NCBI RefSeq assembly: GCF_000374165.1
Contig: NZ_KB893723.1
Coordinates: 36,848 to 100,847 of the forward strand
Reading direction: 5' to 3'
Length of the DNA: 64,000 bases
From: Parafrankia elaeagni
GTDB lineage: Bacteria > Actinomycetota > Actinomycetes > Frankiales > Frankiaceae
The position numbers and the translations under genes are program-made. Under the pieces are notes generated by a model. The model saw only the letters and a list, made by a program, of their open reading frames with translations, was not told the origin of the DNA and did no database searches. The stretch's first letter is position 1. Every line of letters begins with the position of its first letter. This document shows, in pieces, positions 1-64,000 of this stretch.

Positions 1-1
1 C

Positions 2-607
2 ACCGCCGGTATCGCGGCGGCGCTGAACAACGGCGGGCGCCTGGACCGCGCCGTCACCGCCGTGTGCTCGGCGGCGTCCACCATCCCGCCGTTCGTCCTC
101 GGGATCGGGCTGATCATCCTGTTCTCGGTGACCCTGCCGGTACTGCCCTCCGGCGGCTACGTGCCCTTCAGCGAGGACCCGGGCCAGTGGGTGCGGTTCA
201 TCATCCTGCCCGGTCTGGCGCTCAGCCTGGAGCTCACGGCCGAGATCACGCGCCAGCTCCGCACCTCGCTGGTCGGCGCGATGCGGGAGAACTACGTGGT
301 GGGCGCCACCGTACGCGGCCTGTCGGTGCGCCGGGTGGTGTTCGGGCACGCGCTGCGCAACGCGGTCGGTCCCGCGCTGACCGTCATCGGGCTGTACGCG
401 CCGCGCCTCATCGGCGGAGCGGTGGTGGCCGAGGCGGTCTTCAACCTGCCCGGCCTCGGTCATCTCGCGCTGCAGGCCGCCGACCGCGGCGACATCCCCG
501 TCATCCAGGGAGTCCTTGTGACGAGCATCGCGCTGGTCCTGGTGTGCAACGCCGTCGTCAACGCGGCGCTGGTCCGGCTGCGCCCGGCGGCGGAGCGGCG
601 GTCATGA
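2..607 (+). CDS. ABC transporter permease, DppB-type (5' partial)
   Basis: Inner-membrane permease of a peptide/nickel-type ABC importer. The reading frame is open from base 2, so the N-terminus lies outside the window and 201 codons are visible. Several hydrophobic segments are present, and the cytoplasmic loop (about residues 80-125 of the visible part) has the EAA-type arrangement of DppB/OppB permeases, which docks on the ATPases. The stop overlaps the next start (ATGA at 604-607), so translation is probably coupled. It forms an operon with the fused permease-ATPase and the second ATPase. Substrate cannot be told from the permease; the downstream SsuD-like monooxygenase hints at an organosulfur or similar small organic compound, which is inference. 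Confidence 0.88.
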   Translation, partial: TAGIAAALNNGGRLDRAVTAVCSAASTIPPFVLGIGLIILFSVTLPVLPSGGYVPFSEDPGQWVRFIILPGLALSLELTAEITRQLRTSLVGAMRENYVVGATVRGLSVRRVVFGHALRNAVGPALTVIGLYAPRLIGGAVVAEAVFNLPGLGHLALQAADRGDIPVIQGVLVTSIALVLVCNAVVNAALVRLRPAAERRS

Positions 608-2559
608 GCGTGCCGCGCCGGATGCGCCGGATGCGCCGGCTGCCCTCGGTGCGCCTCGCGCTGCTGGTCCTCGCCGGGATCGCGGTGCTCGCGGTCGCCG
701 GCGGCTCACTCGCGCCCCACGACCCGGTCGCCCAGAACCCGCAGGGGATCCTGCGGGACCCGAGCACCTCCCACTGGCTCGGCACCGACTACCTGGGCCG
801 CGACATCCTGAGCCGGCTGATGGACGCCACCGGCCGCTCGGTGCTCGGCGCGGTCGAGGCCGTCGGCGTCGGGCTCGTCCTCGGCGCCACCACCGGGCTG
901 GCCTCGGTGGTGTTCGGCCGGGTCTTCGAGTGGATCTCGCTGCGGATCAGTGACGCGTTGCTCACCCTGCCCTACATCATCTTCGCGATCGCGGTCACCG
1001 GGGTCATCGGGAACGGCATCCACCAGGCGATGCTGGCCATCGGCGTGGTGCTCGCGCCCGCCTTCTTCCGCATCACCCGGGCGGCGGCGCTCGGCCTCGC
1101 CTCCTCGCAGTACGTCGAGATCGCCGAGCTCGTCGGGGCGTCCCGCTGGTGGATCCTGCGCACCCACATCTGGAACAAGGTGCTGCCCACCATCGCCGTG
1201 ACCGCGGCGGGCAGCGCCGCCGCCGCGCTCCTTGTGGTCTCCTCGTTGTCGTTCCTCGGGATCGGGGTGAAGCCGCCCGCGCCCACCTGGGGCGGCATGC
1301 TCGCCTCCGACCTGAACTACCTCGCCCAGCGGCCCTGGGCGCCGCTCGCACCGTCGCTGGTGATCATCTTCGCGGTGGCGGCGCTCAACGCGCTGGCGGA
1401 CGCCATCCGCGACACCACCGGCCTGGCGACGGCCGGGCCCGAGCCCACCCCCGCCCTGGCGCCAGCCGGGTCGGAGCAGGCCCCCGCTCCGACCCCGCTC
1501 CGGCCCCCGCTCCGGCCCCCGCCCTCCTGGAGGCGAAGGATGCCCGATGACCTGCTGCGGGTCGACGACCTGCACATCACCGTCGGCGGTGGGCCGCGGG
1601 CGGTGCACGGGGTGTCGTTCACCCTCCGACGCGGTGAGGCCGTCGGGTTCGTCGGGGAGTCCGGCAGCGGCAAGACCCTGACCTGCCGGGCCGCCCTCGG
1701 CGTGCTCGCGCCCGGCTGCGACGTCAGCGCCGGCCGGATCGACTTCGACGGGACGTCGCTGGTCAACCTGCCGCGGCGGCGGTGGGACGGTCTGCGCGGC
1801 ACCCGCATCGGCGCCGTCTTCCAGGACCCGGGCTCCTACCTCAACCCGTCCCACACCGTCGGCCGCCAGCTCGCCGAACAGTTCCGGGTCAAGGTCGGCC
1901 ACCGCCGCCGCGAGGCCCGCACCGCCGCCGTCGCGCTGCTCGCGACGCTCGGCCTGCACCAGCCGGAGCTGGTCTACCACCAGTACCCGCACGAGCTCTC
2001 CGGCGGCATGCTGCAGCGGGTCGTGCTCGCGATCGCCGTCGCCGGCGAGCCGGACCTGCTCGTCGCCGACGAGGCGACCACCGCCCTCGACGTCACCGTC
2101 CAGGCCGAGGTGCTGGAGGCGCTGGACCGGCTGCGCGCCGAGCGGGGCCTGGCCGTCCTCGCCGTCTCCCACGACCTCGCCGTGATCGCCCAGCTCTGCG
2201 ACCGCATCCTGGTCTTCTACGCGGGAGAGGTCGTCGAGACCGGGCCGACGGCGGACGTCCTCGCCCACCCGCGCCACCCGTACACCGCGGCACTGCTGCG
2301 GGTCGCCTCGGTCGGTGACTGGCGGCGCCGCGAGCTGGAGGTCATCGACGGCTCCGCGCCGCCCGTCGGCGCGCGGATCACCGGCTGCCGTTTCGCGGAC
2401 CGCTGTGCCTTCGCCACCGACGCCTGCCGGACGGCGCCGGTGGAGCTGCGTGCCCTGCCCAACGGCGCACCCGGCACCGACCGGGCGGCGCGCTGCGCCC
2501 GGCTCGGCGAGATCGACCCGGCTGCCCGAGCCCCCGAGCGAGCAGGAGCGCCCGTATGA
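604..2559 (+). CDS. Fused ABC permease (DppC-type) and ATP-binding protein (DppD-type)
   Basis: A 651-residue fusion of two ABC importer subunits. Residues about 15-280 are a DppC-like permease with a GTDYLGRD motif near the N-terminus and an EAA-like loop. A Pro/Ala-rich linker (about 280-310) leads to a complete ATPase: Walker A GESGSGKT, signature LSGGML, Walker B LLVADEA, and the C-terminal oligopeptide-ATPase extension with a cysteine cluster. No stop codon separates the halves. An in-frame ATG at 1540 is preceded by GGAGG, so a free ATPase could also be made from the same message. Permease/ATPase fusions of this order are known in actinobacteria. It overlaps both neighbours by 4 bases. 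Confidence 0.9.
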   Translation: MSVPRRMRRMRRLPSVRLALLVLAGIAVLAVAGGSLAPHDPVAQNPQGILRDPSTSHWLGTDYLGRDILSRLMDATGRSVLGAVEAVGVGLVLGATTGLASVVFGRVFEWISLRISDALLTLPYIIFAIAVTGVIGNGIHQAMLAIGVVLAPAFFRITRAAALGLASSQYVEIAELVGASRWWILRTHIWNKVLPTIAVTAAGSAAAALLVVSSLSFLGIGVKPPAPTWGGMLASDLNYLAQRPWAPLAPSLVIIFAVAALNALADAIRDTTGLATAGPEPTPALAPAGSEQAPAPTPLRPPLRPPPSWRRRMPDDLLRVDDLHITVGGGPRAVHGVSFTLRRGEAVGFVGESGSGKTLTCRAALGVLAPGCDVSAGRIDFDGTSLVNLPRRRWDGLRGTRIGAVFQDPGSYLNPSHTVGRQLAEQFRVKVGHRRREARTAAVALLATLGLHQPELVYHQYPHELSGGMLQRVVLAIAVAGEPDLLVADEATTALDVTVQAEVLEALDRLRAERGLAVLAVSHDLAVIAQLCDRILVFYAGEVVETGPTADVLAHPRHPYTAALLRVASVGDWRRRELEVIDGSAPPVGARITGCRFADRCAFATDACRTAPVELRALPNGAPGTDRAARCARLGEIDPAARAPERAGAPV

Positions 2560-3845
2560 ACCTCGCCGATCTGCGGACCCGGCCCACAGCCGCCACCGCG
2601 GCTCCGACCATTCCGACCACCCCCACCACCCCCACCACGCCAACCACGCCCGGCTCCGGTCCTGCCGCTGGATCCACCGCCGGCTCCGCCGATGGTCACG
2701 GCGCGGCCGGCGGCGTCGCTGTCGAGGTCGGGGCGGTCGGGGCGGCCGACGGGCCGGCGGTGGACGCGGAGCCGCTGCTGTCGGTCCGTGGCCTGACCGT
2801 TTCCTTCCGCGCCCGCAGTGGGCCCGGCCGGCGCACCACCATCCTGCGGGACGTCTCGCTGGAGGTCCGCCCCGGCGAGATCGTCGGCGTCATCGGCGAG
2901 ACCGGCTCCGGCAAGACCACCCTCGCCCGCGCGATCGTCGGCCTGGCCCCCTCGGAGGCTGGTGTGATCGACGTCGACGGCACCGACCTCCGCCGGCTGC
3001 GCCGCCGCGCCCGCCGCGGATTCCGGCGCGGCGGAGCCATCCGCTTCGTCTTCCAGGACCCGCTGCGCGCGCTCGACCCGGACCTCACCGTCGGGCGCAG
3101 CATCGCCGAGGGCCTCACCGTCGCCGGCCGCGGCACCCGCGACGAGCAGCAGGCGGCCGTCACCGACGCGCTGCGCCGGGTCGGCCTCGACCCCGCCGTG
3201 GCCGACCGCCTGCCCGGCGCGATCTCCGGCGGCCAGCGGCAGCGGGCGTCCATCGCCCGCGCGATCGTCGACAACCCGCGCCTGCTCCTCTGCGACGAGC
3301 CCGTCAGCGCGCTGGACGGCTCGAACCGCAACCTCATCCTGCGGCTCCTCGACACGCTGCGCCGCACCCCCGCCGGTGCTGACTCCGCCGGTGCTGACTC
3401 CGCCGAACGCGACCGGCTCGGGATGATCATCATCTCGCACGACCTCAGCTCGCTCGCCGGGATCGCCGACCGGGTCGTCGTCCTCTACCGCGGCCGGGTC
3501 GTCGAGGACGGCCCGATCGCCGAGGTCTTCACCCGCCCCCGCCACCCGTACACGGCGCTGCTGATCGCCTCCGCGCCGAGCATCCGCGACGAACACGGCC
3601 CGTCCCCGGCGCAGCTGCGTCGGCCCGCCGACCAGCTCGCCGACCGGCCGGGGGAGCGGGGACGTCCCGCGGACGCCTGCGTCTTCGCCCACCGCTGCCC
3701 GTTCGCCACCGAGGCCTGCGACCACACCCCCGCGCCGGAACCGGCGGTGCCGGGCTGGACGGTCGCCTGCCACCACGAGCCGACCTGGCGCTCGGCGCTG
3801 ACCAACCGTCCGGCCGCCATCAACACCGACACAGCAGGGAGCTGA
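2556..3845 (+). CDS. ABC transporter ATP-binding protein, DppF/OppF-type
   Basis: Second ATPase of the importer, 429 residues. The first 75 residues are low complexity (Thr/Pro repeats, then Gly/Ala) and not part of the usual domain. Then come Walker A GETGSGKTT, an FQDPLRALDP Q-loop region, signature ISGGQRQR, Walker B LLLCDEP and a switch histidine (IISHDL). The C-terminal oligopeptide-transporter extension has the usual cysteines (HRCPFATEACD). The start overlaps the upstream stop as ATGA. It would pair with the ATPase half of the upstream fusion as a heterodimer driving import. No solute-binding protein is adjacent; one of the right family is at 34493-36064, too far away to call a partner. 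Confidence 0.92.
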   Translation: MNLADLRTRPTAATAAPTIPTTPTTPTTPTTPGSGPAAGSTAGSADGHGAAGGVAVEVGAVGAADGPAVDAEPLLSVRGLTVSFRARSGPGRRTTILRDVSLEVRPGEIVGVIGETGSGKTTLARAIVGLAPSEAGVIDVDGTDLRRLRRRARRGFRRGGAIRFVFQDPLRALDPDLTVGRSIAEGLTVAGRGTRDEQQAAVTDALRRVGLDPAVADRLPGAISGGQRQRASIARAIVDNPRLLLCDEPVSALDGSNRNLILRLLDTLRRTPAGADSAGADSAERDRLGMIIISHDLSSLAGIADRVVVLYRGRVVEDGPIAEVFTRPRHPYTALLIASAPSIRDEHGPSPAQLRRPADQLADRPGERGRPADACVFAHRCPFATEACDHTPAPEPAVPGWTVACHHEPTWRSALTNRPAAINTDTAGS

Positions 3846-3851
3846 AGCAGG

Positions 3852-4943
3852 ATGCCCATCGAAATCCTCGGCATGGTGGGAACCAGGGAGGCGTCCGAGA
3901 CCCGCGGCTCGTACTTCGACGGGCCCACGGTCGACACCGCCTACCTGACCCGGTTCGCGAAGGCCCACGACGAGGCCGGCTTCGACCGCGTCCTCATCGG
4001 CTACGGGGCGACCGCGCCCGACGGGTTCGCCGTCGCCGGCCACGTCCTCGCGCACACCGACCGGCTCGGTGTGCTCATCGCGCACCGGCCCGGCTTCGTC
4101 ACCCCGACCCTGGTCGCCCGCAAGCTCGCCACCCTCGACCAGCTCACCGGCGGCGGGCGGGTCGCCATCCACCACATCTCCGGCGGCAACGACGCCGACC
4201 AGCGCCGCGACGGCGACTTCGCCGACCACGACACCCGCTACGAGCGCACCGCGGAGTTCATGGACGTCCTGCGGCGCACCCTCACCTCCGAGACGCCGTT
4301 CGACCACGAGGGCAGCTTCTACCGGTACGAAGGGGCCTACAGCTCGGTGAAGCCGGCGACCGCGGCCGGCATCCCGCTGTTCTTCGGCGGGCAGTCCGAC
4401 GCGGCCGTCGCCGTCGGCGCCCAGCACGCGGATGTCTACATGCTGTTCGGCGAGCCGTTGGAGCAGACCGCGGACCGCATCGCCCTGCTGCGCGCCGCGG
4501 CCGCGAAGCACGGCCGCACGCTGCGTTTTAGCCTCTCCACCCGGCCGATCATCGCCGACACCGAGGACGCCGCCTGGGCCCGCGCCGAGGCGATCACCGC
4601 CGAGACCCGCCGCCGGGCGGAGGCGGCCGGGGGCACCTCGCCGCAGTTCGCGACCTCGAACTCGGTCGCGTCCGCCCGCCTGCAGGAGGCCGCGGCCCGC
4701 CAGCAGGTCCACGACGAGCGCCTCTGGTTCGGCGTGACGGCACTGACCGGCCCGGGCGGCAACTCGTCGGGCCACGTCGGCACCGCCCAGCAGGTCGCCG
4801 GCGCGCTGCTGCGTTACCACGAGATCGGCGTCGACACCTTCCTCATCCGCGGCTTCGACCCGTACGAGGACGTCGTTGACTGGGGCCGCGAACTGATCCC
4901 AGCCCTGCGCGCGGGCGCTGCCCGCATCCCCGTCCCGGCCTGA
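3852..4943 (+). CDS. LLM-class flavin-dependent monooxygenase (SsuD-like)
   Basis: 363 residues with the bacterial luciferase-like TIM-barrel pattern of the alkanesulfonate monooxygenase branch: the DEAGFDRVLIGYG segment near the start, HRPGFVTPT, a HHISGGNDADQ motif, and the phosphate-binding FFGGQSDAA stretch. Such enzymes use reduced FMN and oxygen to cleave C-S or related bonds and need a separate flavin reductase, which is not seen here. The gene begins 6 bases after the ATPase stop and ends the operon; a strong hairpin follows at 5027. Co-transcription suggests it acts on the compound imported by the ABC system. The exact substrate is unknown. Confidence 0.88.
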   Translation: MPIEILGMVGTREASETRGSYFDGPTVDTAYLTRFAKAHDEAGFDRVLIGYGATAPDGFAVAGHVLAHTDRLGVLIAHRPGFVTPTLVARKLATLDQLTGGGRVAIHHISGGNDADQRRDGDFADHDTRYERTAEFMDVLRRTLTSETPFDHEGSFYRYEGAYSSVKPATAAGIPLFFGGQSDAAVAVGAQHADVYMLFGEPLEQTADRIALLRAAAAKHGRTLRFSLSTRPIIADTEDAAWARAEAITAETRRRAEAAGGTSPQFATSNSVASARLQEAAARQQVHDERLWFGVTALTGPGGNSSGHVGTAQQVAGALLRYHEIGVDTFLIRGFDPYEDVVDWGRELIPALRAGAARIPVPA

Positions 4944-5026
4944 CCAGCCATCCCTGTCCCCCCGTCGTCCCCCTGCCCCGGGCCGGATCCCCTCGGGACC
5001 CGGAAAAGCACGCCGCGGCGCGCCAT

Positions 5027-5064
5027 GGAACGGGGGCGGGTTCTCCGCCCCCGTTCCTGTTTTC
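5027..5064 (+). terminator. Rho-independent-type terminator after the ABC/monooxygenase operon
   Basis: Perfect 13-bp inverted repeat (5027-5039 with 5045-5057), 5-base loop, followed by TGTTTT. It sits 84 bases after the monooxygenase stop and before the TerD/HNH gene. Confidence 0.75.
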
Positions 5065-5170
5065 CCTCAGGCATAATCTGTCGGTCAGCCACGGGGACGT
5101 CCATCTGGCCGGGCTGTGCGTAACGCCGCCGGTGTCCCTCTGTGGTATTGGATTGCCTGTGGGGGAATTG

Positions 5171-6934
5171 ATGGTCGTTGCGCAGAGATTGTCAAAAGGT
5201 GCCAACACGGCGGTTGCCGCGGAGACCGTCCGCGCTGTGGTTTCCTCTGCGTCCGGCCCGTCCCTCGATGTCTGCGCCGTCCTGGTGACCAGCGCGGGCC
5301 AGGTCCGCTCCGACGACGACTTCGTTTTCTACAACCAGCCGCGCCACCGGTCCGGCGCCGTCAGCCTCGCGACCGGCGGCGCGGACGGTTCCGCCGGCAC
5401 CGGGGGAACCCTGACCATCGCGACCGGGCGGATCGAGGCCGAGATCGCCACGGTGGTGATCGCCGGCTCGGTCGACGACGGCACGTTCGCCGGAGTCGGC
5501 GGGCTGGTCCTCCAGGTCTGCGACGAGGACGGCCGGCTGCTCGCCGAGTTCGCGCCGGACACCGCGGAACCGGTCACCACCATGGTCTTCGGCGAGCTGT
5601 ACCGGCGGGCAACGGGCTGGAAGTTCCGCGCGGTCGGCCAGGGCTGGGACAGCGGCCTGGCCGGCCTGGCCAGAAGCTTCGGGATCTCCGTCGAGGAGCC
5701 GGAGGACGCCCCGGCCGGGTCCGCCGCACCGCAGCGCGGCGCACCTGCGCCCGCCACACCTGCACCCGCCACACGGGGGACAGCCGGCCCGGGACCCGCT
5801 GTGCCGCCCGTGCCCGCTGTGCCGCCGGGACGGGTTCTGCCGCCCATGCCCGCCCAGCCGTTCGGCGGCGGCGCCCAGCGCCGCGCCGACTGGTATCCCG
5901 ACCCGGAGGCGGGCGGCGGTCTGCGGTGGTGGGACGGCCACACCTGGACCGCGCAGACCCGAGGGCAGTTCACCGAATCCGACACCACCTGCGGACGCTG
6001 CGGCGCCGCGAAACGCCGCCGCCTCTTTCTCGGGCCGGTGCCCTGCGCGCCCTGCGAGGACGCGATCCGCAGCATTCTCGCGGACTGGCACCGCCGGCTC
6101 GCCGCGGGTATCGACGCCGGCCCGGGAACATCCTCTCTCGAGGATTTCTGGGCCGAACTGCGTTTCCAGCGCGTCCCCGAGGCCGCCGGCCAGGAGGTGT
6201 TCCAGTCCGTGGCGCTGGGCTACCTTCAGCGGCTTGTCACGTTCGCCTTCGCCGACGAGATCATCGAAGAGCACGAGCTCACCCTCTTCGAGGACGAGGT
6301 CCGCCGCCTGGGCATCGGGCACCCCGCGGTCGGGATGATGCGTGAGCGGCTGCAGCGCGGCCTCGATCTCTCCCGCATCCGCAACGGCGAGCTGCCCCGG
6401 GTGACGGTACCGACCCTGCACCTCGACCTGGACGAGATCGTTCACCTGGATGTGAGTGTGGTGCAGGTTCGCCACCTCGCCAGCGGCCCTCGGCACACCC
6501 CTGGACGTCTCGTCGCCAGTAACCGCAAGCTCCGTTTTCTCGCCCAGACCGGTGCGGGCACGGAACTCGCCTGGGCAAAGGTGGTCGCTGTCGCCGGGAA
6601 CTACGGAACCGTCGACATCTCGGCGACGACGGCCCGCGGCGGCGGCATCTACCGCGTCGACGACCCGGAGTACGCGGCGGCCGTCCTCTCCGGTGTGCTG
6701 CGCGTCGCGCGGCGGCTGGTGATCGCACCCCGCGGACGCGACAGTCGTGCCGTTCCGCAGGCGGTGAAGGCGGAGGTCTGGCAGCGTGACAGAGGCGCCT
6801 GCGTGCAGTGCAGCGCGACCGAGTACCTGGAGTTCGACCACGTCATCCCGCACAGCAGAGGTGGCGCGACCAGTGTGAACAACCTCCAGCTGCTGTGCCG
6901 CCGCTGCAACCTGGAGAAGGGCGCGCGGATCTGA
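5171..6934 (+). CDS. TerD/DUF2510/TerB-like/HNH multidomain protein
   Basis: 587 residues from the ATG at 5171, chosen because GGGGGA lies 4 bases upstream; an in-frame GTG at 5132 has no such site. In order: a TerD/stress-protein domain (about 1-177, Ca-binding type), a Pro/Ala linker (178-237), a DUF2510 module (about 240-262, DWYPDPE and WWDGHTW), a zinc-ribbon-like CxxC pair (274-277 and 292-295), a helical region resembling TerB, a beta-rich region with a PH/GRAM-like look (about 420-500), and an HNH nuclease domain (544-587; CVQC, FDHVIPHS, CRRC). Cytosolic, no signal peptide. Ter proteins are tied to membrane stress and phage resistance; the HNH end suggests DNA cleavage. The combined function is unknown. 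Confidence 0.82.
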   Translation: MVVAQRLSKGANTAVAAETVRAVVSSASGPSLDVCAVLVTSAGQVRSDDDFVFYNQPRHRSGAVSLATGGADGSAGTGGTLTIATGRIEAEIATVVIAGSVDDGTFAGVGGLVLQVCDEDGRLLAEFAPDTAEPVTTMVFGELYRRATGWKFRAVGQGWDSGLAGLARSFGISVEEPEDAPAGSAAPQRGAPAPATPAPATRGTAGPGPAVPPVPAVPPGRVLPPMPAQPFGGGAQRRADWYPDPEAGGGLRWWDGHTWTAQTRGQFTESDTTCGRCGAAKRRRLFLGPVPCAPCEDAIRSILADWHRRLAAGIDAGPGTSSLEDFWAELRFQRVPEAAGQEVFQSVALGYLQRLVTFAFADEIIEEHELTLFEDEVRRLGIGHPAVGMMRERLQRGLDLSRIRNGELPRVTVPTLHLDLDEIVHLDVSVVQVRHLASGPRHTPGRLVASNRKLRFLAQTGAGTELAWAKVVAVAGNYGTVDISATTARGGGIYRVDDPEYAAAVLSGVLRVARRLVIAPRGRDSRAVPQAVKAEVWQRDRGACVQCSATEYLEFDHVIPHSRGGATSVNNLQLLCRRCNLEKGARI

Positions 6935-7127
6935 GCCACCGTTCCGGCACCGGTCCGACAGCTGCCTGCGCCGCACACGGAGACACGAAGATCCGTCTGT
7001 GGGCTCTGCGCTGGCCGAGGCCTCCGTGGGGCACCACAGAGGCCGGCATGGATCTACGCTGGAGGCGGTCGGCCGCGGCCGACCAACGTCCTGGACGTGC
7101 CACGGTTCATCCACCCAGGAGGCGATG

Positions 7128-7760
7128 GTGACAGCGGCGACGCCGGAGGACAGCTGGCTGCGTGGCCTGCGCCCGCAGCCCGCTCGGGTGACGGCCGCCG
7201 AGTACGAGGCGTTGTCGGAGGAGATCGCCCGGGCGATCGAGATCGTCGACGGCTACGTCATCTTCTGCGAGGCGCCGACCCCGGAGCACCAGACGGCCGG
7301 GCGGCGGCTGGCCAACCTGCTGGAACGGCACGCCCGGGATGCGACGAGGTCCGGCCGCCACGGCTGCCTGACGGTCAACAACGACGTCGACCTGCGGCTG
7401 CGCGACGTCCCCCTGCTCAACCGCCGGCCTGACGTCATCCTCTACCGCTGCCTTGACCGGGCCCGCGGCGAACGGCTCCGGGCCGAGCACGCCCTGCTCG
7501 TCGTCGAGATAGTCTCGCCCGGTTCGGAAACCCAGGACACCACCGACAAACTGGGCGAGTACGCCCGAGCGGGGATCCCGCACTACTGGATCACCCGGCT
7601 CGACAGCGACGGCGTCACCAGCATCGAACGCTTCGCGCTCGACCGGGCCAGCATGCGCTACAAGCATCTTGGCACCGTCATGAAGGACGAGGCCGGCGGT
7701 CCACCCGAGCTCGTGAATCCCATCCCGATCGTCATCACCTGGGCCGAGCTGACTTTCTGA
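7128..7760 (+). CDS. Uma2 family protein (DUF820, restriction-endonuclease-like fold)
   Basis: 210 residues. The GTG at 7128 is preferred because AGGAGG (7117-7122) is 5 bases away; the ATG at 7125 is only 2 bases away. The family core is clear: PDVILYR, then LLVVEIVSPGSETQDTTDK and AGIPHYWI, which carry the acidic and lysine residues of a PD-(D/E)XK-like site. Uma2 proteins are abundant in cyanobacteria and actinobacteria and are usually called putative endonucleases; their biological role is not established. It stands alone here, 193 bases after the HNH gene. A decayed copy of the same family lies at 13.0-13.2 kb. Confidence 0.85.
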   Translation: MTAATPEDSWLRGLRPQPARVTAAEYEALSEEIARAIEIVDGYVIFCEAPTPEHQTAGRRLANLLERHARDATRSGRHGCLTVNNDVDLRLRDVPLLNRRPDVILYRCLDRARGERLRAEHALLVVEIVSPGSETQDTTDKLGEYARAGIPHYWITRLDSDGVTSIERFALDRASMRYKHLGTVMKDEAGGPPELVNPIPIVITWAELTF

Positions 7761-7839
7761 GCCTGCCTGCCACCTCGGACGTGCTGTTCGGGTATCCGCG
7801 GGCATCCTGGCTAGCACCTGCAGTTCGGGTTCGGGCGCG

Positions 7840-8622
7840 TCAGTGGCAGTGGCCCTGCCGGCCGAGGGTGTCCACGGGGGGTGCGGCGGGGCGGGTCCAC
7901 TGCGGCACGGGGCGGCTGGTCGGGCCCCAGGTGGCGTTCCCGTCGGCGTCCGAGCGCCAGTACCAGCAGGCGTGGCTCCCCTCGGGCCAGCCCTCGGGCT
8001 TGTCCTCCCACGCCTCGCCACGGCCGTAGGGCGTCCGGTCGAGCAGGGCGAAGGAGCCGTTGGCCGGCTCGTTGCCGCGGCCCGTCGTGGAGTAGGTGAG
8101 GAACACGCGGTCGCCGTCGCGCAGGAAGCAGGTGAGGTAGCCCATGGCGCCGCCGACGGGCTCGTCCAGGTCGCGCACCGAGAACCAGGGCTGGGTGTAG
8201 CCCATGAAGGCGACGTAGGAGGCCACCTCGTCCCACCGGCCCGTCGTGACGATCGCGGCGGAGACGCCTCGGGCGTTGAGGTAGACAGCGTCCTTCAGGT
8301 GCCAGGCCATCATGGTGCAGCCCTCGCACTGCCCCTGGTGCGGTGCGCCGTCCCACCACATGTGCTTGTAGACCACGAGCTCGTCGCGGCCCTGGAACAG
8401 GTCGAGGAACGGGACCGGGCCGTCGGCGCCGACAACCTGCACCGTCCCGTCGAACTCCACCATCGGCAGCCGGCGGCGGGCCGCGGCGAGGGCGTCACCC
8501 TCTCGGGTGTGGGCCTTCTCGCGGACCAGGAGCCCGTCCCGGGCGGCCTGCCAGGTGGCCAGGTCAACGATGAGCGGGCGGCCTGCCAGCGTAGTGGCCG
8601 CGTCGCCGGGGATGGTCGTCAT
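7840..8622 (-). CDS. DUF899 family thioredoxin-fold protein
   Basis: 260 residues, start ATG at 8622 with GGAGG 6 bases upstream. It has the DUF899 layout: a conserved N-terminal helix ending in REKAHTREGD, a PFLDLFQGRDEL segment, a CEGCTMM motif equivalent to the thioredoxin-fold CxxC, and a C-terminal WYWRSDADG block. Family members are predicted dithiol-disulfide oxidoreductases related to AhpC/TSA; few have been studied. The gene is convergent with the Uma2 gene (80 bases between stops) and divergent from the MFS transporter, so no operon partner helps with the function. Confidence 0.85.
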   Translation of the reverse strand: MTTIPGDAATTLAGRPLIVDLATWQAARDGLLVREKAHTREGDALAAARRRLPMVEFDGTVQVVGADGPVPFLDLFQGRDELVVYKHMWWDGAPHQGQCEGCTMMAWHLKDAVYLNARGVSAAIVTTGRWDEVASYVAFMGYTQPWFSVRDLDEPVGGAMGYLTCFLRDGDRVFLTYSTTGRGNEPANGSFALLDRTPYGRGEAWEDKPEGWPEGSHACWYWRSDADGNATWGPTSRPVPQWTRPAAPPVDTLGRQGHCH

Positions 8623-8889
8623 GGTGTCCTCCGTGGTGTCTCGTGCCGGGCCGCGTCTTGCGACGCGCTCCGACGCTCACCAGGGCAGACCCGCGACCCG
8701 GCCGGAACTCATCGCGGCGGGGATCCCGTCATCCGCTGGCCGGCGCCGGCCATGGCACTAGGATCGGGCGTTATGCGACACCGACGACGTTGATCCCACG
8801 GATCTTCCGCTGCTGAGGCGGGCCTTGCCCGCCGGCTGTACGCGTATGCGGCGTGTGAGGACGCGGTCCTCCTCTACCCGCTGTATGCG

Positions 8890-10113
8890 TTGCTCTTCGT
8901 CGAGCATGGCCTGTCACCGGCCGCTGTCTCGTCGCTGTTCGCGCTGTGGTCGCTCACGGCGTTCCTCACCGAGGTTCCCTCGGGCGTGCTGGCAGACCTG
9001 GTGCCGCGCCGGCTGCTGCTGGTCTTCTCTCCGCTGCTGACAGCCGCCGGGTTCGCCCTCTGGACCCTGGCACCTGGCTTCGGTGCTTTCGCCGCCGGGT
9101 TCGTGCTGTGGGGAATCGGCGGGTCGCTGCGGTCGGGCACCTGGCAGGCCTACATCCACGCCGAGCTCACGGCGCTGGGCCGGGTGGACGCCTACCCCCG
9201 GCTGACAGGCCGCGCTGAGGCCGTCGGCACCATGTCAGCGCTGGTCGCGGCTGTGGCGGCAGGCCCGGTGCTGGCCGTGGGCGGATTCGTCACGGTGGGG
9301 TTGGCGAGCGTCGCCGCACCTCTGATGGCCGCTGCTCTCGCCCTGGCCCTGCCCCACACCCGCACCACCATGACCGCTGCCGGGCCTGGCGGGCCTGCCG
9401 GGCCTGCCGGGCCTGGCGAGGCCTGCGACGCGGCGGACGGTGGCCGGGATGCGTGTTCGAGCGTCGGCGGGGAGCAGGAAACAGGGTCGCCTCGGGTTCT
9501 CCGCCAGGGCTTGGCGGCTCTGCGCCGCTCGGCGGCGACACGGGTTGCCGTCGCGATGGTGGCCGGCCTGGCAGCCATCCTCACGCTCGACGAGTACCTG
9601 CCCCTGCTCGTCGCCGACACGGGACTCCCACCGTCCCTCGTCCCCGCCGGTTACGGGATCATGCTTGCCGGTATCGCCGTCGGCGCCTGGCTGGCCGATC
9701 GCGGAACCCGCCACCCGGGTCGGGTACTGGCCGCCGGGGGATGCGCCCTGGCTGTCGGTGCGCTCAGCGCCACGCCTGTCGGGCTGGTCGGTGTGGCGGT
9801 CGCGTTCGGGGTGCTGCAGTGGGCGGCGGTGCAGGCCGACACCCGGTTGCAACAGGTCGTTCCGGATTCGTCCCGGGCGACGGTCACCTCGCTCGCCGGG
9901 TCCGTGTCCGAGATCGCCTCGGTGGGGGTGTTCGGTTTCTGGGCCGCGGGATCGGTGTGGGCGGGCCCGACGATGCTGTTCGGCTGCGCCGGTCTGCCGG
10001 TGCTCCTGCTGGCCGGTACGTGGCGTCGTTCCAGCAGCCGGCCGGTTCGCGCCGCCATTCGTTGTTGCACGGTTCGTCTCAAGCGTGGAGCGAATCGATC
10101 CACGAAAAGGTGA
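8890..10113 (+). CDS. MFS transporter (5' end doubtful)
   Basis: 407 residues from the TTG at 8890, with about 11-12 hydrophobic helices split by a low-complexity Gly/Pro/Ala loop (about residues 165-185), the usual two-bundle plan of major facilitator exporters. The TTG is probably not the real start. The same frame is open from 8794 and encodes 32 further residues of typical MFS N-terminus (ARRLYAYAACEDAVLLYPLY), but this extension has no ATG, GTG or TTG, only a CTG at 8836. Another frame just upstream encodes a plausible acidic N-terminus (about 8771-8815), so a 1-base frameshift near 8815 is possible. Substrate unknown. The next gene block, the RiPP candidate, begins 100 bases downstream on the same strand. 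Confidence 0.75.
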   Translation: MLFVEHGLSPAAVSSLFALWSLTAFLTEVPSGVLADLVPRRLLLVFSPLLTAAGFALWTLAPGFGAFAAGFVLWGIGGSLRSGTWQAYIHAELTALGRVDAYPRLTGRAEAVGTMSALVAAVAAGPVLAVGGFVTVGLASVAAPLMAAALALALPHTRTTMTAAGPGGPAGPAGPGEACDAADGGRDACSSVGGEQETGSPRVLRQGLAALRRSAATRVAVAMVAGLAAILTLDEYLPLLVADTGLPPSLVPAGYGIMLAGIAVGAWLADRGTRHPGRVLAAGGCALAVGALSATPVGLVGVAVAFGVLQWAAVQADTRLQQVVPDSSRATVTSLAGSVSEIASVGVFGFWAAGSVWAGPTMLFGCAGLPVLLLAGTWRRSSSRPVRAAIRCCTVRLKRGANRSTKR

Positions 10114-10148
10114 CAGGTCGGCCTCGACATGTTCGGGCCGAAACTCAT

Positions 10149-10166
10149 CTGCGCCCATGGGCGCAG
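10149..10166. promoter_or_regulatory. Perfect 18-bp palindrome upstream of the small-ORF pair
   Basis: CTGCGCCCATGGGCGCAG, located 36 bases after the MFS stop and 47 bases before the 44-codon ORF. It could be an operator or part of a terminator hairpin; there is no T-run after it. The role is not known. Confidence 0.45.
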
Positions 10167-10212
10167 GGTGATGAACCCTTTCTGAACCTGCGCTGAAACG
10201 GGTGGGGAGACC

Positions 10213-10347
10213 ATGGAGGGTGGTGGAAGGAATGCTCCCCGGGCTCTGGCGAACGTGTCCGACCGCGCCGGCCAGGCGAACGGCCGCGACGCGCTCTCGA
10301 CCAAGCGGCCACCGAACAATCGCGAGCCTGGAACGAGGAGGCCATGA
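10213..10347 (+). CDS. 44-residue small ORF translationally coupled to the RiPP precursor candidate
   Basis: ATG at 10213 preceded by GGGGAGA, TGA at 10345-10347. The stop overlaps both ATG codons of the next small ORF (ATGATGA), the arrangement of coupled translation. The peptide is hydrophilic, rich in Arg, Gly, Asn and Pro, has no cysteine and no membrane segment, and I recognise no family. It may be a real small protein of the RiPP locus, or a leader ORF whose job is to set ribosome entry on the precursor. The support is its ribosome site and the overlap, so confidence is moderate. Confidence 0.45.
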   Translation: MEGGGRNAPRALANVSDRAGQANGRDALSTKRPPNNREPGTRRP

Positions 10348-10517
10348 TGAAGCGCAGGTACGAGGCGCCGTCGATCTCGGCGCGAGGATCTTTCCAGGAT
10401 GTCACCGGAACCTTCTTCTGGGGCTGGCACCGGGGCTGGGGCTGGGGCCACGGCTGGGGCAGTCGGGGCGGCTGGGGCTGGAACCGCGGCGGCTGGGGAC
10501 GTGGCTGGGGCTGGTAG
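10344..10517 (+). CDS. Candidate RiPP precursor: lasso-type leader with Trp/Gly-repeat tail
   Basis: 57 residues from the ATG at 10344; a second in-frame ATG at 10347 has AGGAGG 5 bases upstream and is the likelier start. Residues 6-21 fit the leader consensus of lasso precursors recognised by the RRE (YxxPx[LI]xxxGxFxxxT): Y6, P9, I11, G15, F17, T21. From residue 22 the sequence becomes Gly, Trp, Arg and His only, with a few exceptions, and has ten Trp in its last 32 residues, ending GWGW. It has no Asp or Glu at core position 7-9, so a normal lasso macrolactam cannot form. No RRE, protease or cyclase gene is nearby; a P450 follows 246 bases downstream. Product and function are unknown. Confidence 0.7.
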   Translation: MMKRRYEAPSISARGSFQDVTGTFFWGWHRGWGWGHGWGSRGGWGWNRGGWGRGWGW

Positions 10518-10763
10518 GAACCAGCCGAATCGGAGCTCCCCACCTGGAACATCTCCCCGAAGGAAGCGGAGGCCGGGCCCGATCGAGCCGTCCATGGCGG
10601 CGACCAGGTCGGGCGCGGCCTCCGCGCAGTACCCGAACTCCAATCGGACGATGGGAACCGGCCGCCGCCGGGTCGGAGCCGAGCGGTTTCCTCCTGCCCC
10701 GTGCCGTCGGGGCGGGATTCTGGAGCCACCGTGCGGTGCGAACTTCGGTGGAGGAGATGGTCT
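10518..10763 (+). other. Gene-free spacer between RiPP candidate and P450
   Basis: 246 bases with no ORF I can support on the plus strand. On the minus strand about 45 codons (10540-10670) read like protein in one frame but lack a start and a ribosome site. No clear terminator or promoter was seen. Confidence 0.4.
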
Positions 10764-12041
10764 GTGGCCACGGTGAGCGGCGCGGAGACGTCCACGGTCG
10801 GGGAGACATCCACGGTCGGCCTCGGCGGGCTGGTGGGCGCGATGACGGCGACCCGCCTTGCGGACCCCTATCCGCGCTACCGGGAGTTCCGGGAGGCTGC
10901 CGCCTTCGTGCCCGACGAGATGGCCGGCCGCACGATCACGCTGGTGACCCGTCTTGCCGAGGCGTCGGCGGTGCTCGCCCATCCGGCGTCCGGGCACGGG
11001 TACGGCGCCGGCATCAGCTACCGCGGGATCGCCGAGGACGGGCTGGGCTCGCTGCTGCGCGCCGACCCGCCCGACCACACCCGCCTGCGGCGCCTGGTCG
11101 GGCGGGCATTCACCCCGGCCGTCATCGAAGCCCTCGTCCCGGAGATCACCTCCGTGGCGCACACCCTGCTCGACCAGGCGATCGACCAGGGCCGGATCGA
11201 CGCCGTCGCCTCCTACGCGCGCCCGCTGCCACTGCGGGTGATGTGCCGGCTGCTCGGCGTCCCGACCGCGGACGAGGAGCTGTTCGGGGGATGGGCGGAC
11301 GCCCTCAGCCGCGGCCTCGACCCGGCCTACCTGCTCACCGCCGCGGACAAGGCCGCCTGCAACACGGCGACGGCCGCGTTCGACGCCTACTTCCGCGACC
11401 TGATCGCCCGGCGCCGCCGAGAACCACGCGCGGACCTGCTCAGCCGCCTCGTGGAGATCCACGACGACGGCGACATGCTCACCGAGCGGGAACTGCTCGA
11501 ACTGTGCACCCTGCTTCTCGTCGCCGGCCACGAGACGACCGTGAACCTCATCAGCGGCGGCATCCTCGCGCTGCTGCGCAACCCCGAGCAGCTGGCGGCC
11601 GTGCGGGCCGATCCGTGGCTGGTCGGCTCCGCCGTCGAGGAGACCCTGCGCCACGACCCGCCGGTACAGTTCATCGCCCGCACCATCCTGCAGGACGCCG
11701 ACATAGCCGGGTACCGGTTCACCCGCGGCGACGGCGCCGTCATCATGATCGGCGCCGCCAACCGCGACCCGGCCGCGTTCGCCGAACCGGACCGCTTCCG
11801 CGCCGCCCGCCACACGAGCTCCGCCGGGACGCGGCGCCACCTCGGGTTCGGCGTCGGCATCCACTACTGCCTCGGCGCGCCGCTGGCCCGGCTGGAGGCG
11901 GACATCGCCTTCCGGGCCCTACTGAACCGGGCGCGCTCCATCACCCTGGCCGACGAATCGCCGGCCGGCGGCGCTCTCATCTACCGCCCGCACATCATCC
12001 TGCGGGGCCTGGCAAACCTCCCGCTCCACCTGTCAGCCTGA
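10764..12041 (+). CDS. Cytochrome P450
   Basis: 425 residues from the GTG at 10764, which has GGAGGAGA 6-7 bases upstream; the next GTG (10773) is also possible. All class signatures are intact: the I-helix AGHETT, the K-helix ExxR (EETLR), and the heme-binding loop FGVGIHYCLGAPLARLE with the ligand cysteine near residue 369. Size and lack of a membrane anchor fit a soluble bacterial class I P450 needing ferredoxin and ferredoxin reductase, which are not encoded nearby. It is the only enzyme gene beside the Trp-rich precursor. P450s cross-link Trp/Tyr side chains in several known RiPP families, so a link is plausible but unproven; it could equally act on another substrate. Confidence 0.93.
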   Translation: MATVSGAETSTVGETSTVGLGGLVGAMTATRLADPYPRYREFREAAAFVPDEMAGRTITLVTRLAEASAVLAHPASGHGYGAGISYRGIAEDGLGSLLRADPPDHTRLRRLVGRAFTPAVIEALVPEITSVAHTLLDQAIDQGRIDAVASYARPLPLRVMCRLLGVPTADEELFGGWADALSRGLDPAYLLTAADKAACNTATAAFDAYFRDLIARRRREPRADLLSRLVEIHDDGDMLTERELLELCTLLLVAGHETTVNLISGGILALLRNPEQLAAVRADPWLVGSAVEETLRHDPPVQFIARTILQDADIAGYRFTRGDGAVIMIGAANRDPAAFAEPDRFRAARHTSSAGTRRHLGFGVGIHYCLGAPLARLEADIAFRALLNRARSITLADESPAGGALIYRPHIILRGLANLPLHLSA

Positions 12042-12042
12042 A

Positions 12043-12077
12043 TGGCTTCGTCAGACGTCGATCAGACGGCGAAGCCA
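12043..12077. terminator. Hairpin after the P450 gene
   Basis: Eight-base inverted repeat TGGCTTCG/CGAAGCCA separated by 19 bases, starting directly after the P450 stop. The extra GTC/GAC pairing lengthens the stem with one bulge. It may terminate both the P450 and the convergent gene ending at 12160. Confidence 0.45.
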
Positions 12078-12159
12078 GTGCCGGATGCCCTCGACATGCC
12101 CTCGACGTCAACGGTCGTCCGGCCGACCCGGGCCTGTCCGCCACCCGGCTGCCACCGGC

Positions 12160-12837
12160 TCAGCTGTCGCAGCCGGTGCCGTCGCCGTCCCGGTCCAGGT
12201 CGAACGGGTCCGGAGACGTGACGCGCAGCGGCCCGCGGACATAGTTCGGTCCGTTTCCCTCACCGCCCTCGCAGTCGTAGTCGTAGTCGCCGGTGCGCAG
12301 GCAGGCGTCCGGATACGACGAGTCGCAACCGGCGCGCGAATCCGCCGTGGTTGGCGGCGCGGGCGGTGGCACCGGAGGTTCGGGGACGCGCGGTGGATCG
12401 ACTGCCGCAGGCGGCGCTGGGTCTGCCGGAGGAATCGGCGCCACGGAGGCCACTGGCGGAACCCCGATCGACGCTACCGGGCGGGCCGGTGCCGGTACTG
12501 GTGCCACCGGCGGCTGGATCGTCGGTGGTTGCTCCACAGCGGAGGATCGTATGAAGGAGCCCGGGGTGTCAGGGGCAGCCGACGTGGTCTGGCTGACCGG
12601 AGCGTCGGGATCCGTCTGCGGGATGGACGCGACGCACACACCGAAGACGATCACGGCGGTCACCGTCACGCCCGTGGCGGCACGGCGACTGCGGATCCGT
12701 GCCCGCAGGAGACGACCCCGGGCCAGTGCGACCAGACCGACGACAAGGACAGTCAGCAACCCGAGCCCCAGGAAGGCAAGAAAGGCGGTCACAGCCCCGT
12801 GCCACCCTCGCCAAAAGGTGGTCGGGGCCTGGCGCAA
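12160..12837 (-). CDS. Membrane-anchored protein with C-terminal excalibur-like calcium-binding motif
   Basis: 225 residues. Two hydrophobic segments lie near the N-terminus (about 14-36 and 55-73), then a long Pro/Ala/Val-rich spacer, then a small C-terminal domain with paired cysteines (CDSSYPDAC, YDYDCEGG) ending in DRDGDGTGCDS, the DxDxDGxxC pattern of excalibur calcium-binding domains. The layout suggests an envelope protein whose C-terminal domain is outside the membrane. Its specific role is unknown. Nothing next to it clearly forms an operon; the minus-strand gene upstream ends 336 bases away. Confidence 0.7.
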   Translation of the reverse strand: MRQAPTTFWRGWHGAVTAFLAFLGLGLLTVLVVGLVALARGRLLRARIRSRRAATGVTVTAVIVFGVCVASIPQTDPDAPVSQTTSAAPDTPGSFIRSSAVEQPPTIQPPVAPVPAPARPVASIGVPPVASVAPIPPADPAPPAAVDPPRVPEPPVPPPAPPTTADSRAGCDSSYPDACLRTGDYDYDCEGGEGNGPNYVRGPLRVTSPDPFDLDRDGDGTGCDS

Positions 12838-13020
12838 AAGCGCCGATCATCCAAGGCCGTCAAGACCCGAGCCCCCAGGAAAATCGTTGTCGGCCTATGG
12901 CGGCGACAACATACCCTTGTCCCACGACGGCGGGTGCGGCGACATACCGGTCGGTGAAATTCGGCCCGAAGGTACTCGTACCCATTTCGTGCGACCGGAT
13001 CTCGAGTCCGTCATGTACTC

Positions 13021-13153
13021 AAAGTGACCGATGGGCCGGCAGCTCGCGATATCGGCCTGGCCTTCCGGTTCACGGCTCGGTTGCCGGGAGAGACCAGCTC
13101 GACCACGAGCTGCACGGCCGTTGTGCCGATGTTGACGCCGTCCTCGACGTATC
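13021..13153 (-). pseudogene. Uma2 family remnant
   Basis: Read on the minus strand, about 43 codons encode the Uma2 core (VQLVVELVSPGNRAVNRK), matching the same stretch of the intact gene at 7128-7760. A TGA lies in frame directly upstream and there is no start, and the rest of the domain is absent. It fills part of the 336-base gap between 12838 and 13173; I see nothing else there. Confidence 0.6.
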
Positions 13154-13173
13154 AGGTGCCCGCTCGCGGGCCT

Positions 13174-14844
13174 TCAGCTGACGTGGCCGCCGCGGACCCG
13201 GCCGCCGCTGTCCCGCCAGATGTACGCCTCGTCGATCAGAACGCCCGCGAACCTCGGAGTCGTGCTGGGTACGTCGACCGGGTGGCCGTCCGCGCACGGA
13301 TACCAGAGATCGTCGTAGTACCGGAGATCCTCCTGCCCGGCGATGCGGAAGCTCGGTTCCACGGAAGTCTTGGAGGAACACCATCCGGAGGCGGGCGGAG
13401 GGTCGTTCAGCGGACCGACTTCGAGATCGAGCAGCACGGTCCGGTCAGGCGTGCGGATGGCGTAGCGGGCGTCGTCGACCCGGAGCACATCTGGTCCGCG
13501 CCGAGGCTGGTCGCTCTCCTCGGCCTCGTCGTCCTCGCTGTTGAAGACGAGCCCTGGAACGACCCCGGCGGGCCACTGCCAGGTTGTCTGCCCGGTTTCG
13601 GGGTCGTAGCCCTCGACGGTGACCTGTACTCCCTCGGTGGCGGCGGACGCCCCCGAGTGGTAAAGGACGGTCCCGGTGTAGCTGCATCGAACGTACTCGT
13701 CGATGCCGGAGCCGATGCTGCCGCAGAGCGTCGAGGCGGTGGGATGCACCCACAGCGTTTCTCCGGTTCGCGCGTCGATGGCGGCGGTGGCCCAGAGCTT
13801 GGACGCGTCGCGGTTCCACGGGCTACGAGCCTCGTCCGTGGCAAGCTGCCCGGGTGATGGAACATGGCTCAGCGAAACGATGTACAGCCCGTTCCTCAGG
13901 GTGACATTCCACCCGAAGCTGGGGCTCACTTCCAGACCCTCGAAAAGGTTGGAAAACGACTTTCTCCAGCTCTCGGCACCGTCACTGGTGTACGCGATCA
14001 GTTCGTGCCCGTTCTCGTACAGGTAGCGTCCGATGGAACGAGAGTACTCCGTGCTCGGTGTCGTTTCTGTCTCGTCTTTCGGAACATGATTTGGTTTCGA
14101 AATGGTCGCTGTCACGCTCCGGTACGGCAGCCGCCGGCGATCACCGCCGACATCGGATGCGCGCGCGGTCCGTATGCCGAGGGAACTGGGTGCCCCGGAC
14201 CACCCGTCCAGGGCGACGGGAGCCGAGTCGGTGCTGGCCGGCAGGCAGACGTCATTGTCTCCGCAGATCGTCGGCGCGGACGACAGCTGGAGACGGCCGT
14301 CGCCGTAGGTCCACAGCCGCTTCCCGGACTTCGTCTCCGCGCCGACGATCGATACGTATCCCATTGTTATGTCGCCGGCCGACATCGACTCGCCGGGCTC
14401 CATCCAGACGACGACTTCTCCGTTATGGAGCAGCCTGGTGGAAAACCCCACTCCGGGCGCCACGTTGGAGGGGCTCGCGGGCGCCGTCCATCGCGTCCTG
14501 CCGGACGTCGGATCGAGGCTCAACATCTGAAAATTGCCTGATTCGGTCAGAGCATGGAAGACGACCGACTCGTCGGCGGCGCGTGGCCGTTCCATGGCGC
14601 GGATGCCGTTTTCCCACAGAGGTTCGATGCTGACGGCGCCAGTAGTGAGGCGGTTGTCGGAGTCGTTGGCCGAACCGTTGTCGGAGATGTTTTCGGAACT
14701 GCTGCCGAGGCCGTTCGAACAGGCGCCTGCGGCGAGGCCGGTGAGCCCGGCAACGACGGCGATGATCCTCCATCGACGAGGATGCGCACCGGAGGAGCCG
14801 GATGTCCCGGCTCCCGAGCCCGCCTGTCGCTCCAGCTGCGCCAC
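13174..14844 (-). CDS. PQQ-like beta-propeller lipoprotein
   Basis: 556 residues, GTG start at 14844 with GGAGAA 5 bases upstream. A basic N-terminus is followed by a hydrophobic stretch and a lipobox (GLAAGAC), making Cys42 the lipidation site. The body contains repeated blade-like units with the WxxP/GxTxW pattern of PQQ-type propellers (SGRTRWTAP, SGKRLWTYG, TGETLWVHP, TGQTTWQWP). Such surface-anchored propellers usually serve as binding scaffolds rather than as PQQ enzymes. It contains scattered cysteines that may pair outside the membrane. It appears to be transcribed alone. Confidence 0.78.
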   Translation of the reverse strand: MAQLERQAGSGAGTSGSSGAHPRRWRIIAVVAGLTGLAAGACSNGLGSSSENISDNGSANDSDNRLTTGAVSIEPLWENGIRAMERPRAADESVVFHALTESGNFQMLSLDPTSGRTRWTAPASPSNVAPGVGFSTRLLHNGEVVVWMEPGESMSAGDITMGYVSIVGAETKSGKRLWTYGDGRLQLSSAPTICGDNDVCLPASTDSAPVALDGWSGAPSSLGIRTARASDVGGDRRRLPYRSVTATISKPNHVPKDETETTPSTEYSRSIGRYLYENGHELIAYTSDGAESWRKSFSNLFEGLEVSPSFGWNVTLRNGLYIVSLSHVPSPGQLATDEARSPWNRDASKLWATAAIDARTGETLWVHPTASTLCGSIGSGIDEYVRCSYTGTVLYHSGASAATEGVQVTVEGYDPETGQTTWQWPAGVVPGLVFNSEDDEAEESDQPRRGPDVLRVDDARYAIRTPDRTVLLDLEVGPLNDPPPASGWCSSKTSVEPSFRIAGQEDLRYYDDLWYPCADGHPVDVPSTTPRFAGVLIDEAYIWRDSGGRVRGGHVS

Positions 14845-15605
14845 GCCTTCTCCTTAAAGTTCGGTGACTGAACCGTCCTGTGTGGACGGTATGGCTGTAA
14901 TACCAGAAGAAGAAGGAGGAGTGCGTGATGGAAGCTGGTTCAGCGGTTTGCGCAGGTGTGGGTGTGGGTGTGGGTGCGGAGTGCTGGTCGTTGTCCGGTG
15001 TGGGTCGCCGGCCGGGCCATCCCCTTCACAACACCAGTCTGGGATCATGTCCCGGGGCGTCGGTGTCCTGTGGAGCGGGGCCTCGTCCTCCGCGTCCGCC
15101 ACCGGAGACGGAGGGTGCCGGCGCAGGCGACGTGGCCCGCAGCTACGTCGAAAGAATCCGCCGCGGTCACGCCAGGCACTGCCACAGAATCGTCGCTGGT
15201 TTCTCGGAGGCCGTTCGAGGAACGTGGGTTGAGTGTGCGCGTCGCTATTTCTCGGCTGGCAGTGGCAGGCGCGCCTGTGCCGTGGTCGGATCAGACACTC
15301 GGCCAAGTTATGTCGGCCTCGTCACCCTGCCCAGGGAAGGGTGGCCGCGGACCGTCTCGGCGAGAAAGAGAAAGGCTACCAGGCTGAACACAGGTGACAG
15401 TCCAAGGGTGTCGATCGCCATGCGATTATGGCGGTCCGACGTTGCCCGCGTCCGGGGGTGACGGATTCCGGGGCGGAAGCACCCGACCCGGCTCGCCTCG
15501 CTTGCCCGAGCGGCGGGGCGGGCCTTCGGCTGGTGGCTGGTCGGTTGTCGTCTTGCTGTAATCATCGGAGTGGTACTGACGGGAATCGGCCACGACGGGG
15601 TCCCG
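14845..15605. other. 761-base stretch without a supported gene
   Basis: Several ORFs of 80-180 codons exist on both strands, but none has a ribosome site plus recognisable protein character. A short GTGTGG repeat run sits near 14956-14985. A 36-codon hydrophobic minus-strand reading from an ATG near 15422 down to 15308 is the only segment that looks faintly protein-like. Composition is slightly less GC-rich than the neighbours. Confidence 0.4.
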
Positions 15606-16244
15606 CTATGGCTGGAGGGCAGCTTCGTCCGGGGCGTCGGGGAGGCCGAGGGCGGTCAGGAATGTGAAGAGCGCCTCCTCGGCGAAGTCGGCGGCGGTGT
15701 CCAGGGTGGCGGCCACGGCCGCGGGGTCGGGCATGAGGCCGGCTTCGGTCGCCCACGCGATGGCGGAGGGGGCGGATCGGGCCCCGGGCGGACCGGCGGT
15801 CGCGTAGAGGTGGTCGAGGGCGAGCCGCTCGCGTCGTCTGTAGTCGGCCGTGCTCTCGGTGTGCCGGAGGCCGTTCTCGTCCCAGTGCTGGCGCGGCCCG
15901 TCCTCGGGCAGGAGACGCCAGGTGATGTTCTCGGCCATGATCCAGCCACCCCAGCGGCCGGTGCGCGGGCTGTGGCCGAGGAGCTGCGCGCCCTCGCTGT
16001 GCTTGATGACGGCGGCCAGAACAGGGTGCCCGGACTGCCTGGTCAGGCCTTGGAGCAGGCCGTCCCAGGCGCGGGGAAGATCTGGCGAGTTCCAGCCGTC
16101 GGGGCCGTGCTCGATCTGGACGACCTGCCAGCCGCCCTTTCCATGCCAGTGCCAGCTCGCCTTCGCCGCTGACGGTCGCAGCGCGGGGAGCTCGGTCAGC
16201 GGCCGGCTCGCACGCCCCACGACGTAGGTGCCCCAGAAACCCAC
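15606..16244 (-). CDS. Conserved hypothetical protein
   Basis: 212 residues, GTG start at 16244 with GGAGGG 4 bases upstream. No signal peptide or membrane helix. It is rich in Trp and His in its first half (WHWHGKGGW) and has a helical acidic C-terminus (about 175-205). I do not recognise a named domain. It stands alone on the minus strand, 134 bases beyond the end of the NAD-kinase-like gene, so no functional inference can be drawn from context. Codon use matches its neighbours and the start context is good, so I take it as a real gene. Confidence 0.65.
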   Translation of the reverse strand: MGFWGTYVVGRASRPLTELPALRPSAAKASWHWHGKGGWQVVQIEHGPDGWNSPDLPRAWDGLLQGLTRQSGHPVLAAVIKHSEGAQLLGHSPRTGRWGGWIMAENITWRLLPEDGPRQHWDENGLRHTESTADYRRRERLALDHLYATAGPPGARSAPSAIAWATEAGLMPDPAAVAATLDTAADFAEEALFTFLTALGLPDAPDEAALQP

Positions 16245-16378
16245 ATTCCCTCCAGGTCGGCGCCGGTGCCGCAGACCGGCCTACCGCCACTGATCGTAGG
16301 CAGCGGAGATCATGAAACGGCCTCGGAACGTGTGGTCTCTTGCTGGGCGTCAAATAGATGTCGCGGGTCGCCCAGGAG

Positions 16379-17392
16379 TCAGCGGAGGTGCAACCGGCGT
16401 TCGGCGACGCCGACGGTCAGACGCTGTCCCCAGGCGAGCGTGATCGTGTCGGATTCGATGCCGTCGCCGAAGACGACCAGTCGTTCGGACTCCACCTGGA
16501 TCTCGATGCGGGCCGGCGCGGGCAGCAGGCCCTCGACCAGGTTCGTGCCGGTGCTCGGTGACGGCCAGGCCTCCCGGACGAACCAGAGCAGCCCGGCGGT
16601 GTCGGGGGAGGGCAGCGGAAGACGGCTGCTCCGCTGCTGCCACACCGAGCGGCACCAGCCACTGCAGCCGGTTCCCGTCCCGACGAGCACGCCCGACGAC
16701 GCCTGCCGCTCCGAGCGGACGGCGCCGGTGTGGTCCGGGGCGGCGAGCTGGTAGCGGGCGGTCTGGTGGGAGGGATGGCCGACGTAGATCTCGTTGAGTG
16801 CCAGCAGCCGCTGACCGTCGTCGGACACCGCCTCGACCATGGTGGCCGTCATGGCCCTCATGGCCCTCATGGCCGTCGAGTGGACGGCCGGGCCGCCGTG
16901 GTCGAGGCGGTGTCCGACGCCCGGATTGCCCGGATTGCCCGGATTGCCCGGACTGCCCGGACCGCGGGCTGCCGCGCTCGCCGTCGTCCGCAGCAGCCCG
17001 GCGAGTTCGCCGACCGCGTGGCGGACCAGGATGCCCGGGTTGCGGCCGGGCTCCGGGTCGACGCCGATGACGGGCTGGCCGTCGAGGTACTTGGCCACGT
17101 TGGCGACCAGCCCGTCCTGGCCGACGCAGACGATCAGGTCGTCGGGCGAGAACAGGAAGCGGTCGAGGTCGGAGCGCTCCACCTCGCCTCGTCGCCAGTC
17201 GGCGGGCACGGCGGCGAGCGCGGCCCGGCGAACCGCGGTCACGGCCGCGTCGCGGTCCCGTACCTCGGCGAGGTCCCGGCCGCGGCTGGCCAGGAAGAAG
17301 GCGGCCTGGCCGGCGGTGCCGTGCCGTTCGAGCAGCTCGGCGTACTCGGTGCGGCGGTGCACCAGGACGACCCGCGGGGCGAGGGTGGCCAT
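16379..17392 (-). CDS. NAD kinase-like protein with altered GGDG motif
   Basis: 337 residues, ATG at 17392 overlapping the stop of the upstream SPFH gene (ATGA). The N-terminal Rossmann-like half has [19 protein letters not shown], the position of the NAD-kinase GGDGT motif but reading GQDGL, followed by [15 protein letters not shown]. The C-terminal half keeps the [18 protein letters not shown] pattern of the family. A short GNP repeat run lies between (about residues 145-160). NAD kinases phosphorylate NAD to NADP; with the altered loop, activity is uncertain and it may bind NAD(P) without making it. Its partners SPFH and the divergent Nudix regulator support a nucleotide-linked role. Confidence 0.72.
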
Positions 17393-18453
17393 CAGGCCGC
17401 ACCGGCCTGCGTCGCAGCGGTCCGCGTCGCAGCGGCCAGTCTGGTCAAAAGCTCGTTCAGGACGTCCGGAGTGATGGTCAGGGCCTGGATGTCGGGAAGG
17501 TTGCCGGCCAGGTCGCGGACGGCCAGGGTGATCGCCGTCCGGTTGTCGAGGTCGCGCAGGGCTGCCACCCGGGCCTGCTCGGCGGTGCCCTCGGCGGCGC
17601 CGATCCGTTCGATCTCGTCGGCTCGGGCCGCGGCGGCCAGGCGGGTCGCCTCGGCGTCGCCAGCCGCGGTGAGGCGGGTGTGCTCGGCCCTGGCCTCCAC
17701 CGCGATCCGGCCCGCGGCCGCCTTCTCGGTCGCGACCTGCCGGTCGTTGGCGCCGCGCTGGGCCACCAGGTCCGCCTCGCGGCGGGCGAGTTCGATCTGG
17801 TTCTGCATCTCGTTCTCGGCGATGCGACGCTCCTGCTCGACGGCGAGCGCGCGCCGGCCGTAGGTCGCCCGGTCGGCCTCGGCCTGCATCTGCTCCCGGG
17901 TGGGCGTGCGCAGTGCCTTCTCCAGCTCGGGTTCGGGGCGTATCGCGACGACGCGGACGCCGACGACCGCGACTCCGGTCGCTGCCAGCCGCTCGTCGGT
18001 GACGAGCCCGGCCGCGATGCGCTCGCGGACGGCCGGCACGCCGTCGACCAGGGCGTTCGTCAGCGTGGTGCGGGCCATCAGATCGAAGGCGTGCTGCTGG
18101 GCGGTCTCGACGATGAGACCCCCGAGCTGTTCCAACGGGGTCACGCGCCAGGCGCCGGTCTCCGGATCGACGCCGAAGTCGAGCCGGCCGGCGGCCAGTG
18201 TGGGGTCGGCGACCCGGAAGGTGACGGTGGCCTGTACCGCGACGTCCTGGAAGTCGGACGTCCGGGCGTGGAAGAGCAGGGGGAGCTCCCGGTCGTCCAC
18301 CGGGATCTCGCTGATGACCGCGGTGCGTGGCCGGTACCAGAAGCTCAGGCCGACCCCCTCGTGCCGGGTCTTCCCGCCGCTGACGTGGCGGACGTAGGCG
18401 GTCGGCGTGCCCCGCAGGTGGCGCAGGAACAGAGCGCGGCTGATGTCGGCCAT
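17392..18453 (-). CDS. SPFH domain (prohibitin/stomatin-like) protein
   Basis: 353 residues, start ATG at 18453 with AAGGAGG 5 bases upstream. Residues about 25-190 form an SPFH domain, and about 190-280 a long charged Ala/Glu/Arg coiled coil ([20 protein letters not shown]), the standard stomatin/flotillin layout; a short helical C-terminus follows. There is no obvious membrane helix, so it may attach to the membrane peripherally or form a soluble cage. It is the first gene of a two-gene operon with the NAD-kinase-like protein and diverges from the Nudix regulator across a 138-base region containing two palindromic sites. Confidence 0.88.
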
Positions 18454-18519
18454 GGTGGCCTCCTTGCTGGTGGCCGGCCGGGACGCCTGTCGGCGGAACC
18501 CGGCCGGATCGGGACGATC

Positions 18520-18534
18520 TCGTCAATATGACGA
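18520..18534. promoter_or_regulatory. Operator copy 1: TCGTCAATATGACGA
   Basis: 15-base sequence with perfect six-base inverted arms (TCGTCA/TGACGA) around a 3-base centre. An identical copy begins 34 bases away, about three helical turns. It lies 67-81 bases upstream of the SPFH start. Likely bound by the Nudix-type regulator encoded alongside (inference). Confidence 0.75.
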
Positions 18535-18553
18535 TAAGAGGTGAAGCGGGTTT

Positions 18554-18568
18554 TCGTCAATATGACGA
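18554..18568. promoter_or_regulatory. Operator copy 2: TCGTCAATATGACGA
   Basis: Identical to the site at 18520. Its position 24 bases before the GTG at 18592 argues that the regulator gene starts there rather than at the GTG at 18541 or the ATG inside this palindrome (18562). Binding here would allow autoregulation. Confidence 0.75.
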
Positions 18569-18591
18569 GAGTGCCGGGTACAGTCGGCTGT

Positions 18592-19341
18592 GTGACGGAC
18601 GAGAGGCTGCCGGACGACGGGTACGTCGCCTACGGCGTGACGGTTGACCTGGTGATCCTGACCATCCGGGCTGACCAGCTGTGTGTGCTGCTGGTCCGGC
18701 GGGGGCTGGCGCCGTTCGCGGGTGCGCTGGCGCTGCCCGGCGGCTTCGTCCGCCCGGACGAGACCCTCGCCCAGGCCGCCCGCCGGGAGCTGGCGGAGGA
18801 GACCGGTCTGCTGCTGCCCGAGCTGCCGTCGCGGGGCTCCGCGTGGCCGGGCGTGCATCTGGAACAGTTGGCCGCCTACGGCGCGATCGACCGGGACCCG
18901 CGGGCGCGCATCCTGACGATCGCCTTCCTGGCCCTCGCGCCCGACCTGCCCGAGCCGCGAGGCGGCACGGATGCGGCGGCGGCCGAGTTCGTCCCCGTCA
19001 CGGCCCTGTCCGGCCTGGGAGCGCTGGCCTTCGATCACGCGGAGATCCTCGCCGACGGGTTGGAACGGGCCCGGGCGAAGCTGGAGTACTCCGCGCTGGC
19101 CACCGCGTTCTGCCCGGCCGAGTTCACCGTGGCCGAGCTGCGCCGGGTCTACGAGACCGTCTGGGGCGCCCCGCTCGACGCGCGCAACTTCCACCGCAAG
19201 GTCACCGGCACATCCGGCTTCCTGGAGCCGGTGGGTCACTCGACCGCCCGGGACGGCGGCCGGCCCGCGGCGCTCTACCGCCGAGGCGCGGCGGAACTCC
19301 TCCACCCTGCGATGCGCCGGCCGCCCGCGGCCACACCCTGA
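18592..19341 (+). CDS. NrtR-like Nudix-domain transcriptional regulator
   Basis: 249 residues from the GTG at 18592; starts at 18541 or 18562 would lie before or inside the operator palindromes. The N-terminal half is a Nudix domain with an intact Nudix box (GGFVRPDETLAQAARRELAE then ETGL), so hydrolase activity may remain. The C-terminal half (about 160-230; LEYSALATAFCPAEFTVAELRR and the NFHRKV segment) is the winged-helix part typical of NrtR, a family of ADP-ribose-sensing repressors of NAD metabolism. The divergent SPFH/NAD-kinase-like operon and the paired palindromes between them fit a repressor of NAD(P)-linked genes that also controls itself. Confidence 0.85.
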   Translation: MTDERLPDDGYVAYGVTVDLVILTIRADQLCVLLVRRGLAPFAGALALPGGFVRPDETLAQAARRELAEETGLLLPELPSRGSAWPGVHLEQLAAYGAIDRDPRARILTIAFLALAPDLPEPRGGTDAAAAEFVPVTALSGLGALAFDHAEILADGLERARAKLEYSALATAFCPAEFTVAELRRVYETVWGAPLDARNFHRKVTGTSGFLEPVGHSTARDGGRPAALYRRGAAELLHPAMRRPPAATP

Positions 19342-19480
19342 TGGTCCTGCCGGCTCTGCTCTCGTTATGGTCGCTCTGCCGATTCTCATTCTGGAGAACG
19401 GTCTGGCAGTGATCCCGCCTACCGGTTACCTTATGGGCGCGGGGGCGCACTATTCCCCCGTCGCGTTCCGGGGGGATCTC

Positions 19481-19915
19481 ATGTCACGTACGGTTCGATC
19501 GCCAGTCCGCAGGATTGTGCTGTCGATGCTCTTTGTTGTCATTCTGTTGGCGGGTTTCCTTGGAGGATGCGGCGCCGAGGATTCGGAAGACCCGGTCCGC
19601 GCGTCCGCGTCGACCGTAACCACGCGGACCTCGCCCACCGCGTCAGCGGAATCCGAGGCGGCCCGGGAGCCCCGGACGTCGGCGAGCCCGGCCGATGTCT
19701 CTGCCCCGCCGACTAGTTCGTCGTCGTCACCGTCGTCACCGTTGTCGCCGCGTCCGTCCGCGCTGGCGCGGTCATCGTCCTCGCGGTGGCCCTCGCCCGC
19801 CCGTTCCTCCACGACGCCTCCGGCCGGCTCCGCGCCCCTTGGAACCTATGACGGCATCTCCCCGTCCTCCACCTACAGCGGAATGTACGAGCTCCAGCTT
19901 CGGTTCGTGTCGTGA
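19481..19915 (+). CDS. Small Ser/Thr/Pro-rich lipoprotein
   Basis: 144 residues from the ATG at 19481, with GGGGGG 5 bases upstream. A basic N-terminus and hydrophobic segment end in a lipobox (FLGGC, Cys30). The rest is low-complexity Ser/Thr/Ala/Pro, apart from about 20 residues at the end (GTYDGISPSSTYSGMYEL). No domain is recognisable. The signal sequence and ribosome site are good evidence for a real gene; the low-complexity body could be a surface spacer. It ends 64 bases before the TIR/NB-ARC gene. Confidence 0.6.
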   Translation: MSRTVRSPVRRIVLSMLFVVILLAGFLGGCGAEDSEDPVRASASTVTTRTSPTASAESEAAREPRTSASPADVSAPPTSSSSSPSSPLSPRPSALARSSSSRWPSPARSSTTPPAGSAPLGTYDGISPSSTYSGMYELQLRFVS

Positions 19916-19979
19916 GACGGCTCGCCTGGCCACCCTGCACGGGCCCACCGCCGCCGGGTTCCGGAACGGGGCGCCTTAG

Positions 19980-22865
19980 ATGAACGCGGGAACATCTCCG
20001 GTGAGGGAACCACCGGAGCGGGCCGGTGCCAGAATTCTCGTCTCCTATGCTGCCGAGGACAGGGCATGGGCAGAATGGCTCGGGTGGATGCTGGAAGAAG
20101 ACGGCTTCCTGGTGTTCGTCGCCTGCTGGGACGACCTTCCGGGCACACGTTCCGTCGGCCTTCTGGACAGCTATCTGCGCAGCGCGGACCGGACGATAGT
20201 GCTGTTGTCCGAGGCCTATCTGCGGAATGGCCGGCCGGCTGAATGGCAGACCGCCTGGGCGGCTGATCCCGACGGCCGGGAGCGGTCGCTCCTGGTGGTC
20301 CGGATCGATGGCTGCGAGGATGCCGGCCTGCTCGGGCAGATCGTGCCGATCGATCTGTTCGCTGTCGATCGGGACGAGGCGCGACGCCGCCTCCGGGTCG
20401 CTGTCCACGGGCGGCGGGGCAGACCGGACCAGTCACCGCCCTTTCCCGGCCGGGCCGCGCGGGTGGCTGCCGGCAACGGTGATCCGCTCCCGCCAGCGGG
20501 CGGAGAGCCGATGTATCCGGGGTCGCGCCACCGGGTGTGGAACGCCCCGCCCCGGGTCGCGCAGTTCGTCGGACGGGACGATCTTCTGGCGGCTGTCGCG
20601 GCGACACTCGGTGCTCCGGCAACCGGTGCTCCGGCAACCGGTGCTCCGGCAACCGGCACACCGCGAGCGGTGGCGCTCGTCGGCCTGGGCGGCGTCGGGA
20701 AGAGCTCACTGGCGCTGGAGTACGTCTACCGCCACGCGGACGAGTACGACGTCGTCTGGTGGGTCCCCGCCGAGCCCGCGGAGCTGATCTCCGGCCATCT
20801 CGCGACGTTGGGCGAGGCACTCGGTCTTCCTCGTGACGCCGGCCCGGCGGCGACGATCGCGGCCCTGGGCCGGGCCGGCCGATGGCTGCTGGTCTTCGAC
20901 AACGCCGACCGGATCGAGGACGTGGCACCGTTCCGGCCGCCCTGGGACGGTGGCCACCTCCTCGTGACCTCCCGCCAGCCCGGCTGGGGTTCGGTGGCGG
21001 CGACGGTGGATGTCCCGGTCCTGCGGCGGGCCGAGTCGGTGTCGCTGCTCGCCGGCCGGCTCTCCGGGGCGAGCCCGCACGCCCTGGACCAGATCGCCGA
21101 GCTGCTCGGCGATCTGGCGCTGGCCGTCGAGCAGGCCGCGGCGTTCCTCCAGCACAGCCGGACGCCCGCGGAGGACTTCGCGGCGCTGCTGCCGCACCGC
21201 CTTGAGGACGTCACAGACCTCGGCGAGGTCGCCGACCGGCCCGGGCAGACTGTGGCCAACCTCTGGGATCTCTCCGTCCGGCGCCTCTCCGCGCGGCGGC
21301 CGGGCGCCGTGGAGCTCCTCGAACTGCTGGCCTTCGTCGGTGACGAACCGGTGCCTCTCGACCTGTTCACCAACGCCCCCGACCGGCTGGGCGACGGTCC
21401 GCTCGGCGGCGACGCACGCGATCCGGTCGCCTGGGTGCGGACGGTCGGTGACCTGGTCGGGCACGGCCTGGCGGATCGTACGAACACGGTGGTGAAGGTG
21501 CACCGTCTGGTGCGGGCGACCTCACGGCGCCGCATCGCCGCTGCCCGCCGCCGTGAGGCGTGCCTGACGACGCTGCTCGGGCTGCTGCGTGCGGCCATCC
21601 CGCAGCGGGTCCAGAGCAACCCGGACGCCTGGCCGCGCTGGCGGGCGCTGTTTCCGCACGTCCAGGCAGCCCTGGACCGGCCGGATGACCAGTTCGCCGC
21701 TGCCGGCCGTGCTGATCTCTCCTGGCTGTGCGACCGGGCCGCCGGCTATCTCCGGGAGCAGGGGTTGCCGGCCGCCGCGCGTCCGTACGCCGAACGGGCC
21801 CTCGCGCACGCCGAGGCCCTGTTCGGCCCCACGCACCCGGAGGTCGCCAGCTGCCTGAACAACAACGCGATGACGCTGCTCGACCTCGGCCGGCCGGCCG
21901 AGGCGCTTCCGCTCGCGCGACGGGCGCTGGACATCGCACTGCGGGTGCACGGGGAGCAGCACAGCGATGTCGCGGTGGCGCTCAACAATCTTGCGGGGGT
22001 GCTGCGGGAGCTCGGAGCGCCGCGTCCCGCGCTGGGGCTGCTGCGCCGTGCACTGGCGATCGACCGGAGGCTCGGCGGTGACACCGGCCCGGACATCGCG
22101 GCCCGGCTGTGTAGCCTGGCGCAGTGCCTGCGCGAACTCGGGCGGTTCGACGACGCACTCCCGCTGGCACGGGCAGCCCTGCGGATGGACGAGGATCTAC
22201 ACGGAGCGTTTCACCCGGTCGTGGCGGGCGACCTCGCGGCGCTGGCTGACATCACGCAGGACCTGGGCCGGCCGGCCGAGGGGGAACCACTGGCTCGGCG
22301 GGCGCTGGCGATCGACGAAGGCGTGTACCACGGTGCTCATCCGATCGTCGCGATCAGGCTGAACAGCCTGGCCGGCATACTGCAGGATCTCGGCCGCCTG
22401 GACGAGGCCCGGGCGTGGCTGGAGCGTGCGTTGGCCATCGACGAGCGGGTCCACGGCGCGGTGCATCCGGCGATCGCGGTCGATCTCAACAACCTGGCGC
22501 AGGTTCTGCAGGATCTCGGTCGCCTGGACGAGGCCCGGGCGTGGCTGGAGCGTGCGTTGGCCATCGACGAGCGGGTCCACGGTGCGGTGCATCCGGCGGT
22601 GGCCTCGGATCTCCAGGGGCTGGCGCATGTCCTGCAGGATCTCGGCCGCCTGGACGAGGCCCGTCGGCTGCTCGAACGCGCGGTGTCGGTCGACACGGCC
22701 GTACACGGCCCGGACCATCCCGTCGTCGCCCGCCGCCTGCGCAATCTGGCGGGGATCTACCAGGCGCTCGGCTGGGCGGAGACGGGCACGGCCGCGACCG
22801 CGCGGGCATCGGCCATTCTGGCCGCCGCGCGCAGGCCGGAGGATCCCACCGCCCCCGCGCCATGA
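19980..22865 (+). CDS. TIR/NB-ARC/TPR STAND protein (putative immune ATPase)
   Basis: 961 residues. Residues 18-145 are a TIR domain (ILVSYAAEDRAWAEW; Glu88 in AEWQTAW is the likely NADase glutamate). An APATG triplet linker (about 211-227) precedes an NB-ARC ATPase: P-loop GLGGVGKSS (235-243), Walker B LLVFDNAD, LLVTSR, and an LGDLALAVEQAA (GLPL-like) motif. From about residue 600 to 940 are some eight 42-residue tetratricopeptide repeats. In known bacterial STAND proteins the repeats sense a phage or cell signal and the TIR then depletes NAD. It stands alone, with no FxSxx-type precursor or radical-SAM gene nearby. Three repeats near the end are almost identical at DNA level. Confidence 0.9.
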   Translation: MNAGTSPVREPPERAGARILVSYAAEDRAWAEWLGWMLEEDGFLVFVACWDDLPGTRSVGLLDSYLRSADRTIVLLSEAYLRNGRPAEWQTAWAADPDGRERSLLVVRIDGCEDAGLLGQIVPIDLFAVDRDEARRRLRVAVHGRRGRPDQSPPFPGRAARVAAGNGDPLPPAGGEPMYPGSRHRVWNAPPRVAQFVGRDDLLAAVAATLGAPATGAPATGAPATGTPRAVALVGLGGVGKSSLALEYVYRHADEYDVVWWVPAEPAELISGHLATLGEALGLPRDAGPAATIAALGRAGRWLLVFDNADRIEDVAPFRPPWDGGHLLVTSRQPGWGSVAATVDVPVLRRAESVSLLAGRLSGASPHALDQIAELLGDLALAVEQAAAFLQHSRTPAEDFAALLPHRLEDVTDLGEVADRPGQTVANLWDLSVRRLSARRPGAVELLELLAFVGDEPVPLDLFTNAPDRLGDGPLGGDARDPVAWVRTVGDLVGHGLADRTNTVVKVHRLVRATSRRRIAAARRREACLTTLLGLLRAAIPQRVQSNPDAWPRWRALFPHVQAALDRPDDQFAAAGRADLSWLCDRAAGYLREQGLPAAARPYAERALAHAEALFGPTHPEVASCLNNNAMTLLDLGRPAEALPLARRALDIALRVHGEQHSDVAVALNNLAGVLRELGAPRPALGLLRRALAIDRRLGGDTGPDIAARLCSLAQCLRELGRFDDALPLARAALRMDEDLHGAFHPVVAGDLAALADITQDLGRPAEGEPLARRALAIDEGVYHGAHPIVAIRLNSLAGILQDLGRLDEARAWLERALAIDERVHGAVHPAIAVDLNNLAQVLQDLGRLDEARAWLERALAIDERVHGAVHPAVASDLQGLAHVLQDLGRLDEARRLLERAVSVDTAVHGPDHPVVARRLRNLAGIYQALGWAETGTAATARASAILAAARRPEDPTAPAP
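22380..22683 (+). repeat. 126-bp tandem repeat units inside the TPR region
   Basis: Units begin at 22380, 22506 and 22632 with the same CTGCAGGATCTCGG. Units 1 and 2 share about 94 bases with only two or three differences; unit 3 diverges after about 35 bases. Each unit encodes one 42-residue TPR. Confidence 0.9.
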
Positions 22866-22880
22866 CGTCCTTCACCGGTC

Positions 22881-23621
22881 TCACGCCGGTCGGGCGGTGG
22901 CGGACGTGCCGCGGGCTTCCACCATGGTGACGAGCCGCGCGGCAGCGGCCCGAGCCAGCGCGTCGACGGCCTGGTCGGACGGGCGTTGGCCGGCGGCGAC
23001 GGTGAGAACCACCAGATAGTCGTCCACCCGGACGATGACGAACTGGTTGTGGATGGAAAGAACCCCGTCGTCGTAGGTCACCGTCGCCGCCCAGCTCTCG
23101 GAACCGAGCCCCGGCGGCGTCCGGGCCGTCACGGTCTCCTCCGCGGGCGGCTGGGCCGTCGTGATGGTGAACCGTGTGCATGAGGTGAGGGTGTCGACCA
23201 CCTCGTGGAACCGTTGCCGGGCACCGCCCGGCGGATACGCGCGAAGTACCTGTTGAATCCACGGGCCGGTGATGTCGTCCTGGACGAAGAACGCCCGAGC
23301 CTGACTGGCCCGGGGATCGGCTGGCCGGTCGAGCTCCAGTTCGTTCAGGGTGCGGGCGCACGCGGGCGGCTCGGAGACCGCGTCGGTCGGGTCACTCGGC
23401 TCGCTCCGCCGGAACCCGGCCGGGACGTCGGCCAGCTGGAGGAGCCCGGAACGGAGCACGGACACCGGCGTTGCTCCTGCACCCAGGCCGGCGACGTCAC
23501 CGCCGGTCGCCCTTGCCGGCCCGTCCGGGCCCTGGGCGCACGCCCCCGCCACAGCACTGACCAGCAGGGCCAGGACGGCCAGAAGCAGAGACCTGCACCA
23601 GGGCCGACGTCGCCCCATCAT
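22881..23621 (-). CDS. Lipoprotein with PknH-like extracellular sensor fold (tentative)
   Basis: 246 residues; ATG ATG at 23621/23618 preceded by AGGAGG, with the first ATG overlapping the upstream stop (ATGA). Hydrophobic signal and lipobox (VAGAC) place the lipidated cysteine at residue 28. The mature part has two conserved-looking cysteines (CARTLNE and SCTRF) and a pattern of short strands and helices similar to the extracellular domain of mycobacterial PknH and related lipoproteins. That assignment rests on spacing and general look only. It is the last gene of an operon with the M48 protease and a small upstream protein. Confidence 0.72.
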   Translation of the reverse strand: MMGRRRPWCRSLLLAVLALLVSAVAGACAQGPDGPARATGGDVAGLGAGATPVSVLRSGLLQLADVPAGFRRSEPSDPTDAVSEPPACARTLNELELDRPADPRASQARAFFVQDDITGPWIQQVLRAYPPGGARQRFHEVVDTLTSCTRFTITTAQPPAEETVTARTPPGLGSESWAATVTYDDGVLSIHNQFVIVRVDDYLVVLTVAAGQRPSDQAVDALARAAAARLVTMVEARGTSATARPA

Positions 23622-26002
23622 GGTCCTCCTGACCGCGGTCCGACCGGCAGCGGCCCGATTCCGACCGGCCTGCCGTAGCGCCGCTCCACGTCGCACAGGC
23701 GCAGCAGCGCGAGCGAGGTCCCGGCCAGCCCGGAGAGATCCACCTCGCCGAGATAGGCGGCGCCGATCACGCGCATCGCCGGGTCGTCGGTACGGGCGAG
23801 ATGGCTTCCGAGCGCGAGGCGGACCTGGCGGTCTCCCAGGGCGTCGATGACGGGCCGGCCGTTCGTCGCGCCCAGCCAGGCGCAGACGAAGAACCCCTGG
23901 CTGCTCGGCGGCAGCGCGAGCGGATCCTGGACGGCGCGCTGCCCGGACAGCCCGGACATCCCGGACACTCCGGACATGGGCCTGGGCGCGGCCGGGGCGG
24001 CAGCGAAGGGGCACAGGACGGCCGACGCCAGAAGACCAGCGGCCACAGCGGCTGCGGCGACCGCGGCCCAGGCCCGCCGGAGGCGACGTTCGCCACCGGC
24101 GGTAGCTGCCACCGGGACGGCCAGGGCGAGAACGATCGTCGCGACGACCAGACCACGTGGCAGCGGCCGCTGGACCCACCACGCGAGACTCGACGTCGTC
24201 CAGCCGGACGAGAGCGCGTGGAGGCTGTGGAACCACAGCGCCAGGGGGAGAGCCAGAACGAGAGCGCCGACAGCGACGAACAGCATCGTCGGTGCCTCCT
24301 GCCGCAGGTCAGGAGGGCTCCAGGCCGGGTGGCCACCCGCCTCGTCCGCGCGGACCGTCATGCGCCTGCCCAGTGCGTCAGCCACGGCGACGATCCACGC
24401 CGTGACGACCACACACCCGCCGATGGTGACGCCGGCCTGGAGCAGTGCCGTTCCCGGCGAGACCTCGCCGAGGGTCGTCGAGCCGAACCAGGTACTCGCC
24501 GTGCTGATCACCGCCGGCCAGTCACCGGCGGCGCGAGGTGACAGCTCGTTGCCCACGACCAGCCCGGTGCCGAGAGCAACACCGGCGCTGACCGTCCGCG
24601 GTGCCCACACCCGTGCGCGCCGGCGCGCACGCAGCGGCGTCGCGTGCTGTGCCGTCGCGTGCTGTGCCAGCGCGTGCTGTGCGTACCAGGCCTGGCGGGA
24701 CCGCCAGGCGGCCAGGCCGACGACCCCGGTCACCGGCAGCCCGACCAGCAGGCCGGTCAACCAGGACGACAGCATGGGGTGGCCGACGACGAGCCCGCCG
24801 ATCGCCCGCTGGACCTCGGCGAACCCGAGTCCCGCGGCCAGCCCGACCCCCGCGGTCTCACCCGGGTGGAAGGTCATGACCCGCTCCGGGTGGAGCACTG
24901 CCTTTCGGCGGTTCTCCATGGTGGGATGCCGGGACAGCACCCTCGGGTGCCGCGACAGCCAGCCAGCCCGCGTGCCGGCCCGGCCCCGGAACGGGCCCAG
25001 CGGCCGGTCGTCCGGGTCGGCGAGCGTGTCGACCAGGTCGGCCCGCCCCTGGACGTCGGCCGCGGCCCGCAGGTCGGCGTCGACCTCGCGCGCCCGCAGG
25101 TACCCCGCGAACGCCGCATGGACCAGGAAGGCGACCGCGGTCAGGCGCAGGGCGACAGTCACACTCGGCGGCCCGGCCAGCCAGCCGCGTCCGGCCCAGC
25201 CGGCGGCCGCCAGCGCGAACTCCGCCACGGTCAGCGCCGCGAATCCGTACCACGCCGACATCGCGAGGTAGGTGCGGTCGACATCCCGGTTGCGTAGATG
25301 GCCCAGCTCATGCCGGACGACGGCGCGGAGAGCCCGCTGGCGCGACGCGTCGCCGCCCTCCCGGCAGGTATCGCCGCCGACCGGTGACATGCCGGGGACG
25401 ACCAGCTCGGAGCCAAGAGCGATGCGGTAGGAACCGCGCCGGCCGAACGTCCACCCATCGTCCGCGTGGATATCGGGGACGAAGAGGAACGACGGCCGCC
25501 GCCGCGGCGGAAGGCCGGATTCGGCGACCAGACGTTTCAGCTCCGGGCCTGCCCCCGCCGATTCCGGCAGCGGAACGAGCCCGTTTCTCGCGGCGATCAG
25601 AAGGGGGGCGAGGAGCCACCCCAGAGTGGCGGTCGCCATGAGGGCCGCGGGGCCCAACAGGGTGACCACCGACTGCCAGCGCACAACGCTGTCCAGGCAG
25701 GCGTTGAAACCCGCGACCGCGGTGATGGCGGAATCGGGGCCGACCGTGAGCCGGTCGAGACAGCCGCGGTTCCTCGCCGGCCAGCTGTTCTGCCCGAGCA
25801 CGAACACCCAGTACGAGGCGAACATGGACCCGGCCGCAAGACTGAGCACCAGGAGAACCAGCCGCGACGTGGACGGATGAGGCAGCAGAAAAGGATCGAA
25901 GCGGTACCGATGCCCGCCAGACTCGGTGGCGGTGGCGGTGGTCTGGACGTCGGCGAGGTCTGGGCCGGTGGAACGGTTGTCGCGGCCGGACGCCGTCCTC
26001 AT
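23618..26002 (-). CDS. Membrane-bound M48 family zinc metalloprotease
   Basis: 794 residues from the ATG at 26002, which overlaps the upstream stop (ATGA). Two membrane segments lie near the N-terminus, then a catalytic HELGH at about 231-235 with the distal glutamate region after the next helix pair, as in HtpX/Ste24-type M48 enzymes. The C-terminal 450 residues carry six or more further hydrophobic helices, so the protein is larger than usual M48 members. Short repeats (AQHA units; MSG/LSG units) interrupt loops. It probably cleaves membrane or secreted substrates; the lipoprotein encoded downstream, in the same operon, is a possible partner or target. Confidence 0.83.
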   Translation of the reverse strand: MRTASGRDNRSTGPDLADVQTTATATESGGHRYRFDPFLLPHPSTSRLVLLVLSLAAGSMFASYWVFVLGQNSWPARNRGCLDRLTVGPDSAITAVAGFNACLDSVVRWQSVVTLLGPAALMATATLGWLLAPLLIAARNGLVPLPESAGAGPELKRLVAESGLPPRRRPSFLFVPDIHADDGWTFGRRGSYRIALGSELVVPGMSPVGGDTCREGGDASRQRALRAVVRHELGHLRNRDVDRTYLAMSAWYGFAALTVAEFALAAAGWAGRGWLAGPPSVTVALRLTAVAFLVHAAFAGYLRAREVDADLRAAADVQGRADLVDTLADPDDRPLGPFRGRAGTRAGWLSRHPRVLSRHPTMENRRKAVLHPERVMTFHPGETAGVGLAAGLGFAEVQRAIGGLVVGHPMLSSWLTGLLVGLPVTGVVGLAAWRSRQAWYAQHALAQHATAQHATPLRARRRARVWAPRTVSAGVALGTGLVVGNELSPRAAGDWPAVISTASTWFGSTTLGEVSPGTALLQAGVTIGGCVVVTAWIVAVADALGRRMTVRADEAGGHPAWSPPDLRQEAPTMLFVAVGALVLALPLALWFHSLHALSSGWTTSSLAWWVQRPLPRGLVVATIVLALAVPVAATAGGERRLRRAWAAVAAAAVAAGLLASAVLCPFAAAPAAPRPMSGVSGMSGLSGQRAVQDPLALPPSSQGFFVCAWLGATNGRPVIDALGDRQVRLALGSHLARTDDPAMRVIGAAYLGEVDLSGLAGTSLALLRLCDVERRYGRPVGIGPLPVGPRSGGP

Positions 26003-26481
26003 GGCCCGGGGTGCTCGCCACTGTCGCCCAGCCAGTGTCGTTCGATCGCCGCCACCAGTCTGTCGAGCTGTTCCGGCTCGATCCCGATCGCCGCTGCCTT
26101 CTCCCACACTGCCGTGATGTAGTCCTGCCGCCGCTCCGGGGGGACGTCCGGCACCTGGGGTTCCGGACTTCCGCGCCGCCCGAGCCGCCACCGGCTCCGG
26201 CCGGAGTGCCGTGGCCCGCCCGAGCGCTGTCCGTCCTCATCCTCCTTCTCCGCGGTCTCCAGGAGGACGGAACCCACCGTCATGAGCACCAGATAGGTCC
26301 AGCTGTGGCCACGGGTGCGGATTCCGGCGCCGAGCACCCGGTCACGGGTCCGTCGCTTCGCCGGCGCCCCCCGGTACACATCCCACACCTCCGGGAGGAA
26401 GGGAGTCTCGCCGGGCGCGAGATCGGTCAGAATATCGACGATGACGTCATAACAGGTTCGCGACGCGTCCGGATCTGCCAC
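25999..26481 (-). CDS. Small hypothetical protein of the M48 operon
   Basis: 160 residues, ATG at 26481. No signal sequence; one weakly hydrophobic stretch (TYLVLMTVGSVLL, about 62-74), then a basic/acidic linker and a helical C-terminus (about 115-150). I do not recognise a family. The stop overlaps the protease start as ATGA, so it is probably made together with the protease and may regulate it. Confidence 0.6.
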   Translation of the reverse strand: MADPDASRTCYDVIVDILTDLAPGETPFLPEVWDVYRGAPAKRRTRDRVLGAGIRTRGHSWTYLVLMTVGSVLLETAEKEDEDGQRSGGPRHSGRSRWRLGRRGSPEPQVPDVPPERRQDYITAVWEKAAAIGIEPEQLDRLVAAIERHWLGDSGEHPGP

Positions 26482-26790
26482 AGGCCCCCCGTCCAGAATC
26501 CTGGCATCGAGGGGTGCGAATATCCCGTCACCTGTGAGTGGCGCAGCTGATCAGGCAGTGTCAGGAGTTGTTCACCAGAGATTATCGCTGTGCCCTCGAG
26601 GCTTCCGGGCCAGATCATACGTCATTCCGGAAGGCCCGGTGGACAGGGCTTCCGGGCGGTGCGGTGCCACAATTCCTGGCCGCGGCCAGGAAATTTTGGC
26701 AATAAGCAAGATCGGTGATGCCTCGGAGTGCCGCCGTGTCTGCCGTCTGTAGAGACCAGCGGAGTGCCTGAGGATGGGAGATGGCGCCGG
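26482..26790. other. 309-base intergenic region with a 20-bp palindrome
   Basis: No gene seen. It carries a perfect palindrome TTCCTGGCCGCGGCCAGGAA at 26673-26692, flanked by A/T-rich bases, about 100 bases after the aldo/keto reductase stop and so a likely terminator for that gene. Near 26610-26660 there are also repeated CTTCCGGG segments. Confidence 0.5.
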
Positions 26791-36064: not shown

Positions 36065-36122
36065 CCCTCTGCTCCCGCGCCCGCTGGCCGGCGGAGCCAC
36101 CGGCACCCCGACCCTCTCCCGC

Positions 36123-36154
36123 ACCGCCTCGGGGCCCTCTGACCCCGAGGCGGT
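36123..36154. terminator. Terminator after the solute-binding gene
   Basis: Perfect 12-bp stem ACCGCCTCGGGG/CCCCGAGGCGGT with an 8-base loop, 59 bases after the stop. The rest of 36065-36431 holds no gene; a weak -10 (TAGAGT, 36389) may belong to the tRNA. Confidence 0.75.
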
Positions 36155-36431
36155 GTTCCCTGCCGCCAGCCATCGCGATCCACCGCGCGGGCCTACCCGG
36201 GGCATGGTCCGCCCGTCCCCTACTGGCCGCTCGGCCCTGGCGCTCTCGGTTGTGTTCTGCCTGCTGCGGGCCCCGCGAGACCGGGAATGTCGCCGCGCTC
36301 CGGTCGATCAGGTGCGTCCCGAGTGTGAACGGCCCGCGCTTGATCGGCCGGTGGCCAGGCGTAGCGTCAGAGACCCCGTCGACCGTGTAGAGTCATCTGC
36401 GGTGCGGGCGAGCAGCCCAGAACCACACCTT

Positions 36432-36516
36432 GTCCGGGTGGCGGAATGGCAGACGCGCTAGCTTGAGGTGCTAGTGCCCTTTATCGGGCGTGGGGGTTCA
36501 AGTCCCCCCTCGGACA
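36432..36516 (+). tRNA. tRNA-Leu (anticodon GAG)
   Basis: 85-base class II tRNA. Acceptor GTCCGGG pairs with CTCGGAC (one G-U), discriminator A at 36516, and CCA is not encoded. Anticodon arm CTAGC-TTGAGGT-GCTAG gives GAG, reading CUC. The variable arm (TGCCC...GGGCG) and T arm (GGGGG-TTCAAGT-CCCCC) are intact. It marks the left end of the integrated element: the serine integrase gene ends inside it on the other strand. Confidence 0.97.
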
Positions 36517-38164
36517 CAACCCTTACGCCTATATGCCTTGGCATGGGCCTGGCTTCGACCAGCAGGCTCTGCTCCGACGGCCGGTAGGTCAGACTCAGTC
36601 CCAACGCGGTGTAGACCGCTGCCTTGTCCTCCGGGGCGGCGTCCCGGAGCACCCTGCGTAGGTCGTCGAATCGTTCGACGAGGTCCGCGATGTCCTGTCG
36701 GGTCAGCTGCGGCGGCCTCCGGCGGGGACGGGCGGCGAGGACGGCTTCGGCGGCAGCGCGGCGGGTGGTGACCTCGGAGATCCAGCCGTTGATGGTCTTC
36801 TCATCGCCGTCGGCTTCGAGTGCGGCGCGGTAGCGGGAGAGCTTGCGGTCGCAGTCGGCGATCTCGGCCTGGGCGGCGGTGCGGCGCGGGTCGTCGGTGT
36901 CCGGGTCGGGTTGGGCCTGGGTCATGGCGTCGATGGTCTCGGCGACGCGGTGGGGGGCGAAGCGGGTGAACAGCCAGTCGTCGAGGGGACGGATGATCGC
37001 TGCTTCCCGGAGGTAGACGTTGTTCGGGTGATGGACATGGTTGGCGAGGGCGTACTCCTGGGGGTAGCGGCAGCGGTAGTGCGCCTGCGCGTTGACCCAG
37101 TTTCCCTGCATCTTGCGGGTGCACAGGCCGCAGCGGAGCATCCCGCGGAACATGTAGCGGCGGGTGGTACGCCGAGGGCCGCGCTCATCGGGTGGAGTGA
37201 CCCGCCGGGCGGTTCGGCGGGTCTGGGCCTGGGCGAAGGTGTCGATGTCGATGATCGCGGGGTGGGCCTGGTCGGTGGACCAGACCCAGGTGTCGGTGGC
37301 GTTCCAGCGGAACTTGGTCTCGTAGCCGAGGGCGACGTCGTCGACGTCGAGCAGGACTTCTTCTTTGCGCTGCTTCCCCCAGATCTCGTGTCCGGTGTAG
37401 CGGGGGTTGGCGATGATGGTGCGGATCGCACCTTTCGACCAGGCGATGCCTTCACGGTGGGGGTTGCGGGCCCGGTCGTACGCGGACGGGCAGGGGATGC
37501 CGTCGGCGGTCAGTCCCTCGGCAATCGCGAAGAGACCCTTGCCGGCGAGGTACTCCTCGTAGACACGGGCCACGATGGGGGCGGTGACAGGATCGAGTTC
37601 GAGGCGGTGGAGGCGGCGCCCGTCAGCGGCTTTGCTGGGGTTGGGGTGGGGACCGGCGTCGGCGAGCTGGTAGCCATAGGGGGGCCGGCCGCCGAGATAA
37701 CGGCCTTCGACGGTGGTCTGGGCCTGCATCGCGGTCCGTACTCGGATCTTGATGCGGTTGCGTTCCCCTTTGGACATGCCTCCGAACACGGACATGATCA
37801 GGTCGTGGGCTTCGGAGGTGGGATCGATGGGGCCGCCGACCTCGGGTACCCACAGGGCGACGCCGTAGTGCTCGAACACGGGCATGGTCAGGCCGTACTG
37901 GTTGCCGTAGAAAGCCCGGTGGGGCTCACCGATCACGACGGCCTCGAAGCCACGGTCGGGGTCGGCCAGGGCCGCCAGGAGCTGGCTTGCCTGGGGGCGG
38001 CGCTTCCACGGTAGGGAGCGTGACTGCCCGATGTCGAAGTACTCGACGACGATTTCGCCGTGGCTCTCGATGAGCGCCTTGGCGCGGGTGATCTGCCAGT
38101 TGCGGGATGCCTCGGGATCCTGCTGATCTTCTGTGGAGACACGACCGGTGAACGCGAACCTCAT
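36458..38164 (-). CDS. Large serine recombinase (integrase) overlapping tRNA-Leu
   Basis: 568 residues, ATG at 38164. N-terminal resolvase domain with catalytic Ser10 (FTGRVSTED) and conserved arginines (SKGERNRIKIRVR), a recombinase domain (GGRPPYGYQL; IIANPRYTG), a zinc-ribbon domain (CGLCTRKMQ...YRC), and a coiled-coil C-terminal part. Such enzymes insert and excise DNA between short att sites. The last ~20 codons (ending EGGLEPPRPIKGTSTSS) are the antisense of tRNA-Leu, so the C-terminus is written by chromosomal DNA at the junction, which indicates integration at this tRNA. The gene lies at the left edge of the element, reading outward. Confidence 0.93.
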   Translation of the reverse strand: MRFAFTGRVSTEDQQDPEASRNWQITRAKALIESHGEIVVEYFDIGQSRSLPWKRRPQASQLLAALADPDRGFEAVVIGEPHRAFYGNQYGLTMPVFEHYGVALWVPEVGGPIDPTSEAHDLIMSVFGGMSKGERNRIKIRVRTAMQAQTTVEGRYLGGRPPYGYQLADAGPHPNPSKAADGRRLHRLELDPVTAPIVARVYEEYLAGKGLFAIAEGLTADGIPCPSAYDRARNPHREGIAWSKGAIRTIIANPRYTGHEIWGKQRKEEVLLDVDDVALGYETKFRWNATDTWVWSTDQAHPAIIDIDTFAQAQTRRTARRVTPPDERGPRRTTRRYMFRGMLRCGLCTRKMQGNWVNAQAHYRCRYPQEYALANHVHHPNNVYLREAAIIRPLDDWLFTRFAPHRVAETIDAMTQAQPDPDTDDPRRTAAQAEIADCDRKLSRYRAALEADGDEKTINGWISEVTTRRAAAEAVLAARPRRRPPQLTRQDIADLVERFDDLRRVLRDAAPEDKAAVYTALGLSLTYRPSEQSLLVEARPMPRHIGVRVVSEGGLEPPRPIKGTSTSS

Positions 38165-38338
38165 CCTGTCACCGCTTTCCTTGCGGTCAGTAGCGGTTTT
38201 CTGTCAAGCGCTGGTATGTCTTCGTGGCCTTCTGGCGGTGGGGCGACTCGATGTAGATGTCGGGCCGGTCGGCCGCCGTCTGCCTGCGGGGAAGGTGCTA
38301 TTCGATCGGCGCTGCGTTACTCCTCCGCCAACGTCTTC

Positions 38339-38638
38339 CTAGCCTTCCGTGGACGGCGTCTGCTCGTCGGTGTCGGATGCCTGGTCGGTCCGAAGGGGAT
38401 CCGCTGTGAGCAGTATATGCAGCAGTGCCAGGGCTGCGGAGGGAGGGAGATGCGGTGCCTCATCTGAAAAAACAAGACGAATGATTCCGCTTTGATTGTC
38501 ATGGGGAGCGGTCTGAATCTTTGGCGATTCAATGTCCGCACCTGGGTGCCTGCCATGATCCTCGGCGTCTGATTCAGGTCGTTGGCGAGGGCTGGTAGAC
38601 CTTGTCGGGCGTGTGGATTCCTTCTTTTGTCGGGTCAT
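38339..38638 (-). CDS. Small hypothetical protein upstream of the integrase
   Basis: 99 residues, ATG at 38638. The first half is polar and charged, the second half has a helical hydrophobic core (IIRLVFSDEA, AALALLHILLTAD). No ribosome site is obvious, so the message might be leaderless or the start different. The position directly upstream of the integrase on the same strand is that of excision directionality factors or integrase regulators, but the sequence does not prove that. Confidence 0.45.
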   Translation of the reverse strand: MTRQKKESTRPTRSTSPRQRPESDAEDHGRHPGADIESPKIQTAPHDNQSGIIRLVFSDEAPHLPPSAALALLHILLTADPLRTDQASDTDEQTPSTEG

Positions 38639-39254
38639 TACTATGTGTTGGGTTGTGCTGACCGTGACTTGCGCTGTTGATGGGCACGCTTCGTGTCCAC
38701 TGTTGATGATCTACTGAAGTGCCGGCTGTCTGAGGTGGAGGCGGCTGAAGTGGGTGGCGTGCGGGTAGGGTCCGGAAGTCGAGGCCTCATGATGTCTACG
38801 CTGGGATCCGGAATCCCTGCGATATTCCCTGTTACTTTCCCCTGGGTCGGAACTTCCAAGGATTTCGTGGCCGGGGCAGGGAAAGTTCGTCCGGGCAGGG
38901 GCGCCGAGACACGCGACGCAACCTTGCTCCAAGATAGTCAACGGTGTTGGCAAGTGCCGGACAGCAAATTTGATCATGGACAGTTGTTGTGAATCAAGGG
39001 CACTCTGACGATCCGACAAGGCCTACGCCGCACCTGCCGCGTCGTGCTGTGGTCAAGCTCTGGCCAAGGTTCGGAACCGGCACGAGTCCCGCTCGCGCCC
39101 TGGGAGGTCCGCCGGAGGCGGACCTCCCTATGTGCCGGTACCGATCGGGTGACCATGGCGCCGTGGTGCGGTGGCTTGCGCGGCCGGGGTTGGGGCGTGG
39201 ATCTTGATTGGTGGGGGGTATGGCTCGGGGGGTGATGGCGGTGGGGCAGGGCCG
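38639..39254. other. 616-base region without a convincing gene
   Basis: Less GC-rich than its surroundings in the first half. One perfect 12-bp hairpin with a GGA loop is at 39102-39128 (GGGAGGTCCGCC arms), a probable bidirectional terminator. ORFs here (for example 38693-38992 plus strand, 38974-39258 minus strand) lack ribosome sites and protein character. Confidence 0.45.
39102..39128. terminator. 12-bp perfect hairpin with 3-base loop
   Basis: Arms GGGAGGTCCGCC and GGCGGACCTCCC around GGA. It lies downstream of the minus-strand genes of the element and could end their transcript. Confidence 0.6.
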
Positions 39255-39470
39255 TCATCGTGTGGGTGTGGTCCGGGTGGGGCGTGGGGCGTTGCCCGGG
39301 ATGTCCGGAGCGGACTGTTGATCGGCAGGTGCTTGTTGATCAACGGGTGCTTGTCGGCGTTGCTGTGGGGCGTCGTCGGGCCCGATCGCGCGGGACAGGG
39401 TGGCGCGGGCGAGCCTGTCGGTGATGGCGCGGGGCTGGGTCGGCTCGGGGGAGGGGGTTGAGATGGTCAT
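39255..39470 (-). CDS. Possible small hydrophilic protein
   Basis: 71 residues, ATG at 39470, rich in Pro, Gln, Ala and Arg, with one helical stretch (AITDRLARATLSRAIG). No ribosome site and no family known to me. Kept only because it follows the same strand and spacing as the neighbouring element genes; it may well be spurious. Confidence 0.25.
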   Translation of the reverse strand: MTISTPSPEPTQPRAITDRLARATLSRAIGPDDAPQQRRQAPVDQQAPADQQSAPDIPGNAPRPTRTTPTR

Positions 39471-39587
39471 GTGGGCTGCTTCGGTGGCCGGGGGGGTGCC
39501 CGTGGCGTGGTGCGCCTGGTCGAGTTCGGAGATGTTGGCTCGATGGGGGATGTTTTTCGGCGGTGTCCGCCGCTGCGTTCAGCTCTT

Positions 39588-39920
39588 TTAGAGCCCTGTT
39601 TTCCTGAATCGGGCTGCGATGCTGCGTACGGTTGCCTCGTCCTGGGCGCTGCCGATGCCGTGGAGCCCGTCCATCGCTCGCCAGGCATTGAAAGTGATGA
39701 AGGTCAGGAGCTGGAAGCGTGGTGTGTCGGGACCGTGGTAGGCGCGTAGGGATCGGATGACGCGAGTGAGGTCTCGTCCGCGGGGGCGCACTAGGATGCG
39801 TCCGGGGTTGTGGGGGAGGGCGGTCCAGCGTTCCTGGATGAAGATCCTTCCGTGGAAAGGGAAGACCGCGAGAATCCGTTCGGCGGGCGGGGTGGGGTTG
39901 TTGTCGTGGGTGTTGTTCAT
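39588..39920 (-). CDS. Hypothetical protein of the integrated element
   Basis: 110 residues, ATG at 39920 with AGAGG 5 bases upstream. Mixed alpha/beta character: beta-like stretches (ILAVFPFHGRIFI) in the first half and a basic helix at the end (ATVRSIAARFRKTGL). No signal or membrane segment. Separated from the SSB-like gene by a very strong hairpin. Function unknown. Confidence 0.5.
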   Translation of the reverse strand: MNNTHDNNPTPPAERILAVFPFHGRIFIQERWTALPHNPGRILVRPRGRDLTRVIRSLRAYHGPDTPRFQLLTFITFNAWRAMDGLHGIGSAQDEATVRSIAARFRKTGL

Positions 39921-39995
39921 GGGAACCTCTGGATCTTCGGTGGGAAGAATGGTTTTGAGTCTGGTTTTTGCGTGTGCCCAGCGTTTGCTGGAATG

Positions 39996-40039
39996 CGGAA
40001 GGCCCTGCCCGTGAGTGGTGTTGCGGGCAGGGCCTTCCG
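39996..40039. terminator. 16-bp perfect hairpin between the SSB-like gene and the 110-residue gene
   Basis: Arms 39996-40011 and 40024-40039 (CGGAAGGCCCTGCCCG and its complement) with a 12-base loop, 8 bases beyond the SSB-like stop on the minus strand. Likely terminator or attenuator for the upstream operon. Confidence 0.75.
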
Positions 40040-40046
40040 TCTGCTG

Positions 40047-40436
40047 CTATCTGGCGGAGGCGAGTCCGGAGGTGAACTGTGCGACGCGGTCGCGGTCGGG
40101 TCGGAATTCGATGGCGGCTGGGATGATGTCGATGCCGGCGCGGGGTCTGCCGGTTTCCCGGTCGTTCCACAGGTTGGTCTGGATGTCGGCGACTTGGATG
40201 ATGAGCCAGTCGGCGATGTTCAGGGAGGCGTCGCGGACCTGGGTGGCGAGGTGGTCGTAGGCCTTGACGGTGAAGTAGCGCATCTTTCCTTCCCGGACAC
40301 CTTCGGAGGTGACCTGGTCGGGAAGGCGCAGGCCGAGGGGGATGGCGGCCCAGATTCCGGATCGGCGCTTGAGATCTCCGATGATGACGCGCTGGCTGAC
40401 GTATCCAGCTATCGTGCAGTCGATCATTCCGCGCAT
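40047..40436 (-). CDS. SSB-like OB-fold protein
   Basis: 129 residues, ATG at 40436 with AAGGAGG 5 bases upstream. The strand pattern and motifs resemble single-stranded DNA-binding proteins: an early MIDCTIAGYV strand, then MRYFTVKAYDHLATQV, then WLIIQVADIQTN and a WNDRETGRPRAGIDI segment in place of the usual WxDkdGqkR. It lacks the acidic C-terminal tail that bacterial SSB uses to recruit partners. In a mobile element it would coat single-stranded transfer or replication intermediates. The assignment is by pattern, not by a clear family motif. Confidence 0.65.
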   Translation of the reverse strand: MRGMIDCTIAGYVSQRVIIGDLKRRSGIWAAIPLGLRLPDQVTSEGVREGKMRYFTVKAYDHLATQVRDASLNIADWLIIQVADIQTNLWNDRETGRPRAGIDIIPAAIEFRPDRDRVAQFTSGLASAR

Positions 40437-40860
40437 GGTGGCCTCCTTGGGCGGGGAGGGTTGGCCGTCGGCGGCGGCCTGGTCTGGGTTTCCCTTCCCG
40501 GCGTTTTCGGTCGGTGGCGCCGGGCGATGGGTCGTGTCAGCCGGGCGGCCGGCCGTCAAGATGTTCCACGGCCCGGGGACGCAGCCGGGTACCGAAAGAC
40601 TGTCGGGCCGTGGAAGATCTCTGAGCGGTCGGAGTAGAGCCCGGTTGACGCGGCCCTTTCCGCCTGGCGCATGCTGACCGAGCCGGGAGGGAATACGCGG
40701 ATCCAGGATTCAGCGGTGTCGGCCGCTGTACCGGTCAAGGTGCCCGTCCGATGAGAGATGACGCGATGAGATCTGGCGCGCCGCCGAGCGGGAGGTGTCA
40801 GGCGGTGTTGACTGGATGCCGGAATCTCGACGGCTCTGCGCCCGTCCGAGGCATGGATTG
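40437..40860. other. 424-base gene-free region with a large inverted repeat
   Basis: Arms TTCCACGGCCCG at 40564-40575 and 40604-40615 are perfectly complementary; with one mismatch they extend to about 16 bases. The 28-base centre is GC-rich. Position between the SSB-like and ComM-like genes of a mobile element makes an origin (of transfer or replication) possible, though not shown. Small ORFs here have no support. Confidence 0.5.
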
Positions 40861-42402
40861 TCAGGTGTCGGAGGGGGCGGTGTTCAGGTCGTGAGCGAGG
40901 TCGACCTGGTCGATGCCGGGGCGGTCGAATCCGGAGAGGTCGGCGAGGGTCCAGGCGATCCTCAAGATGCGGGTGGCTTCGGCCCGGGCGGCGGCGTCGG
41001 TGTCGGGCCGGGCGCGCTGCGCGGCCCGGAGAACCGCGTGGGGCAGCGGCCAGAACCGGTCAAGGATGGGGCGGGGGAGCTGCGCGTTGCGCCGCCACGG
41101 GGTGCGCCGCAGTCGGCTGGTCATAGCCTGGCGTGCCTGGGCGACCCGGGCGGCGACAGCCGCGGTCGACTCCTGCACGCCTCGGTCCGGATGCGGTTCG
41201 CCGGGCTGGACCCGGGGGAGCGCGACCCGAAGGTCGCAGTGCTCCCGGACCGCGGTCGGTATCCGGCTGAGGTAGAGGCGCCGAATCTGGGGCGTGCACG
41301 CGCAGGTGGTGCCCCCGGCGGCGTGCTGGCAGGGGCATGGCCTGCTGGTGAGAACGAGCTGGAAGTCTGCGGGCAGGGTCAGGGAGGTTGCCCAGGTGGG
41401 AATCTGGATGTGACCGAGGCTGAGCGGCTGCCCCAGCCCTTGCAGGACGTCGCGGGCGAACTCGGGGGCGTCGGTGAGGAGCAGCAGGCCGCGGTGGGCC
41501 TGGCTGGCGATCCCGGGTCGGATCGCTGCGGGTGAGGTCCAGGTGCCGAACAGGGCCGCGGTGGTGGTGCTGCGGTGGGGCACGCAGCTGGGTGGCCGGG
41601 TGATCAGGTTCGGGCGGGCGGGGAGGCTGCCGGCGGCGGAGTGGATCGCGGTCACCTCGAGCGCTTCCTTGTCCGTCAGGGATGGGAGCAGTCTGGGGAT
41701 GCCCTCGGCCAGGATCCGTGCCCCGCTGCGTGTGCCGCCGGTCAGTAGCAGGTGGTGGCCGCCTGCGGCAGCGACTTCCGCGGCCAGTCGCCCTCGGCTC
41801 CCGATCGGCGCGTCCGCGAGATCCATGGAGTTGTCGGCGGCGGTGCTGGCACTGCCCTGCGGAGCCGGCTGGATCACCGTCGGCTTCTCCTGGCCGCGCA
41901 GGAGCCGGACCAGGGCGGCCAGGTCTGGGACTGCGTCCACGGTCATGCCGGGAGCGAGGGTGGCCTCGATCGCGTTCGCGGCCGGAATGACGACACGTGC
42001 GACCCCCGCGTCGGCGGCGGCGAGGACCGCGGGAAGTACTCCTCGGGCGGGGCGGAGACGCCCGTCGAGGCTGAGCTCGCCGATGAGCATCCGGTCGGCG
42101 ATTTCGTCGGGGGGAAGCATCTCGGCGGCGGCGAGGATGGCCGCGGCGATGGGCAGATCGAGCAGGGGCGCGGCCTTCGGCATGCAGGCGGCGAACAGGC
42201 CGACAGTGAGCCTCTGGTGCGGCCAGGAGAGACCGGAGTTGAACACGGCGGCGCGTAGCCGGTCTCTGGTCTCGCGGAGCTGATCGGGCGGCAGACCGAT
42301 GATGTCGAGGTGGGGATCGCCGTCGTGGAGGTCGGCTTCGACCGTGATGGGGTGTCCCTGCGTCCCGATGAGTACGACGGATCGGGTCTGTACGTGAGTC
42401 AT
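40861..42402 (-). CDS. ComM/YifB-like protein with degenerate ATPase motifs
   Basis: 513 residues, ATG at 42402 with GTGAGG upstream. The N-terminal Lon-protease-like ComM domain is well kept (VEADLHDGDPHLDIIGLPP, LDLPIAAAILAA, IGELSLDGRLRP). The AAA Mg-chelatase domain follows the family (SLTDKEALEVTAIHSAAG, PCPCQH, RYLSRI-like RLYLSRIP), but the Walker A loop is TGGTRSGAR (221-229) with no GK[ST], and the Walker B region is LLLLTDAPEF (family LFLDELPEF), losing the catalytic glutamate. ATP hydrolysis is unlikely. ComM normally migrates branches during DNA uptake recombination; this one may bind DNA or modify host ComM. It starts 7 bases after the ParB-like gene. Confidence 0.85.
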   Translation of the reverse strand: MTHVQTRSVVLIGTQGHPITVEADLHDGDPHLDIIGLPPDQLRETRDRLRAAVFNSGLSWPHQRLTVGLFAACMPKAAPLLDLPIAAAILAAAEMLPPDEIADRMLIGELSLDGRLRPARGVLPAVLAAADAGVARVVIPAANAIEATLAPGMTVDAVPDLAALVRLLRGQEKPTVIQPAPQGSASTAADNSMDLADAPIGSRGRLAAEVAAAGGHHLLLTGGTRSGARILAEGIPRLLPSLTDKEALEVTAIHSAAGSLPARPNLITRPPSCVPHRSTTTAALFGTWTSPAAIRPGIASQAHRGLLLLTDAPEFARDVLQGLGQPLSLGHIQIPTWATSLTLPADFQLVLTSRPCPCQHAAGGTTCACTPQIRRLYLSRIPTAVREHCDLRVALPRVQPGEPHPDRGVQESTAAVAARVAQARQAMTSRLRRTPWRRNAQLPRPILDRFWPLPHAVLRAAQRARPDTDAAARAEATRILRIAWTLADLSGFDRPGIDQVDLAHDLNTAPSDT

Positions 42403-42409
42403 CGTGGCC

Positions 42410-44044
42410 TCACCGAAGGTCGGGTCGGTCGGCCGGGCTGTCCGGCGCGGCCTGGTCGGCCTGGTCGGGTGGGTTGGCGGTGCGGCGTTCGATGTCGGCG
42501 AGGCTGTAGCCCCACCGCGCGAGCTGGGTGAGGTAGAGCCGCAGGAGGGAGGTGGGGTGCTGCCAGCGGTCGACGCCGGCGGCGCTCTCTTCGAAGGCGC
42601 CGAGGATGAGGGCGAGTGCCAGCGTCTGGGCGCGATGCTCACCGGCGTGGGCGACCAGTTCGGCCAGGCGAGCCGGGGTGAGCGGGTCGTCGGGGGCGCC
42701 GAGCAGGAGCCGGGCGGTGGGGTGGTGCTGGCTGAGGGCCCAGGTCAGCTCGGTGGGGGCGGCGGCGAGCTGTGCGGCGATGAAGCTGCTGGTTCCCTTC
42801 GGCGGGGTACGTCGGGCGAGGAAGGCCCGCAGCCAGTCGCGGCGGACGGTGGTGGCCGACTGCCAGGCCCTGGTGTCGTCGAGGATCTGCTGGTGCCGGG
42901 CCTTTTCCTCCTCAGAGGGCTCCTCGACCCGCTCCGTGTGACCGCCGGCCGGAGCGGAACCGCGGTCATGGACGCCGTCGACCTGAGCGGAGCCGCCTGC
43001 GTCCCCGGCTCTGGCGGAGGCGTCAGGCGCAGGGGGCGGGCTGCCACCATGCGCGGCTTGGATGTCGCCGGCCGGGCGCTCGTGATCCGTCCCGTCGGCG
43101 TGATCCGCTGAGCTGTTCGGATGGACGCCATCCGAATGCGCCGCACCGGTGGGAGGGGCGGCGTAACGGCCGGCGTGTCCGTGGGCGGCGGGGTCGGTGC
43201 ACACGTACTCAGGCAGGTAGGCGACCTGAAACGGCCCACTGCCGGTGATGTTGTAATCCTGGATGAGGTAGGCGGCGTGCCCGGGGCAGCGGCGGTGGGC
43301 CTCGGCGGTGAGTGCGACACCGTCGTGGTCGAGCAGGGACAGCCGGTGGGCCGGGTCGGTGGAGGCGGGCCGGTCGATGATCCGGACACCGCGGCGGCGC
43401 AGTTCGTCGAGGGCGCGGCTGCGGGCCTGCTGGTCCGCGCGGCGATCCCGGAGCCGCTGGGCGGTGTGGTCGAAGCCGCCGGTGCTGGCGGCGGTCATCA
43501 GGGCGGCGACGGCGTCGAGGTCGTCGGCGAACTCGGCGATGACCACGGCCTGGAACAGATTGATCCCGTGCTCGACGAGCGCGTCCCGGGCGGCGGGGGA
43601 GCCGACAACAGCCAACGCGGCGTCGACATGTCGGCGCGGGGTGTGGAGACGTCGGGCGATCTTCGCGGGGGGCAGGCCGAACACGGCGAGCTGTCCGACG
43701 GCGTGGACCTGGTCCTTGAGGCTCAGCGCGGCCCGGTGCTGGTTCTCCGCCCACTGGGTGAGAACCCGGTCGATCTCGGCGGCATCACCGTCGGCGTCGT
43801 CACCGACGACGAGCACGGGCACGGTGGCCCGCCCGACGTTCAGCGCAGCGCGGGTCCGGCGTGCGCCGTACCGGACCCGGATCCCGTCCGGGGCTCGCAC
43901 GGCGACGATGGGGATGAGGACCCCGTGGTCGCGGATGGAGGCGAGGAAGTCTCCGTCCAGGTCGGCGTCGGAGCGGATGTTGCGGTCCAGCAGCAGGCTG
44001 GCCGGGTCCAGATGACTGATCTGCAGGGTCGGTGGGACGGACAC
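42410..44044 (-). CDS. ParB/RepB-like nuclease-domain protein
   Basis: 544 residues, GTG at 44044 with CAGGAG upstream. The first 100 residues are a ParB N-terminal domain (LDPASLLLDRNIRSD; FLASIRDHGVLIPIVAV; VRYGARRTRAAL), followed by a helical HTH-containing region (AVGQLAVFGLPPAKIARRLH). The middle is a long Ala/Asp/His-rich linker and the C-terminal 150 residues are a separate helical domain ending in Pro/Asp-rich sequence. In mobile elements such proteins act in partition, gene regulation or replication control. No ParA lies beside it. Part of the minus-strand block with DUF932 and ComM-like genes. Confidence 0.82.
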   Translation of the reverse strand: MSVPPTLQISHLDPASLLLDRNIRSDADLDGDFLASIRDHGVLIPIVAVRAPDGIRVRYGARRTRAALNVGRATVPVLVVGDDADGDAAEIDRVLTQWAENQHRAALSLKDQVHAVGQLAVFGLPPAKIARRLHTPRRHVDAALAVVGSPAARDALVEHGINLFQAVVIAEFADDLDAVAALMTAASTGGFDHTAQRLRDRRADQQARSRALDELRRRGVRIIDRPASTDPAHRLSLLDHDGVALTAEAHRRCPGHAAYLIQDYNITGSGPFQVAYLPEYVCTDPAAHGHAGRYAAPPTGAAHSDGVHPNSSADHADGTDHERPAGDIQAAHGGSPPPAPDASARAGDAGGSAQVDGVHDRGSAPAGGHTERVEEPSEEEKARHQQILDDTRAWQSATTVRRDWLRAFLARRTPPKGTSSFIAAQLAAAPTELTWALSQHHPTARLLLGAPDDPLTPARLAELVAHAGEHRAQTLALALILGAFEESAAGVDRWQHPTSLLRLYLTQLARWGYSLADIERRTANPPDQADQAAPDSPADRPDLR

Positions 44045-44136
44045 GGCGTGATCACTCCTGAGGGTGGGGTGGCGTGCGCAGGACGGCTCGCCGTCCGGAC
44101 CCGCGGATCACGGGCCCGGACGGCGAAGTGGCCAGG

Positions 44137-45279
44137 TCAGACACGGCCGGCGATGTCCAGGACGCGCAGGGCCTGGGCCTCCATCGCGTGGGCGGCGTCG
44201 GCGTCCGGCAGGGCCTGCGCGGCACTGGTCACGGCGTGCAGCAGCCCACCGGCGGTGAGATCAGCGCCCTTGACGAAGTGCCGCAGGATGAGGGTCTGCT
44301 GCTCGGCGGTGTAGTGCAGCTGCCGGCTGACGACCTCGACCGCTCCGGCCGGGTCGTCCACGGGCACGGCGGCGCGCTGCTGCACGGCGGTGATCTGACG
44401 TTCGACGTAGTCGGTGGTGAGGAAGGCGGCGACGGCGTCGCGGACCTTCGCGGTGACCAGCGTCAGCGCTTTACGCTGGGTGTCGGCGGACCAGGAGACG
44501 GTGCCCTCCTCCAGCCGGCCGCCGAGGTGGACCTCCCGCACCGCGTCCTGGGTGATCGTCAGGCCGTTGTTGCAGACCTGCACCACGAGGCGCGGGGTGA
44601 TGGTGAATGCCCCGGCCCCGACCTCGGAGTTCGTCAGTACGAAGCCGGCCCACACCACCGGGTTGTCCGCGCCGCGCTGTCCGGTGAACGGGGAGCGGTA
44701 GTCCCGCAGCAGGCTCGGGGCCAGCGCCCGGACCGAGTCGCTGCGGATGCGGACGTGCATGTGTCGGTCGGTCAGGTCGGCACCGTCGATCGTGGTCTGC
44801 GCACCGGAGCCGCGGATGCCGGCGAGCGTCGCGAGGAGCACATCGAGGTTGTCGACCGGCTTGTACCTGTCGCTGAGTACCGCGCGGATGATCCCGCCGC
44901 CGTGGTCGTGGCGCAGGGCTCGCAGGAGTAGTCGCCGGTCGCGGTTGGCCGGGTGGTCCAGCCAGCCGTTGACGTTGCGGTCGTACAGGTCGATGTGCTG
45001 CTCGCGCAGCTGGCGCAGGTAGGCCAGCGGAATGCCGAGCTTGGTGGCCAGCCCTTCGTCGGCCACCGCGGTCGGGGTGTAGACGCCCTCGACGAGGGTC
45101 ACCCCGGAGTCGCTGAGCTCCGGCTCGGTACCGGACACGACCAGCTGTCCGTCACGGGCCCGGATCGCTCCGGCGGGCGTGACGATGTCCACCATCCGTG
45201 CCTGGGCGTCGCGGAGGATTTCGACGAGGTCGGGCAGGGTCGCGTTACGCCGTGCACCCACGTTTCTGAGGTCGTCCAT
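44137..45279 (-). CDS. DUF932-like mobile-element protein
   Basis: 380 residues from the ATG at 45279 (GGA about 10 bases upstream). It shows the DUF932 pattern: GIPLAYLRQL, a VLSDRYKPVDNLDVL motif, FVLTNSEVGAGAFTITPRLVVQVC and NGLTITQDAVREVHLG. DUF932 proteins are common on plasmids, phages and conjugative elements, often near ParB or recombination genes, and their function is not settled. It lies 92 bases upstream of the ParB-like start in the same block. Confidence 0.8.
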   Translation of the reverse strand: MDDLRNVGARRNATLPDLVEILRDAQARMVDIVTPAGAIRARDGQLVVSGTEPELSDSGVTLVEGVYTPTAVADEGLATKLGIPLAYLRQLREQHIDLYDRNVNGWLDHPANRDRRLLLRALRHDHGGGIIRAVLSDRYKPVDNLDVLLATLAGIRGSGAQTTIDGADLTDRHMHVRIRSDSVRALAPSLLRDYRSPFTGQRGADNPVVWAGFVLTNSEVGAGAFTITPRLVVQVCNNGLTITQDAVREVHLGGRLEEGTVSWSADTQRKALTLVTAKVRDAVAAFLTTDYVERQITAVQQRAAVPVDDPAGAVEVVSRQLHYTAEQQTLILRHFVKGADLTAGGLLHAVTSAAQALPDADAAHAMEAQALRVLDIAGRV

Positions 45280-45337
45280 GGCGAATGTCCTTTCGGGAAG
45301 TCGTGACCGGTCGACGGGTGGAAAAAGAGCCGGGGAA

Positions 45338-45802
45338 CTACCAGGGGAACGTGACGTGGATGTCTTCGGGGAGGCCGTAGCCCTTCCCGCAGGACCGGCA
45401 CAGGAACGGCGCGGCCGGCCCGCCGCTGATGTCGAGGGCTCCGTCGGGGCTCCCCTCCATGGAGATGGTGAGGAACCACAACGTTCCGGCCCTGTCGTCG
45501 TCCACCTGCTGCAGCGTCGGACGGACCAGCTCGCGGAACGAGTACACCCACTCCTGATGGACGATCCCGGTGCCCGTTTCGCAGGTGGGGCAGGAGATCT
45601 CCCGCGTTCCGTCCGAGCGGATGCGGACGTCGAGGTCGCCCTGCCGCGCCGCGACGGGAAAATCGAAACTGTGATCCGGGACGTTGAGGGCGAAGTCTTC
45701 GGGACGCCTGCTCTGGTCGATCGTGGTTGCGGACGGCGTGGCGCCCTGCAGCCAGGCAGCACTCGGCCCGTTCTCGGGGCTGGAGAAAGAAATGGTGCTC
45801 AT
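45338..45802 (-). CDS. Zinc-ribbon hypothetical protein
   Basis: 154 residues, ATG at 45802. Two CxxC pairs (CPTCETG near 90 and CRSCGKGYG near 138) suggest one zinc site. A beta-rich segment (TLWFLTISMEG) lies between. No signal peptide. I know no name for it; its place just upstream of the DUF932 gene, 58 bases away, suggests a shared transcript. Confidence 0.6.
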   Translation of the reverse strand: MSTISFSSPENGPSAAWLQGATPSATTIDQSRRPEDFALNVPDHSFDFPVAARQGDLDVRIRSDGTREISCPTCETGTGIVHQEWVYSFRELVRPTLQQVDDDRAGTLWFLTISMEGSPDGALDISGGPAAPFLCRSCGKGYGLPEDIHVTFPW

Positions 45803-45977
45803 AGCGGGACCTCTCTGGTTCTGTTCGCTGACACGCTTGGAATTCGGATATCCAGATCGAGATGGCGTGGATCCGTGCGTTTGGGAGGCTCGGCCCGTGT
45901 TCCCGGGATCTGTCGGGAACTTTTCGGGGAGAAATTTCGGGAAGCCGGGAGATGCTTCCCGCGCCGGTCGTGGGTGG

Positions 45978-46430
45978 TCAGGCCTTCGAGCCGTCGATCG
46001 GTTCGATCGGTCCCGTGACCTGGGTGCGGATCTGGCGGATCATCCGGCTCAGCTCGCCGAGTAGGGACTGGCCCATCACGCCCTGTGCAGCCTCGGGGGG
46101 CGCGAACTTTCCGGCGACGCGGTGGATGAGGCCGTCCCATTCGTCGGCGGAGATCAGGTCCTGGCAGGCCGCGCACACCGCCCACGACTGATTCATGGAC
46201 ACGGAGCAGCGCATTACCGAGATCACGCCTGCCACGGGCAGAAGGCCCACGGCCGGATCCGTGTTGCAGAAGTCGCACCACCGCCGTGTCTGCCTGCCGG
46301 CGCTGTCGACGGGGACTGGAATGTGATCGTCGTCGACAGCCTGACTCGGGGCATGGACCCAGATCTCCTGGCTGTGGATCCTGAGCGAGTCCAACGGTCT
46401 GAAGCAGAAAGCGCAGATTTTTTGAGGCAT
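45978..46430 (-). CDS. Cysteine-rich zinc-finger hypothetical protein
   Basis: 150 residues, ATG at 46430. Three CxxC pairs (CAFC, CDFC, CAAC) point to one or two zinc sites, followed by a helical C-terminal part. No membrane segment. It is the first gene of the long minus-strand block of the element and diverges from the type IV secretion block, so it may be a regulator, which is only a positional guess. Confidence 0.6.
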   Translation of the reverse strand: MPQKICAFCFRPLDSLRIHSQEIWVHAPSQAVDDDHIPVPVDSAGRQTRRWCDFCNTDPAVGLLPVAGVISVMRCSVSMNQSWAVCAACQDLISADEWDGLIHRVAGKFAPPEAAQGVMGQSLLGELSRMIRQIRTQVTGPIEPIDGSKA

Positions 46431-46833
46431 GCTCGATCACCTACTTCTGTCTGGGCGGATGAGAACGCCCGCCGCGGCAGCGCAGATGGCCGTGGAATCT
46501 GCTGGTCCCTGCCGGGCGGGCTGATGGTCGAAATGCCGCGGGAGTCGTGGGCTGGCCAGCCCTTCAGCCCCTTGGGGTCGGCCGAAGGCCGAGGCTTGCC
46601 GGCTCGCGGCTTCCGTGGCACCTTCCTCATCGCCCGCGGGCAGGGCCAGCTTTCGCGCCTCTATGCGCGAAGGAAAATCATCCGGCCGGGATGTGGTGCG
46701 TGCTGAGATCGATGTCGCCGCTGCACCAGCGCGCAGGAGTGTGAGCTACACGGCTGCGAGACCCGGGGGTACCCCCGGGGGCTGCCGCCTTTGCCGCCGT
46801 TATGATCGTCACCGTCGGATGATCGGGGGGATC
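46431..46833. other. 403-base divergent spacer in the element
   Basis: Separates the minus-strand maintenance block from the plus-strand secretion block, so promoters of both are expected here. Seen: a perfect 18-bp palindrome CCCGGGGGTACCCCCGGG at 46762-46779, 55 bases before the lipoprotein gene, and a 7-bp hairpin TTCGCGC/GCGCGAA near 46652-46672. No gene is supported. Confidence 0.5.
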
Positions 46834-47307
46834 ATGAGGCTCTACCTGGGCGCGGCGATGGCGATGCTCGCTGTCGCAGTGACCGGCTGTGGATCGTCGT
46901 CGGCCACGGGGAGCTCCAACGCACCATCCGGAGTTCCAGGAACGACCGAGACGGCCGGTACAACCGCGGCGGCGACGCCGGCAGCGGTGGCAGCTGGTCA
47001 ACCGGACCGCGTGGGTTTGGAGGCGGCGGTTCGCGCCTACTCGCAGGCGTATCTGGGCGGGCAGGGCTCGGTCGCCTACGGGTTGCTGTCGCAGCGCTGC
47101 CAGTTCCGTGTCAGCGCGGCAGAGATGGACGGGCTGACGGCAGCGGCCCGAGCCCAGTACGGCCCTCAGCCGATCACGACTCTGACCGTGGATACCTTCG
47201 CGGGGACGTTGGCCCGGGTCAGTTACGTTTACCCGGACGCCGCGATCAACCAGCGTGAGGAACCCTGGGCGTTCGAGAACGGTGCCTGGCACCAGGACGA
47301 CTGCTGA
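46834..47307 (+). CDS. Conjugation-region lipoprotein
   Basis: 157 residues, ATG at 46834 with GGGGGG 3 bases upstream. Short signal with lipobox VTGC, lipidated Cys19, a Ser/Thr/Ala/Gly tether (20-65), then a compact domain of about 90 residues (LEAAVRAYSQAYLGGQGSVA ... QCQFRV-like core) with the look of an NTF2-like fold and two cysteines. Lipoproteins of this size are usual at the start of Gram-positive type IV secretion blocks. Confidence 0.7.
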   Translation: MRLYLGAAMAMLAVAVTGCGSSSATGSSNAPSGVPGTTETAGTTAAATPAAVAAGQPDRVGLEAAVRAYSQAYLGGQGSVAYGLLSQRCQFRVSAAEMDGLTAAARAQYGPQPITTLTVDTFAGTLARVSYVYPDAAINQREEPWAFENGAWHQDDC

Positions 47308-47377
47308 CCTGCCCGACCCGCCGTCCGAGGCTCGCGACCAGCCGCGGACATGCCCGCTCCACTGGCGAGGAAGCGGA

Positions 47378-47962
47378 TCACCCTGCCTCTTCCGGCCGGC
47401 AGCCCGCAGGAGAACGATCTGCGGTGGAACCGCGCATGGGCTGCCGCACATCTGCTGGTGCCGACCAAGGGTAGGCAGGCGGGCCCCCGAAAGCAGGTGG
47501 CAGAGGCGTCGGCCGGAGGCTTCTCCGTTCGGCGTCGGTCAGCGGGGTTGGGAACGGCAGATGGTCCATCCACAACGACGGGTAGTGCGGGTTGGCCCTG
47601 GCCGGGCGCGCCCATTTCACGGCCGGTGTGAGGGCGTGAAGAGCGGCGAGATCCTCGGCGATCAGCCTTGATATCCGGCGGAAGGTGGCGGAGCCAGATT
47701 CGAGGAGGCGGCCGCTGCCGGTGAGAAGTAGAGAGCCGAAAGTATCGTGTATCCCGCGTAGAGTCAGGTGCGTGTGGTCGTGGTGGTCGATGGCCGCCTC
47801 GATGTCCACGGTGCACAGGCCTGGTGCCACGGAGGTCACAGCGAGGCGGATGTTCGCCAGATGCTTGGCGACGAGGTCGAATGTCTCCTGATCATAGGTC
47901 CGGCTGGAAACCGGCGCGGGATCAGGAATGTCGGCGATACGGGTTTCGGTGAACTCGCTCAT
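47378..47962 (-). CDS. Hypothetical protein inside the secretion block
   Basis: 194 residues, ATG at 47962 with GGGAGA 5 bases upstream. The middle is a helical/strand mix (TFDLVAKHLANIRLAVTSVA; CTVDIEAAIDHHDHTHLTL), the C-terminus is Pro-rich. It is on the opposite strand to the secretion genes around it. No family recognised; its position recalls regulators or entry-exclusion type genes, which is a guess. Confidence 0.55.
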   Translation of the reverse strand: MSEFTETRIADIPDPAPVSSRTYDQETFDLVAKHLANIRLAVTSVAPGLCTVDIEAAIDHHDHTHLTLRGIHDTFGSLLLTGSGRLLESGSATFRRISRLIAEDLAALHALTPAVKWARPARANPHYPSLWMDHLPFPTPLTDAERRSLRPTPLPPAFGGPPAYPWSAPADVRQPMRGSTADRSPAGCRPEEAG

Positions 47963-48246
47963 CACGTCTCCCTGGCTGACCGTGGTGGCAAGTGTACATG
48001 GACCTGTTGCTGAGATTTGCGAGGGCGATGCGTTCCGGTAGGGCCCGATGGATAAATCAATGAATTGAGTTGAGTGATCGACGCTCTGTCGTCGAGAGAA
48101 CTGTGTGCGACCGGAACGATCGGTCGAGACTCCAGACGAGCCGTACCTCCGCTTGGACGGGAAATCCCCACGAGCCAGCTTCCGCGCCCGGAGCGTCGCG
48201 CACTCCAGGGATCGTCGGCATCGGAGCTCGACTCTGGGAGGTCCCT

Positions 48247-48657
48247 GTGGGGGAGAGGTGGCGCGCGCGCTGGGGAGGTGGATGTCGGAGACGGTGGGCA
48301 CGCCCACTCTCCAGGGCGCTGGTCGTGCTGTGGGTGGAGGCCGTCGTCCTGGTCGCCCGAGCGGGGACCAGCATGGCCGACACCATCGAGGTCAATCCGA
48401 CCTGGGGTGACGCTCCTGGTGTTGATCGGATTCAGCGGATCCTCAATGTGACGGCTCAGGGCAGTCTCGTCTGCTGCGTGCTGTCCGGAGTGATCGGCGG
48501 CGGGATCCTCGGGCTCGGCAAGCTCTTCGGGGGGATGCAGTCCGGTGGCACCGCCGCAAAGATGATCTTTGGCGGCGGTGGCGGAGCCTTGATTGTCACA
48601 CTCACCGCGCGGATCATCGGCTGGCTGATCGGCGACCCGACGACGGTGAACGCGTGA
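48247..48657 (+). CDS. Pilin-like (VirB2/TrbC-type) small membrane protein
   Basis: 136 residues from the GTG at 48247, with GGGAGG 5 bases upstream. An Arg-rich N-terminus and hydrophobic segment form a signal peptide likely cut near AGTSMA (about residue 43). The mature part has two membrane helices separated by a short Gly/Gln loop (SLVCCVLSGVIGGGILGLG and MIFGGGGGALIVTLTARIIG), the usual size and layout of VirB2/TrbC-like subunits. Its stop overlaps the next start (GTGA), so it is coupled to the VirB6/TrbL-like gene. Confidence 0.65.
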   Translation: MGERWRARWGGGCRRRWARPLSRALVVLWVEAVVLVARAGTSMADTIEVNPTWGDAPGVDRIQRILNVTAQGSLVCCVLSGVIGGGILGLGKLFGGMQSGGTAAKMIFGGGGGALIVTLTARIIGWLIGDPTTVNA

Positions 48658-50366
48658 CCGGGCCAGGCCGTCATCGAGCGAACGCCAGCCACCAAACGGG
48701 ACATTGGATCCGGCTCTGCCCCGGCCGGTGGTCCGCAAGCCGGGATCCTGGGCAACAAGTCGCGACACCAGGTGGCCGTACCAAAGCGCGCCAGCGTGCG
48801 CGGCTGATGGTCGGCCTGCTCGCGATGGCGAGCGTGTTCGGGTTCGCCGTGTCGACGTTCGTCGAGCGGTCCTCCCCGCTGCCGATGCAGGCCACGGCCA
48901 CGGCCCCGGCCGCGCAGCCAACAGGTGATCGCGACTGCGACACCTTCGATCCCGCCGTCACCGAGATCTCCTCGAACGACCGTGACAGCTTGGCGTCCGA
49001 CGTCTGGCAGCCGGCGCAGCGCTGCCCTCCGGGCGCGCTGCAGGATCTGCCATCGTCGGGGAACGGTCTGGTGGCTCAGCCTGCCGTACTGCCGGGAGTC
49101 GGCGGGATCATCGGCGGCCTGGTGGGCGGAAGTCTCCAGGGCGTTATGAAACAGGCGGCCGAGACCGTCGTGAGCTGGGCATCGGACAGCCTGGTCGACG
49201 GAGCCACGGGCATGATCGGCGAGTTCGTCGCTGAGCCGGCACGACCGAGAGTGACCGCGGAAGAATTCATCGGTCCTGACGGGGCGTACCGGAGTGTTGC
49301 TTCAATGGCCACGCTTCTGCTTGTCGGCTGCGTAATGATCGGCGTGGTGCAGGGGCTGTGGTCCGGTGAGCCGACCCAGGCCCTGCTGCGACTCATGGCG
49401 AACATACCTGTCGCGGTGCTCGCCATCCTGGGATTTCCATGGATCGTCGATCAGCTGGTAACAGTTGCCGACGTCATGGCCGACTGGGTCCTCCGCGTCG
49501 ATGTGCAAGGGGCAGATCTGATCGCCAATCTGCTGGTGCCCTTCACGGAGGGCTCCAGGGGGGATCTCGGAAAGATGATCCCGCGGCTCTTCGTGTACCT
49601 CGGTGTCGTACTTATTTACCTTGAATTCGTGGCGCGCAACGGATTGATCTACATTGTGGTCGCACTGGCACCGCTGTCCTTCATGGCGGTCACGATGCCG
49701 GCGGCAAAGGTCGCGGCACGGAAAGCCGTCGAGCTGGTCGTGGCCATCATCCTGATCAAACCGGCAGCGTTCATCGCGCTCCGGGTCGGGCTGGATTTCG
49801 CGCGTCCTGGCCTGGAACACCCGCCGACGGAAGGGGACGCCTGGGGAAGGACGGTCGCTGGGCTGGCCATCGTCCTGATCGCCGCGTTCATGCCATGGAT
49901 CATCTGGCGTCTCATGCCAGCGATGGAGCAGGCGATGGTCGCGCAGGGGGTGGCACGCGCTCCGTTCCGCGCCGGGATGCAGATCATGCAGCAGGCGTAC
50001 TTCGGGTCCGCGCTCCTCGGTCGCCTTCGTGGCGGAGCTGGTGCTGGACAAGGCGGGATGGCGGGGAAGCCGTCCACTGGGGCGGGAGGCGGTGGGTTGG
50101 GTCCGCCGCGGACGCTGGCGGACGCCGGCACCTCCGCGAACGGATCCTCCCGCAGGATGACGCGCGACAGCGACGGCGTGGGTGGCGAACGGCGAGGTAC
50201 CGGTCAGTCGGGCACATCCGCTTCGTCGAACCAGCAGACGGGGCCCGGGTTGCGGGAACGCTCGCTGGGCGATCCACCGCCCGGTAGGCGCAGGCGGTCA
50301 GGAGGTGAGCCGCCGTCACCACCCGGCGGTCGGCGAGGGCCCGCGCGGCCGCGGGGGCAGTCGTGA
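48654..50366 (+). CDS. VirB6/TrbL-like conjugal transfer membrane protein
   Basis: 570 residues, GTG at 48654. One membrane helix near 50-70, a periplasm-type loop with cysteines (about 95-125), then a cluster of five or six helices between about 130 and 440, and a long Gly/Arg/Pro-rich cytoplasmic tail (440-570). This is the layout of the polytopic channel component VirB6/TrbL in Gram-positive conjugation systems. It is coupled to both neighbours by GTGA overlaps, marking a tightly organised secretion operon. Confidence 0.75.
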   Translation: MTGPGRHRANASHQTGHWIRLCPGRWSASRDPGQQVATPGGRTKARQRARLMVGLLAMASVFGFAVSTFVERSSPLPMQATATAPAAQPTGDRDCDTFDPAVTEISSNDRDSLASDVWQPAQRCPPGALQDLPSSGNGLVAQPAVLPGVGGIIGGLVGGSLQGVMKQAAETVVSWASDSLVDGATGMIGEFVAEPARPRVTAEEFIGPDGAYRSVASMATLLLVGCVMIGVVQGLWSGEPTQALLRLMANIPVAVLAILGFPWIVDQLVTVADVMADWVLRVDVQGADLIANLLVPFTEGSRGDLGKMIPRLFVYLGVVLIYLEFVARNGLIYIVVALAPLSFMAVTMPAAKVAARKAVELVVAIILIKPAAFIALRVGLDFARPGLEHPPTEGDAWGRTVAGLAIVLIAAFMPWIIWRLMPAMEQAMVAQGVARAPFRAGMQIMQQAYFGSALLGRLRGGAGAGQGGMAGKPSTGAGGGGLGPPRTLADAGTSANGSSRRMTRDSDGVGGERRGTGQSGTSASSNQQTGPGLRERSLGDPPPGRRRRSGGEPPSPPGGRRGPARPRGQS

Positions 50367-51898
50367 CCAGCTCTCCGGTGTACCGGCTCGCCCGGCGACG
50401 TTCCGGCATGGCCCACTTCGGCCTTGGCCCGGCCCCGCTGATCCTGGTCGCGGGAGGCTTCACCGCACTGATCGTGCTGCCGCTGCTGACCGGAAGCCTG
50501 GTTGTCGGGGTGGCCGTGGCCGCCGGCTGTGGGGTGGTCGCTTTCGTGCCCGTGCCGGGCGCCGGCCCTCTCTACGAGGCGGCTCCGTTGGCCGTGCGAC
50601 ACCTGGCCCGTCGCACCGGCGCGCGGCACCACTGGGTCGCGCCGCTTCCGTTGCTCTCCGGCGCGCCAGCAGTGGCGGTGCGGCCCGGGGACCAAGCCCG
50701 GCGACTGCTCCCGCCCCCATTGCGTGGCCTGGAGATCCTCACCGTCCCACGCACGGCCGCAACAGGCGCGGCACACAGCCTCACCCCGATCGGCCTGATC
50801 CATGACCGACGTGCCGGCACACTGACCGCGGTGCTGTCCGCGCGGGGCAGTGAATTCGGCCTCCTCGAACCCGCCGACCAGCATGATCGGTTGGCCGCCT
50901 GGGCGCAGGTCCTCGCTCACACCGCCCGTGACAGCGGCGTGGCGCGGCTGGGGTGGTCGCTGTGGTCGGGCCCCACCCCTCCGTCCGACCACCTCCTTTG
51001 GCTGCACGACCGGCAACCCGGCACAGCGACAGCGGATCACGGGCCAGGCCAGGCAGCGGAGGACTACCAGCGGCTCCTGGAGAACGCGGCACCGGCACTG
51101 ATCCGCCACGACCTACGACTGTGGCTGTCGCTCGACACTCGGCGCCTGCACCGCCGCGCCGCTCCGCTCGACGCGGCAGTGCAGGCCGCGCTCACCTTCG
51201 CCGAGCGATGCCGCGCCGCCGGGCTCGTCGTGGGTGACCCGGACTCACCGGTCGACATCGCCGAGGCCCTGCGCCTACGCGCCGACCCGTCCGTGGCGGC
51301 CACCCTCACCCATGTGCGCCACACCCTCGCGCAGCAGTCGGGCGCGATCAGCGTCCTCGCGGGCATACACGCGGGGCCGCTGTCGATGCATGCCCGCTGG
51401 AACGCCGTGCGCATCGATGACGTCTGGCATCGGACCTTCTGGGTGGCGCAGTGGCCGACGGCCGGTCTACGCCCGGGCTGGCTGGACCCGCTGCTGTTCG
51501 ACGCCTCCTGCGTTCGCACGGTCGCGTTTGTGTTGGAGCCTGTGCCCGCGCGCTCATCCCGGCGGCGTATCAACGCCGACGCGGTCGAACTCGAGAGCCG
51601 GATGGCCGTGCGGGAACGGCACGGCTTCCGGGTCCCGACCCATCTGGCCGGCGCGCAGGCGCAGGTCGACGAACGGGAAGCCGAACTGCACTCCGGCCAC
51701 GTCGAGTACGGCTACCTCGCGCTCGTCGACGTCGCCGCGCCAACCCTGGATGACCTCGACGACGCCAGCACCCAGCTTGCCGAGGCCGCGGCGTTCGCGG
51801 GTGTCAGCGAGATCCGTCCGCTGCACGGCCGCCACGACCTGGCCTGGGCCGCCACGCTGCCGACCGGCCGGGTGCCAGCCCGCGGACTTCTCCGCTAG
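50363..51898 (+). CDS. SCO6880 family conjugation protein
   Basis: 511 residues, GTG at 50363 overlapping the upstream stop. Two adjacent membrane helices lie near the N-terminus (about 20-75, PrgI-like), then a large soluble domain with the features of the SCO6880 family: ARRTGARHHWVAP, LTPIGLIHDRRAGTLTAVL, and AQQSGAISVLAGIHAGP. These proteins are found next to VirB4-type ATPases on actinobacterial plasmids and integrative elements and are thought to link channel and ATPase. It ends 118 bases before the recombinase-domain gene. Confidence 0.85.
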   Translation: MTSSPVYRLARRRSGMAHFGLGPAPLILVAGGFTALIVLPLLTGSLVVGVAVAAGCGVVAFVPVPGAGPLYEAAPLAVRHLARRTGARHHWVAPLPLLSGAPAVAVRPGDQARRLLPPPLRGLEILTVPRTAATGAAHSLTPIGLIHDRRAGTLTAVLSARGSEFGLLEPADQHDRLAAWAQVLAHTARDSGVARLGWSLWSGPTPPSDHLLWLHDRQPGTATADHGPGQAAEDYQRLLENAAPALIRHDLRLWLSLDTRRLHRRAAPLDAAVQAALTFAERCRAAGLVVGDPDSPVDIAEALRLRADPSVAATLTHVRHTLAQQSGAISVLAGIHAGPLSMHARWNAVRIDDVWHRTFWVAQWPTAGLRPGWLDPLLFDASCVRTVAFVLEPVPARSSRRRINADAVELESRMAVRERHGFRVPTHLAGAQAQVDEREAELHSGHVEYGYLALVDVAAPTLDDLDDASTQLAEAAAFAGVSEIRPLHGRHDLAWAATLPTGRVPARGLLR

Positions 51899-52016
51899 TC
51901 CCCTACTCCCCCTGACCGCCCAGCACCCCTTGCCACGTTCTTGCCATCCGGCAATCCGTCGACCCCGCGGCGGACCAGAGGCAGAGCTCTGGCCGTCCAC
52001 AGACAGGAGACATCCC

Positions 52017-52697
52017 ATGCCCCCGCACGACATCCCAGGAAAGCAGGAGACGACAACCCGCAGCAAAAGCACCCCAGGCAGGCGGCGGTGGATGCATCCG
52101 ATCGTCTCCTGGCGCGCAGCCCGCCGCGAAGTGGTCCTCGCCGAGCATCGTGCCGAGCTGGGCCGAGCCGGCCGCCAGGCACAGGCCGACCTGATCCGCT
52201 CCGGCTACCACCTCGGCCCCGCCCCGTACGGCTACCACGCGCTGCCCGTCCCGGTCGTCGACGCCACCGGACAGGTGCGCATGCGCCGCCGGCTCCATCG
52301 GGACCCGGCCACAGCACACACCGTCCATCTGATCTTCCACCTGCGTGGAAGCCGGCATCGCAGCTACGCGGCCATTGCCCGCCGGCTCATCATCGCCGCC
52401 GTGACACCGCCGGGATACGGACCCGACGGGCCACGGCCGTGGACCCCCGACGCCGTTCGCCGGATCGTCACCAACCCCGTCTATATGGGATGGCAGGTCT
52501 GGGGCCGCACCAGCGGAGGCCGTCGGACGGATCCGGCGCAGTGGGTGATCTGCGTCAACGCGCACGAACCGCTCGTGACCGAGCTGCTGTTCACCCAGGC
52601 GCAGAACCTTCCCGGCTCCCAGCCGACGTTCATGCTGCCCATCGTCGGCTGGGGGGACCCCGGAACGCCTCCCCAGCCGCTCGCGGAGCTGCCATGA
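52017..52697 (+). CDS. Recombinase-domain protein lacking the catalytic domain
   Basis: 226 residues, ATG at 52017 with AGGAGA 7 bases upstream. It contains only the DNA-binding recombinase domain of large serine recombinases (GYHLGPAPYGYHALPVP; WTPDAVRRIVTNPVYMGWQVWG), comparable with GGRPPYGYQL and IIANPRYTG of the integrase at 36458-38164. The N-terminal resolvase domain with the catalytic serine is absent, and the start, ribosome site and coupling to the next gene (ATGA) argue against a truncated pseudogene. It may bind att or transfer DNA as an accessory factor in the secretion operon. Confidence 0.82.
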   Translation: MPPHDIPGKQETTTRSKSTPGRRRWMHPIVSWRAARREVVLAEHRAELGRAGRQAQADLIRSGYHLGPAPYGYHALPVPVVDATGQVRMRRRLHRDPATAHTVHLIFHLRGSRHRSYAAIARRLIIAAVTPPGYGPDGPRPWTPDAVRRIVTNPVYMGWQVWGRTSGGRRTDPAQWVICVNAHEPLVTELLFTQAQNLPGSQPTFMLPIVGWGDPGTPPQPLAELP

Positions 52698-54073
52698 ACG
52701 GCCGGGCCTTCTGGCCACGCGGCGGCAAGGACATGCTGCGGTCTGAGACAGCGGACGACGCCTCGGTGCTGCCGGCCCACCTACGGGACCGCCGACTCAC
52801 GCTGCCCCGTGACCTGGCCACCACCGCCCACCTGTGCTCGGCGTACCCGTTCACCGTGGAGGCCGGAACCGGAGTGACAGGTGCCTTCCTGGGCACGAAC
52901 CGCCTGGCAGGCGGCGGTTTCTTCTTCGACCTGCACGACGCCTACGCCGCCGGCCTGCTCCATGGCCCCAACATGGTCATCTGCGGCGCCGGGGCCTACG
53001 GCAAGTCCGCCATCGCCAAGACCTACGTCTACCGCTCCGCGGCACTCGCCCCGACCCGGTTCGTCGCCGTCATTGACCCGAAAGGCGAATGGACGGCCCT
53101 TGCCCATGCGCTGGGTTGGTCCTCCCTGCAGCTGCGCCCCGGCGGCAACCTGATCGTCAATCCGTTCGACCGCGGGCCAGCCCAGCACACCCTCGCCGAC
53201 AGCGACCTGCTCGCGCAGCGGATGACCGTCGCGACCACCCTGTTCGCGATCGCTCTCGGGAAGGCACAACTCGCCGCCGGCGAGCAACGCCTTCTCCACG
53301 AAGCACTGCGCCATCTCACCGCCGCCACCTCGGCCGCGAGCCCGACCCTCACCGACCTGCAGCATCTCCTCGCCGACCCACCCGCCGCACTCGCCGTCGC
53401 GCTGGACACGAACGCCACCGATCTCACCGAACGCCGCCGCCCGCTGCTGGACGCCTGCGCGATGCTCGTCGAGCACGACCTGCGCGGCATCTGCGACACG
53501 GCGACCAGCATCGATCTCCGCTGGACAGAAACCCCCGGGCTCGTGCTCGACCTCTCAGCGCTGCTCACCCGCCGGCGCACCCTCAAGCTCGTCCTCGCCG
53601 CGGCCGCCGGCTGGCTACAGGGCGTCATGTACCAGCAGACCGACCGCCGCAAACTCGTCATCGTCGACGAGGGATGGATCGCCCTGGAGGACCTCGCGAT
53701 CACCCGCTTCCTGCAGGACCAGTGGCGCCTGGGCCGGCAATGGGGCACCGCCAACATCCTCATCACCCATGCCCTGGCGGACCTGCGCTCCCAGGTCGAC
53801 GACGGCGCCGCCGCCGGCAAGATCGCCGAAGGTCTGCTGACCACCACCTCGGCCAGGGTCTTCCTGCACCAGAACCCCGAGCAGATTCGCAGACTCTTGG
53901 CCGACCTCGGCCTCACCAGCACCGAAACCACCCTGCTCCGACACCTGAACCCGCTCCAGGCCCTGTGGAAGATCGGAAACCGGGCGGCCGCCGTCGATCA
54001 CATCGTTGCCCCGTGGGAATGGGCAACCTTTGCCGGTACCGACGATGCAATGAGGTCCGGTAGTGCGTCTTAA
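52694..54073 (+). CDS. VirB4/TraC-like conjugation ATPase
   Basis: 459 residues, ATG at 52694 overlapping the upstream stop. Walker A-like GAGAYGKSA (98-106), an SDP-like VAVIDPKGEW stretch, Walker B KLVIVDEGW (about 320-328), and a glutamine/arginine switch region (ILITHALADLRSQVDD). It corresponds to the motor half of VirB4; the N-terminal half is supplied by the SCO6880 protein, as usual in actinobacteria. It would energise pilus or channel assembly. Its stop overlaps the end of the convergent dehydratase gene (54070), and it is the last transfer gene seen. Confidence 0.88.
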   Translation: MNGRAFWPRGGKDMLRSETADDASVLPAHLRDRRLTLPRDLATTAHLCSAYPFTVEAGTGVTGAFLGTNRLAGGGFFFDLHDAYAAGLLHGPNMVICGAGAYGKSAIAKTYVYRSAALAPTRFVAVIDPKGEWTALAHALGWSSLQLRPGGNLIVNPFDRGPAQHTLADSDLLAQRMTVATTLFAIALGKAQLAAGEQRLLHEALRHLTAATSAASPTLTDLQHLLADPPAALAVALDTNATDLTERRRPLLDACAMLVEHDLRGICDTATSIDLRWTETPGLVLDLSALLTRRRTLKLVLAAAAGWLQGVMYQQTDRRKLVIVDEGWIALEDLAITRFLQDQWRLGRQWGTANILITHALADLRSQVDDGAAAGKIAEGLLTTTSARVFLHQNPEQIRRLLADLGLTSTETTLLRHLNPLQALWKIGNRAAAVDHIVAPWEWATFAGTDDAMRSGSAS

Positions 54074-54384
54074 AGCGGTTTGGCGCTGTGGGCGTGGGCG
54101 ATGGCGTCGATGCGGTGGGCGAGGTCGAAGTCGGCTTCGGTGATCTGGTGGCCGGCGTCGTGGGTGGTGATGGCGAAGCGGATGGTGTCCCAGCGCAGGT
54201 CGATGTCGGCGTGGTGGCCGATGAGTCGTTCGATGTCGGCGACGTGCACGATCAGCGCGACTCCGCCGTGGTAGCGGATCCCGAAGGTTCTGGTGATCTC
54301 CTGGCCGGTGTGTGACCAGCCGGGCAGGTCGCGTAGTCGGGTCTCGATCTCGTGGTCGCTCAGGGGCAGGGGGACGTCTGCCAC
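54070..54384 (-). CDS. Pterin-4a-carbinolamine dehydratase-like protein
   Basis: 104 residues, GTG at 54384 with GGAGA upstream. Matches the PCD/DCoH fold: LPGWSHTGQEITRTFGI, then HHADIDLRWDTIRFAITTHDAGHQITEADFDLA, which carries the active-site His-His and the conserved end motif, ending in an IDAIAHAH helix. The enzyme dehydrates 4a-hydroxytetrahydropterin during cofactor recycling; in bacteria without aromatic hydroxylases its role is unclear. It is a normal chromosomal gene and so helps to place the right edge of the integrated element at or before about 54.07 kb. Confidence 0.9.
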   Translation of the reverse strand: MADVPLPLSDHEIETRLRDLPGWSHTGQEITRTFGIRYHGGVALIVHVADIERLIGHHADIDLRWDTIRFAITTHDAGHQITEADFDLAHRIDAIAHAHSAKPL

Positions 54385-54385
54385 G

Positions 54386-54631
54386 TCAGGTCTCCTTCAG
54401 GGGATCGAGGATCTCGTCGACGTCGCGGCCGATGATCGTGCCCGCCCAGGGTCGGGCCGCCCGGCGTAGTCCGGTGAGTTCGCGACGAAGCCGTACGGAG
54501 CGAGTTTCCCAGGCGAGGCGGACACAGGATCTGTCTCGTCCGCGTGCGGAGGGACCGGCTGGCGAACTTTCCGGCCCGCATCCATGGCCGAAATCCGAAT
54601 CGGAGAGAGCGTCGATCGGCGTTTCTGCAGC
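54386..54631 (-). pseudogene. Truncated coding-like frame upstream of the dehydratase
   Basis: 81 codons are open on the minus strand, ending one base before the dehydratase GTG and containing its ribosome site, exactly as an upstream operon gene would. The C-terminal half reads like real protein (RLAWETRSVRLRRELTGLRR, GRDVDEILDPL). There is no ATG, GTG or TTG in the frame, so the 5' part has been lost or shifted. Family unknown. The remaining 54632-54855 holds no gene. Confidence 0.4.
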
Positions 54632-54769
54632 TCAGGAGCCCAGGCGAGGTCGAGACCAAACCTTCCCCGGGCAGGGAATGAATCGCGCCTCGGCGTGGGG
54701 CATCGTTCCAGTGGGTCCGGAGCGGATGGATGGCTGTGGCATCACACGCCCCGCTCGCTGCAGATCTTG

Positions 54770-54855
54770 AGTGACGATCAACTATCACTAAAAGTAAAAA
54801 GATAGATACATTCTGTTTCGGTTCGAGTGCCGCGCAGCTGGCAGAAGGTAGCCGC
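54770..54855 (+). promoter_or_regulatory. AT-rich leader/promoter of the lanthipeptide operon
   Basis: The only A/T-rich tract for many kilobases (ATCACTAAAAGTAAAAAGAT then AGATACATT), directly upstream of the methyltransferase. Likely promoter of the operon; a TACATT-like -10 sits near 54805-54810 with no clear -35. AGAAGG before the ATG is the ribosome site. Confidence 0.5.
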
Positions 54856-56103
54856 ATGACTCAGATGGTTGACACGTCCAGCGATCCAGACCGCGCATCG
54901 GGGATCCGCAATGCGCTGGTGGACAAGCTCTGCGTGACCAGCATGATCACCTCCCTGGCCGTGGAACGGGCGTTTCGTACGGTGCCGCGGCACCTGTTCG
55001 TTCCCGAGGGCACCTCGCTGGAGGTTGCCTACAACGCCGACGACTCGGTGGCGATCAAGCGGGCTGCAGACGATGTGATCATCTCGTCGATCAGCGCTCC
55101 GTTCATCCAGGCTCGGATGATCGAACAGGCCGGGCTCGGCCCCGGCATGAGCGTGATCGAGATCGGGTCGAGTGGCTACAATGCCGCGCTCCTCGCCGAG
55201 GTCGTCGGCCCCTCCGGACGGGTCGTCAGTGTGGACATCGATCCCGAGGTGACCGATCGTGCCCGTGCGCTTCTGGACGCGACCGGGTACGCGGACAGGG
55301 TCACCGTCATCCTCGCGGACGCCGAGGACGGCGTGGCCGAGCACAGTGGCCGAGTAGACGCGATCTTGGTGACGGCCGGCGCCTGGGACCTCTCGCCGGC
55401 GTGGCTCGCGCAGCTGGCCGAGGACGGCAGGGTCGTCGTACCGCTGCGGATGAACGGGATCACCCGGTCGATCGGGTTTCGCCGCGACGGTGATCATCTG
55501 GTGAGTACCTCGGCCGAGGTCTGCGGGTTCGTCCCGATGCAGGGCGCCGGTGCCCAGGACGAGCGGGTCTTTCTCCTGCCTGATGGGCACGGTCATCACG
55601 TCCGGCTGCGTTTCGACGTCGACCCGCCCCAGGATCTGGATCTTTTGGACGGTGTCCTGGCAACACAGCGGGCCGAGGTGTGGTCCGGGATCACGATCCG
55701 TCACGGGGTGTCGTTCGCCGATCTGCACCTGTGGTTCGCCTGCTTCCTGCCCGGCTTCTGCCGGCTGGCGGCGGACGAGGGAACCGACCTGGCTGCCGAG
55801 CGCAGGAGCTGGTTCCCCTTCGGGACCGTGCAGGGCGACTCGTTCGCCTATCTGGCGGTGCGTCCGGCGCTGGAGGGCGCCGGTGTCGAGTTCGGCGCAC
55901 GGGCGTACGGCCCGTCCGGCGAGACCACCGCCACCGCGCTCGTCGAGCAGATCCAGGCCTGGGACCGCCAGGCACGGGGCGGACCAGCCCCGACCTTCGC
56001 CTACTGGCCGACGGGCACCGACCGTCCCCCGGCCGGCGAGGGCACGGCCGTGCTGGCGAAGACCCACGGCCTGGTCACGATCTCCTGGCCGGTCGCAGGC
56101 TGA
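54856..56103 (+). CDS. FxLD-system protein methyltransferase (PIMT-like)
   Basis: 415 residues, ATG at 54856. The N-terminal 230 residues follow protein-L-isoaspartate O-methyltransferase: AFRTVPRHLFVPEG, a SAM site GMSVIEIGSSGYNAALLAE, VVSVDIDPEV and LVTAGAWDLSPAWLAQL. The C-terminal 180 residues are an extra domain seen in methyltransferases of FxLD lanthipeptide loci. Related enzymes methylate an Asp of a lanthipeptide, which then cyclises to succinimide and becomes isoaspartate. The precursor begins 66 bases downstream and contains an Asp-Gly pair, the favoured site. The gene starts the biosynthetic operon. Confidence 0.88.
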   Translation: MTQMVDTSSDPDRASGIRNALVDKLCVTSMITSLAVERAFRTVPRHLFVPEGTSLEVAYNADDSVAIKRAADDVIISSISAPFIQARMIEQAGLGPGMSVIEIGSSGYNAALLAEVVGPSGRVVSVDIDPEVTDRARALLDATGYADRVTVILADAEDGVAEHSGRVDAILVTAGAWDLSPAWLAQLAEDGRVVVPLRMNGITRSIGFRRDGDHLVSTSAEVCGFVPMQGAGAQDERVFLLPDGHGHHVRLRFDVDPPQDLDLLDGVLATQRAEVWSGITIRHGVSFADLHLWFACFLPGFCRLAADEGTDLAAERRSWFPFGTVQGDSFAYLAVRPALEGAGVEFGARAYGPSGETTATALVEQIQAWDRQARGGPAPTFAYWPTGTDRPPAGEGTAVLAKTHGLVTISWPVAG

Positions 56104-56169
56104 CTCGGCCGGCCCAGGACGCACCACCCCCACCCGAGAAATTCCCACCCAGAACAAGGAGTGATCTCG

Positions 56170-56361
56170 ATGTCGCCGGTGCTGATGGCCGACCGAACGG
56201 AGTCCGCGGACTTCGTCCTCGACGATGCGGAGCTGGAACTCGACATGCGAGTGGTGGAGTCCACCACCCGGATCGCGATCATGATGTGCGACACGAGCGA
56301 CGGCTGCGGCAACAGCTGCAGCACCAGCGCGTGCAGCACCTCCTCCAACGACCCCGTCTGA
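56170..56361 (+). CDS. FxLD-type lanthipeptide precursor
   Basis: 63 residues, ATG at 56170 with AAGGAG 8 bases upstream. The leader carries FVLD at residues 15-18 in an acidic context, the FxLD motif recognised by LanB. The core, from about residue 33, has four cysteines (40, 46, 50, 55) interleaved with ten Ser/Thr, giving up to four thioether rings. The DTSDGCGN stretch (41-48) holds Asp44-Gly45, a likely substrate of the adjacent methyltransferase. The cleavage site and final ring pattern cannot be read from the sequence. No dedicated protease or exporter is present in the locus. Confidence 0.9.
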   Translation: MSPVLMADRTESADFVLDDAELELDMRVVESTTRIAIMMCDTSDGCGNSCSTSACSTSSNDPV

Positions 56362-56369
56362 CCCAGTCG

Positions 56370-56408
56370 TCCGCCGTCGGCGTCCGCTGGTCGGACGCCG
56401 ACGGCGGA
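56370..56408. terminator. 17-bp perfect hairpin between precursor and LanB genes
   Basis: Arms 56370-56386 and 56392-56408 are fully complementary with a 5-base loop and begin 9 bases after the precursor stop. There is no T-run, so it is best seen as an attenuator or mRNA-stabilising hairpin that raises precursor over enzyme expression. Confidence 0.75.
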
Positions 56409-56437
56409 TCCCGAACCGGCGAGGAGAGGGGACCGCC

Positions 56438-59400
56438 ATGACCGTGCCCCCGCGCTACCAGCACACCGGCTTCATCCTGGTCCGCGCCTCGACGGACCCG
56501 GGCGGTCTCGACCTGCCGGCTGATCTCGACCTGTCCGACTCCACCGCGGTCGAGCAGGAAGGGCAGGCATGGTTGGCCAGAACATGGGCTCGCCCGGAGG
56601 CGGGGGAGGCGCTGCGGCTGGCAAGCCCCGATCTTTGCGCCCGTGTCGAGCAGATCCTTGACGGCGGCGCCGGGCGGCGTTCAGGGACGGAGGTCCGTCG
56701 GGTCCTCACCGCCGTGGCGTCCTATCTGCTGCGGTGGCAGCGGCGCGCGACGCCGTTCGGGATGTTCGCCGGAATCAGCACCGCGACCGTCGGGCCGGCT
56801 ACCGCCGAGGTGGGATGCGCGCATCGGGTAGTGGCACGCGCGGACGCCGAGTGGGTCACGGTGCTGGTCGATCAGCTCGAACGGCATCCGGGGCTGCGCG
56901 GACGGCTGACGGTGGTGGCCGACAGCGCGCGGATCGTGCGTGACGGCCGCATCATCGTGCACCAGCGGGCCGAGGTGGGTGCCCCGAGGCCGGGGCCGCT
57001 GCGGGAGTCGTCGGTGCGGCTGACGCGGCCGGTGCGGTTCGCCTTGACGGAGGCCGGCGACCCGATCCGGCTGGACACGCTCGTCACGAGGACAGCAGCC
57101 AGGTTCCCCTCCGCCTCCGCGGACAAGGTCCGTGCGCTGGTGCACGGTCTGGTCGATGGCGGCCTGCTGGGCACGAGTCTGCGGCCACCGATGACCGCCG
57201 TTGATGGTCTGACCCATCTGGCCGACGCGTTGCGTGCAGCCGGTCCTGACGACCTGGCTGACGTGAGCGAACTGCTGCGGGAACTCGACTTCCTCCGCGC
57301 CATGCTGGCCTCTCACAACCGCACCGCTGATCCGCAGCAGGCGGCGGAGACACGCAGGGTAGCCGCCGCGCGGATGACCGGGCTTGCGTCGTATGTCGGT
57401 CAGGTGCTGGCGGTCGACACGCGGCTTGACGCGAGGATCGCTGTGCCCGAGCAAGTGCTGACCGAGGCGGCGCTCGCGGCCAGCGTGCTGCTGCGGGTCT
57501 CCTGCCAGCCGTTCGGTTCGACGGCCTGGCTGGACTATCACGCCCGGTTCCGTGCCCGCTACGGTCCTGGTGCCCTCGTGCCGGTGCGGGATCTGATTGC
57601 CGATTCGGGGCTGGGCTATCCCGGTGGCTATCTCGATGCGCCACGGGCGAGGCCCGCCTGGCGGACGCTCACCGAGCGCGACACCGCGTTCCTGGCGTTG
57701 ATCCAGCGGGCCGCTGTGGACGGGGCCGAGGAGATCGCACTGTCCGACGCCGACGTTGAGGCGTTGACCGTCGGGGAGCACGGGGACATCGTGCCGCCGC
57801 AGCGTGTCGAGCTCGGTGTCGAGGTGTGGGCGGCCTCGACCGAAGCGATCAGTCGCGGGGACTTCCGGCTGCGGGTCACTGCGGCTCCGCGGACCTGTAC
57901 CAGCATGGCCGGACGGTTCGCCTACCTGCTCGATCCGGCAGACCGTGATCGGCTGGCCGCGACCTACAGTGCGAACGTCGAGACCGGGGCGCCCGATCAG
58001 CCGCTGGCGGCCCAGCTGTCCTTCCCACCACGCCGCCCGCACAACGAGAACGTCGTGCGCGTCGCGCCTCTCCTGCCGGACGTCGTCTCCCTGTCGGAGC
58101 ATCCCAACCCCGCCTGCCCCGAGGTGAGGCTGATCGGGCCGGATGATCTGGCGGTCACTGCCGACGCCGCGCAGATGTACCTGGTGCAGCGCTCCACCGG
58201 CCGGCGGGTGATCCCTCGGATTCCGCACGCGCTGGACACCAGCGTGCAGAGCCCACCGCTGGCACGGTTCCTCGCTGAGGTCGCCGACGCCCGCAGCGCC
58301 GTGTTCGGCGGGTTCGACCTCGGCGCGGCCCGCGTCCTGCCCTACGTGCCGCGCATCCGTTACGGCCGCACGGTGCTGGCCGTCGCCCGCTGGATCCTCA
58401 CCTCCACCGACCTGCCCCGTGGCCGGGCAGGTGACGGGATGCAGGAGGCGCTGTGCGCCTGGCAGCAGCGGTGGCGCGTGCCGGCACGGGTCGTTCTCTG
58501 CTACGGCGAGCTGCGCTTACCCCTCGATCTTGATCGTCACCTGGACCAGGCGCTGCTGCTGACCCACCTGGAGCGGGCCGGTCGCATCGAGGTGCAGGAG
58601 GACGGTCCGCCTGACGCCCAAGGCTGGATCGGACGGCCGGCGGAGCTGCTGATCCCACTGACCGCGATCAGCCCGCCGGCACGACGACTCCCGGCGACCG
58701 CAGGGCCGGGGGCGGTGCTTCGCCCGGGTGACTCGACCCTTCTGCACGCGCAGCTCGTCGGCAACCCCACCCGGTTCGACGACCTCCTCACCGACCACCT
58801 GCCGAGACTCGCCGACAACCTCGAAGGACTCGTCGGTCTGTGGTGGGTCCGACGACACCGCGACATGATTCATCCCGAGAGCGATCAACACCTCGCCGTG
58901 TTCCTACGCCTGAACAGCCCGGACCACTACGGGCCGGCCGCCGCCACGGTGGCCGCCTTCGCGGCTGGTCTGGAAACCCGCGGCCTTCCCTGCCAGCTCA
59001 CCCTGGCCTCCTATCCGCAGCATCCCGCCCGCTACGGCGGCGGTGACGCGCTGGCCATCGCCGAGTCGGTGTTCGCCGCCGATACCGTCTGCGCCATCGC
59101 TCAGATCACGGCGGCCCAGACGTCCGGGGTGTCCACCCAGGCACTGGCCGCAGCGTCGATGGCGGACCTGGCAGCGTCCTTCGCCCCCGACCGGCCGACC
59201 GGATACCAGGCGCTCGTCGGATGCCTCGGGCAGGAGCACGGTGCCCTGGACCGCACGCTCCGAGACCAGGCCCTCGACCTGGCCGATCCTGACGGCGACC
59301 ACCACGCCATTCGCGCACTGGTTGGCGGCGAGGTAGTCGTCAGGGCCTGGAGCACCCGAGCCGCCGCGCTGACCCTCTACTACCAGGCCCTCGCGCGGCA

Positions 59401-59545
59401 GCGTGATCCACGGACACTGCTGCGGACCCTCCTGCACGAGCACCATGTGCGCGCGGTCGGCGTCGACCCGACCCTGGAAAAGGAGACCGGCCGCCTCGCC
59501 CGCGCTGCCGCGCTACGCCACCTCGCACTGGCCGGTGTGCGGTGA
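56438..59545 (+). CDS. Full-length LanB lanthipeptide dehydratase
   Basis: 1035 residues, ATG at 56438 with GGAGAGGGG upstream. The N-terminal about 740 residues are the glutamylation domain (LLRWQRRATPFGMFAGIS near 90, a typical LanB signature; FGSTAWLDYHARFRARYG; PRIPHALDTSVQSPPLARFL). The C-terminal 290 residues are the elimination domain (WWVRRHRDMIHPESDQHLAV; RALVGGEVVVRAW). LanB uses Glu-tRNA to glutamylate Ser/Thr of the precursor and then eliminates glutamate. It overlaps the LanC gene by 4 bases. Confidence 0.93.
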   Translation: MTVPPRYQHTGFILVRASTDPGGLDLPADLDLSDSTAVEQEGQAWLARTWARPEAGEALRLASPDLCARVEQILDGGAGRRSGTEVRRVLTAVASYLLRWQRRATPFGMFAGISTATVGPATAEVGCAHRVVARADAEWVTVLVDQLERHPGLRGRLTVVADSARIVRDGRIIVHQRAEVGAPRPGPLRESSVRLTRPVRFALTEAGDPIRLDTLVTRTAARFPSASADKVRALVHGLVDGGLLGTSLRPPMTAVDGLTHLADALRAAGPDDLADVSELLRELDFLRAMLASHNRTADPQQAAETRRVAAARMTGLASYVGQVLAVDTRLDARIAVPEQVLTEAALAASVLLRVSCQPFGSTAWLDYHARFRARYGPGALVPVRDLIADSGLGYPGGYLDAPRARPAWRTLTERDTAFLALIQRAAVDGAEEIALSDADVEALTVGEHGDIVPPQRVELGVEVWAASTEAISRGDFRLRVTAAPRTCTSMAGRFAYLLDPADRDRLAATYSANVETGAPDQPLAAQLSFPPRRPHNENVVRVAPLLPDVVSLSEHPNPACPEVRLIGPDDLAVTADAAQMYLVQRSTGRRVIPRIPHALDTSVQSPPLARFLAEVADARSAVFGGFDLGAARVLPYVPRIRYGRTVLAVARWILTSTDLPRGRAGDGMQEALCAWQQRWRVPARVVLCYGELRLPLDLDRHLDQALLLTHLERAGRIEVQEDGPPDAQGWIGRPAELLIPLTAISPPARRLPATAGPGAVLRPGDSTLLHAQLVGNPTRFDDLLTDHLPRLADNLEGLVGLWWVRRHRDMIHPESDQHLAVFLRLNSPDHYGPAAATVAAFAAGLETRGLPCQLTLASYPQHPARYGGGDALAIAESVFAADTVCAIAQITAAQTSGVSTQALAAASMADLAASFAPDRPTGYQALVGCLGQEHGALDRTLRDQALDLADPDGDHHAIRALVGGEVVVRAWSTRAAALTLYYQALARQRDPRTLLRTLLHEHHVRAVGVDPTLEKETGRLARAAALRHLALAGVR

Positions 59546-60726
59546 CCCCCGACGAGGCCACCAGCGGGACGACGCTGACCGCCGACGACGCGGCGCGACA
59601 GTCCCTGGCCCGGGGCCCGGTCGGGACAGCATTGCTGCACATCGAGCGGGCCCGGACCGGCTCGGGCAGCTGGGACATCGCGCACGCCCACATCAGGCGG
59701 GCCGCCGCCGGGCCCGTCGAGGCTGGCGAGCACGCCGGCCTGTACTACGGGGCGCCTGCCCTCGCCTTCCTTCTGCGGGCCGCCGCCGACGGGGAGCCCC
59801 GCTACCGGCGAGCCCGCGACACGCTGGACGACCATGTACTGCGCCTGGCCCGCCGACGGCTGACCCTCGCTGCCGGCAGAGCCGAACGCGGCGAGCCCAC
59901 CACGTTCGCCGAATACGATCTTTTCTACGGCCTGACCGGCGTCGCCGCCCTCCTACTGCGCAGCCATCCCGACAGCGAGATTCTCGCCGCCCTCCTGCGG
60001 TACGTGATCAGCCTGACCCGGCCACACCACGAGGACGGCGTCGAGCTGCCGGGCTGGTGGGTCGCACACGACCCGGATCCCACCCTGCCGACCCTGGGCG
60101 GGCACGCGAACCTCGGCATGGCGCACGGCGCGGCCGGTCTGCTTGCCCTGCTCGCTCTCGCCACCGCCCGCGGCTGCCTGGTCGACGGCCAGGAAGAAGC
60201 GATCGCTGCCCTGACCGGCTGGTTCGACCGATGGCGCCAGGACAGCGCGGATGGCTCCTGGTGGCCCCAGTGGATCACCCGCGAGGATCTGCACACCGGT
60301 CGACCCACCCAGACCGGTCCCGGCCGCGTCTCCTGGTGCTACGGCACGATCGGCATCGCCCGCGCCCAGCAGCTCGCCGCCCTCGCCATCCACGATCACC
60401 GCCGGGCACAGGACGCCGAGAACACCCTCGCCGCCGCCCTGACCGACACCCAGCTCGACCGGATCAGCGATCTCGGCCTGTGCCACGGGCTGGCCGGTAT
60501 CTACCAAACCGCGTATCGAGCCGCCTGCGACGCGCGAAGCTCCGCCATCGGCCGCAGACTTCCCGCGATCACCACCAGGCTCGAGCAGCACGCCACTGCT
60601 CCCACCCGTCGGGAGGAGGACAGCGGGCTGCTGACCGGCGATGCGGGGATTGTTCTGGCGCTGGAATCCACCCGACACGTCGGACCGCCACGCACGGGAT
60701 GGGACACATGCCTGCTCATCACCTGA
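59542..60726 (+). CDS. LanC-like lanthipeptide cyclase
   Basis: 394 residues, GTG at 59542 overlapping the LanB stop. It has the zinc site of LanC: Cys266 in SWCYGTIG and Cys314-His315 in LCHGLAGI, with GGHANLGMAHGAAG (His188/His195) supplying the active-site histidine region. It would add the core cysteines to dehydrated Ser/Thr to form thioether rings. The N-terminal 40 residues are polar and variable. It overlaps the beginning of the next gene by about 19 bases, supporting coupled translation. Confidence 0.92.
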   Translation: MTPDEATSGTTLTADDAARQSLARGPVGTALLHIERARTGSGSWDIAHAHIRRAAAGPVEAGEHAGLYYGAPALAFLLRAAADGEPRYRRARDTLDDHVLRLARRRLTLAAGRAERGEPTTFAEYDLFYGLTGVAALLLRSHPDSEILAALLRYVISLTRPHHEDGVELPGWWVAHDPDPTLPTLGGHANLGMAHGAAGLLALLALATARGCLVDGQEEAIAALTGWFDRWRQDSADGSWWPQWITREDLHTGRPTQTGPGRVSWCYGTIGIARAQQLAALAIHDHRRAQDAENTLAAALTDTQLDRISDLGLCHGLAGIYQTAYRAACDARSSAIGRRLPAITTRLEQHATAPTRREEDSGLLTGDAGIVLALESTRHVGPPRTGWDTCLLIT

Positions 60727-61676
60727 CCGCCACAGCTCCGCACGATCTTGTCGCCGGCGTCCTCACGGTGCTCGCTGGCGCCGACCTGCACGCCACCGCC
60801 ACCAGCAGCGCGCTCGATCCTGCCGACCTGGACGACGCCGTGCAGGTCTACCAGGCCGCCGGGCTCGCCGCGCTCGAACAGCGCGCCGACCAGGACTGCT
60901 ACCAGGTACGGGTCGAGTTCTCCGACTGGTCCACCGCCGAAGCCACTGCCGCCACACAGCTCGGGCCACGTCTGGACCAGCTCCAGGCCGGCGGCGCGGT
61001 CGGCGGCTGGTGGTTCCTGCGCAAGCACCCCTGCTGGCGGCTCCGCCTGCACCGCGCGGACACCGCGGCCGTCGACCATGTGCTCGACGAGCTGACCGCT
61101 GCCGGTGCCCTCGTCCGTTGGTGGCCGACGGTCTACGAACCGGAAACCTTCGCCTTCGGTGGTCCCGCCGGGATGCGCACCGTCCATGAACTGTTCTGCG
61201 CCGACAGTTGCGGCGTTCTCGACTACCTGCGCCACGACGCTCCGGGCCTGGGCCGCCGCGAGTTGTCGATCCTTCTGCTCAGCGGCCTCATGCAGGCGGC
61301 CGGGCTCGACACGTTCGAGCGCGGCGACGTCTTCGCTCGTGCCGCCGTGCTACGCCCCGCGCCAGGGACTGCCGATCACCCGAAGATCGCCCAGCTCGCC
61401 GCGAACGTACGGCTGCTCCTGTCCATCCCCGACCTGCCTACCAGTGAGCTGTTCGCCCCCGGCGGGTCGGTGGCGCACGCCGCTCCCTGGCTCGCCGCCT
61501 TCCACACCGCCGGCCGCCAACTCGGCGATGCCGCCGCACAGACACAGCTCGGCCGAGGCCTCCGGGCGATCCTCACCCACGTGCTGATCTTCCACTGGAA
61601 CCGGCTCGGCCTGTCCGCCACCAGCCAGGCCGTTCTCGCCCGCGCGGCTGCCACAGCCCTCCTGCCTCGGGACTGA
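60708..61676 (+). CDS. Stand-alone SpaB_C-type (thiopeptide-type bacteriocin) protein
   Basis: 322 residues from the ATG at 60708; an ATG at 60699 is equally in frame. The body matches the elimination-type SpaB_C fold: YQVRVEFSDWSTAEATAATQ, GGWWFLRKHPCWRLRLHR, TVYEPETFAFGG, and a C-terminal HVLIFHWNRLGLS. As LanB already has its own such domain, this copy may act on a second set of residues, or as a chaperone in the complex. FxLD-type loci commonly carry this extra gene. It lies inside the operon, overlapping LanC and 2 bases before the next gene. Confidence 0.88.
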   Translation: MPAHHLTATAPHDLVAGVLTVLAGADLHATATSSALDPADLDDAVQVYQAAGLAALEQRADQDCYQVRVEFSDWSTAEATAATQLGPRLDQLQAGGAVGGWWFLRKHPCWRLRLHRADTAAVDHVLDELTAAGALVRWWPTVYEPETFAFGGPAGMRTVHELFCADSCGVLDYLRHDAPGLGRRELSILLLSGLMQAAGLDTFERGDVFARAAVLRPAPGTADHPKIAQLAANVRLLLSIPDLPTSELFAPGGSVAHAAPWLAAFHTAGRQLGDAAAQTQLGRGLRAILTHVLIFHWNRLGLSATSQAVLARAAATALLPRD

Positions 61677-61678
61677 CC

Positions 61679-62788
61679 ATGAACCCCGCAGCGCTGGCCG
61701 TGACCTGCTTCTTCCCCCTGATCGGCCGTCCTCGCCTGGCCTGCCCTGCTCTTCCTGCCCGAGTCACGGAAATCGCCGAGATCGCCCAAACAGCCGCCCG
61801 GGACGGCGCGGACGGACTGGCCGAAGGAGCGCATGCCCTGAACAAGGCCGCGCTGCTCGCCAGCGACTGCGGCTTGGCGCTCCTCGCCCGCGACCTGTGC
61901 TGGCAGCACATCAACATCTACCGCGCCGCCCCGCGCCCCCTCACCATCCTTCAGGCCAGGTACATGCTCGAACCCGTCGTCAACCTCGCGCGGCTCCAGA
62001 TCCGCGCCAGCGACGGCCAGCAGGCGCTCGACCTGCTCACCTCGATGTTCCAGGCCGTCTCGTCGAACACCGACCTGATCATCGACGGTCAGGTCCTCCC
62101 CCTGGCCAACCTCACCGGCACCTGCGACGAGCGCCACAAGCTGCGTGAATGGGTGTGGCTGCATCTCGTCGGGGACGGAGTCCGCGCCCTGGCACTCGCC
62201 GGCCGCTGGGACGACGCGGTCAACCACGCAGACACCCATCGAGGGATCGGACTGCATCTCCTGGAAGGCCGGCAGGCGAAGATCCTCGCTCACTGCCTCA
62301 ACGGCACGTCAGCAGCGGCCCGCGCAGCCCTGGCGGAGAGCACGCCGACCAACCCGTGGGAGTTCCAGGTCGCCTCCTGCCTGGAGGCGATGTGCACCGA
62401 GGGTGCACCCACAGGACGGAGCATCGCCACCATGATCGGGTACTTCCGGGGACAACGACCGGTGCCCGGCTACACGGTCTTCCGCGCCCACCTCGGCATG
62501 ACCGTGGCCGCTCTCGCCACCGCCACTGACCGAGACGCCGCCGTTCGTGTCTTCGCCCAGGTCGTCAACGAAGTGATCGAAGCCGAGGACGGGTACGCAG
62601 CACGGGACGTTCTCCGATTTCACCACACGCACGCGGTCGAGCTGCCCGCCGCGAAGGGCAAGGCGCTCGCCGACCTACTCGGCGCCTCCGGCCTGAGAGC
62701 AGGACCACCGCCGGAACCGGTTCTGGACGCCATTCTCAGCGCCGCCAGAACCGCCGAAGCGGCGATCGCCGCGTCGATACACCCTTAG
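61679..62788 (+). CDS. Hypothetical helical protein of the lanthipeptide operon
   Basis: 369 residues, ATG 2 bases after the SpaB_C stop. Nearly all-helical, with TPR-like pairs (ALNKAALLASDCGLALLARD, VRALALAGRWDDAVNHAD, AALATATDRDAAVRVFAQVV). No signal, no membrane helix, no HTH. I know of no named family. Its place at the end of the operon suggests a scaffold or regulator of biosynthesis or immunity; no other immunity or export gene is present. The stop lies 16 bases from the convergent SDR gene. Confidence 0.72.
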   Translation: MNPAALAVTCFFPLIGRPRLACPALPARVTEIAEIAQTAARDGADGLAEGAHALNKAALLASDCGLALLARDLCWQHINIYRAAPRPLTILQARYMLEPVVNLARLQIRASDGQQALDLLTSMFQAVSSNTDLIIDGQVLPLANLTGTCDERHKLREWVWLHLVGDGVRALALAGRWDDAVNHADTHRGIGLHLLEGRQAKILAHCLNGTSAAARAALAESTPTNPWEFQVASCLEAMCTEGAPTGRSIATMIGYFRGQRPVPGYTVFRAHLGMTVAALATATDRDAAVRVFAQVVNEVIEAEDGYAARDVLRFHHTHAVELPAAKGKALADLLGASGLRAGPPPEPVLDAILSAARTAEAAIAASIHP

Positions 62789-62803
62789 TGACGGTGATCT
62801 CGG

Positions 62804-63583
62804 TCAGTACCCGCGGGCGCTCGGTCGGCCCTGGGCGCCGTCGACGGCGATGTCGGCTCCGTTCACCCAGCTGGCTCGATCCGACAGAAGGAAGGTCACC
62901 ACGTCCGCGACTTCCTCGGCGGTCCCCAGCCGGCCGGCAGGGAGATCCCGCTCCAGGAACGTGTCGAAGTCCTCCGGGTGCTGGCGGGCGTAGTTCTCCC
63001 AGCCGCCGCCAGGGAAGAGGATCGACCCTGGGCTCACCGCGTTGACCCGCACGTTGAACGGTGCCAGTTCCCGGGCGAAGGCCGACGCCAGGTAGATCTC
63101 CGCGGCCTTGGCCGCCCCGTACTGCGCCCGCGGTGATGGCTTCGAGCCCGTGATCGACGAGACGATGACGACCGACCCGCCTCCGCTCTTCTTCATGTGC
63201 GGGACGGCGGTGCGGACCGCCCGGACGGCGTGGCCGGCGTTGAGCTCGAACGTCTGCGCCCAGTCCTCGGGAGTGGAGTCGAGAAGATCTCCTCCGACGG
63301 TGCCACCGACATTCGCGACCAGCAGGTCGACGCCCTCGAAAAATTCGGCAGCCGCATCGACGAAACGCTCGACGTCGCCAGGTCTGGTCACGTCGGCCTT
63401 CAGGCTGAAGACGTCGGAGTCGGCCAGGTGGAGATCCGCCGTGGCCTGGGTGAGGGCTTCGGAGTCGCGTCCGCACATCCCGATCCGGCAGCCCTCGGCC
63501 GCCAGGCGGGACGCGATCGCCCGTCCGATGCCGCGGGAACCCCCGGTGACGAGCGCGACCTTACCGCTCAGATGAAGATCCAC
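62804..63583 (-). CDS. Short-chain dehydrogenase/reductase
   Basis: 259 residues, GTG at 63583. Classical SDR motifs: TGGSRGIGRAI (NADP(H)-binding glycines), LVANVGG (NAG-like), the catalytic S in VIVSSITGS and YGAAK (YxxxK), and NAVSPGSI. It has the usual length and no extra domains. Its start overlaps the stop of the upstream gene by one base (TAGTG), so both are co-transcribed. It is convergent with the lanthipeptide operon and probably unrelated to it. Confidence 0.9.
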   Translation of the reverse strand: MDLHLSGKVALVTGGSRGIGRAIASRLAAEGCRIGMCGRDSEALTQATADLHLADSDVFSLKADVTRPGDVERFVDAAAEFFEGVDLLVANVGGTVGGDLLDSTPEDWAQTFELNAGHAVRAVRTAVPHMKKSGGGSVVIVSSITGSKPSPRAQYGAAKAAEIYLASAFARELAPFNVRVNAVSPGSILFPGGGWENYARQHPEDFDTFLERDLPAGRLGTAEEVADVVTFLLSDRASWVNGADIAVDGAQGRPSARGY

Positions 63584-64000
63584 TAGAGTGTGTCCGCCTG
63601 TCGATCATGCGCCGCCGGACCGGCGCCGGTGTCGGGACGGGTCCGCTGCGCGCCGCGGACCGTGCGGGCAAGGTTCGTCTGGCGCTCCTGAAGGTCTCGG
63701 ACGGACGGCAGCGCCTGGTAGGAGCGCATCTCCCGCACGACCTCACCGGTGCGGCGAACGATCAGATCCAACGGGCGCTCGGTCGCGCAGATCTCCAGCG
63801 CTTCGACGGTCACGGCGCACGCCCTGTCCGGTTCCTTCTGTCGCACCGCGGCGAGCGCGAGATCCACGCGGGCCAAAGCCCGCGCGACCGGCCAGTTCGC
63901 CGCCGCCGCGTCGCACAACGTCACCGCCTGCTGGGCGAAGGTTTGTGCCTTCTCGGGCCTGGCGAGCGCCGTGTAGGCGGTGCCGGCGTAGAACGGCAGG
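63583..64000 (-). CDS. C-terminal part of a TPR-like regulator (5' beyond window)
   Basis: 138 residues are visible; the frame stays open to the window edge, so the N-terminus is missing. The sequence is helical with TPR-like repeats (YAGTAYTALARPEKAQTFAQ, ARALARVDLALAAVRQKEPD), then a polar tail. Actinobacterial HTH/XRE regulators often end in such TPR arrays, but no DNA-binding part is visible here to confirm that. It is co-transcribed with the SDR gene. Confidence 0.6.
   Translation of the reverse strand, partial: LPFYAGTAYTALARPEKAQTFAQQAVTLCDAAAANWPVARALARVDLALAAVRQKEPDRACAVTVEALEICATERPLDLIVRRTGEVVREMRSYQALPSVRDLQERQTNLARTVRGAQRTRPDTGAGPAAHDRQADTL

Follow-up and report, generated by a model that had tools for sequence, protein, structure and literature searches.

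Atropopeptides and biarylitides are P450-modified Trp/Tyr RiPPs, and VioD hydroxylates an indole in violacein biosynthesis, with a small bis-indole intermediate as its substrate. Lasso peptides with split B proteins, e.g., those of the TfuB1 system (PDB 6jx3), have a YxxPx[L/I]xxxGxFxxxT leader with a penultimate Thr, come from genomes with lasso-type B1, B2 and an ABC exporter, and have an acidic ring residue and a cyclase among their defining features. Linear polyphosphorylated peptides (LPPs) of Bacillota are RiPPs made without a cyclase, and their leaders have an RRE-binding motif, [Y/W]xxP, in common with lasso peptides (Popov et al., 2026; PMC13381572). In that report, the LPP leader motif is YxxPxVLxHQxIxFETxxS, and the clustered LPP genes include those for a signal-peptidase-type (SpI) leader peptidase, an HprK-like kinase and an NTP transferase; actinobacterial lasso RREs such as FusB1 are described there as keeping relaxed precursor specificity.

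A stretch of 64,000 nucleotides from Parafrankia elaeagni, hereafter the window, encodes a Trp/Gly-rich (GW) precursor whose leader follows the lasso pattern, in a genome that also has lasso-type B1, B2 and ABC exporter genes. Unlike lasso peptides, the GW peptide has a core of Trp/Gly repeats without an acidic residue at positions 7-9, GW precursor genes are unlinked from B1/B2, and the main B1/B2 locus of genus g1 (7 genomes), to which genome grouping assigns the window genome (G000), lacks a macrolactam cyclase. GW peptides fail these two defining features of the lasso class. With LPPs they share the absence of a cyclase and the [Y/W]xxP motif, but the GW leader, with the motif YEAPSISARGSFQDVT, does not match that of LPPs (PMC13381572), B2 and a flavin monooxygenase take the place of the SpI-type peptidase and the HprK-like kinase/NTP transferase, the hosts are Frankia-type Actinobacteria rather than Bacillota, and the genes are dispersed rather than clustered. 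Among the few neighbors that were domain-scanned, there was no SpI-type peptidase and no HprK-like kinase. The relaxed specificity described for FusB1-like RREs (PMC13381572) would suit action in trans. VioD (3c4a, 8gqr) is the nearest solved relative of the monooxygenase, with 24-26% identity in the structural match, yet the putative substrate of the GW-linked enzyme is a Trp-rich peptide. By description, P450-modified Trp/Tyr RiPPs resemble the window locus in their aromatic core and in the P450 next door, but the GW precursor has a lasso-type leader, a long Gly/Trp repeat core and an unconserved P450 pairing.

We favor, with a probability of roughly 60%, a cyclase-free RiPP family with dispersed precursors: lasso machinery would recognize, trim and export them in trans, and their Trp residues would be oxidized. 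The features of the window that bear on this reading are collected in Table 1.

Table 1. Features at and around the GW precursor, in window coordinates
Feature	Position	Strand	Remarks
MFS transporter	8890..10113	+	5' of precursor; also adjoins the P. colletiae precursor (88%)
Ribosome-binding site AGGAGG	10336..10341	+	5 nt 5' of ATG 10347; direct reading
GW peptide precursor ORF	10344..10517	+	57 codons counted from first ATG; encodes MMKRRYEAPSISARGSFQDVTGTFFWGWHRGWGWGHGWGSRGGWGWNRGGWGRGWGW
Predicted leader MKRRYEAPSISARGSFQDVTG	10347..10409	+	YxxPxIxxxGxFxxxT, Thr at -2
Predicted core TFFWGWHRGWGWGHGWGSRGGWGWNRGGWGRGWGW	10410..10514	+	35 aa: 10 Trp, 14 Gly, zero Asp/Glu
Cytochrome P450	10764..12041 (ORF opens at 10701)	+	PF00067

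Translation began more likely at the second ATG of the frame, 10347, giving 56 aa, since this start is better spaced from AGGAGG and agrees with the start of relatives, many of which have GGAGGA-like sites 5' of the gene. The initial annotation had described a lasso RRE-recognition pattern in the leader, ten Trp in 32 residues with Trp at the end, a core without the lasso Asp/Glu at positions 7-9, and a frame small enough to be overlooked. Re-translation gave the leader pattern exactly as described and the same Trp count (over 32 residues from the first Trp), the core is free of Asp/Glu throughout, and the size limit of a GC-frame caller does leave the precursor out. The position of the Thr points to leader cleavage after T-G. 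In its six frames, the window has a single instance of the strict leader motif followed by 8 or more Trp within 40 residues, and the leader motif was absent from all 200 windows simulated with a first-order Markov model. The curated leader models score the window precursor below their cut-offs (NF033521, about 17.6-17.7 bits against 19; PF19397, 18.8 bits against 22.6); several sibling GW precursors exceed that of NF033521.

The nearest named relative of the window, Parafrankia colletiae Cc1.17, has an orthologue of the precursor with 93% identity, and homologues with a conserved leader, the check proposed in the initial annotation, turned up well beyond this species. A single-sequence search with the window precursor matched 14 of 59 genomes, its own included; a 14-row profile matched 29 of 36 Frankiaceae genomes, again including its own, with some true lasso precursors among the matches. 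When loci were sorted by reading, GW-type precursors were present in 25 of the 36, in genera g1, g5 and g6. The other four profile-positive genomes are G013 and G016, in which the precursor lies inside a cyclase-less operon, and G021 and G028, in which the matches adjoin lasso-locus genes at loci read in part. Given the P. colletiae orthologue and the GW relatives in 25 Frankiaceae genomes, the window ORF is a real gene and not a chance frame. A 222-codon, Pro/Gln-rich ORF on the minus strand (10145-10813), listed by the GC-frame caller, overlaps it, so that the precursor might be the spurious antisense of that gene; this is scarcely credible, since, at many unlinked loci, it is the plus frame that has the conserved leader, the ribosome-binding site and the bias toward synonymous substitutions. 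The minus-strand ORF could be annotated in place of the precursor.

In a profile search across the class (394 genomes, Frankiaceae included), the single match outside Frankiaceae was an ordinary lasso precursor beside a cyclase; the negatives of this search are not firm, because at most the best 16 candidates per genome were scored and the known precursor of G006 was missed. No GW precursor was found on plasmids, and no account of the family was found in the literature, in titles and opening abstracts, with most subscription papers outside reach.

Five leader residues (Tyr, Pro, Gly, Phe and Thr) are invariant across 13 aligned members. Asp or Glu at positions 7-9 is found in none of 43 distinct GW cores, six of which belong to peptides cut by contig ends (L023, L028, L031, L096, L099, L100), and 40 have no acidic residue anywhere in the core. 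All eight precursors found beside a lasso cyclase, one of them (L113) from outside Frankiaceae, have the acidic residue at 7-9; at three further cyclase loci (L072, L077, L079), the leader pattern revealed no precursor. In four of five pairs compared, the differences between GW cores are mostly synonymous, with core pS/pN values of 0.098/0.013, 0.107/0.010, 0.148/0.000 and 0.120/0.000 (small counts; two pairs share a member). The fifth pair, the window precursor and its orthologue, does not clearly do so: the core values of 0.048/0.036 are a weak signal from small counts, and the whole ORFs differ by two synonymous and four non-synonymous changes. Among the GW precursors, one (L084, 2340-2525) consists of repeated GHHGGWGW units, suggestive of metal binding. 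Among the true lasso precursors, five (L029, L032, L034, L074, L075) have a core of the form G-R-[WF]-GWGRDWLWRSF, which resembles the start of some GW cores; after it comes a long Gly-rich tail that contains VIII or AIIIV and in some cases ends in Trp.

The initial annotation had proposed looking elsewhere in the genome for an RRE (PqqD-like) protein and a B2-type protease, and both are encoded on contig C36. The locus (L068) reads BTAD regulator-B1-B2-ABC transporter; with the regulator ending at 8955 and B1 starting at 8957, there is neither precursor nor cyclase between them. B1 scores 104 bits with NF033530 (cut-off 70) and matches TfuB1 (PDB 6jx3) at E 5e-11; B2 scores 109 bits with NF033537 (cut-off 33) and had no match among solved structures. 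B1 (PqqD family) and B2 (transglutaminase-like), both over cut-off, are present in 32 of the 36 Frankiaceae genomes: in 25 of 25 with GW precursors and in 7 of 11 others, counts that are raw for kinship among related genomes. Ordinary lasso clusters, present in many GW genomes, could alone explain B1/B2 there.

The B1/B2 locus is devoid of a cyclase in 11 of the 32 genomes, from three genera: all seven of g1, G026 and G027 of g6, and G013 and G016 of g2. G016, an incomplete draft, has no PF00733 match at all, the contig of G001 ends shortly after B2, and G005 has an additional, separate locus with B1, B2 and C. The B2 motif C[LV]PR[AS]...HAWVE is kept at all 11 cyclase-less loci. The remaining 21 genomes have a PF00733 match alongside, and in several of them full regulator-C-B1-B2-ABC operons are seen. 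In G027 (L076), a leaderless remnant, GGGGVIIIGGGGGGW, lies between regulator and B1 and is apparently the tail of a decayed lasso precursor. The two g2 genomes have cyclase-less regulator-A-B1-B2-ABC operons with precursors of their own (L082 8694-8867 and L119 8473-8622), whose cores are aromatic or Arg/Phe-rich, with much Tyr, Phe and Arg; that of G013 contains acidic residues, one of them at position 7. Across the seven g1 genomes, NF033521 gives ten matches above cut-off, all of them GW precursors; two of the ten, both from G001, may represent a single gene that lies on two contig ends. The model misses some leaders: the window precursor falls below its cut-off of 19, as does a short ORF beside the G005 lasso cyclase (14.9 bits).

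The window genome encodes four PF00733 matches: contig C114 has two within a single frame, and the others, on C1 and C62, score like full-length asparagine synthetases. The C114 frame and PF00733 matches in other genomes (G003:C116, G026:C396, G027:C259) were considered as distant lasso cyclases and rejected, having no resemblance to the Frankiaceae lasso cyclase; no B1, B2 or pattern-matching lasso leader was found at these loci. The lasso-type leader and the Trp/Gly-rich cores of related true lasso precursors (GRWGWGRDWLW...) could suggest that the GW peptide is either a genuine lasso peptide whose ring is unusual or a lasso precursor in decay. Either is very improbable: no GW core has the acidic residue at 7-9, no cyclase accompanies B1/B2 in the window genome and the C114 pair is unlike one, and core change is mostly synonymous in four of the five pairs. 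We reject lasso identity on the core residues and the missing cyclase.

A flavin monooxygenase (PF01494) is encoded in 24 of the 36 Frankiaceae genomes at E up to 1e-30. In 19 of them (G000-G006, G010, G011, G014, G015, G018, G020, G024, G026, G027, G030, G032, G035), it starts about 92-277 bp 3' of a GW precursor on the same strand. The gene of G021, G023 and G025 is at the edge of its contig, with its neighbor cut off. Two genomes are exceptions: G012 has a homologous enzyme (53%) without a precursor and without B1/B2, and G029 has the monooxygenase with only a leaderless Gly-rich frame upstream. In the window genome, the monooxygenase adjoins a paralogous GW precursor on contig C56. Genes flanking the precursor-monooxygenase pair differ among the three genera, and at four loci (L030, L089, L090, L091) two tandem GW precursors lie 5' of a single monooxygenase. 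The VioD-like monooxygenase beside a paralogous precursor is the conserved association of the GW family. A tree of 21 enzymes includes 16 of the 19 GW-adjacent sequences; these make up a single clade (95/99), separate from the G012 enzyme and four outside homologues, and two rows of the tree have long branches. Outside Frankiaceae, 35 genomes have a match to the monooxygenase; none of the 18 loci examined, at 44-49% identity, has the leader or a Gly/Trp peptide nearby, and the Trp-rich frames near these homologues are rich in Arg, Ser or Pro and have no such leader. Five of 25 monooxygenase matches read through one stop codon; at L035, L090, L095 and L116, the frame stays open for 403-441 aa, which places the stop near the gene end, and the fifth match is that of G029.

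By sequence, the nearest solved relative of the monooxygenase is VioD (3c4a, E 3e-36), which also occupies Foldseek ranks 1-4 by fold (model pLDDT 85). Among NCBIfam models, that for the N-terminal half of salicylyl-CoA 5-hydroxylase scores best, above that for VioD, but both stay below their cut-offs. Because these curated cut-offs are unmet and the salicylyl-CoA 5-hydroxylase half outranks VioD, Trp hydroxylation by the monooxygenase is a reasoned guess, and a small-molecule substrate is possible.

The window precursor has no such monooxygenase beside it, and several GW precursors have no oxidase neighbor. The latter fits a non-RiPP reading, in which a Gly/Trp-rich structural, adhesive or metal-binding peptide keeps a lasso leader by descent and is not processed by B1/B2; the cores are of low complexity and vary in length and repeat number, and one (L084) is His-rich. 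We regard this as unlikely, given the invariant leader residues, and because it predicts neither linkage to an aromatic-hydroxylase-like enzyme nor B1/B2 without a cyclase.

In the cyclase-free RiPP reading that we favor, the B1 (RRE) protein of the distant locus would bind the lasso-type leader of the GW precursor, the B2 cysteine protease would remove it, probably after T-G, and the B1-B2-ABC locus would also export the mature product. A core without an acidic residue cannot form a lasso-type lactam ring; instead, Trp residues would be oxidized, before or after B1/B2 processing, in most members by the VioD-like monooxygenase encoded directly downstream. The enzyme beside the C56 precursor could also serve the window peptide in trans. 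On the simplest account, the cyclase would have been lost more than once, with B1, B2 and the exporter retained for their additional work on GW precursors in trans. There is no linkage between GW and B1/B2 loci: in the single contig of G010, the monooxygenase (4.69 Mb) is far from B1/B2 (5.33 Mb). The case for action in trans is therefore one of co-occurrence and of elimination among related genomes of a single family, and the elimination is imperfect because NF033521 misses some leaders. The sequences show the precursor family, its link to the monooxygenase, B1, B2 and ABC genes with no cyclase, and GW peptides as the only above-cut-off lasso leaders of the genus; from these we infer B1/B2 action on GW leaders, Trp hydroxylation, export and a biological role.

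The fuller proposal, which we hold tentatively and at slightly less than even odds, is of a new Frankia-type RiPP family with dispersed Trp/Gly repeat precursors, in which usually one VioD-like monooxygenase per genome would hydroxylate many Trp residues and a B1-B2-ABC locus lacking the cyclase in three genera would process the precursors in trans. The product may be polyhydroxylated, perhaps indole-crosslinked or pigment-like. The frequent position of a sister GW gene beside an indole-hydroxylase-like enzyme suggests a new kind of modified peptide, in a family so far known only from Frankia-type bacteria. If the reading is true, lasso leader machinery in Actinobacteria has become detached from ring formation and acts in trans on scattered precursors, likely together with a peptide-directed tryptophan hydroxylase. 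Genome mining which expects adjacent precursor, B and C genes could miss such systems, and the cyclase-less loci of three genera would be natural experiments on RiPP classes arising from one another.

The initial annotation had asked instead whether a P450 follows such precursors. As a dedicated modifying enzyme, in the manner of other P450 RiPPs, the adjacent P450 would yield a crosslinked or hydroxylated Trp peptide. Its start is 183-246 bp 3' of the precursor, depending on the start chosen, on the same strand; no terminator-like site was found between them, which carries little weight with 0.4 expected by chance in the scan; and the pair is retained in P. colletiae, where the P450 is 94% identical. 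However, the pair is confined to these two close genomes, which share upstream gene order and are two of the five genus genomes with a P450 of at least 70% identity. The orthologues in G001, G004 and G005 (70-74%) have no GW precursor in the surrounding stretches (in G001, 0.9 kb upstream only). Both G001 and G005 do have GW precursors of the subtype seen in the window, but these adjoin a nucleotide-cyclase-domain gene and no P450. The window genome has six P450s matching at E up to 1e-70. The P450 is thus probably not a conserved partner of the GW precursor, a dedicated role for it is unlikely, and we consider it a less likely oxidase for the window peptide than the monooxygenase. Elsewhere in the window, a single plus-strand ORF (5132-6934) joins TerD, DUF2510 and HNH endonuclease domains.
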